A stretch of 42,296 nt of DNA, taken from the NCBI GenBank assembly GCA_005885405.1, contig VAYN01000024.1:1-42296 (forward strand), read 5' to 3'. Positions 1-42,296 of the stretch are shown here, one piece after another. This DNA is from Actinomycetota bacterium (GTDB lineage: Bacteria; Actinomycetota; Thermoleophilia; Solirubrobacterales; 70-9). Position numbers and translations under genes: made by a program. A model generated the notes under the pieces. That model searched no databases. It had not been told where the DNA came from and was given only the letters and a program-made list of their open reading frames with translations. The first letter of the stretch is position 1. Each line of letters opens with the position of its first letter.

Positions 1-1
1 C

Positions 2-499
2 TACGCCTTCGGGATGAAACTGATCCGCCAGCGCTGGCGGACGATCGGCTTCCCGACCGAGGAGTTCCCCCCGGGCGTCTTCCCCTTCCCACCCGACGAG
101 GACGAGCGGGAGGTGGCGGAGCGCCAGGTGGAGATGATGATGGCCGGCGTGATCGGCTCGCCCGAAGGCCCGCCGCCAAGCAAGGACCCCGAGATCCAGC
201 GCCTCTACTTCGACCTGATCAGCCGCGTCGCCGACCCGGCGGCCGCCAACGGCGAGCCCTTCGTCCTGCAGTGGCAGTTCACCGATGCGCAGCCGTGGCA
301 CCTCGTCCTCGACAACGGCTCGACCCGCGCCGAGCCAGGCCAGGCGCCGAACCCGAACGTCACCATCGAGGCCAGCTGGGCCGACTGGATCGCCGCCGGC
401 AAACCGGACGCCAACCAGCTGAAGATGATGCTGCAGCGCCGGATCCGCCCCCGCGGCAAGGTCCGCGACCTGGCGCGGTTCCGCAAAGTCTTCGGCTAG
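2..499 (+). CDS. SCP2 sterol-binding-domain protein, 5' end cut by window
   Basis: The reading frame is open to the left edge, so the ATG at 14 is probably internal and the N-terminus lies outside the window. The last ~90 residues read as an SCP2 (sterol carrier protein 2) domain: an aromatic-rich strand around WQF, a WHLVLDNG turn, then the typical small hydrophobic ligand-tunnel pattern with paired tryptophans (ASWADWIAAG) and a closing helix ending in RFRKVFG. Known SCP2 domains bind lipids or acyl-CoAs without catalysis. The part before it (first ~70 visible residues, Pro-rich then acidic) is not recognised and may belong to a fused N-terminal domain. It converges on the amidase gene across a GC-rich hairpin. 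The domain call is fairly secure; ligand and partner are unknown. Confidence 0.75.
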   Translation, partial: YAFGMKLIRQRWRTIGFPTEEFPPGVFPFPPDEDEREVAERQVEMMMAGVIGSPEGPPPSKDPEIQRLYFDLISRVADPAAANGEPFVLQWQFTDAQPWHLVLDNGSTRAEPGQAPNPNVTIEASWADWIAAGKPDANQLKMMLQRRIRPRGKVRDLARFRKVFG

Positions 500-503
500 G
501 GAT

Positions 504-520
504 GCGGCGCGGAGCGCCGC
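504..520. terminator. GC hairpin between convergent genes
   Basis: A perfect 7-bp inverted repeat (gcggcgc / gcgccgc) with a 3-base loop lies between the stop codons of the SCP2 gene and the convergent amidase gene. There is no T-run on either strand, so it would be a weak or factor-assisted terminator serving both directions. Confidence 0.45.
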
Positions 521-524
521 GCTT

Positions 525-1943
525 CTAGGAGATCGGCGGCCGGCGGTCCGCCCAGGGCCGCTCGGCCTCGATCTGGGCGGCGAGCGAGAGCAGCGTCGCC
601 TCCTCGCCGGGGCGGCCGATGACCTGGATCGAGAGCGGCATCCCCTCGGCGGAGAACCCGGCGGGAACAGCCATCGCCGGGTTGCCGAGGTGGTTCCAGG
701 GGACGCAGTAGGGATAGAAGCGGCTCATCCCCAGCACCGTCTGCAGGGCGCCCTTGCCCTCCCAGCGGCGGATCGGCAGCGCCGTCCCGCCCATCACCGG
801 CATCAGGAGGACGTCGTGGTCTTCGAAGATCGCGTTGACGCGGGCGGAATCGCCTGCGCGGCCCTCATTGCGGGCTCTCTCGTAGAGGCCGTTGGGAAGC
901 ATTCCGCCCAGCCGGCCGAAGCCGCGGGTGCGGCTTTCCAGCCGCTCGGGGTGGGGCACAGCCTTGACCGTCTCGGCGACGCCCCCGAGGAAGCGGGCAG
1001 TGATGTTGTTACCGATGTTGCCCCAGTCGGGGTCGCGCCGGGAGACGTCGTGGCCGAGGCCGTTGAGCAGGTCGACCGCGTCGGCGACCGCGCCTTTGGC
1101 GTTTTCGTCGACGGTGGGTGGCGCCGCTGCGCGGGGCGGCTTCGTCGACCAGGCGACCTTGAGCTTGCCGGGCGGCGTCTTCGCGGCCTCGACGAAGGGG
1201 CGCTCGGGCGGTGGCGGCGCCTCGGGCTCGCGGGAGCCACCGGAGACGACGTCGAGCCAGAGGGCGGTGTCGAGAACGGAGCGGCTGAGGCAACCTTCCA
1301 CCGCCAACCCGCCCCAACCTTCGAGATTGGGGTCGAGCGGGACGCGGCCGCGGCTCGGCTTCAGCCCGAAGAGGCCGCAGGAGGCGGCGGGGATGCGGAT
1401 CGAACCGGCGCCGTCGCCGGCGGAGGCAATTGGGACCAGCCCGGCGGCGACCGCCGAACCAGAGCCGCCGCTCGAGCCGCCGGGCGTCCGCTGTGGGTTC
1501 CAGGGGTTCCGCGTCACCCCATAAGTCGCAGACTCACTGAACCCGCAGATCGCCATCTCCGGCAGCAGCGTCAAGCCGACGATGATCGCGCCGGCCTCGC
1601 GCAGGCGACGGACGAACTCGGCGTCGGCCTTGGCCGGCTCGGTAAAGGCATCGGTGCCATGGGTGTTGATCTCCCCGGCGACGTCGACTTCGTCCTTGAT
1701 CGCGATCGGCACCCCCAGCAGCGGCCGCTCGTCGCCGGCCCTGATCCGCGCCTCAGCCTGCTCGGCTTCCAGCAACGCCTTCTCGGCGAAGACCTTCCGA
1801 AACGCGTTCAGCTCAGGATCAAGCCGCGCAATCCGGTCAAGACTGAGCTGCACCAGCTCCTTAGGGGAGACCTCCCCCGCCCGAACCATCTCCGCCTGCC
1901 GCGCAGCGCCGGCAAAAGCGATGTCGTCTCCACCCGGGATCAC
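525..1943 (-). CDS. amidase (amidase signature family)
   Basis: Amidase-signature hydrolase of 472 residues, the usual family length. The Ser-cisSer-Lys triad can be placed: Lys83 in IAIKDEV, cis-Ser157 in the glycine/serine-rich GGSSGGS segment, and nucleophile Ser181 in GAGSIRIPAS, with the 24-residue Ser-Ser spacing known from GatA. Such enzymes hydrolyse carboxamides; the substrate cannot be read from sequence. GatA is unlikely because no gatB/gatC neighbours are present and the C-terminal part resembles stand-alone amidases. It lies 29 bases downstream of the MMPL exporter gene on the same strand, so co-transcription is likely. Confidence 0.88.
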   Translation of the reverse strand: MIPGGDDIAFAGAARQAEMVRAGEVSPKELVQLSLDRIARLDPELNAFRKVFAEKALLEAEQAEARIRAGDERPLLGVPIAIKDEVDVAGEINTHGTDAFTEPAKADAEFVRRLREAGAIIVGLTLLPEMAICGFSESATYGVTRNPWNPQRTPGGSSGGSGSAVAAGLVPIASAGDGAGSIRIPAASCGLFGLKPSRGRVPLDPNLEGWGGLAVEGCLSRSVLDTALWLDVVSGGSREPEAPPPPERPFVEAAKTPPGKLKVAWSTKPPRAAAPPTVDENAKGAVADAVDLLNGLGHDVSRRDPDWGNIGNNITARFLGGVAETVKAVPHPERLESRTRGFGRLGGMLPNGLYERARNEGRAGDSARVNAIFEDHDVLLMPVMGGTALPIRRWEGKGALQTVLGMSRFYPYCVPWNHLGNPAMAVPAGFSAEGMPLSIQVIGRPGEEATLLSLAAQIEAERPWADRRPPIS

Positions 1944-1972
1944 CCAGCCATCCTATTGGCCGGGCAGCCAGA

Positions 1973-4207
1973 TCAGGCCTTCGCACCCTCAGGCTCGGGC
2001 TCACCCGAGCCGCCCTCGAAGCTGAAGTCCGGGACCACCCGATCGAGCCAGCTCGGGAACCACCAGTTCCAGTTGCCCATCAGCTTCATCGCCGCCGGGA
2101 CGAGGATGAGGCGGACGAGGGTGGCGTCGAGTGCGATCGCGACGGCGCAGCCGACGCCGAGCTCCTTGATCGAGGGGACGCCGGTGAGGACGAAGACGGC
2201 GAAGACCGAGGTCATGATCAGCGCCGCCGAGGAGATCGTGCGGGCGCTGGTCGAGAGGCCCTCGGCGACGGCGCGTTCGTTTTCGCCATGGACCATGTAG
2301 CGCTCGCGGATTCGCGACATCAGAAAGACCTCGTAGTCCATTGAGAGGCCGAAGACGATCGCGAAGATCAGCGGGATGTTGATCGTGTCCAGCGCCCCCT
2401 GGCTTTCGAAACCGAGGAAGCCGTCGAACCACCCCCACTGGAAGATCGCGACGAGGACGCCGAAGGCGGCGCCGATCGAGAGCAGGTTCATCAGCACCGC
2501 CTTCAGCGGCAAGAGCAGCGAGCGCAGCATCACCATCAGCACGAGGAAGCTGAGCGCGAGGACGAAGAGGATGATCTTCCACATCGAGCCGCTGACCTGC
2601 TGGCGGACGTCCTCCCCGCGCGCGGTCTCACCGCCGACGTTGACTTCGGCCTGCTGCGCCAGCACCGAGGCGGGGACGACGGTGTCGCGAAGACGGTCGA
2701 CCAGGGCCACAGCGGCATCCGACTCGCTCGGCGCGCTCGGGGTCGCCTGGACGAGGACGCTGCCGCCGTCCTCGGTGTAGGCGGGCACACCCACCCCGGC
2801 CACACCGGTCGTGCCTTCGAGATCTCGCATGAACCCCACGACTGCGGCTTTGTCCTCACCATTGGCGGGGCCGTCGAAGCGGGCGACGATCTGGACCGGG
2901 TCAGTGCCGCCGCCGAGCTGCTCGGAGGCGATTTCGGTGCCGACCCGCACGTCGCTGTCCTTGGGGAACTGGGCGATGGCTTCGGTCCCGGTCTCGAGCG
3001 AGAGCAGCGGGCTCGCGAGCAAGAGGAGGACGGCGGAGACGCCGACGATCGCCGTCCACGGTCGGGCCATCACCCGTTCGGTCCAGGCGCGCCAGAAGCG
3101 GTTTTTCCCGGCCGCCGCCTGCTCGGGCGTGCGCCGGCGGTAGAAGCGACGCTGGAAGAAGCGCTCGACCTTGCCGACGACGCCGCCCGGCAACACGCGG
3201 TCGCCGAGCATCGCGATCAGCGCCGGCAGCAGCGTCGTCGCGGTCAAGATCGAGACGGCGACGACGGTCATCGCGCCTAGCGCCATCGAGCGCAGCGCCT
3301 GGTTGTCGACCATCCAGAGCCCGGCCAGGGAGATGATCACGGCGAGGCCAGAGAAGGTGACCGCGAGGCCGGAGGTAGAGAGCGAGAGCGCCCGCGCCTC
3401 CGCCGGCTCGCGCCCGGCTTCGCGCTCCTCGCGGTAGCGGGCGAGGATGAAGAGCGAGTAGTCGACGGCGACGCCGATCCCGATCATCGAAGCCATGTTG
3501 GTGACAAAGACCGAGGTCTCCAGCTGCAGCGAGAAGAAGTAGATCAGCGCCCCGGTGACGAGGACACTGACGAAGCCGAGCGCCAGCGGCAGAGCCGCCG
3601 CGGCGAGGGAGCCGAAGACGACGAGGAGGATGATCGCGACGATCGGGAACCCGGTCCCCTCGGCCTTGGCGAGATCTTCCTTGGAGATTTCCTGCATCCC
3701 CGCCCAGATCGTCGGCTGCCCGACCAGATAGGGCGTGACGCCGGCGTCTGCCGAACCCGGTTCCAGGTCTTCGCGCAGCGTCGCGGCGGGGTCGATCAAC
3801 TCGTCGGAGGAGAGGTCGCTGCGCAACGGCACCAGAACTACGTCCTCACCGGCGAGAAGTTGCCGCCGTGCCTGCCTGGCCGCCGGGGCGGGGAAGGTGA
3901 CGTCATCGAGCGTGGCCACTTCGTCCTGCACCCGCGCCACCGCAGCCGCCCGATCGGCCGCACTCGCATCCGGCTCCGCCTTCAGCACCACCGCGATCCC
4001 GTCCGCCTGCGAGCCGAAGTCGTCCTGCAGCGATTCGCTCACCTTCATCGACTGGCTGCCCGGAACGTCGAACCCGCCGCCGGTCAAGTGGTCCGTCTGT
4101 TTCGAGGCGAAGGGCAAGGCCAGAAGAACGATCAGCACCCACCCACCGACGACCCAGCGACGGCGCCTGCCGAGCACCTGCGCCAGTGACCTCATCGCGT
4201 CTTTCAC
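1973..4207 (-). CDS. MMPL/RND-family transporter
   Basis: 744-residue polytopic membrane protein of the MMPL branch of the RND superfamily. A TM helix at ~19-35 is followed by the FDVPGSQS motif and a ~140-residue extracytoplasmic porter domain, then a TM block (~186-335) with the DYSLFILARYRE signature at 249-260. A second porter domain follows (~405-540), and a second TM block (~543-720) has LSMDYEVFLMSRIRERY at 622-638. The duplicated two-half architecture is complete, and the two intramembrane Asp-Tyr pairs are the proton-relay positions of the family. Substrate is likely a lipid or other hydrophobic compound (inference). The C-terminal tail is short and acidic. It probably heads a two-gene unit with the amidase and is divergent from the broken corA gene. 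Confidence 0.9.
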   Translation of the reverse strand: MKDAMRSLAQVLGRRRRWVVGGWVLIVLLALPFASKQTDHLTGGGFDVPGSQSMKVSESLQDDFGSQADGIAVVLKAEPDASAADRAAAVARVQDEVATLDDVTFPAPAARQARRQLLAGEDVVLVPLRSDLSSDELIDPAATLREDLEPGSADAGVTPYLVGQPTIWAGMQEISKEDLAKAEGTGFPIVAIILLVVFGSLAAAALPLALGFVSVLVTGALIYFFSLQLETSVFVTNMASMIGIGVAVDYSLFILARYREEREAGREPAEARALSLSTSGLAVTFSGLAVIISLAGLWMVDNQALRSMALGAMTVVAVSILTATTLLPALIAMLGDRVLPGGVVGKVERFFQRRFYRRRTPEQAAAGKNRFWRAWTERVMARPWTAIVGVSAVLLLLASPLLSLETGTEAIAQFPKDSDVRVGTEIASEQLGGGTDPVQIVARFDGPANGEDKAAVVGFMRDLEGTTGVAGVGVPAYTEDGGSVLVQATPSAPSESDAAVALVDRLRDTVVPASVLAQQAEVNVGGETARGEDVRQQVSGSMWKIILFVLALSFLVLMVMLRSLLLPLKAVLMNLLSIGAAFGVLVAIFQWGWFDGFLGFESQGALDTINIPLIFAIVFGLSMDYEVFLMSRIRERYMVHGENERAVAEGLSTSARTISSAALIMTSVFAVFVLTGVPSIKELGVGCAVAIALDATLVRLILVPAAMKLMGNWNWWFPSWLDRVVPDFSFEGGSGEPEPEGAKA

Positions 4208-4326
4208 AGCCAGAACCTCCTCGTCGCCGGGTTGAGCCTCTGCCAGCCTCCCGCGGCGGCGGGACCCGGGTCTGTGACCCGCATCACTCCGTGCGCGCCG
4301 TCACGCGCAACCCATACCCTGAGCCG

Positions 4327-5234
4327 ATGATCGTCGACTGCGCGGCGTACGAGGGGGGACGGCGGCGGGAGGGCGAGCTGTCGCTGGAGCGCGCCGGCGA
4401 GGCGGCCTCCGAAGCGGGGACCTTCGTCTGGATCGGTGTTGTCGAGTTGAGGACGCGGTGCGGGCGCATCAGCGGCCGAAGGTCGAGGAGTACGGGGAGA
4501 CGATCCACGTGGTGGTGAAGACCGCCCGGTACGTGGACCCGAAGGAGGTGATCGAAGTCGGCGAGCTCTCGGTCTTCGTCGCCCCCGGGTTTGTGATCAC
4601 CGTCCGCCACGGCAACGCCGACCTGGCCAAGGTGCGGGAGCGGCTCGAGGGGCGGCCCGACCTGCTGGAGAAAGGGCCGGGCGCGGTCCTCTACGCGATC
4701 TGCGACCACGTCGTCGACCGCTACATGGAAGCGGGCCACGGCTTTGACGAGGACGTGCGCGAAGTCGAGCTGCAGGTCTTCGGCGAAGGCCAGAACCCGA
4801 CCGAGCGGATCTACAAATTGGAGCGCGAGGTGCTCGAGTTCCAGGCCGCCGCGGTCCCGCTCGGCGAAGCGCTGGAAGAGCTCTGCCGGGCCGAGGGGAC
4901 GGTGATCCCGCAGGCGCTGCACGAGTACTTCCGCGACGTCGAAGACCACCTGCGCCGGGTCGCCACCCGGATCGAGAACTTCCGCCAGCTCCTCGACAGT
5001 GCCCTGGAAGCGAACCTGACGCAAGTCTCGATGCGCCAGAACGAAGACATGCGGAAGATCTCCGCCTGGGTCGCGATCGCCGCCGTGCCGACGATGGTCG
5101 CCGGCATCTACGGGATGAACTTCGAGACGATGCCCGAGCTGGAGTGGCGCTTCGGCTACCCCACCGTGCTCGCCGTCGTCCTCGCGATCTGCGTCTTCCT
5201 CTACTGGCGCTTCAAGCGCGCTGGCTGGCTGTAG
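4327..5234 (+). pseudogene. corA: CorA-type metal transporter, internal deletion with frameshift
   Basis: The beginning and end of a CorA-family Mg2+/Co2+ channel lie in different frames. From the ATG at 4327 the frame reads a typical start (MIVDCAAYEGG ... FVWIGVVE) to about 4446. From about 4446 the next frame reads VEDAVRAHQRPKVEEYGE and continues to the stop at 5234, including the long helical domain, the YGMNFE motif (the GMN selectivity filter) and the final two TM helices. In relatives, FVWIG and VEDAV are separated by about 20 residues; here only 8 bases separate them, so about 60 bases plus frame are missing. A GTG at 4458 could give a 258-residue protein without the N-terminal strands. 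Whether this is true decay or an assembly error cannot be decided here. Confidence 0.8.
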
Positions 5235-5240
5235 GCGCCG

Positions 5241-5849
5241 CTACTCGGAGCCGAGCAGGTAGCGCGCCGAGGCAACGCCGACGGCGAAAGCGCCGGTGGT
5301 GTCGCGGGTGGGATCCGAAAGGGCCTGCAGCGCGAACCCGTCGCCGAGGGCGAAGAGGTAGGAGACGACGTCCTCGGCCGCGAATCGCAGCTTCAGCACG
5401 CCCTCCTCTTCCTTGCTCTGGAGGACCTCGGCGACATGGGAGCGGGTCTTCTCGAAGAGCTGGCCAACCTCGCGCTGGATGTCAGGGTTGCGGCGGCCAG
5501 CGCTGAAGAGCTCGTAGAGAAGGAGAAAGAACCCGGGTTCGTTCTCGATCATGTCGGTGAGGCTGGCGACGAGCGCGTCGAGCACGCCGTCGACCGTCTT
5601 CGCCCCGGCCAGCCGCTCGTCGAGACGATCAACCCGCAGCTCGGTGTCGCGGCGGACGACCTCGACCAGCAGCCGCTCCTTCGTCCCGAAGTAGTAGTGG
5701 AGAAGGCCGCGGCTGACGCCCGCCTCGCGGGCGACATGCTCAAAGGTGGAGCCGGCGGCGCCGCGCCGGGCTACGGAATCCCGCATCGCGTCGACGATGC
5801 GCTGCGCCTTGTCGCCGCTCAGCTCCCGTTCTTTGGTCGCAGCCTCCAT
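5241..5849 (-). CDS. TetR-family transcriptional regulator
   Basis: 202-residue TetR/AcrR regulator. The N-terminal DNA-binding domain occupies ~13-60, with the helix-turn-helix FEHVAREAGVSRGLLHYYFGTKERLL clearly recognisable (split here by eye at residues ~36-61). The C-terminal helical ligand and dimer domain (~80-195) has an ENEPGFFLLLYELFSAGRR stretch typical of the BetI-like C-terminal group. It converges on the corA remnant with 6 bases between stops. The gene follows a long palindromic element on its 5' side and has only a weak Shine-Dalgarno before its ATG. Its target is not evident: the nearest divergent partner is not adjacent, so it may control itself or a distant gene. Confidence 0.9.
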   Translation of the reverse strand: MEAATKERELSGDKAQRIVDAMRDSVARRGAAGSTFEHVAREAGVSRGLLHYYFGTKERLLVEVVRRDTELRVDRLDERLAGAKTVDGVLDALVASLTDMIENEPGFFLLLYELFSAGRRNPDIQREVGQLFEKTRSHVAEVLQSKEEEGVLKLRFAAEDVVSYLFALGDGFALQALSDPTRDTTGAFAVGVASARYLLGSE

Positions 5850-5871
5850 CCCAGATCAGTCTAGTCCCCGA

Positions 5872-5973
5872 CCTGACGGGCTCAGGGGCCGCCAGGCAAG
5901 GACGCAGTGAGCGCCGTGTGCTCTGCACACAAGCGAGGGAGGACGCAGCATGGCGGTTCCTGAGCCCGTCAGG
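5872..5973. repeat. 102-bp palindromic element with nested hairpin
   Basis: The outer arms 5872-5886 and 5959-5973 are perfect 15-base inverted repeats (cctgacgggctcagg and its complement). The pairing continues inward through ggccgcca (5887-5894) and tggcggtt (5951-5958), giving a stem of about 23 pairs if G-U is allowed. Inside sits a second perfect hairpin (gtgtgc 5916-5921, loop tct, gcacac 5925-5930) and a 9-base direct repeat aggacgcag at 5899 and 5940. It abuts the stop codon of the small membrane protein gene and ends 22 bases before the TetR start. It could be a dispersed repeat (REP-like), a structured RNA or a terminator; there is no T-run. Confidence 0.7.
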
Positions 5974-6402
5974 CTAGGAGCCGTTGATGCTGGTGGTGGA
6001 GGTGTACTCGAACTCCTCTTCGGCGCCGAAGAGCGCGTCGAGCACGGCCTTGCGGGCACCCTCGCTCACGGCCAGGGCGATCGCGCCGCCGATGATCGCG
6101 ATCAGCAGCAGGCGGCCGATTCCGCCCTTGCGGCGCTTCGGCTTGCTGCGAATGCTCTCGGAGGCTTCCTGCAGGCTCTCGGCAGCCTTGCGCAGGTCCT
6201 TCTGGACCTTCTTGTCGCTGGTCACGGCCTTGACCGTGCCCTTGCCGTTGCCGGTCGCGCGGCCGTAGGCGCTCTTGGCTGATTCGAAGGCGTCCTTGAG
6301 GCTGTCGCGGAGCTCTTCGTCCTCCATCAGGCGCTGCACATAAGGGTTTTCGCGGGCGGTCTCATAGATGTCACCGGCGCGCGCGGTTTTCGTCTTGCTC
6401 AT
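5974..6402 (-). CDS. small single-pass membrane protein, unknown function
   Basis: 142 residues. The first ~95 are hydrophilic and mostly helical (charged, Lys/Glu/Ser-rich, with SDKKVQKDLRKAAESLQEA as a likely coiled coil). A basic patch KPKRRKGG precedes one TM helix at ~99-118 (LLLIAIIGGAIALAVSEG), then a short C-terminal tail ending FEYTSTTSINGS. The basic patch just before the TM helix suggests the N-terminal part is cytoplasmic. The start is supported by a good Shine-Dalgarno (gaggag, about 6 bases upstream). No family name is recognised with confidence. It is followed directly by the palindromic element. Confidence 0.75.
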   Translation of the reverse strand: MSKTKTARAGDIYETARENPYVQRLMEDEELRDSLKDAFESAKSAYGRATGNGKGTVKAVTSDKKVQKDLRKAAESLQEASESIRSKPKRRKGGIGRLLLIAIIGGAIALAVSEGARKAVLDALFGAEEEFEYTSTTSINGS

Positions 6403-6464
6403 GCCATCTCCTCACTGGGGTTCCGTAGCCGTCACCAGAATAACTCTCTGGCCCTTACCCGGGA

Positions 6465-7948
6465 TCAACCGGGGCCAACACCGTCCAACAGCACGCCGTT
6501 GTTTCGAAAATTCGTCTGGGCGTGGCGGAGGCCTCGCAGGCGCAGCGGCGCCAGCTCCGGACCGCTCACCCGGTAGCGGCGGATGAAGAGCTCGCCGACC
6601 TCTTCGTGGCTGGTTTCGCGGAAGCCCGGACCGAGCAGGCGCGCCGGCGGCGGCGGCGCTTCGCCGATCGAGACAAAGGTGATTTCGCGGACCAGCCAGT
6701 CGTAGCCTTCCGATGCTTTGAGCTGGATCGCCCCGGTCGAGAGGTAGTAGCGGAGCGGCGCCTCGCCGATCACCCAGGTGACCGTCGCCCGCGGCCCGTC
6801 GCGCTCGCCGAGGTGCTTGGCGACCTCCTCCCAGTCCGGGCGCTGCAGCTCGGGGTCGGTGCTGGCATGGACGCTGAAGCCGAACGAGTAGACGACGAGG
6901 AGGACCGCGACCGCGGTGCCAAGGCGGCGGGCGCGCTCGACCGTGAGGGCGACAGCGACGGCGACGAGAAGGGGGACCAGTGCCGGCAGCAGGTTGCGGG
7001 AGAGGACGAAGTCCTTGCCGCCGGGCCCGAGCGCCAGCAGCAGCGGGATCGCGATCGCGGTCATCCCGACCAGGAGCGGGATCGCCGCCCCGCGTCGCTC
7101 CTCGCGACTCCCTCGCCAGACCAGCAGGACGAAGGCGACGGCGATAAGCGCCAGCGGCACGAGTGCCGGGCCGACCTGCTCGGCGCGGCCGATGATGTCG
7201 CCGATCTCCCCGATCGTGAAGGTGATCGCGGTTTCGCCGAGGCGGTGCCCGAGGCTGAATTTGCCGATCCATTCAGCGTGGCCGTAGGACATCTGGTGGT
7301 AGGCCAGCGGCGCCAGCAGAAGCGCCGCCAGGCCGATGATCCAGAGGCCGCGGAGAATCGCCCGCCCGCGCCGGCGGGCCAGCAGCAGGATCTCGGCGAG
7401 GAGCGGGAAGACCGCGAAGTAGTGCGTGGCCAGGGCCAGCGCCGAGAAGACGCCCCAGAGGATGAAGTCGCGCTTCTCCTCCGGGCGCTCGGACTCCATC
7501 GCCCGCACGCAGTAGAGGAGCGCAAGCGCACAGAAGAGTGCGAGCAGCGAGTAGGCGCGGGCCTCCTGGGAGTACCAGAGGAGCATCGGGTTGACGGCGA
7601 CGAGCGCCGCCGCGATCACCCCGGCGCGCTCCCCGCGCAGTTCCCGGCCGATCAGGTAAGCGACCGGGATCGTCGCCACCCCCGCGACGGCCGAGAGCGA
7701 GCGCAGCCCCCACTCCCCCGTCCCCGCCACCTGGGTCCAGAGCCAGGCGAGCGCGTAGTAGAGGGGCGGCGCCGACTCGGAGAACCCGACCGCGTCCATC
7801 GCGTGGCCGAAGCCGACCCGCAGCACTCGGCTGGCGGTGACGATCTCGTCATGGTGGTAGGCCTGGACGCCGAGGGTGGCGAAGCGCAGGCCGGCGCCAA
7901 GGGCGGTCAGCCCGACGACGATCCAGAAGGCGCGCGAGCGGTTGCGCA

Positions 7949-7949
<1 letters not shown>
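6465..7949 (-). CDS. GT-C (family 39-like) membrane glycosyltransferase
   Basis: 494-residue polytopic protein of the PMT/ArnT-type GT-C fold. After the first TM helix the extracytoplasmic loop carries the acidic pair Asp34-Glu35 in HHDEI, the catalytic position in this fold. A second loop has PMLLWYSQEARAYSLL (~121-136), a signature shared with bacterial GT39-like mannosyltransferases and arabinosyltransferases. About ten more TM helices follow to ~370, and then a soluble C-terminal domain. These enzymes transfer sugar from a polyprenyl-phosphate donor outside the membrane; donor and acceptor are not identifiable here. The start is GTG and overlaps the lon stop by one base (TAGTG), so translation is probably coupled to lon, an unusual pairing. 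Confidence 0.85.
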
Positions 7950-10353
<2,404 letters not shown>

Positions 10354-10357
<4 letters not shown>

Positions 10358-10752
10358 TTGCGCCCTATTGGGACGCGGCGCGTGGTCTCGGAGGGATCGC
10401 GAAGCGGCAGCTCGATTCGCAGGATGCCGTCTTCATAAGTAGCGCTGGCCGCCTCGGCGTCGACCTCGACCTGGAACTCGACGACCCGGCGGAACTGGCC
10501 GGAGGGAATCTCCACCTGCTGGTAGACCCGTCCCTCGGTCTCCTGCACGTGGCGCTCGCCGATGATCGCCAGGTGGCGGCCGCTGACCTCGATCCCGACC
10601 TCGGAGAGCTTGACCCCGGCGAGGTCAACTTTGACGATCGCCCGCTGCGGTTCGCCGCAGTAGTAGACGTCGATGTTGGGCGAGAACCCGCTCTCGCGGC
10701 GGGTCACGTAGCGGGTGCGGCTCCAGTCGACGTAAAGATCCCGGCGGGGCAT
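10354..10752 (-). CDS. Hsp20/alpha-crystallin small heat-shock protein
   Basis: About 132 residues when started at the ATG at 10752 (MPRRDLYVDW); an upstream in-frame extension to 10821 exists but is basic, Pro/Arg-rich and unlike the family. The alpha-crystallin domain runs ~25-115: NIDVYYCGEPQRAIVKVDLAG, the GRHLAIIGERH strand pair, then the GQFRRVVEFQVEVD segment and YEDGILRIELPL, the last being the conserved (G)xLxIxLP-type strand. There is a short C-terminal tail with VPIGRK, an I/V-x-I-like oligomerisation motif. It is an ATP-independent holdase. The 4-base overlap with lon suggests coupled synthesis, delivering aggregated clients to the protease. Confidence 0.93.
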
Positions 10753-10789
10753 CGCGCCAAAACATAATGCGCCGATGGCGGCTGGGCGA

Positions 10790-10981
10790 CTAGGCCGGGC
10801 GCGAGGCCCAACGCGGTGCACGCATCAGGAGCACCGGCTGGCGGGGCGGGATCAGGCCCTCGGGGCGGTTCGGCCGGAAGGTCGTGCAGGCCTCGTTCAG
10901 CTCAAGGGCGCAGAGGAGATTTTTGCGGAAATAGCAGTCCTCACACGTCGGCGGCTTTGGCTTGCGCGGCACGAGGCGCAT
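10790..10981 (-). CDS. 63-residue Cys-rich protein, unknown function
   Basis: Started at the ATG at 10981 (MRLVPRKPKPPTCEDC). Four cysteines are arranged CxxC ... C ... C within ~30 residues (CEDCYFRKNLLCALELNEACTTFRP as seen across residues ~13-37), a pattern that suggests a small zinc-binding fold. The C-terminal tail is basic and Pro/Arg-rich. The frame stays open upstream to 11152, but that extension lacks any recognisable pattern. It lies 37 bases upstream of Hsp20 on the same strand, so it may be the first gene of the Hsp20-lon unit, although an AT-rich patch just before Hsp20 could be a separate promoter. The family is not recognised. Confidence 0.65.
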   Translation of the reverse strand: MRLVPRKPKPPTCEDCYFRKNLLCALELNEACTTFRPNRPEGLIPPRQPVLLMRAPRWASRPA

Positions 10982-11092
10982 GTTTGCATCGACGCCGGGT
11001 AAGCGTCGGGGCCGATTCCGCAAATCGCTACCTCTTTGAAACAGCTTCGTCACAGCTTCCCTGCGTCTTGCGGGAACGCGGGTGCCCAGCGC

Positions 11093-11098
11093 TAATAT
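11093..11098 (+). promoter_or_regulatory. -10 element of a probable leaderless promoter
   Basis: The hexamer taatat (TAnnnT form) ends 8 bases before the hydroxylase ATG at 11107, the spacing at which transcription would begin at or next to the A of the start codon. A ttgcgg at 11068-11073 is a possible -35, with a slightly long 19-base spacer. No good Shine-Dalgarno is present, which fits a leaderless mRNA. Confidence 0.5.
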
Positions 11099-11106
11099 CG
11101 AGAGCG

Positions 11107-11739
11107 ATGGAGAGTCATTCCAGGACCGAGAAGCTCTCCGCTTCTCCCCCACTTTTCAAGAGCGACTTCCTCAACTTCTTCTCCCGCGTCCACCCCGCGA
11201 TCCCGGCGGCGATCTTCCTGCCGGTGGTGGTGGCGATGGAGTGGATCGGGGTCGATCGCGGCTACGCGGCCTGGCAGCTGGCGCTGCTGACCGTGGCCGG
11301 GGTCGGCGTCTGGACCTTGACCGAGTATTGGCTGCACCGGCTCGTCTTCCACTGGGAGCCCGATAACGCCTTCGGCCGCCGCATGCACTTCATCATCCAC
11401 GGCGTCCACCACGATCACCCGAACGACAAGATGCGGCTGGTAATGCCGCCGTCGGTCTCGATCCCGCTCGCCGCTCTCTTCTTCTTCGCCTTCTGGGCGA
11501 TCCTCGGCGACGCCGCCTTCCCGGTCTTCGCCGGCTTCATCCTCGGCTACCTCTTCTACGACTACACGCACTACTACGTGCACCACTTTGTCCCGCGGAC
11601 CGATTTCGGCAAGCGCCTGCGCGAACACCACATGCGCCACCACTTCCAGGACCACAGCTACGGCTACGGCGTCTCTTCCCCAATTTGGGATCACGTCTTC
11701 CGCACGTATCCCAAGAAGCGCAGCAAGTACAGGGACTAG
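11107..11739 (+). CDS. fatty acid hydroxylase / sterol desaturase family protein
   Basis: 210 residues from the ATG at 11107; the longer in-frame ORF from 10816 overlaps the divergent small gene and has no coding character. Membrane-bound di-iron hydroxylase: TM helices at ~31-47 and ~56-74, His motifs HRLVFHW (77-83), HFIIHGVHHDHP (94-105), HYYVHH (155-160) and EHHMRHHF (173-180), and a TM pair at ~118-150. The histidine layout matches FA2H/Scs7-type fatty acid 2-hydroxylases more than carotenoid hydroxylases (known family pattern). The likely role is hydroxylation of membrane-lipid acyl chains at the cytoplasmic face. It is divergent from the Cys-rich small gene and ends at a strong hairpin. 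Confidence 0.9.
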   Translation: MESHSRTEKLSASPPLFKSDFLNFFSRVHPAIPAAIFLPVVVAMEWIGVDRGYAAWQLALLTVAGVGVWTLTEYWLHRLVFHWEPDNAFGRRMHFIIHGVHHDHPNDKMRLVMPPSVSIPLAALFFFAFWAILGDAAFPVFAGFILGYLFYDYTHYYVHHFVPRTDFGKRLREHHMRHHFQDHSYGYGVSSPIWDHVFRTYPKKRSKYRD

Positions 11740-11740
11740 C

Positions 11741-11762
11741 GCTCAGCGGTAGTCCGCTGAGC
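11741..11762 (+). terminator. hairpin after the fatty acid hydroxylase gene
   Basis: A perfect 9-bp inverted repeat (gctcagcgg / ccgctgagc) with a 4-base loop starts one base after the stop codon. No T-run follows, so termination strength is uncertain. Confidence 0.55.
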
Positions 11763-11868
11763 AAAGACGAATAATCCCCTTGATTTGCCGCACCTAACTG
11801 TCACAGTTCGGGTGACTCTGGCAGACTGGACGCCCGGGTATTTTTAACTTTGGATGGAAAGGAACTAG

Positions 11869-12270
11869 ATGCCCCCCACGAACAACGTGCTCGACGAGGC
11901 TCGGCAGCTCGTAGAGCGACGCCTCGCCGACCTCGACGAGGAGCGCAAGCGCCTCGAGCGCGCCCTTGCGGAGCTGGGCGGGAAAAGTAGCCGCCGCCGC
12001 CCGGGCCGCCCCCGTGGCAGCTCGAAAAAAGCCGCATCCGGCTCCACCAGCACCGGCAGCGGTGCGCCGCGTCGCCGCCGTAAACGCCGCGGCGGTACCC
12101 GCGGCGACCAGGCGGTGAAACTGATCGAGGCGCAGCCCGGCATCAGCGCCTCGGACGTCGCCAAAAACATGAAAATCAAGCCCAACTACCTCTACCGGGT
12201 CCTCGGTGACCTCGAGAAAGAGGGAAGGGTGAAAAAGGACGGCCGCCAGTACTACCCAGCCGGCGGCTGA
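11869..12270 (+). CDS. AT-hook plus winged-helix DNA-binding protein
   Basis: 133 residues in three parts. Residues 8-37 form a charged heptad-like helix (LDEARQLVERRLADLDEERK), likely a dimerising coiled coil. Residues 40-76 are very basic and disordered and contain RPGRPRGS, an AT-hook-like minor-groove motif, and a second basic cluster PRRRRKRRGG. Residues 79-128 look like a small winged helix: a recognition-helix region ISASDVAKNMKIKPNYLYRVLGDL and a wing EGRVKKDGRQYYP. It is probably a nucleoid-associated or global regulatory protein rather than a classic repressor (inference). A Shine-Dalgarno (ggaaagga) precedes the ATG, and an AT-rich stretch upstream (gtatttttaactt) suggests its own promoter. 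It ends at a strong terminator. Confidence 0.85.
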   Translation: MPPTNNVLDEARQLVERRLADLDEERKRLERALAELGGKSSRRRPGRPRGSSKKAASGSTSTGSGAPRRRRKRRGGTRGDQAVKLIEAQPGISASDVAKNMKIKPNYLYRVLGDLEKEGRVKKDGRQYYPAGG

Positions 12271-12286
12271 GCACCACCGTTACTGC

Positions 12287-12321
12287 AAAAAAAGAGGCCG
12301 GCAGATGCCGGCCTCTTTTTT
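12287..12321. terminator. bidirectional rho-independent terminator
   Basis: An A-run (12287-12293), a GC stem gaggccggc / gccggcctc (12294-12302, 12307-12315) with a 4-base loop, then a T-run (12316-12321). It reads as an intrinsic terminator on both strands, between the AT-hook gene and the convergent mdh gene. It is the only textbook intrinsic terminator in the window. Confidence 0.93.
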
Positions 12322-12361
12322 GCTTTTACCTCCAGTTCAACACTGAAGATTTCTCCACTAT

Positions 12362-14621
<2,260 letters not shown>

Positions 14622-14717
14622 CGAGGGCGATGCTATCGACGCGGGCCGGCCCTTGACCCCGAGCCGCCGGTGCGTTCGCCTGTGAGCGGGTGGGGACGAC
14701 AAGTAGAGGAGAGTGAG

Positions 14718-14813
14718 ATGGACAGCTGCAAGCCGCATTTTCGGCTTCCAGCCGATCCCTTTTCCATCAGAGCCAGATGGAACACTCGCGCTTCGAAGCC
14801 CCCCTGCCGATGA
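14718..14813 (+). CDS. candidate 31-residue leader ORF
   Basis: A strong Shine-Dalgarno (agaggagag) sits about 6 bases before this ATG. The frame gives 31 residues ([16 protein letters not shown]...) and stops at 14811-14813, only 6 bases before the ATG of the next ORF. The arrangement suggests a short ORF coupled to the 164-residue gene or a leader peptide. Nothing in the peptide is recognisable, and it could be chance. Confidence 0.35.
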
Positions 14814-14819
14814 AGAGCC

Positions 14820-15314
14820 ATGGAACACGCCGCTGACCCACCGCCCTTCCCGGCCTCCGAGCTGGTGGAATCCGGTCCCCTCGCCGAGGTGGAGCTGACC
14901 TCGCGCCGGCCACCGGTGTTCGTCGACCACGCGTTCAGCTGCCTCCAGCTGCGCTTCCAGGGCCAAGAGCACGTTCCTCCGATCGGGATCGTCAGCGGGC
15001 TCGAGTGGCTGCAGCTCGGCGCTCGCTACGTCGCCGTCCAAGAGCCCCTGATGCTGAAGGATCCCCGTCGCGGCTGGGCCCCGGTGGGGGGGATTCACAC
15101 CGGCGCTCTGCTGCTCGGGCCGTCTGAGGCCGGCCAGCTCGAGTTCCCCGCTGACGTCCGGGCGGAAGACGGAGTGCTGCTCTGCGCCTATCCGACCTTT
15201 CTCTCGCTCACGGCGTGCGGAGACACGATGGCAACGGTGCAGGTGGGAGTCGAAGACCTTCTCACCGCCCCGGAGGCCTCGGCGCGCCGGCGGCAGGACG
15301 CGCTCGCGGCCTAG
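14820..15314 (+). CDS. hypothetical protein, 164 residues
   Basis: No family is recognised. The protein is soluble-looking, with no signal peptide or TM helix, rich in Pro, Glu and Leu, and predicted mainly beta in the middle ([38 protein letters not shown]). The C-terminus is helical and charged ([13 protein letters not shown]). Only one base separates its stop from the stop of the convergent 743-residue gene, so both ends are tightly packed. It is divergent from icd. The presence of a good Shine-Dalgarno at the preceding 31-codon ORF rather than at this ATG suggests coupled translation. Coding call is moderate, supported by tidy G/C-rich third positions over the length. Confidence 0.6.
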
Positions 15315-15315
15315 A

Positions 15316-17547
15316 TCAGCGTTTCGCGGTCAGCGCCTGGGGCGCGAGGATGGCGGCGAGGGCGGCGATCGCCTCGTCCTCCGCGGCCCGCTCCTCGAGC
15401 GTCTTCAGCACCAGCGAGACGGAAGGGGCGGTGAGCTTTTCTTCGAAGGCGGCCCAGCCGAACTCCGCGAGGATGGCTACTTCCATTTTGTTCGCTTTTT
15501 TCTTCCACTCGCGCTCGAATCTCTGCTCCTGCGAGGTGTAGCGGAGCTCGCTCTCGCTGGCGGTTCGCAGGATCCCCCCGCACTGAGGCCAGTCCCGCCA
15601 GGTCGAGACGATGAAGCCGGCGTCCACGTAATAGCTGGGCGGCTGGGTTTCTCCCGGGATCTGGACCTCGGCCCGGTGCGTCTGCAGAGCCGAGGCCCAG
15701 CGGACGAACGCGGTCGAGGCGGAGATGTCGCCGGCGAAGGTCCCGTCGACCTCGGTCGGCGCGGACCTAACCGGTGAGATGCGGCACAGGGGCGTTTCTT
15801 CCAGCTCGGAGATCCTGCGGGTGAAGTACTCCGAATGGGCGTCGTGCAGCTCCGGCCGGGTCTTGTTCTTCAAGCGTTCGCGCTCCTCGCACCAGGGGCA
15901 GCGGTCGTCGGGGTGCGGAAGTCGGACGCGCTCGCACGCGGTGAAGCGAGGCCCACCGCGGGATCCCGGCCAGAAGAGGTTGCGGACCGCGTTCAGCTCG
16001 TCGTCGGTGGGGGAGCAGTCGAGAACGACGAAGCCGCTCAACTCCACTTCGGAGAGACGAGCCGTGCCGAGGTGGACCTTCAGCCCTTCGAACAGCCATC
16101 CCATCGTCGCGCCGGAGGCGATCATGTCGTCGAGGAGCAGGATCCGATCGCGTTTCTTCAGGGAAGGACCGACCTCGGCGGCAGGATCGAGGCGGGGGAC
16201 GATGTGCACCGAGGTCTTCGGGTGCGGGAGAGCCGCCTCGGCCAGCGCCTTCAGCGCCGGGGCGCACTCCTGATCCGGGATCAGGACGAGGCAATCCTCC
16301 GTCTGGGCCTGCGCCAGCTTCTCCTGGCACTGGCCGCGGAATTTCGGGTTGCCGAGGAGCTTGCCGACCTCGATGTCGACCGCGCGATGGCGGCGCATCG
16401 CCCTCGTCCCTGGATGCTCGTAGCGCTCGGAGGCGTGTACGGCCGCGGCGAGGGTCCGGTCTATCGCCTGCCAGAGCTCTCTGACCTCCCGCATTCCCGA
16501 CTTGCTCACCTTGACCTGGGTCCGGCGCTTTTCCACCGGCTCCGGTATCTCGTCGTCCACGTCGATCTTCTGGAGGACCCGTTCCCCCTCGGCCGCGACC
16601 TTGCAGTACTCGCACTCCGAGGCGTGATGACGCTCGATCGGCACGTGGACGAAGGCGTCGGTCGCGGGGTCCGGCCAGGTGGTGTCGACCAGGCACAGCT
16701 TCGCCGCCCCCGCGAAGCCGAAGCGGTTGAGCGCCTTCTCGCGCTCGCCGCCGGGGCGCAGGGGGTCGCCGGCGCGCGTGTCGACGCCGATCACGATCAC
16801 CTGGTCCCGCGATTCATCCGGCTTCATCGAGGCCGGGACGCGCGAGTCGCGCGCCTCGCTTTCGTCATAGCGCGGAAGCCGGTGCACCTCGGCCTTGCCC
16901 TTCGACCTGGCCATGAGGCACGCCTCAAGGGTCGCCTCGAGGACGCCGAGGCCACGATGGGCGATCATGATCTGCGCTCCGTCGGGGATCGAGGGCAGGA
17001 TCCAGTCGCAAATCCGATGGCAGTCGCGGGGGGATTCGAGCGCGTTCCGAAGCCGGACATAGCGACGGACGTGGGCCCCGCTGCTGATTTCGTAGTGGCC
17101 GGTCGTTGGTTCCAGGATCGCCTTCCGGCCGACCAACAGCCCGTACATCTCGATTGCCCGCAGGTCCTCCAGGCTCGGCTCCTCCCGCATCGGAGGCGCC
17201 CACGAAGGGCGGATCACCGTGGGACCCCCGCCGGCCTCCGCGGCCCCGACGAGGCAGAGAACCCCCTGATCTTCCCGAACCTGGCTCCGCACCTCGTCGG
17301 TGGTCTCGATCCGCTCGGCGAAGTGCCAGTCGGCGCCCCGGAGGACGATGAGGTCGGCGGTCGCGTAAGCGAAGCTGTTCCTCTCGAAGCAGTTCGCCAG
17401 CGTCTCGGATCCCGGGAAATCTGAGCACAGATCAACGAAGACCAAGCTGCCCCCCGCGTAGTCCACCGGCACCGTCACCGAGATCGGCTTGATGGCCTGA
17501 GGATCCGCACAGAAATACCGAGCGCCCGCCTGTCCCTGCTGCCTCAT
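15316..17547 (-). CDS. duplicated phosphoribosyltransferase-fold protein with paired zinc knuckles
   Basis: 743 residues. The second half has a clear type I PRTase PRPP-binding motif at 469-482 ([14 protein letters not shown]). The first half has an orotate-PRTase-like entry segment at ~149-165 ([16 protein letters not shown]), but its counterpart of the PRPP loop ([13 protein letters not shown], 250-262) lacks the acidic pair, so it looks degenerate. Each half is followed by a His plus CxxC cluster (HH 307-308 with CEYC 312-315; HPDDRCPWC 545-553), which suggests an ancestral duplication of PRTase plus zinc knuckle. The first ~120 residues and the last ~150 are not recognised. A PRTase would use PRPP to modify or salvage a base, but no pyrimidine-synthesis genes are adjacent, so the substrate is unknown. 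No strong Shine-Dalgarno is visible. It is divergent from the AidB-like gene. Confidence 0.75.
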
Positions 17548-17644
17548 GGGCGGCTGGAGTCTAATGCACCATTCGACAGGCGACGACCTCTCACGATCCC
17601 TTGCGGTGGCGCAGAGACCGCCACGGCGCCGGGAGGAAAAGTTG

Positions 17645-19351
17645 ATGCAGTTTCAACCTCTCTGCGAGAATCGGACCGTGACGACGGTCGAGCAGCCGAC
17701 TACGGGGCGGACCCATGAGGTGGCCAACCAGCCACCGCCGTTGGTCGACTACAACGTCTTCGAGAGCGACATCGTGCTGGTCGAGGCGGTCAAGCGCGAG
17801 GGCGCGGAGTGGGACCTGCAGCGGATCGCGGCGGCGGGCGAGTACGCGGGCAGCGAGGCGGCCCAGGAGCTCGGCCGACTTGCCAACGAGAACGGGCCGA
17901 AGCTGAAGACCCACGACCGCTACGGCAACCGCGTCGACGTCCCCGAGTTCCACCCCTCCTGGCACGAGCTGCTGGCCGTCGGGGTGGGATTCGAACTTCA
18001 CTCCTCCCCCTGGAAGGACCCGCGGCCGGGCGCTCACGTCGCTCGGGGAGCCGCCTTCATGTGCATGTCGCAGGCCGAGGCCGGGATTGGCTGCCCGATC
18101 TCGATGACCTACTCGGTGATCCCGGCGCTGCGGACGCAGCCGGAGCTCGCCGCGGAGTGGGAGCCGCGCTTCCTCTCCGCGACCTACGACCCGACGAACG
18201 CGCCGGCGCCGCAGAAGCAGGGCGCCCTCGCGGGGATGGGAATGACCGAGAAGCAGGGCGGGACCGACGTTCGCGCCAACACCACCGTCGCCCGCCCAGT
18301 CAACGGCGGCGGCCCGGGTGCCGAGTACGAGCTGACCGGCCACAAGTGGTTCATGTCGGCCCCGCAGTGCGACGCCTTCCTTGTCCTCGCTCAGGCCGAT
18401 GGCGGCATCTCCTGCTTCCTCTTCCCGCGCTGGACGCCGGACGGCGAGCGCAACCGCTTCCGCCTGCAGCGCTTCAAGGACAAGCTCGGCAACCGCTCCA
18501 ACGCCTCCAGCGAGATCGAGTTCGACGCCGCCTCCGCCTGGCTCGTCGGCGAGGAGGGCGCCGGGGTGCGGACGATCATCGAGATGGTCAACCACACCCG
18601 CCTCGACTGCGTCCTCGGCGGCGCCACCGGGATGCGGGCCGGGGTCGCCCAGGCGATCCACCACGCGTCCCATCGCTCGGTCTTCGGCCGCGAGCTGGTC
18701 GAGCAACCGCTGATGCGGAACGTCCTCGCCGACCTCGCGATCGAGTCCGAGGCGGCGACGATCTCGGCGCTGCGCCTGGCCCGCGCCTACGACGAAGCGA
18801 TCGCCGGCGACGAGGAGGCGGCGCATCTGAAGCGGGTCGCCAACGCCGTCCTCAAGTACTGGATCTGCAAGCGCGCGGTCGCCCACGCCGGCGAGGCGCT
18901 CGAGTGCCTCGGCGGCAACGGCTACGTCGAGGAGTCCGGCCTGCCGCGCCTTTTCCGCGAGAGCCCGCTGAACTCGATCTGGGAGGGCTCGGGCAACGTC
19001 CAGTGCCTCGACGTCCTCCGCGCCATGGTCAAGGACCCGGCCTCTCTGGAGGCCTTCTTCGCCGAGGTCGGCGAGGGCGCAGCGGCGGAGCCGCGCCTCC
19101 AGGCTTTCACCGCCTCGCTGCGGGAGGAGCTGCCCGGTGACCTCGAGACGATCGAGTTCCGCGCCCGCCGCGTAGTCGAGCGCATGGCCCTCGCCCTCCA
19201 GGCATCGCTCCTCGTCCGCTACGGCGACGAGGCCACCGCCGACGCCTTCTGCGCCTCCCGCCTCTCCGGCGACTGGGGCCAGGCCTTCGGCACCCTCCCG
19301 GCCGGCACCGACTTCGGCCGCATCATCGAGCGGCACCGCCCCCTCAACTAA
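17645..19351 (+). CDS. aidB: AidB-like acyl-CoA dehydrogenase family protein
   Basis: About 568 residues from the ATG at 17645, which has a strong Shine-Dalgarno (ggagg, 8 bases upstream); a GTG at 17679 (reads MTTVEQPTTGRTHEVANQPPPL) is a possible alternative. The upstream frame to 17546 overlaps the divergent gene's start and is unlikely to be coding. The THEVANQPPPLVDYN opening, GMGMTEKQGGTDVRANTT (FAD/substrate region), KDKLGNRSNASSEIEF, LECLGGNGYVEESGLPRLFRE and NSIWEGSGNV are hallmarks of the AidB branch of the acyl-CoA dehydrogenase superfamily. In E. coli AidB is a flavoprotein of the adaptive response to alkylation and binds DNA; a catabolic role is also possible here. No ada/alkB neighbours are present. 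Confidence 0.88.
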   Translation: MQFQPLCENRTVTTVEQPTTGRTHEVANQPPPLVDYNVFESDIVLVEAVKREGAEWDLQRIAAAGEYAGSEAAQELGRLANENGPKLKTHDRYGNRVDVPEFHPSWHELLAVGVGFELHSSPWKDPRPGAHVARGAAFMCMSQAEAGIGCPISMTYSVIPALRTQPELAAEWEPRFLSATYDPTNAPAPQKQGALAGMGMTEKQGGTDVRANTTVARPVNGGGPGAEYELTGHKWFMSAPQCDAFLVLAQADGGISCFLFPRWTPDGERNRFRLQRFKDKLGNRSNASSEIEFDAASAWLVGEEGAGVRTIIEMVNHTRLDCVLGGATGMRAGVAQAIHHASHRSVFGRELVEQPLMRNVLADLAIESEAATISALRLARAYDEAIAGDEEAAHLKRVANAVLKYWICKRAVAHAGEALECLGGNGYVEESGLPRLFRESPLNSIWEGSGNVQCLDVLRAMVKDPASLEAFFAEVGEGAAAEPRLQAFTASLREELPGDLETIEFRARRVVERMALALQASLLVRYGDEATADAFCASRLSGDWGQAFGTLPAGTDFGRIIERHRPLN

Positions 19352-19363
19352 TTCGAAGGAAGT

Positions 19364-19386
19364 TTGTCCCCGGATACCGGGGACAA
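19364..19386. terminator. hairpin between convergent genes
   Basis: A perfect 10-bp inverted repeat (ttgtccccgg / ccggggacaa) with a 3-base loop sits between the stops of the AidB-like gene and the convergent site-2 protease gene. There is no long T-run, but the stem ends in two T/A pairs on each side, so it may serve both directions. Confidence 0.6.
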
Positions 19387-19396
19387 CTGCGTTCGG

Positions 19397-20554
19397 CTAG
19401 CGCGCCGTGGCGTTGCGGAGCGCTCGGCCCACCTGCTCGATCGTGATCACGCCTGAGAGCCGGCCTTCGGCGTCTACTGCCATCAGCGCGCCGAGGCGAC
19501 GGAGGTTTTGGTTGGCGAGGAGGGCGTCCAAGGGGGTGTCGTCGCGGACGTAGAGACCGATGTCGTGGTCTACATATTCGGAGACGTGGGAGTTGGAGCG
19601 GGAGATCTCCGGGACCTCGTCGGCTCGGTCGCGCTCGATCAGGCCGAGGAAACGGCGGCCGGCGTCGACCACCGGGAACCAGGGCCAGCGGTAGCGGAGG
19701 AAGTATTCGTCGAGCGCCCGCTCGACGCTGAGGTCGCCGGGAATCGTCACCGGCTCGCGATCCATCACATCGGCGACGCGGACGTCGCCGATGCGGCTCC
19801 CGAGCGCCGTCTGCATCGCTGCGCCGCGGGCGGAGCCGTTGATCACCATCCCGATCAGGGCCAGCCAGATGCCGCCGAAGGCGTTGCCGCTGAAGGCCCA
19901 GGCGAGACCGAGGGCGATGAAGAGGTAGCCGAAGACGCGGCCCAGGTTGGCGGCGAAGCGGGTCGCCGAGTTGCGGTTCCCCGAGCGCTTCCAGGCGATC
20001 GCGCGGGCGACGCGGCCGCCGTCCATCGGATAGGCGGGCAGGAGGTTGAAGACGAGGATGAGGATGTTGATCGTCACCAGCCAGGCGACCAGCGCCATCG
20101 GACCGGAGACGTCGGAGCGACTTTCCAGCAGGACCGCCTCCTGGAACCCGGTCCAGCCGGAGGCGACGATCCCGCCGACGCCGAGGACGATCGCGATCAA
20201 GGCGGTGACTGCGGGCCCGGCCAGCGCCACCTTCATCTCGGTCCCGGGCGAGTCGGCTTCGCGGTCCATCCGCGCCATCCCGCCGAAGATCCAGAGCTGG
20301 ATGCTGGAGATTCCGATCCCGTTGCGCATCGCAACGATCGCGTGGCCGAACTCGTGCAAGAGGATCGAGCCGAAGAAGCCGACGGCGCTGAGCAAAGCCA
20401 GCAGGAAAGGCGTGCTCCCTCCTTCCCCGAGCAGGTCTTCGAAGAAGCCGACCATGAAGAGGATGACCAGGAAGAGGACGATGAACCAGGACCAATCGAC
20501 GGTGACCTTGATCCCGCGGAAGTGGAAGAGGGTGATCTGCCCACCGCCGAACAT
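19397..20554 (-). CDS. site-2 protease (M50) with C-terminal CBS pair
   Basis: 385 residues from the ATG at 20554; the longer frame to 20881 overlaps the divergent gene and is basic shadow sequence. TM helices begin at ~21-38. The zinc site is His67-Glu68 ... His71 (LLHEFGHAIVAM) plus the third ligand Asp178 in NLLPAYPMDGGRVARA. The C-terminal half has two CBS motifs: VADVMDREPVTIPGDLSVERA and DDTPLDALLANQNLRRLGALMAVDAEGRLSGVIT. This is the Rip3/SpoIVFB-like class with cytosolic CBS domains, in which nucleotide binding gates intramembrane cleavage of a regulatory substrate (family knowledge). The substrate is unknown. The start is 32 bases from the divergent M28 gene, so they share a control region. 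Confidence 0.93.
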   Translation of the reverse strand: MFGGGQITLFHFRGIKVTVDWSWFIVLFLVILFMVGFFEDLLGEGGSTPFLLALLSAVGFFGSILLHEFGHAIVAMRNGIGISSIQLWIFGGMARMDREADSPGTEMKVALAGPAVTALIAIVLGVGGIVASGWTGFQEAVLLESRSDVSGPMALVAWLVTINILILVFNLLPAYPMDGGRVARAIAWKRSGNRNSATRFAANLGRVFGYLFIALGLAWAFSGNAFGGIWLALIGMVINGSARGAAMQTALGSRIGDVRVADVMDREPVTIPGDLSVERALDEYFLRYRWPWFPVVDAGRRFLGLIERDRADEVPEISRSNSHVSEYVDHDIGLYVRDDTPLDALLANQNLRRLGALMAVDAEGRLSGVITIEQVGRALRNATAR

Positions 20555-20586
20555 CTGCCCATGGTAAGCGGCTAGGTTCCGAAACC

Positions 20587-21765
20587 ATGGCCGAGGAAGT
20601 GAATTGGTTGCGCGAGCGCCTCGAGGAACTGGAGCGGATCGAGCGTCCGTCCGCCTCCGACGGCGAGCGGCAGGCGGCCGAGTGGCTGGTCGCGCAGTTC
20701 GCCGAGCTCGGCGCCGAGGCGCGGATTGAGGCCGAGGACGCCCACGGCACCTACTGGTGGCCGCTCGGGATCGGCGCCGCCCTGGGAGCGCTCGGCGCGA
20801 TCGCCGGGCTGCGCGGCCGACGCCTGCTCGGGACGCTCCTGGGAGCCCTCGGCGCGGCCGGGATCGCCGATGACTTCCCACCGGGGAAGCGACGGCTGCG
20901 CCGCCTCCTCCTCCCCCGCCGCACCACCTACAACGTCGTCTGCGAGCTCGGCGACCCGGAGGCCGAGCGCACGGTCGTGCTGATCTCCCACCACGACGCC
21001 GCCCATTCGGGCCTCGTCTTCCATCCCGCGATACCCGAGCTTGCCGCCCGCTACGGGCTGACCGAGAAGACCGACACCAGCCCGCCGCTGATGGCGCCGG
21101 TGGTTGGCGGGCCGCTGCTGGCCGCCCTCGGCGCAGCCACCGGCCGCAAGCTGCTGAGCAAGATCGGCCTCGTCCTCGGCCTCGGCTCGGTCGCGGCGAT
21201 GACCGACATCGGCGTCCGCAAGTCGGTCCCCGGCGCCAACGACAACGGCACCGCCGTCGTCGCGCTGCTGGCGTTGGCGCAGCGCTTCCTCGCCGAGCCG
21301 CCGCAGGGAATCCGGGTGATCCTCCTCTCCACCGGCTCGGAGGAGAGCTTCAGCGAGGGGATCAAAGCCTTCGGTGAGCGCCACTTCGACTCGCTGCCGC
21401 GGGAGAGCACCTTCTTCCTCTGCCTCGAGACCCTCGGCGCCACCCACCTGCTCGCCCTCAAGGGCGAGGGCTTCCTGAAGATGCGCGACTACCCGCCCCG
21501 CGCCCTCGCTTTCGTCGAGGGGCTCGCCGAGGAGCTAGACATCTGGCTCTACCCCAACCTCCGCACCTACAACGGCACCGACGCCCTCGAGTCCCGGGTC
21601 GCCGGCTACGAAACCGTCGCCCTCTGCAGCTGCACCGACCACAAGCAGCCGGGTCGCTACCACTGGCCTAACGACACCGCCGAGAACGTCAACTTCGACA
21701 CCCTCCAACGGGCGATCACCCTCTCGGACGCCGCCGTCCGCCGGCTGGGCAAAAGCTGGCTGTAA
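20587..21765 (+). CDS. M28-family zinc peptidase with inserted membrane segments
   Basis: 392 residues. The N-terminal helix (LRERLEELERIERPSASDGERQAAEWLVAQF) is typical of M28 aminopeptidases. Zinc-site signatures are ISHHDAAHSG (133-142, His135 and Asp137), PGANDNGTAVVALL (bridging Asp), STGSEESF (general base and ligand Glu) and the late HWPNDTAENV His. Residues ~59-94 form one or two TM helices (GIGAALGALGAIAG; LLGTLLGALGAAG) inserted between the N-terminal helix and the first metal ligand, so the enzyme is membrane-tethered in an unusual way. The likely role is removal of N-terminal residues from peptides at or near the membrane. It is divergent from the site-2 protease and lies 67 bases upstream of sdhA. 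Confidence 0.88.
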   Translation: MAEEVNWLRERLEELERIERPSASDGERQAAEWLVAQFAELGAEARIEAEDAHGTYWWPLGIGAALGALGAIAGLRGRRLLGTLLGALGAAGIADDFPPGKRRLRRLLLPRRTTYNVVCELGDPEAERTVVLISHHDAAHSGLVFHPAIPELAARYGLTEKTDTSPPLMAPVVGGPLLAALGAATGRKLLSKIGLVLGLGSVAAMTDIGVRKSVPGANDNGTAVVALLALAQRFLAEPPQGIRVILLSTGSEESFSEGIKAFGERHFDSLPRESTFFLCLETLGATHLLALKGEGFLKMRDYPPRALAFVEGLAEELDIWLYPNLRTYNGTDALESRVAGYETVALCSCTDHKQPGRYHWPNDTAENVNFDTLQRAITLSDAAVRRLGKSWL

Positions 21766-21810
21766 GTGACGAATTACAAAGTGACGAATCCCGACTACGT
21801 GCTCGGGATT
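21764..21810 (+). promoter_or_regulatory. repeats upstream of sdhA (candidate operator)
   Basis: An 11-base direct repeat aagtgacgaat occurs at 21764-21774 and 21779-21789 (15-base period). It runs into a perfect inverted repeat aatcccga (21787-21794) / tcgggatt (21803-21810) with an 8-base spacer. All lie within 69 bases of the sdhA GTG, and a tatagc at ~21817 could be a -10. The palindrome could alternatively terminate the M28 gene. Confidence 0.45.
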
Positions 21811-21832
21811 TCCCGCTATAGCATCCGCCCCC

Positions 21833-23521
21833 GTGCCATCCCATGACGTTCTCGTAATCGGGGCCGGACTCGCCGGCCAGCGGGCCGCTCTCGCCGCCGC
21901 CGAGGAAGGCGTATCGGTCGGGATCATCTCCAAGGTTCACCCGGTCCGCTCCCATTCCAACGCCGCCCAAGGCGGCATCAACGCGGCGCTCAACCCGGGC
22001 GACTCCTGGGAGTCCCACGCCTTCGACACGATCAAGGGCTCGGACTACCTGGGCGACCAGGACGCGGTCGAAATCATGACCCGCGAGGCGCCGGAGGAAA
22101 TCCTCCACCTCGAGCACCTCGGCGTCACCTTCCACCGCAACGAGGAAGGGAAACTGGGCACCCGCGCCTTCGGAGGCGCCTCCGCCGCCCGCACCTACTA
22201 CGTCGCCGACATCACTGGCCAGGCGATAATGCACGTGCTCTACGAGCAGCTGATGAAGTACTCAGAGCAGATCGCCCGCTACGAGGAGTGGTTCTGCAGC
22301 AGCCTCGCGATCGACGAGAACGGCGAGTGCTGCGGCGTCGTCACCCGCAACGTCGCCGACGGCTCGATGGAGCTCTTCCAGGCGAAGAGCGTGATCCTCT
22401 GCACCGGCGGCAACGGGATGGTCTGGAAGCCGTCCACCAACGCTCTTATCTGCACCGGCGACGGAATCGCGATGGCCTACCGGGCCGGCGCCAAGCTGAT
22501 GGACATGGAGATGATCCAGTACCACCCGACGACGCTGGCGGGCAAGGGCTTCCTGATCACCGAGGGCGCCCGCGGCGAGGGCGCCCACCTTCTCAACGCC
22601 AACGGCGAACGCTTCATGGAGAAGTACGCGCCGAACAAGATGGAGCTGGCGTCGCGCGACGTCGTCTCCCGCGCCGAGCAGACCGAGATCAACGAGGGCC
22701 GCGGCTTCCCCGACGGCACCGTCGCGCTCGACATCACGGTCGTGCCGAAAAAGCGCGTCCACGAGGCGCTGCGCGAGATCGTCCTCGTCGGCCGCGACTT
22801 CGCCGGCGTCGACATCACCCGCGAACCGATCCACATCAAGCCGGGCAACCACTACACGATGGGCGGCGTCAAGACCGACGTCGACGGCCGCACCGATATC
22901 CCCGGCCTCTACTCGGCCGGCGAGACCGCCTGCGTCTCGGTTCACGGCGGCAACCGCCTCGGCGCCAACTCACTTCTGGACACGCTGATCTTCGGCAAGC
23001 GCAGCGGCCGCGACGCCGCCGCCCGCGCCAAGCGCACCGACTACTCGCACATCTCGCGCAAGGTGCTCGAGGACGAGGAGGCGATGATCGCCGACATCGT
23101 CAGCCGCGAGAAGGGCTCGGGCCGCCGCATCTCCGAGATCAAGCTCGAGCTGGGGCAGACGATGGACGCCAAAGTCGCCGTCTTCCGCGACGAGGCCGGG
23201 ATCACCGAGGCGCTGGAGATCGTGAGACGCCTCAAGGAGGAGGCGAAGACCGCCTACATCGACGACCACGGCAGCGTCTTCAACCAGGACTTGATTGCCG
23301 CCATCGAGCTTGGGTACATGCTCGACAACGCCGAGTGCACCTGCGTCGCCGCACTGGAGCGCAAGGAGAGCCGCGGCGCCCAGTACCGCACCGATTACCC
23401 GGAGCGAAACGACGAGGAGTGGCTCAAACACATCGACCTCGAGCTGACCGACGACGGACCCGAGATCTCATACTCAGAGGTCACGATCACCCAGTGGGAA
23501 CCGCAAGAGAGGACCTACTAA
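21833..23521 (+). CDS. sdhA: succinate dehydrogenase/fumarate reductase flavoprotein subunit
   Basis: 562 residues from the GTG at 21833, full length for the family. FAD-binding [17 protein letters not shown] at 8-24. The flavin-attaching histidine is His41 in [16 protein letters not shown]. Active-site segments are [20 protein letters not shown] (with the catalytic Arg) and [23 protein letters not shown]. The C-terminal helical domain ends at [18 protein letters not shown]. It oxidises succinate to fumarate and passes electrons to SdhB. The stop codon abuts the sdhB ATG with no gap, so translation is coupled. A 69-base upstream region holds paired repeats that may control the operon. Confidence 0.96.
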
Positions 23522-24685
23522 ATGGCCGATTACACGATCAAAGTCCGGCGGTTCCAGCCCGAGAGCGGCGAGGGCCCGTACTGGGAGGAGTTCAACGTCG
23601 ACCTCGATCCCTCGCTCTCGGTCCTCGACGGACTGCTGCAGGCGAAGGACCGCGAGGACGGCTCCCTTGCCGTCCGCTGCTCCTGCCGGGCCGCGATCTG
23701 CGGCTCCTGCGGAATGAAGATCAACGGTCAGTCCGGCCTCGGTTGCAAGACCCAGATCGGCGAGGCCCAGGAGCTGGCCGACAAGCAGGCGAGCGCCACC
23801 GGCTCCGGCGGCGAGGGCAACTCGATCGTGATCGAGCCGATGGGGAACATGCCCGTGATCAAGGACCTGATCACCGACATGGAGTCGACCCACTGGACGA
23901 AGATCCGCCGCGTCACCCCGTGGCTGTTGCCGCACGGCGAGCCGCCCGAGCGCGAGTACATCGTCGAGCCGGAATCGATGATCGACATCACCCAGTCGAT
24001 GGCCTGCATCCAGTGCGGCGCCTGCGTCTCCTCCTGCCTCTCGATGGAAGCCGACCCCGACTTCATCGGCCCGGCGGCGCTGGCCAAGGCCTACCGCTTC
24101 GTCGGCGACCCGCGCGACGCCGAGACCCACGAGCGGTTGCACGACCTCGCCGACGACCCGCACGGGATCTACGACTGCACCCACTGCTTCAGCTGCATCG
24201 ACGCCTGCCCGAAGGGCGTGGCGCCGATGGACCAGATCATGCGCCTGCGCCGCAAGGCTGGCGAGGAGGGGATCGAAGACCCCAACAGCGGTCACGACCA
24301 CGAGATCGCCTTCGTCAAGATCATCGAAAAGAAGGGCACCCTGGACGAGTCCCTGCTCCTGCAGGAGTCCTTCGCGCCCGGCGTCAAAGGCAAGCTGAAA
24401 CCGAGCAAACGGGCGATCCGGGAAATGCTCGGCTCGATCCCGACGGCGATCCGCGGGATCAAAACGGGCAAGATGCGCTCGCTTCACAAGCTGATCCCCG
24501 GCGTCCACCCGAAGCTCCCCGACCAGGACGACGTGAAGGCGATCTACGCCCACGCCGAGGAGCACAACGAGGAATTCAACCTGTACATCAAGGGCGAGGA
24601 GGGCGAGCTCGCGGAGGACGATGTGGAGAAGGGCATCGAGCGCTCGACCGACCCGGAGACTTCGCAGGAGGTCAAAAATGGCTGA
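23522..24685 (+). CDS. sdhB: succinate dehydrogenase iron-sulfur subunit with HdrC-like C-terminal extension
   Basis: 387 residues, about 140 longer than a standard SdhB. The N-terminal [2Fe-2S] ligands are Cys55, Cys60, Cys63 and Cys75. Two cysteine clusters for [4Fe-4S]/[3Fe-4S] follow at Cys162-165-168-172 (CIQCGACVSSC) and Cys219-222-225-229 (CTHCFSCIDACP). After ~245 comes a hydrophilic helical extension starting HEIAFVKIIEKKGTLDES, similar in style to HdrC/GlpC-type proteins. It fits the non-classical SDH type that pairs with a CCG-domain (HdrB-like) third subunit instead of SdhC/SdhD membrane anchors. The stop overlaps the next start by 8 bases. Confidence 0.94.
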   Translation: MADYTIKVRRFQPESGEGPYWEEFNVDLDPSLSVLDGLLQAKDREDGSLAVRCSCRAAICGSCGMKINGQSGLGCKTQIGEAQELADKQASATGSGGEGNSIVIEPMGNMPVIKDLITDMESTHWTKIRRVTPWLLPHGEPPEREYIVEPESMIDITQSMACIQCGACVSSCLSMEADPDFIGPAALAKAYRFVGDPRDAETHERLHDLADDPHGIYDCTHCFSCIDACPKGVAPMDQIMRLRRKAGEEGIEDPNSGHDHEIAFVKIIEKKGTLDESLLLQESFAPGVKGKLKPSKRAIREMLGSIPTAIRGIKTGKMRSLHKLIPGVHPKLPDQDDVKAIYAHAEEHNEEFNLYIKGEEGELAEDDVEKGIERSTDPETSQEVKNG

Positions 24686-25518
24686 GAACATCAAGGTCGC
24701 CTACTGGCCCGGCTGCGTCTCCCGCGGCTTTACGCCCGAGCTGCACGGCTCGATGGCGCTGGTCGCGCAGAAGCTCGGGATCGAGCTAGTCGAACTCGAC
24801 CGCGCCAACTGCTGCGGCGCCGGCGTCATCGCCGAGCACAACCAGGAGCTGGCCGACACCCTGAACGCCCGTACCTTCGCCCTCGCCCAGCAGACCGGCC
24901 TCTCGATGATGAACATCTGCTCGACCTGCCAGGGCGCGCAGTCGGAGTGCCAGCAGCGCCTCGACGCCGACTCCGCCTACCGCGCCCACGTCAACGAGGC
25001 GCTCTCCGGCCAGGGCCTCTCCTACGAGAAGGGCGAGGAGGGCGGCTGGACCAACAAAAACTTCCTCTGGCTGCTGGTCGAGGACTACGGCCTCGACCGG
25101 CTGCGCGAGCTCGTGGTGCGGCCGCTCGCCGGACTGCGCGTCGGCCCGTTCTACGGCTGCTACGTCCTGCGGCCCACGAGCCGGCTCGGCTACGGCGACC
25201 ACCCCGAGCGCGATCACTACCTCGAGTACCTGATCGAGGCGCTCGGCGCCGACGCGGTCGATTACGAGGGCGCGCGCAAGTGCTGCGGCTTCCCCGTGAT
25301 CACGATGCACCCCCTGCCCGCTCTGCCACCTCAACCTCGACATGCAGCAGCCGGAGGCGGCCAAGGTCGTCAACCGCGACCTCGGCCTCGCCGTCCTCCA
25401 CCTGCCGCAGCTGGTCGGCCTCGCCCTCGGCGCCGAGCCGAAGGAGCTGGGGATGAGCAAGCACATCGCCTCGACCGGCTGGGTCGAGGAGCGGCTTACT
25501 GCCGGCGCAGCGGCCTAG
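24678..25518 (+). pseudogene. CCG-domain (HdrB-like) third subunit of SDH, internal deletion with frameshift
   Basis: From the ATG at 24678 the frame gives VAYWPGCVSRGF, RANCCGAGV and NICSTCQGA (first CCG domain), then a second domain up to [11 protein letters not shown] at 25307. The following [10 protein letters not shown] and the rest through [13 protein letters not shown] lie in another frame (25309-25518). Relatives have roughly 25 residues between CCGFP-V-T-M and the TPCPLC motif; here none remain, so about 75 bases and the frame are missing. Left in its original frame, translation runs into unrelated sequence to 25748. In non-classical SDH this subunit carries the [4Fe-4S] clusters for quinone-side electron transfer, so a truly broken copy would be costly. 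Assembly error is a serious possibility. Confidence 0.82.
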
Positions 25519-25706
25519 CCGAAGATGATCTGAGCTGCAAACGCGAGCATCACGCTCGCCATCGAGCCGATCAACGTCTGCTGCAGCCGGTCGAACCTGG
25601 CGTCGAGCGAGTTGAAGCGCGCATCTATTTTCGATTCGAGCCTGTCAATCCGCCCCACCAAGTCATCCAGGCGGGCGTCGATCCATTGAGCGCGGCTGCT
25701 CTCCAT
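25515..25706 (-). CDS. 63-residue coiled-coil protein with C-terminal membrane helix
   Basis: From the ATG at 25706 (an upstream in-frame TTG at 25727 is an alternative). It has a heptad-like amphipathic helix with the near-repeat [15 protein letters not shown], preceded by [16 protein letters not shown], then one hydrophobic C-terminal helix ([17 protein letters not shown]). The layout, an oligomerising coiled coil plus tail anchor, is seen in small phage-holin-like or membrane-associated proteins. Its stop overlaps the end of the sdh third-subunit gene by 4 bases on the opposite strand. No function is recognised. Confidence 0.6.
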
Positions 25707-25839
25707 GCTGAGGACTTTAGCAGACAAAATGTTACGTATTGCCTATAGGTTTCAAAAACCTTTGAGACTTTGGATAGCCTGAGCGTCAGGTGAGCCGGGA
25801 AGACTGGTCGGCACCCGCGTAGCCGACCCCGAAAGCGCC

Positions 25840-27036
25840 TTGGACCTCACCCCCGCCCTTCCCATAGCCGCCGCCGATACCGCCTCGGTCCTCACCGACC
25901 TCTTTGTGGTGCTGCTCGCCGCGAAGGTCGGCGACGAGGTCTTCAAGTGGATCCGGCAGCCGGCGATCGTCGGCGAGATCCTCGGCGGGGTGATCGTCGG
26001 GCCCTCGGTCTTAGGGCTGGTCGAGGTCGGCGAGGTGCTGCGGGTCTTCTCGGAGTTGGGGATCGTCTTCCTGCTCTTCTGGGTGGGCCTGGAGACGCGG
26101 CTCTCGGAGATGAGGGCGGTCGGCAAGATCGCCGGCGCGGTCGGTACCGCCGGCGTCATCGTCCCCTTCCTTGCCGGAATCGGCGTCGGCCTGGCGCTCG
26201 GGGAAGACACCGACACCAGCGTCTTCCTCGGTGCGGCGCTGGCGGCGACCAGCGCCGGGATCACCTCGGCGACCTTCCTCGACCTCGGCATCGCCCGGAC
26301 GCGAGCGGCCCGGACCGTCCTCGGCGCCGCCGTCGTTGACGACATCTTGGCCTTGCTCCTGCTCTCGGTCGCGGTCGGGATGGCGGCCGACGGCGGTGTC
26401 GATGCGGGCAAGATCCTCCTCGCCTTGGCGGTCGCGGTCGCCTTTGTCGCCTTCGTCGCGCTTGGGGGGACGCGGCTGCTGCGAAGCCAGCCGCAGCTGC
26501 TGGAGGCGCCGCGCTTTGCCAAGTCGCCGCTGCTGCCGGCGGTGCTCCTCTGCCTCGGGCTCGCCGCCTTCGCAGCCAGCATCGGGCTCGCTGCCCTGAT
26601 CGGCGCCTTCCTCGCCGGGATGATCGTCGCCGAGACCAAAGACCAGTCCTCGATCGAGGAAGAAGTGAAGCCGCTCTACTCCTTCTTCCCGCCCTTCTTC
26701 TTCGCCTTCATCGGGATCGAGCTCGATCTCGGCGCCCTGTTCAACGGCCACGCCCTCTGGTGGCTGGCGCTGATCACGATCCTCGCGGCGGCGACCAAGC
26801 TCGTCCCCGCCTACCTGGCGGCGCGCCCCCTCGGACGCCACGAAGCGGCGATCGTCGGCGTCGGCATGGTTCCCCGCGGCGAGGTCGGGATCGTCGTCGC
26901 CTCGATCGGCGCCGCCGAGGGAGTCGTCGACGCGGAGCTGTTTGCGGTTGTCGTCGGGATGGCGGTGCTGACGACGCTGGTGGCGCCGTTCGCTCTCCGG
27001 CGGCTCAGCCGCGAGCGAGCAGCCCGCGCTGGATGA
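25840..27036 (+). CDS. CPA2-family cation:proton antiporter
   Basis: 398 residues, all membrane, about twelve TM helices, from a TTG start. KVGDEVFKWIRQPAIVGEILGGVIVGPSVLG (~29-59) is the typical Kef/NhaS opening. The ion-binding Asp pair is Asp167-Asp168 in GAAVVDDILALLLL. The helix with GLAALIGAFLAGMIVAE and the last transport helix with RGEVGIVVASIGAA are also family marks. It exchanges Na+ or K+ for H+ across the membrane. It lacks the C-terminal RCK/TrkA-N domain, so it is the short ungated form. The 3' end overlaps that of the convergent asd gene by 32 bases. Confidence 0.92.
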   Translation: MDLTPALPIAAADTASVLTDLFVVLLAAKVGDEVFKWIRQPAIVGEILGGVIVGPSVLGLVEVGEVLRVFSELGIVFLLFWVGLETRLSEMRAVGKIAGAVGTAGVIVPFLAGIGVGLALGEDTDTSVFLGAALAATSAGITSATFLDLGIARTRAARTVLGAAVVDDILALLLLSVAVGMAADGGVDAGKILLALAVAVAFVAFVALGGTRLLRSQPQLLEAPRFAKSPLLPAVLLCLGLAAFAASIGLAALIGAFLAGMIVAETKDQSSIEEEVKPLYSFFPPFFFAFIGIELDLGALFNGHALWWLALITILAAATKLVPAYLAARPLGRHEAAIVGVGMVPRGEVGIVVASIGAAEGVVDAELFAVVVGMAVLTTLVAPFALRRLSRERAARAG

Positions 27037-28036
27037 GCAGCTCCGCCACCTGGACGGCGTTGGTCGCCGCGCCCTTGCGCAGGTTGTCGGAGACGACCCA
27101 GATGTCGAGCGCGCGCTCGTTGCCGGGGTCGCGGCGGATGCGGCCGACGAAGACGTCGTCCTTGCCGGCGGCGTCGATCGCCATCGGGTAGCGGCCGGCG
27201 GCGGGGTCGTCGACTACGGTCACGCCGGGGGCGGCGGCGAGAAGCTGGCGGGCCCGCTCGGGGTCGAGCGGCTCGCGGGTCTCGACGTTGACCGTCTCCG
27301 AGTGGCCGGTCTCGACCGGGACGCGGACGCAGGTGGCGCTGACCTTGATCTCGGCGTCGCCGAGGATCTTGCGGGTCTCGTTGATCAGCTTGCGCTCCTC
27401 GTCGGTGTGATCGTCCCCCTCGGGGAAGTTGCCCGCCTGGGCGAGGACGTTGAAGGCGATCTGGTGCGGATAGATCTCGGCCGGGGGCATGTCGTAGCCG
27501 CCGACGACGGCGCGCGCCTCGGCCCGCAGCGCGTCGATCGCTCCCTTGCCGGTCCCGGAGACGGCCTGGTAGGTGGAGATCACCAGGCGCTCGATCCCGG
27601 CAGCGTCGTAGAGCGGCTTCAGGGCGACGACCATCTGCATCGTCGAGCAGTTCGGGTTGGCGATGATCCCCTTGTGGCCCTCGAGGGCGTCGGGGTTGAC
27701 CTCGGAGACGACCAGCGGCACGTCGTCGTGCATGCGCCAGTAGCTGGTGTTGTCGACCACGGTCGCCCCCGCCGCGACGATCTTCGGAGTCCACTCGGCG
27801 CTGACCGAGCCGCCGGCCGAGGAGAGGACGAGGTCGAGGTCCTGGATCGACTCCTCGCTCACAGCCTGGACCGTCAGCACCTTCGACCCGAACTCGATCG
27901 TCTTTCCGGCCGAGCGCTCCGATGCCAGCGGCCGCAGCTCGGCGACCGGGAAACCGCGGCTGCCCAGCAGCTCGATGATCGTCGAGCCGACGAGGCCCGT
28001 CGCGCCCAGCACTCCGACTCTGTAGCCGTCGCTCAT
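27005..28036 (-). CDS. asd: aspartate-semialdehyde dehydrogenase
   Basis: 343 residues from the ATG at 28036 (MSDGYRVGVLGATGLVGSTI); the frame continues upstream into lysC but is not coding there. The Rossmann motif is at 8-20, and the catalytic cysteine is Cys130 in ANPNCSTMQ. A conserved late segment TCVRVPVETGHSETV supplies the active-site His. It reduces aspartyl phosphate to aspartate semialdehyde, the branch point to lysine (and diaminopimelate), threonine and methionine. It follows lysC by 16 bases, so lysC-asd is a classic two-gene operon performing consecutive steps. Confidence 0.97.
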   Translation of the reverse strand: MSDGYRVGVLGATGLVGSTIIELLGSRGFPVAELRPLASERSAGKTIEFGSKVLTVQAVSEESIQDLDLVLSSAGGSVSAEWTPKIVAAGATVVDNTSYWRMHDDVPLVVSEVNPDALEGHKGIIANPNCSTMQMVVALKPLYDAAGIERLVISTYQAVSGTGKGAIDALRAEARAVVGGYDMPPAEIYPHQIAFNVLAQAGNFPEGDDHTDEERKLINETRKILGDAEIKVSATCVRVPVETGHSETVNVETREPLDPERARQLLAAAPGVTVVDDPAAGRYPMAIDAAGKDDVFVGRIRRDPGNERALDIWVVSDNLRKGAATNAVQVAELLIQRGLLARG

Positions 28037-28052
28037 CCGCGCCTCCGCGGGC

Positions 28053-29342
28053 TCAGCCGGCGACCGTCGGCCGGTGGCCGGGGCCGGTCGGGTCTTCGGG
28101 CTGGATCGCGTCCTCGCCGAGGTCGAAGGCCTTGTGGAGGATGTTGACCGCGTCGCTGACACGGTCGGCCGCGATGACGCACGAGATCTTGATCGGCGAG
28201 GTGGAGATCATCTCGATGTTGATCCGCTCCTCGCCGAGGACCTGGAAGACCTTGGCGGCGACGCCCGGGTGCGAGCGCATGCCGGCGCCAACGATCGAGA
28301 CCTTGCCGATCTGCTCGTCGGTGAGGACTTCGAGCGAGACGTCGCCGAGGGCGGCGATCGTGTCCTTGGCGGTCGTCAGGTCGGCGCGGTCGACGGTGAA
28401 GGAGAGGTCGGCGAGTTTGTCGTCGCCCACCGGCTCGTTCTGGATGATCACGTCGACGTTGACGTTGGCGTCGGCGAGGGCGCCGAAGACGCGGCCGGCC
28501 ACGCCGGGCTCGTCGCGCAGGCCGGTCAGGGTGACCCGCGCCTCGGAGTCGGAATGCGTGACTGCGGTTACGAAAGGGTTCTCCATGGTCTCTTCCTCTG
28601 AGACGACGAGGGTACCGGGACCGTCCTCGAAGCTGCTGCGGCAGTGGATGCGGACGCCGTGGTTACGCGCGTACTCGACCGAGCGCAACTGCAGGACGCC
28701 GGCCCCGGAGGCCGACATCTCCAGCATCTCCTCGAAGGAGACGCGGTCGAGCTTATGGGCGTCGGCGACGATCCGCGGGTCGGCGCTGTAGACACCGGAG
28801 ACGTCGGTGTAGATCTCGCAGACGCTGGCGCGGAGCGCCGCCGCGAGGGCGACGGCGGTGGTGTCGGAGCCGCCGCGGCCCAGGGTGGTGACATCACGGC
28901 TGTCGGTGGAGACGCCCTGGAAGCCGGCGACGAGGACGATCCGATCCTGCTGCAGCGCCTCAGAGATCCGATCGGCGCGGACGTCGATGATCCGCGCCTT
29001 GGTGTGGGAGGAGTCGGTGACGATGCCGGCCTGCGAGCCGGTCAGCGAGATCGCCTCGTGGCCCATGTCGTGGATCGCCATCGCCGCCAGCGCGCAGGAG
29101 ATCCGCTCCCCGGTCGAGAGCAGCATGTCCATCTCCCGGGCCACCGGGCGGTCGGAGATCTCATGCGCCTGCTCGACCAGCTGGTCGGTCGTCTTGCCGC
29201 GAGCGGAGAGAACGGCGACGACGCGATTCCCCGCCTCACGGGCGGCGACGATCCGCGCCGCGGCGCGTTTGATCTGCTCGGCGCCGGCCACAGAAGTGCC
29301 GCCGAACTTCATTACGACGATGTCGGATCCGTCCCCTGACAT
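28053..29342 (-). CDS. lysC: aspartate kinase with two ACT domains
   Basis: 429 residues. The kinase domain (~7-250) opens [18 protein letters not shown], contains [16 protein letters not shown] at the aspartate-binding site and [16 protein letters not shown]. Two ACT domains follow (~265-330 with [20 protein letters not shown], and ~345-415 with [34 protein letters not shown]), the regulatory part that binds lysine and/or threonine. It phosphorylates aspartate. A 47-base gap separates its start from the stop of the small upstream gene on the same strand. That gap is too short for a lysine riboswitch, so control is likely by feedback. Confidence 0.97.
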
Positions 29343-29389
29343 GGAGACCTGAGGATAGTCAGGAAAACCGAGCTACTTGGCTGCGCTGC

Positions 29390-29626
29390 CTACTCCGCCG
29401 TCCCCCCGAGGTTCCCGAGCATCGCCTGTTCGGCCATCCGGATCAGGCCGAGGCCGCTGTGCGGGCGCATGTCGCTGCTCCGCACCCGCACGTGCGAGCC
29501 GTGCGGCCCCACCACCTCGACGATCGTGCAGACGTCGCCGATTTCGCAGTCGTCGCCGTAGTCGTTCTCGATCGCCTCCATCTGTTCGGCGACGACCCTG
29601 CCCACCTTGCTTTGGTCAAGCGACAT
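29390..29626 (-). CDS. 78-residue hypothetical protein
   Basis: From the ATG at 29626 (MSLDQSKVGRVVAEQMEAIE), which is preceded by a purine-rich Shine-Dalgarno (aggaagggg). It is soluble and acidic, with a central IGDVCTIVEVVGPHGSHVRVRSSDMRPHSGLG stretch of likely beta strands and a C-terminal helix. Two cysteines (in DDCEIGDVC) are close but not in a metal-ligand pattern. No family is recognised. It is the first minus-strand gene before lysC and divergent from the PadR gene, so its promoter lies in the same 98-base region as the repeats in front of PadR. Confidence 0.65.
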   Translation of the reverse strand: MSLDQSKVGRVVAEQMEAIENDYGDDCEIGDVCTIVEVVGPHGSHVRVRSSDMRPHSGLGLIRMAEQAMLGNLGGTAE

Positions 29627-29690
29627 CCGGCACCCCTTCCTCTCTGGCTGAAAACACGGCCACTGAAGATAAGTGATCGCAATCACACTT

Positions 29691-29713
29691 GCGGATATAT
29701 CAAGCGGATATAT
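29691..29713 (+). promoter_or_regulatory. tandem gcggatatat repeat in front of the PadR gene
   Basis: Two copies of gcggatatat at 29691-29700 and 29704-29713 (13-base spacing), the first including the palindrome gatatatc. They stand 11 bases before the PadR ATG, overlapping the likely -10 and the Shine-Dalgarno (aaggtgaagag) region. An autoregulatory PadR operator is the natural reading. Confidence 0.5.
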
Positions 29714-29724
29714 AAGGTGAAGAG

Positions 29725-30273
29725 ATGGAGCAGCTGAGCGCCACCGCCTACGTGATTCTGGGCCTCGTCCGCAACGAGCCGCGGTCTGGTTATGAGATCA
29801 AAGCCGTCGTCGACAACTCGACCCGGTTCTTCTGGGCGGCCAGCTACGGGCAGATCTACCCCGAGCTAAAACGGCTCGCCGAAGCGGGGTTGATCGCCGG
29901 CTCCGACGTCCCGACGGGCGGCCGCAAGCGGACGGTCTACGAGATCACCGCCGACGGCGAGGAGGAGCTGCGGGCCTGGCTGCGGCAGGCACCCCAGACC
30001 TTCGAGATGCGCGACGAAGGGTTGCTGAAACTCTTCTTCGCCGACGCCCTCCCCCGGGATGAGGCAGTGGAGATCTTGCGCTCGATGAAAGCGCAGCGGC
30101 TGGCGATCAACGAGCGGCTGCGCGCGATCGAGCAGATGAAAGGCGAGATCGAGGACCCGTTCCCGATGATCGTGCTGCGGGGCGGCCTCGAGTTCAGCGA
30201 GTGGTTTGCGGATTGGTGCGAGCGGATGGAAGCGCAGCTTCTGGATTCCGCTCTCGAGAAAAGGAGCGAGTGA
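29725..30273 (+). CDS. PadR-family transcriptional regulator
   Basis: 182 residues. The N-terminal winged helix (~4-75) opens LSATAYVILGLVRNEPRSGYEIKAVV, then SYGQIYPELKRLAEAGLIAG and GGRKRTVYEITADGEEELRAWL, the standard PadR recognition helix and wing. The C-terminal helical domain (~85-180, Vir_Reg-type) is used for dimerisation. PadR proteins usually repress a nearby efflux or stress gene and respond to a small hydrophobic ligand. Its TGA overlaps the exporter's ATG (TGATG), so regulator and transporter are translationally coupled. A tandem repeat just upstream is a candidate binding site. Confidence 0.93.
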   Translation: MEQLSATAYVILGLVRNEPRSGYEIKAVVDNSTRFFWAASYGQIYPELKRLAEAGLIAGSDVPTGGRKRTVYEITADGEEELRAWLRQAPQTFEMRDEGLLKLFFADALPRDEAVEILRSMKAQRLAINERLRAIEQMKGEIEDPFPMIVLRGGLEFSEWFADWCERMEAQLLDSALEKRSE

Positions 30274-32426
30274 TGTTCGATTCCCTGGCGCGGCTGGCAA
30301 ATAACAAAGCGAAACGGGTGGGGCTGCTCGCGATCGTCTTCTTCCTCCTCGCCGGCGCGGTCGGCGGCTCGGTCGCCGACCGGCTCGACCCCTACGGCGC
30401 CGACGACCCCGACACCGAGACCGTGCAGGCACGGGAGCAGCTGCAGGACGCCGGGCTGCGGGTGCCGGCGGTGCTCGCGGTGATCGAGGACGCGCCCGTC
30501 GCCGACCCCGCGACCCGCCAGCGTGTCGAGAAGCTCGAAGACGAAGTCGCCGCCCGCGCCGATGTCGCCTCGGTCAGCGGCTACTACGACACCGGCTCCC
30601 GTGCCTTCGTCTCCCGCGACGGCCAGTCGACCTACTTCGCCGTCGCCCTGAAGGCGACCGAGGACAAAGAGCTGCAGGAAGCCGGCGACGAGATCGCCGA
30701 CCAGCTGAGCTCAAACCCCGGCGTCGTCGTCGGCGGCTTCGCGGTCGCCCAGGAGCAGGTCAACAAGCAGGTCGAGGAAGACCTGAAAAAGGCCGAGCTG
30801 CTCGCCTTCCCCCTCCTCTTCCTGCTCTCGCTGCTCTTCTTCCGCAGCCTCGTCGCCTCGGTCCTGCCGCTGATGATCGGCGGCCTCGCGATCGTCGGCA
30901 CCTTCCTCATCCTCCGCATCGCCAGCGAATTCGGCTCGATCTCGATCTTCGCGCTCAACCTGACGACGGCGCTGGGGCTCGGGCTGGCGATCGACTACAG
31001 CCTCTTCATCGTCTCCCGCTACCGGGAGGAGATCGCCAAGAGCGGGCCCGGGCTGGGAGCCATGCGCCGCGTTCTCGCCACCGCCGGGCGGACGGTCTTC
31101 TTCTCCTCGCTGACGGTCTCGGCGGCGCTCGCCTCCCTGCTCGTCTTCCCGCAGCGCTTCCTCTACTCGATGGGCCTCGGCGGCTCGCTGGTGGCGCTGT
31201 TTGCGGCGCTGATCTCCCTGACCGTCCTTCCCGCCGTGCTCACCCTGCTCGGCAACCGGGTCAACGCCGGGGCGCCGAAGTTCCTGCAGCGGCGGGCCGA
31301 GGCGGATGCGCGGCCCGCGCAGGAGGGCTTCTGGTACCGGCTCTCGCGCTTCGTCATGCGCCGGCCGTTGCCGGTCGCGACCCTCAGCGCCCTCTTCCTG
31401 ATCGTCCTTGGGCTGCCCTTCTTCCAGATCAAGTTCAACACCGTCGACCCGACCGTGCTGCCGGAGACCGCGAGCGCGCGCCAGGCCTACGACACCGTCA
31501 GCCAGCAGTTCCCGCCCTACCACGACACGCCGATCTGGATCGACGTCGAAGGCGGCGGACCAAAGGCCGCGGCTCAGTTCGCGAAAGAGGTGCGCACCGT
31601 CGACGGAGTCGCCGAAGTGGCGCCGCCGCAGCCGCTCGAACGAGGGGTGACCGCGGTGCAGGTCGTCTCCACCGACCCGTTCGTCTCCGATGCCAGCCAG
31701 GCGACGGTCAAGGCGATCCGGAACCTGCCCCCTCCCGCCGGCGCCGAGGTCCTGGTCGGCGGCGCCACCGCCGACTTCGTCGACTTCCAGTCGAGCCTGG
31801 AGAGCCACATGCCGATCGCGCTGGGCATCGTGATCTTCGCGACCCTGCTGATCCTCTTCCTGATGACCGGCTCGGTGGTGCTGCCGATCAAGTCGCTGAT
31901 CATGAACTTCCTCAACCTCAGCGCCGTCTTCGGCCTCCTGGTGCTGATCTTCCAGGACGGCCGGCTGGAGGGCTTCCTCGACTACTCGAGCCCGGGGGCG
32001 ATCGAGCAGACGATGCCGATCCTCCTCTTCGCCGTCGCCTTCGGCCTCTCCACCGACTACGCGGTCTTCCTGCTCTCGCGGATCAAAGAGGCGCGCGACA
32101 ACGGCGCCTCGGAATCGGAGTCGGTGGCGATCGGGCTGGAGCGGACGGGGCGAATTGTCACCGCCGCGGCGCTCCTCTTCGCGGTCGCGATGGGCGCCTT
32201 CGCCACCTCGCAGATCATCTTCATCAAGGAGAACGGCGTCGGCACCGCGCTCGCGGTCCTGATCGACGCCACGATCATCCGCGCCCTGCTGGTGCCCTCG
32301 CTGATGGAGATGCTCGGTAAGTGGAACTGGTGGGCACCGGCGCCGCTGCGCCGACTGCACGAACGCTGGGGAGTCAGCGAGACGGGCCCGACGCAGCCAC
32401 CGGTGGCGGGAGCCTCGGAGGCCTGA
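30273..32426 (+). CDS. MMPL/RND-family transporter, PadR-linked
   Basis: 717 residues from the ATG at 30273, with a good Shine-Dalgarno (aaaggagcgag). A signal-anchor-like TM at ~17-36, porter domain 1 to ~165, a TM block with LGLAIDYSLFIVSRYREEI, porter domain 2, and a second TM block with FGLSTDYAVFLLSRIKEA. The two Asp-Tyr proton-relay motifs are intact. It is clearly a different paralogue from the exporter at the left end of the window, with a distinct N-terminus and loops. Substrate is likely the hydrophobic inducer sensed by PadR (inference). It is followed within 2 bases by an NTF2-like gene. Confidence 0.92.
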   Translation: MFDSLARLANNKAKRVGLLAIVFFLLAGAVGGSVADRLDPYGADDPDTETVQAREQLQDAGLRVPAVLAVIEDAPVADPATRQRVEKLEDEVAARADVASVSGYYDTGSRAFVSRDGQSTYFAVALKATEDKELQEAGDEIADQLSSNPGVVVGGFAVAQEQVNKQVEEDLKKAELLAFPLLFLLSLLFFRSLVASVLPLMIGGLAIVGTFLILRIASEFGSISIFALNLTTALGLGLAIDYSLFIVSRYREEIAKSGPGLGAMRRVLATAGRTVFFSSLTVSAALASLLVFPQRFLYSMGLGGSLVALFAALISLTVLPAVLTLLGNRVNAGAPKFLQRRAEADARPAQEGFWYRLSRFVMRRPLPVATLSALFLIVLGLPFFQIKFNTVDPTVLPETASARQAYDTVSQQFPPYHDTPIWIDVEGGGPKAAAQFAKEVRTVDGVAEVAPPQPLERGVTAVQVVSTDPFVSDASQATVKAIRNLPPPAGAEVLVGGATADFVDFQSSLESHMPIALGIVIFATLLILFLMTGSVVLPIKSLIMNFLNLSAVFGLLVLIFQDGRLEGFLDYSSPGAIEQTMPILLFAVAFGLSTDYAVFLLSRIKEARDNGASESESVAIGLERTGRIVTAAALLFAVAMGAFATSQIIFIKENGVGTALAVLIDATIIRALLVPSLMEMLGKWNWWAPAPLRRLHERWGVSETGPTQPPVAGASEA

Positions 32427-32427
32427 G

Positions 32428-32883
32428 GTGCTCTACCGCGCGATCGTCAAGCGCAAGGCCCGCGGCGTCTTCGCCGCGCTCAGTCGCGGCGACTGGGAGG
32501 CGGTGAGCGCCGACCTCGCCGAGGACGTCCACCACGTCTTCGCCGGCGACAACGCCCTCGGCGGCGAGCGCCACTCGCGAGCCGCCTTCGAACAGTGGCT
32601 GCAGCGGCTCTACCGGCTGATCCCGGAGATCGAGTTCGAAGTCCACGACGTCGCCGTCCGCGGCTGGCCCTGGGACACCGCGGTCGCGATCGAGTGGACC
32701 GACCGGGGCAAAGCCGCCGACGGCACCCCCTACCTCAACCAGGGCGCCCACTGGATCCGCCTCCGCTGGGGCAAGGGCGTCGAAGTCCACGGCTACCTCG
32801 ACACCGAGAAAGTGACGCGGCTGCTCAACGGAATGGCGGCAGCGGGCATCGAGGAGGCCGCAGCAGCACCTGTTAGTGGTTGA
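32428..32883 (+). CDS. SnoaL/NTF2-like protein
   Basis: 151 residues from a GTG one base after the exporter's stop (tgaggtg). The fold signature is that of the NTF2-like superfamily: an N-terminal helix with FAALSRGDWEAVSADLAEDVHHVFAGDNALGG, then HSRAAFEQWLQRLYRLIPEIEFEVHDVAVRG, and paired strands VAIEWTDRG ... QGAHWIRLRWGKGVEVHGYLDTEK. SnoaL-like members either isomerise or hydrolyse small hydrophobic substrates or act as binding proteins; this one cannot be assigned. It is the third gene of the PadR-exporter operon, so it may act on the same compound the exporter handles. Confidence 0.85.
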   Translation: MLYRAIVKRKARGVFAALSRGDWEAVSADLAEDVHHVFAGDNALGGERHSRAAFEQWLQRLYRLIPEIEFEVHDVAVRGWPWDTAVAIEWTDRGKAADGTPYLNQGAHWIRLRWGKGVEVHGYLDTEKVTRLLNGMAAAGIEEAAAAPVSG

Positions 32884-32901
32884 TTCGCCGAGCTAGGCGA
32901 A
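32884..32901. terminator. small hairpin over the MerR stop codon
   Basis: A perfect 6-bp inverted repeat (ttcgcc / ggcgaa), with a 6-base loop containing the MerR stop codon (read on the minus strand), lies right after the NTF2-like gene's stop. It could terminate both convergent units; no T-run is present. Confidence 0.4.
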
Positions 32902-33732
32902 AGCCTGGGTCGCTCGGCGCCTGAGATCGGCGTTGAGCATGCCGGTTACTTCGCTGGGGCGGCTGCCGGCGGACGGGACGGCGGCGCCGATCAGGCCGTC
33001 GGCGCGGAAGCCGTAGAGGGGGGCGACGAAGCCGAGGTCGCGGATCTTGCGGACCAACTTGACGGCGCCCTGGGTGTCGGCGCCGGGGCCGCAGAGGACG
33101 ATCGCGGTCGGGTCGAGGGCGCCGAGGGCGCGGTCAAGACGCTCGTCGCCGAGCTCGTTGGAGAGGACGAGGACGCGGAAGCCGGCGCGGCGCAGGGCAA
33201 GGTCGAGGGCCTGGGTGTAGACCTCCTCGACGTCCTGGCCGTGGCTGGAGTCGAGCAGGAGGATGCCGGCTGGGCGGGCGGCAGCGGAGGCGAGACGGCG
33301 GGCACCGTGCAGCCAACCGGTCGCCCAGCGGGAGGCGAACTCGAGCTCGGCCTCGCGCTCGGGGTCGACGGCAAGCTTGTCGATCGCCGGCAGCAGCAGC
33401 TCCTCGACCGTCCGCTCCAGCGAGCGCAGGGCAAGGCTCTCCTCCACCGCGCGGTCGGCGGCGGACTCGTCGAAGTTCTCGAAGGCGGTGAAAAGGCTGC
33501 CGTCGTTGGCCGGCGCCGCCTGGCGCTGGCGCGCCAGCTCGATCGCCGAGGAGATGTTGCCGGTCTCCGCCAGGGCGTCCCGCAGCGCCTGCAGCTCCAC
33601 CAGCTCGTAGTTGCGGTGGTTGCCGGCGGTCCGCTTCGGAACCGGGTAGCCGTAGCGGCGCTCCCAGCTACGCAGGGTGTTCGGGCTTACGCCCAAGACT
33701 TCGGCGGCGGCGTTGGTGCGGATTCCTGGCAT
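32893..33732 (-). CDS. MerR-family regulator with degenerate B12-binding-like domain
   Basis: 279 residues. The N-terminal MerR winged helix (1-70) has IRTNAAAEVLGVSPNTLRSWERRYGYPVPKRTAGNHRNY. The rest follows the layout of CarH/LitR photoregulators: a helical linker with LLLPAIDKL (~112-120) and a Rossmann-like domain (~155-270). The cobalamin-ligand histidine region is altered: around AELEFAS the expected EH pair is E131-F132, and DSSHGQD replaces the DxHxxG-like loop. It may therefore bind something else or no cofactor. The target gene is not obvious. A hairpin gcgtct / agacgc lies 30 bases upstream of its start, in the gap to the GGDEF gene. Confidence 0.82.
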   Translation of the reverse strand: MPGIRTNAAAEVLGVSPNTLRSWERRYGYPVPKRTAGNHRNYELVELQALRDALAETGNISSAIELARQRQAAPANDGSLFTAFENFDESAADRAVEESLALRSLERTVEELLLPAIDKLAVDPEREAELEFASRWATGWLHGARRLASAAARPAGILLLDSSHGQDVEEVYTQALDLALRRAGFRVLVLSNELGDERLDRALGALDPTAIVLCGPGADTQGAVKLVRKIRDLGFVAPLYGFRADGLIGAAVPSAGSRPSEVTGMLNADLRRRATQAFA

Positions 33733-33843
33733 TTAGATAAGAAGGTCGAACGGGTGGACTGCGCGTCTATTCGACAGACGCCGAAGATTCTCCCACCCAT
33801 TTCCCGGGTTTACACCGGTTATCGACAGATTTCGCAGAAACTG

Positions 33844-34599
33844 TTAGCGATCTTGCAAGGCGCCCACGCCCACGGGCTGCCCGACAGCCCGCGCCCGCCA
33901 CATCGCCGCGTCGGCCTTGTGCAGAAGTTCTTCGGCGTCGGCGCCATGGTCGGGGCAGGCGACGACGCCGGCCGAGATCGAGATCCGCAGGCCCCCGGCG
34001 CGCTCGAGGTCGTCGAGTTGACCAAGCAGCCGCTCGCACATCTGCACCCCTTCGACCGTGCCGATGTTGGGAGCGAGGACGCAGATCGCATCCTCCTCGA
34101 GGCGGAAGGCTTCGTCGACGATGCGGACGCTGTCTCGCAACGCCGCCCCGACGATCGAGAGCACCGTCTCCTGCCCCCCAGCAACATCGTGCGGCCGCAC
34201 CCCAGGACCGGAGGCATCGAAGACAGCCAATCCAAATGGATGCCCATACCGCCGGTTCGTCTCCAACAACTGTTCCAACCGCCGCCGCATATGACCGGGC
34301 TGGTAAAGGCTGGGAAGTTCTTCCAGCTGCGCCTCGACCGCGGTTGCGTGATCACCGTTGGAGGGCGTCAAGTCCCGGTGGCCCCCGTTCGCCTGGGCGG
34401 CCTCCAGAGCGGCAGCCGTGACGGACCCGAACTCGCCCGCCAGCCGCTGGGCGGCAATAACGAAGTCCTCTCCATTGGTTCCAATCTCCTCGTGCAAGCT
34501 GCCTAGAAGATCGGCGTGAAGCTCAGACACCTTGAGGGCGATCCTGCTTGCCGACGAGGCATCTTCGCGGCGGCGGCCGAGGTTGGACTGGTCAGACAC
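33844..34599 (-). CDS. GGDEF-fold protein with degenerate active site
   Basis: 251 residues from the GTG at 34599. The N-terminal ~90 residues are helical and charged (ELHADLLGSLHEEIG), possibly a sensory or partner-binding stretch. The C-terminal ~150 residues match the diguanylate-cyclase fold: HMRRRLEQLLETNRRYGHPFGLAVFD, VLSIVGAALRDSVRIVD, then the signature position FRLEEDAICVLAP, and ISISAGVVACPDHGADAEELLHKADAAMWRAR. At the active site, EEDAI (168-172) stands where GGDEF should be, so c-di-GMP synthesis is unlikely; a c-di-GMP or nucleotide receptor role is possible. It lies 92 bases downstream of recR on the same strand; the perfect palindrome ttttcgaaaa sits in that gap. Confidence 0.83.
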   Translation of the reverse strand: MSDQSNLGRRREDASSASRIALKVSELHADLLGSLHEEIGTNGEDFVIAAQRLAGEFGSVTAAALEAAQANGGHRDLTPSNGDHATAVEAQLEELPSLYQPGHMRRRLEQLLETNRRYGHPFGLAVFDASGPGVRPHDVAGGQETVLSIVGAALRDSVRIVDEAFRLEEDAICVLAPNIGTVEGVQMCERLLGQLDDLERAGGLRISISAGVVACPDHGADAEELLHKADAAMWRARAVGQPVGVGALQDR

Positions 34600-34691
34600 G
34601 AAGTGACCTTCGCGAAAGCGGCGGACGCTCGATTTTCGAAAACCCGCTATTTGCGAGACGACGGTCGTCCAGGACGGATATCCGGTGCCGC

Positions 34692-35291
34692 TTATTCCAG
34701 GCTTCTTCTGCCCGCCAGCGCCTTGCCGAGCGTGACCTCGTCGGCGTGCTCGAGATCGGCGCCGACCGGGAGGCCGCTGGCCAGCCGCGTCACGGTCACC
34801 TGACCCCGCAGCATCTCGGCGATATGGAGCGCGGTCGCCTCGCCGGTGGTAGTCGGGTTGGTCGCCAACACCACCTCGCTGACGCCGCCGCGCTCGACCC
34901 GCCGCCGCAGCTCGCCGATCTTCAGGTCTTCAGCGTCGACGCCGTCGATCGGGGAGAGCGCTCCGCCGAGCACGTGGTAGAGGCCGCGATATTCATGGGT
35001 GCGCTCGATCGGGATCACGTCGGAGGGCTCCTCGACGACGCAGATCGTCGCCCGGTCGCGGTTCTGGTCGCCACAGATCCGGCAGAGCGGGCCCTCGGCG
35101 AGGTTGAAGCACTCTTCGCAGAGGCCGACCTTCTCCTTCACTTCGCGGATCGCATCGCCGAGCGCGAACGCCTCTTCGTCTGGGGCGCGCAGGAGGTGGA
35201 AGGCGAGCCGCTGCGCGGTCCGCTGGCCGATGCCCGGCAACCGCGAGAGCTCGGCGACGAGGCGCGCCAGCGGTGCCGGGCCGTCACTCAA
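34692..35291 (-). CDS. recR: recombination mediator RecR
   Basis: 199 residues from a TTG start that overlaps the ybaB stop (TTGA). The helix-hairpin-helix LPGIGQRTAQRLAFHLL (~18-34) is followed by the zinc finger Cys58-Cys61-Cys70-Cys73 (CEECFNLAEGPLCRIC). The Toprim domain begins at ICVVEEPSDVIPIERT and includes EVVLATNPTTTGEATALHIAEML. RecR with RecO/RecF loads RecA at gapped DNA. It is the last gene of the conserved dnaX-ybaB-recR cluster. Confidence 0.98.
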   Translation of the reverse strand: MSDGPAPLARLVAELSRLPGIGQRTAQRLAFHLLRAPDEEAFALGDAIREVKEKVGLCEECFNLAEGPLCRICGDQNRDRATICVVEEPSDVIPIERTHEYRGLYHVLGGALSPIDGVDAEDLKIGELRRRVERGGVSEVVLATNPTTTGEATALHIAEMLRGQVTVTRLASGLPVGADLEHADEVTLGKALAGRRSLE

Positions 35292-35632
35292 CCGAGCATG
35301 CCTCCGAGGCCGCCGAGGTCGCCGCCGGCGATGCCGCCCATTTTCGAACTGGCGAGCTCCTGCGCCGCCCGCAGCCCCTCGTTGACCGCCGCCTGGACCA
35401 TCTCCTGGAGCAGGTCGGCGTCCTCGGGGTCGATCGCCTCGGGGTCGATGACGATCTCGCGCAGGGTCAGATCGCCGCCCATTTTCACCTTGACCATGCC
35501 GCCGCCGGCGCTGGCCTCGACGACCTCGTCTTTCAGTTTCTCCTGGGCCTCCATCATCTCGGCCTGCATCTGCTGCGCCTGTTTCATCAGGCCTTGAATG
35601 TCAAAACCGCCGGGCCCTCCTCCACGTGCCAC
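35288..35632 (-). CDS. ybaB: YbaB/EbfC nucleoid-associated protein
   Basis: 114 residues from a GTG. A Gly/Pro-rich N-terminus, then the DIQGLMKQAQQMQAEMMEAQEKLKDEVVEASAGGGMVKVKMGGD pattern (~11-54) and the acidic DPEAIDPEDADLLQEMVQAAVNEGLRAAQELA helix that are typical of this family. It forms tweezer-like dimers on DNA. The stop overlaps the RecR start and its own start abuts the dnaX stop, so all three are coupled. Confidence 0.97.
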   Translation of the reverse strand: MARGGGPGGFDIQGLMKQAQQMQAEMMEAQEKLKDEVVEASAGGGMVKVKMGGDLTLREIVIDPEAIDPEDADLLQEMVQAAVNEGLRAAQELASSKMGGIAGGDLGGLGGMLG

Positions 35633-37360
35633 CTAACTGACCTCCTCCGCGTCGAACTCGCTCTTCAGCCGCTCCAGCAGCTCTTCCTCGTCGATCTCCT
35701 CGCTGCCCGGGGCCGGCGTATCAGGCGGCGCCTCCCCGTCCAGCAGCACATAAGTGGGCCGCAGCCCGACCCCGGTAACCGCGGCGAATGCCGCCGCCAC
35801 CGTGTCTCGCTTCTCGGGGCTGTCGGCATTCCGTTTCAAGAAGGTCATGTCGGGCGGGAACCCGACCTCGAGCGCCCCCCCATGGAAACTGACAGGACGC
35901 GCTCCTTCAAGGGCACCGGCGAGCGCCGGAGCGGTCTCGTGCAACTTGTGAAGGACGGCGGGCCAGACCCTCTGAATCTCTTCCAGATTGAGGTCGGTTG
36001 GCGGAGCCGGCGCCACCTCCGGTGCAGGGGGCTCCTCTACCGGGGCGGCCGCTTCCGTCTCTTCCTCTTCCGCGGGTGGTGGGTCTTCGGCCGGAGGTGG
36101 ATCGCCTTGGCTAGGCGCCTCTCCCGTGGGTGGCGTCGTAGGGGGGACCCCCTGCTGCTCTGCAGCTGGGGGTGGGTCCCCTGCGGCGACAGGACCCGCG
36201 GGTCGAGCGCTGCCGCCTTGCTCCAGCCTCTCGATGCGCCTGAGGAGTCCCTCCGTGTTCGGGTCGAGATCCGGGCGCGCGGCCTTCAGCAGCGCAATCT
36301 CCACGGCCATTCGGGCGTCGTCTCCCTCGCGCACAGCAGTGAGGGCAGTTGCCAGCTCGTCGATCGTGCGGATGAGGTTCGCGGGCTGGATCGCCTGGGC
36401 CTGGGACTGCATGCGGCCGGTGTCGGTGGCGGTGACGACGAAGGTGGTTGGGACTTCTCCGGTGGTCTGCACGATCAGCAGGTGGCGCAGGTGGGCAAGA
36501 AGGTCGCGGGCAAACTGGGATGGGTCGCGCCCGGAGCGGGCCATCCGCTCGATCCCCAGCAGGACCTGCTTGGGGTCCTCGGCGACAACGGCGTCGATCG
36601 TCTCGAAAAGGAGGTCGGCGTCCGCCGCCCCAAGCATCTCCAGCACGTCCTTCAGTTCGACGTGGCTGCCGCCGAAGGCGACGAGCTGGTCGAGGGTGCC
36701 GAGGGCGTCGCGGAAGCTGCCAGAGGCCGAGCGGGCGATCATCGCCACGGCGCCCTCCTCGACCTCGATCGACTCGGCAGCGGCGACGCGGTTCAGTACC
36801 TCGGAGATCTGCTCCAGCGAGGGGCGCTGGAAGTCGAAGCGCTGGCAGCGGTCGGCGATCGTCGCCATCACCTTGTGGGACTCGGTCGTGGCGAGGACGA
36901 AGACGGTGTTCGGCGGCGGCTCCTCGAGCGTCTTCAGGAAGGCGTTCCAGGCCTCTTTGGTCAGCATGTGGGCCTCGTCGAGGATGTAGACCTTCCAGTG
37001 GCCGCCGGCCGGGGCGTAGGCGACGCGCTCGCGGAGGTCGCGGACGTCGTCGACCGAGCGGTTTGAGGCGGCGTCCATCTCAATCACGTCGACCGAGGTG
37101 CCGGCGGCGATCGTCACGCAGGACTCGCATTCGCCGCAGGGGGTGACGGTCGGGCCACCGCGCTCGCAGTTCAGCGAGCGGGCGAGGATCTTCGCCATCG
37201 AGGTCTTGCCGGTGCCGCGCGAGCCGACGAAGAGGTAGGCGTGGTGAACCTTGCCCTGCTCGACCGCGTTGCGCAGGGTGCGGACGACGTGGGTCTGGCC
37301 GACGACCTCGTCGAAGGACCCAGGGCGGTGGCGGCGGTAGAGGGAAGTCGACTCGCTCAT
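35633..37360 (-). CDS. dnaX: DNA polymerase III subunits gamma/tau
   Basis: 575 residues from the ATG at 37360 (MSESTSLYRRHRPGSFDEVVGQ); a further in-frame extension to 37459 is unlike the family. AAA+ domain: Walker A GSRGTGKT at 46-53, zinc module Cys65, Cys75, Cys78, Cys81, Walker B-type YILDEAHML and sensor-1 region TTESHKVMATI. Domain III helices follow, then a long Pro/Glu/Ala-rich linker (~380-450) and a final conserved tau-type C-terminal region (LNLEEIQRVWPAVLHKL). It loads the sliding clamp and couples polymerase to helicase. It is the first gene of the dnaX-ybaB-recR unit. Confidence 0.97.
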   Translation of the reverse strand: MSESTSLYRRHRPGSFDEVVGQTHVVRTLRNAVEQGKVHHAYLFVGSRGTGKTSMAKILARSLNCERGGPTVTPCGECESCVTIAAGTSVDVIEMDAASNRSVDDVRDLRERVAYAPAGGHWKVYILDEAHMLTKEAWNAFLKTLEEPPPNTVFVLATTESHKVMATIADRCQRFDFQRPSLEQISEVLNRVAAAESIEVEEGAVAMIARSASGSFRDALGTLDQLVAFGGSHVELKDVLEMLGAADADLLFETIDAVVAEDPKQVLLGIERMARSGRDPSQFARDLLAHLRHLLIVQTTGEVPTTFVVTATDTGRMQSQAQAIQPANLIRTIDELATALTAVREGDDARMAVEIALLKAARPDLDPNTEGLLRRIERLEQGGSARPAGPVAAGDPPPAAEQQGVPPTTPPTGEAPSQGDPPPAEDPPPAEEEETEAAAPVEEPPAPEVAPAPPTDLNLEEIQRVWPAVLHKLHETAPALAGALEGARPVSFHGGALEVGFPPDMTFLKRNADSPEKRDTVAAAFAAVTGVGLRPTYVLLDGEAPPDTPAPGSEEIDEEELLERLKSEFDAEEVS

Positions 37361-37428
37361 CGGCTGTCGAGCGAGTGTATCTAGGGGCACCCGGCCGCTC
37401 CGGGGGCGGCACCGATAGCTTCCCCGGA

Positions 37429-38874
37429 GTGCCGAAGGGGGCTCGCAACTGGCTGTCACCCGCCGCCTGGGTGGCCGGGGTCACGGCGGCGCTGCTGCTG
37501 CTCTTCCCCTACGGGTTCCCCAACTACGACACGATCTACGCGCTGGTCTGGGGGCGGGAACTCGCCCACGGTGAGAGTCCCGACTACGGCGCGGCGCTGC
37601 CGCCGACGCCGCATCCGCTGACCGAGCTCTGGGGCCTGGTGACGACTCCCCTGGGCGACGGGATGATCACCCTGACGATGATCGGCGCCTACGTCTCGCT
37701 GGGACTGATCGGCTTCTTCGTCTACCGGCTGGGCGCGATCTGGTTCGACCGCTGGATCGGTGCCGTCGCCGCGGCGATCGTCCTCACCCGCGCCCCCTTC
37801 CTCTCCAACGGCCTGCGCGCCTACATCGACCTCCCCTACATCGCCCTTTGCCTGGCGGCGCTACTGGTCGAGGCAAAGCGGCCCCGGGCCGGCTGGCCTG
37901 TCCTCGTCCTCCTTGCCCTTGCTGGTCTCCTCCGCCCGGAGGCATGGCTCTTCGCGGTCGCCTACTGGCTCTACCTGGCGTACACGGCCGACCGCAGCGA
38001 CCGCTCGCGAATGAAGCGAGAGCTCGCTCCCCTGGCCGCACTCGCCCTCGCCGGGCCGATCCTCTGGGCGCTGTTCGACTGGATCACGACCGGCAGCCCG
38101 ACTTATTCGTGGACGGGGACCAAAGAGACGGTCGAGACGCTGGAACGGCAGACGGGGCCGGTCGACCTCGTCCTCTACGGGCCGCGCCGGCTCGGCGAGG
38201 TGCTGCAGTGGCCGGGGATGGTCGGCGCCCTCGGCGGCGTCGCTCTCGGGCTTGCGTTCCTGCGCCGCCGCTCGGTCCTCGGAGTCGCCGCCGCGGCCCT
38301 CGCGCTCGCCGCCTTTGCCCTACTCGCCTGCGGCGGCCTCGCGATCCTCCCTCGCTACACGATGCTCGCCGCAGCGATCCTGGCGATCTTCCTCGGCGTC
38401 GCCCTGCTCGGCTGGCGTCTGCTGGAGCCGGGACACCGCTGGCGGCGGCCCTGGCAGGCGTTCGCGGCGCTCGTCGCGCTGATGTTCCTGGTCTGGCTGC
38501 CGAACCAGTGGGATCTCGACTCCCGCGTCGACACCGACCTCACCAACCAGGCCCGGATCGAGAACGACCTCACCAACCTCGTTGACGACGGCGCCTTCGA
38601 GCCGCTCTGCGGCAAGGTCGCGGTGCCGAACCACCGCGCCGTCCCCCGCCTCGCCTTCGGTCTCGACGTCGAGCCGACGCAGATCGTCAGCGCCAGCGAG
38701 GACGAGGAAGAGATGCCGCACCGTGGCTACTTCGTCGCCCCCGCCTCCGACTTCGTCATCCACAACTTCATCCTCGACCCGAACGACCCGACGGATCCCT
38801 CCTTCCCGCCACCGCAGGGCTTCGAGCGGGTTGCGAGCAACGAGTCCTGGGTTGTCTATCGTCGCTGCTCGTGA
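37429..38874 (+). CDS. GT-C-type polytopic membrane protein
   Basis: About 481 residues from a GTG at 37429; a longer frame from 37375 is possible, and no start has a convincing Shine-Dalgarno. Around nine to ten TM helices occupy the first ~350 residues. The first extracytoplasmic loop has NYDTIYALVWGRELAHGESPDY, with an acidic residue in the position used by GT-C enzymes. A soluble domain of ~110 residues follows (DLDSRVDTDLTNQARIENDL ...). It resembles bacterial mannosyl/arabinosyltransferase-like proteins in overall plan but lacks a decisive signature. Its stop overlaps the next start (GTGA), linking it to a GH114 hydrolase. Confidence 0.75.
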   Translation: MPKGARNWLSPAAWVAGVTAALLLLFPYGFPNYDTIYALVWGRELAHGESPDYGAALPPTPHPLTELWGLVTTPLGDGMITLTMIGAYVSLGLIGFFVYRLGAIWFDRWIGAVAAAIVLTRAPFLSNGLRAYIDLPYIALCLAALLVEAKRPRAGWPVLVLLALAGLLRPEAWLFAVAYWLYLAYTADRSDRSRMKRELAPLAALALAGPILWALFDWITTGSPTYSWTGTKETVETLERQTGPVDLVLYGPRRLGEVLQWPGMVGALGGVALGLAFLRRRSVLGVAAAALALAAFALLACGGLAILPRYTMLAAAILAIFLGVALLGWRLLEPGHRWRRPWQAFAALVALMFLVWLPNQWDLDSRVDTDLTNQARIENDLTNLVDDGAFEPLCGKVAVPNHRAVPRLAFGLDVEPTQIVSASEDEEEMPHRGYFVAPASDFVIHNFILDPNDPTDPSFPPPQGFERVASNESWVVYRRCS

Positions 38875-39659
38875 CCATGCGCAGGCTCGCCGTCCTCCTT
38901 CTCACCGCTTTCACCGCAGCTCTCACCCTCACTTCAACCGCAGGGGCCCATTGGCACCCGAAGCCGACGACCGCCGCCTGGCAGTGGCAGCTGCAGGGCA
39001 AGATTGACCTCGCGATCGAAGCCGACGTCTACGAGGTTGACGGCTTCGAAGTTCCCGCCAAGACCGTTTCCGCGCTGCACCGCAAGGGACGGCGGGCGAT
39101 CTGTTACCTCGACGTCGGCTCCTGGGAGAGCTACCGTCCGGACGCCGACCGCTTCCCCGAGTCCGTCCTCGGCCGCGCCTACGCCGGCTACCCCGACGAG
39201 CGCTGGCTCGACATCCGCCGCATCGACATCCTCGCCCCGATCCTCCGCAGCCGCTTTGACCGCTGCCGGCGCAAGGGGTTCGACGCGATCGAGCCCGACA
39301 ACATCGCCGGCTACGAAAACAAGACCGGGTTCCCTCTCACCGCCCCCGATCAGCTGCGGTTCAACCGCTGGGTCGCCCGCGAAGTCCACCGGCGGGGGAT
39401 GGCGGTGGCGCTGAAGAACGACCCCGAGCAGGTCGGGCAGCTGGTCGGCCGCTTCGACTTCGCCATCGTCGAGGAATGCTTCGCCTACGAGGAGTGCGGC
39501 AAGTTCAGCCCCTTCGTCGGCGCGGGCAAAGCGGTCTTTGTCGCCGAATACAGCGAACCGCTGGCGGCGATCTGCGACCAGGCCGAACGCCTGCGCTTCA
39601 GCGTCATCCATAAGGATTACGACCTCTTCGCCCGCCCGTGGGAACCCTGCTTCCCGTAG
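38871..39659 (+). CDS. secreted GH114 endo-alpha-1,4-polygalactosaminidase
   Basis: 262 residues from the GTG at 38871 (an ATG at 38877 is an equally good start). Signal peptide: RR, then the hydrophobic LAVLLLTAFTAALTLTSTAGA with a likely AxA-type cleavage near residue 26. The catalytic domain is a TIM-barrel of family GH114: WQWQLQGKID, YLDVGSWESYRPD (Asp81), GFDAIEPDN (Asp138, Glu141), VALKNDPEQVGQLV, FAIVEECFAYEECGKF. Family members cleave galactosaminogalactan-type polymers. Coupled to the preceding membrane protein, it suggests surface polysaccharide turnover (inference). Confidence 0.88.
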   Translation: MTMRRLAVLLLTAFTAALTLTSTAGAHWHPKPTTAAWQWQLQGKIDLAIEADVYEVDGFEVPAKTVSALHRKGRRAICYLDVGSWESYRPDADRFPESVLGRAYAGYPDERWLDIRRIDILAPILRSRFDRCRRKGFDAIEPDNIAGYENKTGFPLTAPDQLRFNRWVAREVHRRGMAVALKNDPEQVGQLVGRFDFAIVEECFAYEECGKFSPFVGAGKAVFVAEYSEPLAAICDQAERLRFSVIHKDYDLFARPWEPCFP

Positions 39660-39663
39660 GCGG

Positions 39664-40446
39664 CTAGCCGCGCTCGACCGCCTCGACCGCGGCGTGGGTC
39701 TCGGCGGCCAGATCCGGATCCCCGAGCTCGACTGCCGGCGGCAGCTCGACGTGGAGATCGTCGGAGGGGTCGATTCGTACCCGCAGCTCGCCGCTGCGGG
39801 AGTCGAGCACGTGGCCGCCGCGGCTGCGATCAGCGCTGATGAAATGGAGGTGGTAGCCACCGACCTCGATCCCCTCTGCGTAGCTGGGGAAGCGGAAGCC
39901 GAGCATCGTCCCCTCTACGTCGGTGAGCTCGAAGACGTGCTGCTCGCCGACGACTTCGGTCAGCGGTCGGTAGGGCGGCTCCTGCCGCGGCACCGAGCGG
40001 GCGCGGACGAGAGGAAAGCAGCCGTCGAGGCGGATCGCGCAGGACGAGGCGGCGACCGGGACGAGCTCGTCGAGGCAGACAAGCAGATCCTCGTGCGAGC
40101 GCTCACTCGCCGGCAGGCGCTCGCCGATCGTCGCCTGGAAACGGGTTACGACCGCGAACGGGGTCCGCTCGCCGGGGTCGACGGGGTGGATCCTTCCCTC
40201 GACGTCGGCGCGGAAGAACTCGCCGTCGAGCGCAACCATCTCGCCGTCGAGGTGGTTCAGAGTCCCTAAGCCGAGGTCGCCGTGCTGGCCGAGCTCGGCG
40301 AAGGTGAGGTCGCCCTCAAACGCCCCCTCGAGCAGCGCCCCGATCGTCGAGGCCTGGAAGAGGACGTGCGGCTCGCGCTCCCGGTGCAGGTCGGCGCGCC
40401 GCATCGACTCGACGTGCAGCGATCGGATCCAGCGCTCGTCCAGCAT
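39664..40446 (-). CDS. budA: alpha-acetolactate decarboxylase
   Basis: 260 residues from the ATG at 40446; an ATG at 40494 would leave only 14 bases to the divergent ABC gene, so the shorter form is preferred. Family signatures: VLFQASTIGALLEGAFEGDLTFAELGQHGDLGLGTLNHLDGEMVALDGEFF (~28-78, split by eye) and GYHLHFISADRSRGGHVLD with the zinc histidines His199, His201 and His212, matching the 2- and 11-residue spacing of the Brevibacillus enzyme. It decarboxylates acetolactate to acetoin. No acetolactate synthase or acetoin reductase is adjacent, so it may work with the branched-chain amino acid pathway. It converges on the GH114 gene. Confidence 0.92.
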   Translation of the reverse strand: MLDERWIRSLHVESMRRADLHREREPHVLFQASTIGALLEGAFEGDLTFAELGQHGDLGLGTLNHLDGEMVALDGEFFRADVEGRIHPVDPGERTPFAVVTRFQATIGERLPASERSHEDLLVCLDELVPVAASSCAIRLDGCFPLVRARSVPRQEPPYRPLTEVVGEQHVFELTDVEGTMLGFRFPSYAEGIEVGGYHLHFISADRSRGGHVLDSRSGELRVRIDPSDDLHVELPPAVELGDPDLAAETHAAVEAVERG

Positions 40447-40508
40447 CGGCGGCAGTCTGCCATTCCCCCGGGATGTGCCAAAAGGTCCGCTCATGAAACC
40501 ATCAGGCC

Positions 40509-41399
40509 ATGGCGGCTATCGAGCTGAGAAACGTGGTCAAGACCTTCGGGCCGATCACCGCGGTCGACGGACTTGACCTCAACGTCCCGGAAGGGATCTG
40601 TCTCGGGCTGCTGGGCCCGAACGGGGCCGGCAAGTCGACGACGATGCGGCTCCTCACCGGGCAGGCGGTCGCTGACTCGGGTGACCTCCACGTCCTCGGG
40701 CACGAGCTGCCCGCCCAGTCGAAGCCCGCCCGCGCGGAAATGGGCGTCGTTCCCCAACTCGACAACCTCGACGTCGACGTTACGGTCGAAGACAACCTCG
40801 CCGTCTATGCCCGGCTGTACCGGGTCAAGGACGTCGGCGCGGCCGTCGACCGCTGCCTCGACCTCGCTCGCCTCCGAGACCGACGGCGCGACGCGGTCGA
40901 CAAACTCTCCGGCGGCATGCGACGGCGCCTGCTGCTCGCCCGCGGGCTCGTCCACGAACCTCGACTCGTCCTCCTCGACGAGCCGACGGTCGGCCTCGAC
41001 CCCCAGATCCGGACCGAGCTCTGGACGCTGATCGGCGACCTCAAATCACGGGGGACGACGATCCTGATGTCGACCCACTACATCGAGGAGGCCGAGCGCT
41101 TGGCCGACGAGGTCGCCGTCATGCACCGCGGCAAGATCATCAGCCGCGGCCGGCCCGCCGACCTGATCTCCGAGCACGCCGGCCGCCAGACCGCCGAGGT
41201 CTACGCGCCGCCGCAGCGCCTGACCGAGTTGCGCGTCAGCGCCGAGGCGGCCGGGCTGAAGGTGCGGCCGGCGGGGCCGGCGATCGCGATCGTCGGCTCC
41301 GAGCAGGCGCGCGACGGCGCCGTCCCCGAGGACGCGGTCGTGCGAGCGGCAACGCTCGAGGACGTCTTCGTGCTGCTGACCGGCGAGGAGGCCGAGTGA
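40509..41399 (+). CDS. ABC transporter ATP-binding protein (DrrA/NodI type)
   Basis: 296 residues. Walker A GPNGAGKST at 36-44, Q-loop around Gln83 (VVPQLDNLD), signature LSGGM at 133-137, Walker B LVLLDEPT at 153-160, D-loop GLDP and switch His190. A C-terminal domain of ~80 residues (from ~215) is typical of DrrA/NodI exporters. It energises the permease encoded just downstream; the stop overlaps that ATG (TGATG). Substrate unknown: antibiotic-like or lipid/oligosaccharide export are the usual roles. Confidence 0.96.
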   Translation: MAAIELRNVVKTFGPITAVDGLDLNVPEGICLGLLGPNGAGKSTTMRLLTGQAVADSGDLHVLGHELPAQSKPARAEMGVVPQLDNLDVDVTVEDNLAVYARLYRVKDVGAAVDRCLDLARLRDRRRDAVDKLSGGMRRRLLLARGLVHEPRLVLLDEPTVGLDPQIRTELWTLIGDLKSRGTTILMSTHYIEEAERLADEVAVMHRGKIISRGRPADLISEHAGRQTAEVYAPPQRLTELRVSAEAAGLKVRPAGPAIAIVGSEQARDGAVPEDAVVRAATLEDVFVLLTGEEAE

Positions 41400-42181
41400 T
41401 GGAGGCCTCGACCCAGGCCCAGTCGCGCGGGCGGACGATGCGGCGGCTGGAACCAGCGGCGATCGCCGGGGTGATGAGCCGCGAGGTTGCCAACTTCCGC
41501 ACCTACTGGAAGGGGACCACCTTCTCCAGCGTGCTCGAACCGCTGGTCTACCTGCTGGCCTTCGGGCTCGGCCTCAGCGCCACCCTGGTCGACGAAGTCA
41601 ACGGCATCCCCTACATCCAGTTCGTCGGCACCGGCATGGTGGCGACCGCGGTGATCTTCTCCAGCGCCCTGCCGGCGATGTTCGGCACCTTCGTCAAGCA
41701 CCGCTTCCAGAACACCTACGAAGCGATCCTGGCGGCACCGGTCGACGTCGAAGAGCTGGTCAGCGCCGAGATGCTCTGGATCGGCACCCGCTCGGTCGTC
41801 ACCTTCTTCTGGGGGCTCGACCCCGAGCCCGGGATGCTGCTGACCCCCCTCTTCGCCTTCGTCACCGCGCTCGGCTTCGCCGGCTTCGGGGTGGCGATGG
41901 CGGCGACCGTCGCCAAGATCGACCAGTTCAACTACGTGACGGCGCTGTTCGTGACGCCCCTCTTCCTCGTCGCCGGCACCTTCTTCCCGATCGAAGGCCT
42001 GCCCGAGGGGTTCCAGATCGTCGCGCAGGTCAACCCCCTGCACCAGCTGGTCGAACTGGTCCGCGGCGGCGCCTTCGGGTTCGAGTGGCAGGACCTGCTG
42101 CGCTTCGCCTTCCTCGTCGTCTTCGCCGTCGCGACCTGGCGCGTCGCGATCCACCAGATGCGCAAGCGCCTGATCGATTAG
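41399..42181 (+). CDS. ABC-2-type permease (DrrB/NodJ type)
   Basis: About 260 residues from the ATG at 41399. Typical order: REVANFRTYWKGTTFSSVLEPLVYLLAFGLG (TM1), IPYIQFVGTGMVATAVIFSSALPAMFGTFV (TM2), then AAPVDVEELVSAE, TM3-TM4, the ALFVTPLFLVAGTFFPIEGLPEG motif, and a last TM with MRKRLID at the end. The stretch LWIGTRSVVTFFWGLDPEPGMLL is short: in remembered homologues about 8 more hydrophobic residues lie between the arginine and GLDPxPG, so TM3 may be truncated by an in-frame deletion. It pairs with the ATPase upstream as a two-gene exporter. Confidence 0.88.
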   Translation: MEASTQAQSRGRTMRRLEPAAIAGVMSREVANFRTYWKGTTFSSVLEPLVYLLAFGLGLSATLVDEVNGIPYIQFVGTGMVATAVIFSSALPAMFGTFVKHRFQNTYEAILAAPVDVEELVSAEMLWIGTRSVVTFFWGLDPEPGMLLTPLFAFVTALGFAGFGVAMAATVAKIDQFNYVTALFVTPLFLVAGTFFPIEGLPEGFQIVAQVNPLHQLVELVRGGAFGFEWQDLLRFAFLVVFAVATWRVAIHQMRKRLID

Positions 42182-42241
42182 CGACGTATATGGACCGTGC
42201 ACCCGCCTTCGAAACGAGGTCACCGGGCGTGTCCGTCGCTT

Positions 42242-42296
42242 TAGGCTCAGGTCGGGCTCGCCTGCGGCACCCGCGGCATCCGCTTAAGGCTGCTTC
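42242..42296 (-). ncRNA. ffs: signal recognition particle RNA, 3' part, cut by window edge
   Basis: Read on the minus strand from the right edge, the sequence is GAAGCAGCC, then TTAAGCGGATG, CGCGGGTGCCG and a GC stem. This is the order seen in the 3' half of bacterial SRP RNA (GGAAGCAGCC ... AAG ... GAUG ... CGUGUGCCGG). The apical loop and 5' strand lie beyond 42296. The 3' end is estimated. SRP RNA next to the dnaX-ybaB-recR cluster is a common bacterial neighbourhood, though here 5 kb intervene. Confidence 0.72.

What the first reader, a model, noticed from the sequence alone, without database searches (positions are those of the whole stretch)
15316..17547. 743-residue protein that looks like a doubled phosphoribosyltransferase, each half with a zinc knuckle
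The second half carries an intact PRPP loop ([12 protein letters not shown]). The first half has an OPRT-like entry motif but a PRPP loop without acidic residues. Both halves end in a His plus CxxC cluster. An active PRTase paired with an inactive pseudo-PRTase in one chain, outside any pyrimidine or purine operon, suggests a regulatory or base-modifying role. PRTase domains of unassigned substrate are known in bacterial stress and conflict systems, but linking this gene to them is inference.
Basis: partly seen in the sequence, partly recalled or inferred. Interest (0 to 1): 0.72.

Follow-up and report, generated by a model that had tools for sequence, protein, structure and literature searches.

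The report
Lone tandem OPRT-like candidate defence protein
A bacterium has acquired a gene for a protein built from two altered copies of a pyrimidine-making enzyme; its relatives sit beside an ATPase gene, and several match a listed but unexplained candidate phage-defence system.

Summary
The gene (minus strand, 15316-17547, 743 aa) encodes two tandem phosphoribosyltransferase-like halves. Profile comparison derives both from PyrE_Therm-type orotate phosphoribosyltransferase (OPRT): half 1 at 97-99% probability, half 2 at 95-97% in the P0001/P0002 subgroup. The "zinc knuckle" is the ordinary C-terminal CPxC of that OPRT type (19 of 19 checked). Half 1 keeps the OPRT entry motif but not the acidic PRPP pair. 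Half 2 keeps an intact PRPP loop but has lost the entry motif, and the chain has no RRG tripeptide. Five diverged homologues (19-24% identity) were found: one on Cupriavidus plasmid pHG1, four in Actinomycetota. All five have a GHKL-like ATPase gene directly upstream. Two lie beside recognised defence genes (Avs1/AbiJ; type I restriction) and one near a CapP-like peptidase. P0003 and P0007 match PADLOC's undescribed candidate PDC-M65 (A = GHKL, B = this protein); four others match marginally. The window protein does not hit that model and has no GHKL neighbour. It sits in a roughly 3 kb insertion between icd and aidB, which are adjacent in most relatives checked. Four of six members lack the acidic pair in both halves, so catalysis is doubtful as a family trait. 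Function is untested.

The parts
15316..17547 (-). 743-aa tandem OPRT-like protein (P0001), related to PDC-M65B-like proteins
   Evidence: Open frame; homologous to pHG1 protein P0002, BLASTP E 4e-16 over residues 61-555
16543..17193 (-). Half 1, residues 119-335: OPRT-like domain with degenerate PRPP loop
   Evidence: hhalign vs 19 PyrE_Therm-type OPRTs: P 97-99%, 165-190 columns, with 2, 5 or 6 rows; 82% with P0001 alone
17053..17097 (-). OPRT entry motif [15 protein letters not shown], residues 151-165
   Evidence: H151, S156, G157, H159, R165 invariant in 6 of 6 family members; motif in 6 of 6; coordinates
16762..16800 (-). Half 1 PRPP-loop position (residues 250-262), acidic pair lost
   Evidence: Alignment to the OPRT ED[VT].TT loop, present in 19 of 19 OPRTs
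16603..16629 (-). HHASECEYC, residues 307-315: C-terminal Cys pair of half 1
   Evidence: C312 and C315 invariant in 6 of 6 family members; aligns to OPRT CPxC
15862..16530 (-). Half 2, residues 340-562: OPRT-like domain with intact PRPP loop, entry motif lost
   Evidence: hhalign with P0001+P0002 rows: P 95-97%; five rows 26-34%, six rows 87%, P0001 alone 8%; AF2 model too weak to decide
16105..16140 (-). PRPP loop [12 protein letters not shown], residues 470-481
   Evidence: acidic pair in 2 of 6 family members
15889..15915 (-). HPDDRCPWC, residues 545-553: C-terminal Cys pair of half 2
   Evidence: CPWC in 2 of 6 family members; aligns to OPRT CPxC
15319..15861 (-). C-terminal region, residues 563-743, unassigned
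   Evidence: No similarity to OPRT
14820..15314 (+). 164-aa ORF of unknown function in the same insertion, convergent with the gene
   Evidence: Codon score 0.57 against at most 0.47 in the other five frames; no Pfam, NCBIfam, PADLOC or plasmid hit
14655..17665 (.). Approximate insertion between icd (start 14609, minus) and aidB (about 17678-19351, plus)
   Evidence: icd-aidB gap 3116 bp here, at most 302 bp in 10 of 13 relatives measured; boundaries estimated by eye

Best explanation
The gene is a horizontally acquired, solitary and divergent relative of the B component of PADLOC's candidate defence system PDC-M65. SHOWN: its halves are related to PyrE_Therm-type OPRT; its homologues form a two-gene unit with a GHKL-like ATPase; it lies in an insertion absent from relatives. 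INFERRED: in the two-gene systems the GHKL ATPase acts as an ATP-driven switch that senses infection and sets the state of the tandem OPRT-like protein. That protein binds PRPP or a nucleotide between its half-sites: half 1 supplies the base-side entry pocket, half 2 the phosphoribose pocket. It acts as the effector or signal-reading subunit, for instance by consuming PRPP, adding phosphoribose to a target, or triggering growth arrest. In this genome it would have to work alone or with an unlinked ATPase. It is very unlikely to be the cell's OPRT, because a separate PyrE-like gene is present.
For: Both halves match OPRT profiles above scrambled controls. The family profile A4 rang 26 genomes besides G1062 in one search; all 19 loci fetched carry OPRT ORFs, 7 were not inspected; the 2 scanned exceed the pyrE_Therm cut-off. 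A GHKL-like gene ends 7-10 bp before the homologue (four loci) or overlaps it by 17 bp (one locus) in 5 of 5, with start codons of four chosen by me. HATPase_c is found in 4 of the 5 partners, all below the gathering score; for pHG1 the evidence is a GHKL motif pattern, in 0 of 20000 shuffles. PADLOC: PDC-M65A hits P0003 at E 9.2e-6; PDC-M65B hits P0007 at 7.4e-5 and, marginally, P0004, P0006, P0008 and a P0002 segment at 0.03-0.07, all starting at profile position 135-139. Defence neighbours: avs1abc (as annotated) and AbiJ_NTD3; HsdR and HsdS; CapP-like peptidase. Insertion. Own PyrE-like gene.
Against: P0001 gives no PDC-M65B hit, whole or in pieces, and neither does whole P0002. No GHKL gene adjoins P0001; none was found in the contig's frames or, above chance, in the genome, although that profile cannot recover the pHG1-type ATPase when it is left out. 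Pfam recognises no defence gene among 25 other window ORFs; PADLOC was run on only one of them. Two homologue loci (L009, L015) show no defence neighbours, though L009 is a 5.1 kb contig. The GHKL pattern that fits P0003 was written with P0003 in view and misses two partners that HATPase_c finds. Only 6 sequences are known here. No confident structure and no experiment.
Confidence: 0.55

Rival explanations
1. Non-catalytic PRPP or nucleotide sensor: both domains have lost transferase chemistry and serve as ligand-binding regulators, as PurR of Bacillus does with a PRTase fold (recalled analogy), controlling the partner ATPase or a promoter.
For: Acidic pair absent from both halves in 4 of 6 members and from half 1 in 6 of 6; no RRG tripeptide in P0001. 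PurR structures appear among the Foldseek matches of the weak half-2 model.
Against: P0001 keeps a textbook DDxxxSGAT loop. No DNA-binding domain was found in it. PurR-like regulators also keep the loop (recalled), so the loop does not decide.
Confidence: 0.25
2. Decaying remnant: a two-gene defence unit was inserted, the ATPase gene was lost, and the remaining ORF has no present function.
For: No ATPase gene beside it, unlike 5 of 5 homologues; not found in any of 60 relatives searched.
Against: A 2.2 kb frame with no stop and a codon score (0.62) inside the range of 11 window genes (0.58-0.80), though at its low end; PRPP loop and both Cys pairs intact.
Confidence: 0.15
3. A metabolic OPRT or other nucleotide-salvage enzyme of the host.
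For: Both halves are related to OPRT.
Against: Far below the pyrE_Therm cut-off (14.7 against 150.25 bits). The genome has a separate PyrE-like ORF (L074). Not found in 60 relatives; no pyrimidine gene among 25 other window ORFs scanned.
Confidence: 0.03
4. Part of an AidB-linked stress response, because it lies beside aidB.
For: Adjacent and divergent.
Against: aidB lies beside icd without this gene in relatives; the adjacency arose by insertion. No aidB-like gene was seen in the homologue loci read.
Confidence: 0.02

Closest known systems
PADLOC phage defence candidate PDC-M65 (models PDC-M65A, 398 positions; PDC-M65B, 763 positions)
   Same: Two genes of the same sizes. P0003 hits A; P0007 and, marginally, P0004, P0006, P0008 and a P0002 segment hit B. 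The models carry no description.
   Different: The window protein does not reach the B model and has no A gene beside it. No paper naming PDC-M65 was found.
PyrE_Therm-type orotate phosphoribosyltransferase (TIGR01367)
   Same: Each half aligns along the OPRT domain; entry motif in half 1, PRPP loop in half 2, C-terminal Cys pair in both.
   Different: Tandem in one chain with extra N- and C-terminal regions; each half lacks part of the active site; far below the family cut-off.
DprA-PRTase (P2/P4 hotspots) and type III retron PRTase effectors (PMC9122126, PMC12548924; passages seen)
   Same: PRTase-fold protein used in phage defence.
   Different: There the partner is DprA, or RT plus a DNA-binding protein; here it is a GHKL-like ATPase and the PRTase is doubled. 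No sequence comparison with those PRTases was made.
GHKL-ATPase Shedu VcSduA (PMC12137116; passages seen)
   Same: GHKL ATPase proposed to control a linked effector.
   Different: The effector there is a PD-(D/E)xK nuclease fused in one chain.

Membership tests
PADLOC PDC-M65 | B protein matches the PDC-M65B model | tested here: not met
   P0001: 0 families at E<=10 whole; none of 4 pieces hit PDC-M65B, half 2 hit PDC-S06 at E 0.007. Homologue P0007 hits at 7.4e-5; whole P0002 does not.
PADLOC PDC-M65 | A gene (GHKL type) adjacent | tested here: not met
   Absent beside the gene; no hit in 626 frames of the contig; best in genome E 0.034 over 36 positions. GHKL-like gene present in 5 of 5 homologue loci; only P0003 hits the PDC-M65A model of 5 partners scanned.
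PADLOC PDC-M65 | Phage protection | not testable with these tools
   PADLOC itself lists it as a candidate.
PyrE_Therm OPRT (TIGR01367) | Score above the curated cut-off of 150.25 bits | tested here: not met
   14.7 bits.
PyrE_Therm OPRT (TIGR01367) | Entry motif GHFxLSSGxHS-like | tested here: met
   Half 1 only, 6 of 6 family members.
PyrE_Therm OPRT (TIGR01367) | PRPP loop with acidic pair | tested here: inconclusive
   Half 2 of P0001 and P0002 yes; half 2 of the other 4 no; half 1 no in 6 of 6.
PyrE_Therm OPRT (TIGR01367) | RRG tripeptide of the catalytic loop (role recalled) | tested here: not met
   18 of 19 OPRTs have it; P0001 does not.
PyrE_Therm OPRT (TIGR01367) | C-terminal Cys pair, C[PA]xC in 19 of 19 OPRTs | tested here: met
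   P0001 has CPWC (half 2) and the looser CEYC (half 1).
GHKL ATPase (partner in homologues) | HATPase_c model or N/G1/G2 boxes | tested here: inconclusive
   HATPase_c E 2.5e-5 to 0.0037 in 4 of 4 Actinomycetota partners, all below the gathering score; P0003 by recalled motif pattern, 0 of 20000 shuffles, but not by profile.
Type III retron / DprA-PRTase | Reverse transcriptase or dprA adjacent | tested here: not met
   Neither among 25 other window ORFs scanned with Pfam.

The most novel reading that the evidence does not exclude
A new immune chemistry: a GHKL ATPase gates a pseudo-dimeric OPRT in which two degraded copies, fused in tandem, share one working site (entry pocket from half 1, PRPP pocket from half 2). 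The OPRT dimer would have been turned into a phosphoribosylating or PRPP-draining effector, and the window gene would be a stand-alone version that no longer needs the ATPase.
Probability: 0.2. Interest if true: 0.78.

Novelty: new variant of a known kind. Interest (0 to 1): 0.5.

Why it matters
It gives an undescribed candidate defence system (PDC-M65) a likely chemical and evolutionary identity: a GHKL-like ATPase plus a tandem relic of a pyrimidine-synthesis enzyme. That makes specific tests possible (PRPP binding, Cys-pair and loop mutants, phage assays). The solitary version in this genome asks whether the OPRT-like part can act without its ATPase.

Tried and rejected
AF2 of the full chain from one sequence gave pLDDT 40.1, so no model of the chain could be used. 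AF2 of half 2 with 7 OPRT rows gave pLDDT 41.8, pTM 0.32. Foldseek then gave 517 matches with E<=10, none with E<=0.001. The 50 listed are, from their titles, PRTase-fold proteins (the best, HP1257, is titled hypothetical), with E 0.0096 or worse and query TM 0.23-0.37. This is weak, and biased by the OPRT rows in the alignment.

The G421 hit (E 4.6e-4) is a PEP carboxylase by eye and was dropped as chance. G1475 is a partial match (first 112 positions) without an intact gene recognised in the fetched stretch; it is left out of the six-member counts. In one search, 27 of 276 genomes matched: 1 is the true homologue G1062; 19 of the other 26 had loci and all 19 are OPRT ORFs; 7 were not inspected.

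Viral-contig scans with P0002, P0003 and alignments A1, A2, A3, A6 found no family member; a seventh with OPRT alignment A8 gave 14 OPRT-like loci, 7 of which were used as AF2 rows. Of two genome-contig scans, the first found nothing and the second two loci. The phage collection gave no match to P0001 or P0002. Plasmids gave only pHG1 for P0001, P0002, P0003 and none for P0006, P0007 or P0005; P0004 and P0008 were not tried.

Half 1 against half 2 directly: only 2-18% probability, so each is closer to OPRT than to the other. Half 2 of the other subgroup matches OPRT poorly (P 0.03-1.7%). With rows pooled, half 2 ranges from 26% to 87%. No terminal repeats that would explain the insertion were evident. 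No promoter-like site was found, with 0.1 expected by chance, so that is uninformative.

Full report
WHAT IS THERE. Window 15316-17547 on the minus strand is an uninterrupted 743-codon gene. Pfam finds nothing at E<=1 and PADLOC nothing at E<=10. NCBIfam gives only weak matches: pyrE_Therm at 149-183 (E 0.018), and APRT models at the second PRPP loop (E 0.18-0.2).

HOMOLOGUES. tblastn found one plasmid homologue: P0002, 756 aa, on Cupriavidus necator pHG1, in two records of the same plasmid (pairwise E 4e-16 over residues 61-555). Both named taxa are Actinomycetota. Pairwise identities are 19-54%; P0006 and P0007 are the closest pair, and P0001 shares 19-24% with the others. Frequencies: own genome only among 61 relatives; own plus G503 among 232 of the order; own only among 399 of the class; own plus one chance hit among 396 of the phylum, with P0001 alone as query; 2 of 296 and 4 of 246 around the Poriferisocius genome, one of the 4 a fragment. 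The sets overlap.

WHAT THE HALVES ARE. Searching 276 genomes with the family profile rang 26 besides G1062. The 19 loci fetched all carry an OPRT ORF, and the 2 of these scanned exceed the TIGR01367 cut-off. Against an alignment of these 19, half 1 (119-335) matches over 165-190 columns at 97-99% probability. Half 2 (340-562), from P0001 and P0002, matches over 173-183 columns at 95-97%. Residues 1-118 and 563-743 do not match. Sixty scrambled or reversed OPRT alignments gave at most score 26.5 (half 1) and 18.4 (half 2), against 99 and 58. All 19 OPRTs end in a C[PA]xC, so the 'zinc knuckles' are best read as the tails of two OPRT copies. Results against: P0001 alone gives 82% for half 1 and 8% for half 2; half 2 with five rows pooled gives 26-34% and scores 31 against a scrambled maximum of 24; half 2 of the other subgroup is near noise.

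WHAT IS CONSERVED. Over six members, the entry-motif residues H151, S156, G157, H159, R165, and also W182, C312 and C315, are among the 26 invariant positions. The half-2 acidic pair and CPWC occur in 2 of 6 (P0001, P0002). The half-1 acidic pair occurs in none. The conserved core of the family is thus half 1's entry motif and its Cys pair, not the PRPP loop that first drew attention.

PARTNER AND CONTEXT. In 5 of 5 homologue loci a GHKL-like ATPase gene lies immediately upstream on the same strand: L002 10635-11774 (P0003), L005 6901-8100, L009 1-1338 (open at the contig end), L015 10679-11839, L080 11050-12390. Gaps are 7, 7, 10 and 9 bp, and one overlap of 17 bp, with most start codons chosen by me. 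HATPase_c matches four of them below the gathering score. P0003 fits a GHKL motif pattern (0 of 20000 shuffles), which I wrote with P0003 in view and which misses L005 and L015; P0003 is not linked to the others by profile. Neighbours: avs1a/b/c as annotated and an AbiJ_NTD3 protein on pHG1; HTH, HsdR and HsdS in G1505, no HsdM seen; a thymidylate-synthase-like gene, a CapP/IrrE-like peptidase and a nucleoside deoxyribosyltransferase-like gene in the Solirubrobacterales MAG. L009 (5.1 kb) shows only a DEAD helicase beyond the pair. G1062 shows ordinary genes, named here by eye.

LINK TO PADLOC. P0003 matches PDC-M65A (E 9.2e-6); the four other partners do not. P0007 matches PDC-M65B (7.4e-5, residues 169-349 to model 139-313). 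P0004, P0006 and P0008 (0.066, 0.037, 0.03) and a P0002 segment (0.041) match B marginally at the same place; whole P0002 does not. P0001 does not; its half 2 gives PDC-S06 at 0.007. PDC stands for phage defence candidate (passages of PMC11514479 and PMC12548924). No paper in the held library names PDC-M65. Searches for PRTase or OPRT with GHKL, HATPase, defence island, PADLOC and related terms showed, in the listings and the passages read, no description of this pair. Six papers were read, only as passages, and for PMC13092281 also the figure legends. Those legends mention a validated system with a PRTase and a predicted one with a HATPase; the figures are not held, so I cannot exclude that one is related. 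The library holds no bioRxiv preprints.

THE WINDOW COPY. It has no ATPase neighbour. aidB is divergent upstream, a 164-aa ORF is convergent downstream, then icd. Of 22 relatives' aidB loci examined, icd lay within the locus in 13; in the other 9 it was not within reach and the gap is unknown. The gap is 117-302 bp in 10 of 13 and 737, 761 and 1062 bp in three; in the window it is 3116 bp. The gene is therefore part of an insertion of roughly 3 kb. Pfam places ordinary genes around it: Lon, Hsp20, lactate/malate-dehydrogenase family, isocitrate dehydrogenase, succinate dehydrogenase/fumarate reductase, an ACT-domain amino-acid kinase, DnaX. The genome carries a separate PyrE-like ORF with an intact loop (L074; 52 bits to TIGR01367, Pribosyltran just below its gathering score).

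MECHANISM. Established knowledge (recalled): OPRT is a dimer whose active sites use loops from both subunits; the ED..TTG loop binds phosphoribose; GHKL ATPases close on ATP. A tandem chain with the entry motif in half 1 and, in P0001 and P0002, the PRPP loop in half 2 could form one composite site. Inferred: the ATPase sets its state on infection. Because four members lack the acidic pair altogether, a ligand-binding, non-catalytic role is the main rival. The window copy could be a stand-alone form or a remnant.

VERDICT. A real, well-supported tandem OPRT-like protein, related to an undescribed candidate defence system, solitary and divergent. Function is inferred only.

Noticed in passing
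window 14820-15314 (+): 164-aa ORF of unknown family in the same insertion, convergent with the gene; coding-like codon use; no hits in Pfam, NCBIfam, PADLOC or plasmids.
   Followed up: partly
icd-aidB spacer, window 14610-17677; L038, L039, L049: The spacer varies among relatives (737, 761, 1062 bp in three of 13); in L039 it seems, by eye, to hold a TetR-type regulator. It may be an insertion-prone site.
   Followed up: no
L005 63-2847: Thymidylate-synthase-like, CapP/IrrE-like peptidase and nucleoside deoxyribosyltransferase-like genes in a row upstream of the GHKL/OPRT pair: a possible further defence cluster.
   Followed up: partly
L002 8473-9927 (-), pHG1: AbiJ_NTD3 protein between avs1 and the pair, annotated hypothetical; PADLOC does not list it.
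   Followed up: no
L081 8403-8753 (-): Fragment matching only the N-terminal part of the family profile (E 2.5e-17), without intact gene or ATPase recognised: a possible decayed copy.
   Followed up: partly
window 17546-19351 (+): The listed aidB ORF start overlaps the gene's start; the true start is probably the GTG near 17678, judging by eye from relatives.
   Followed up: partly
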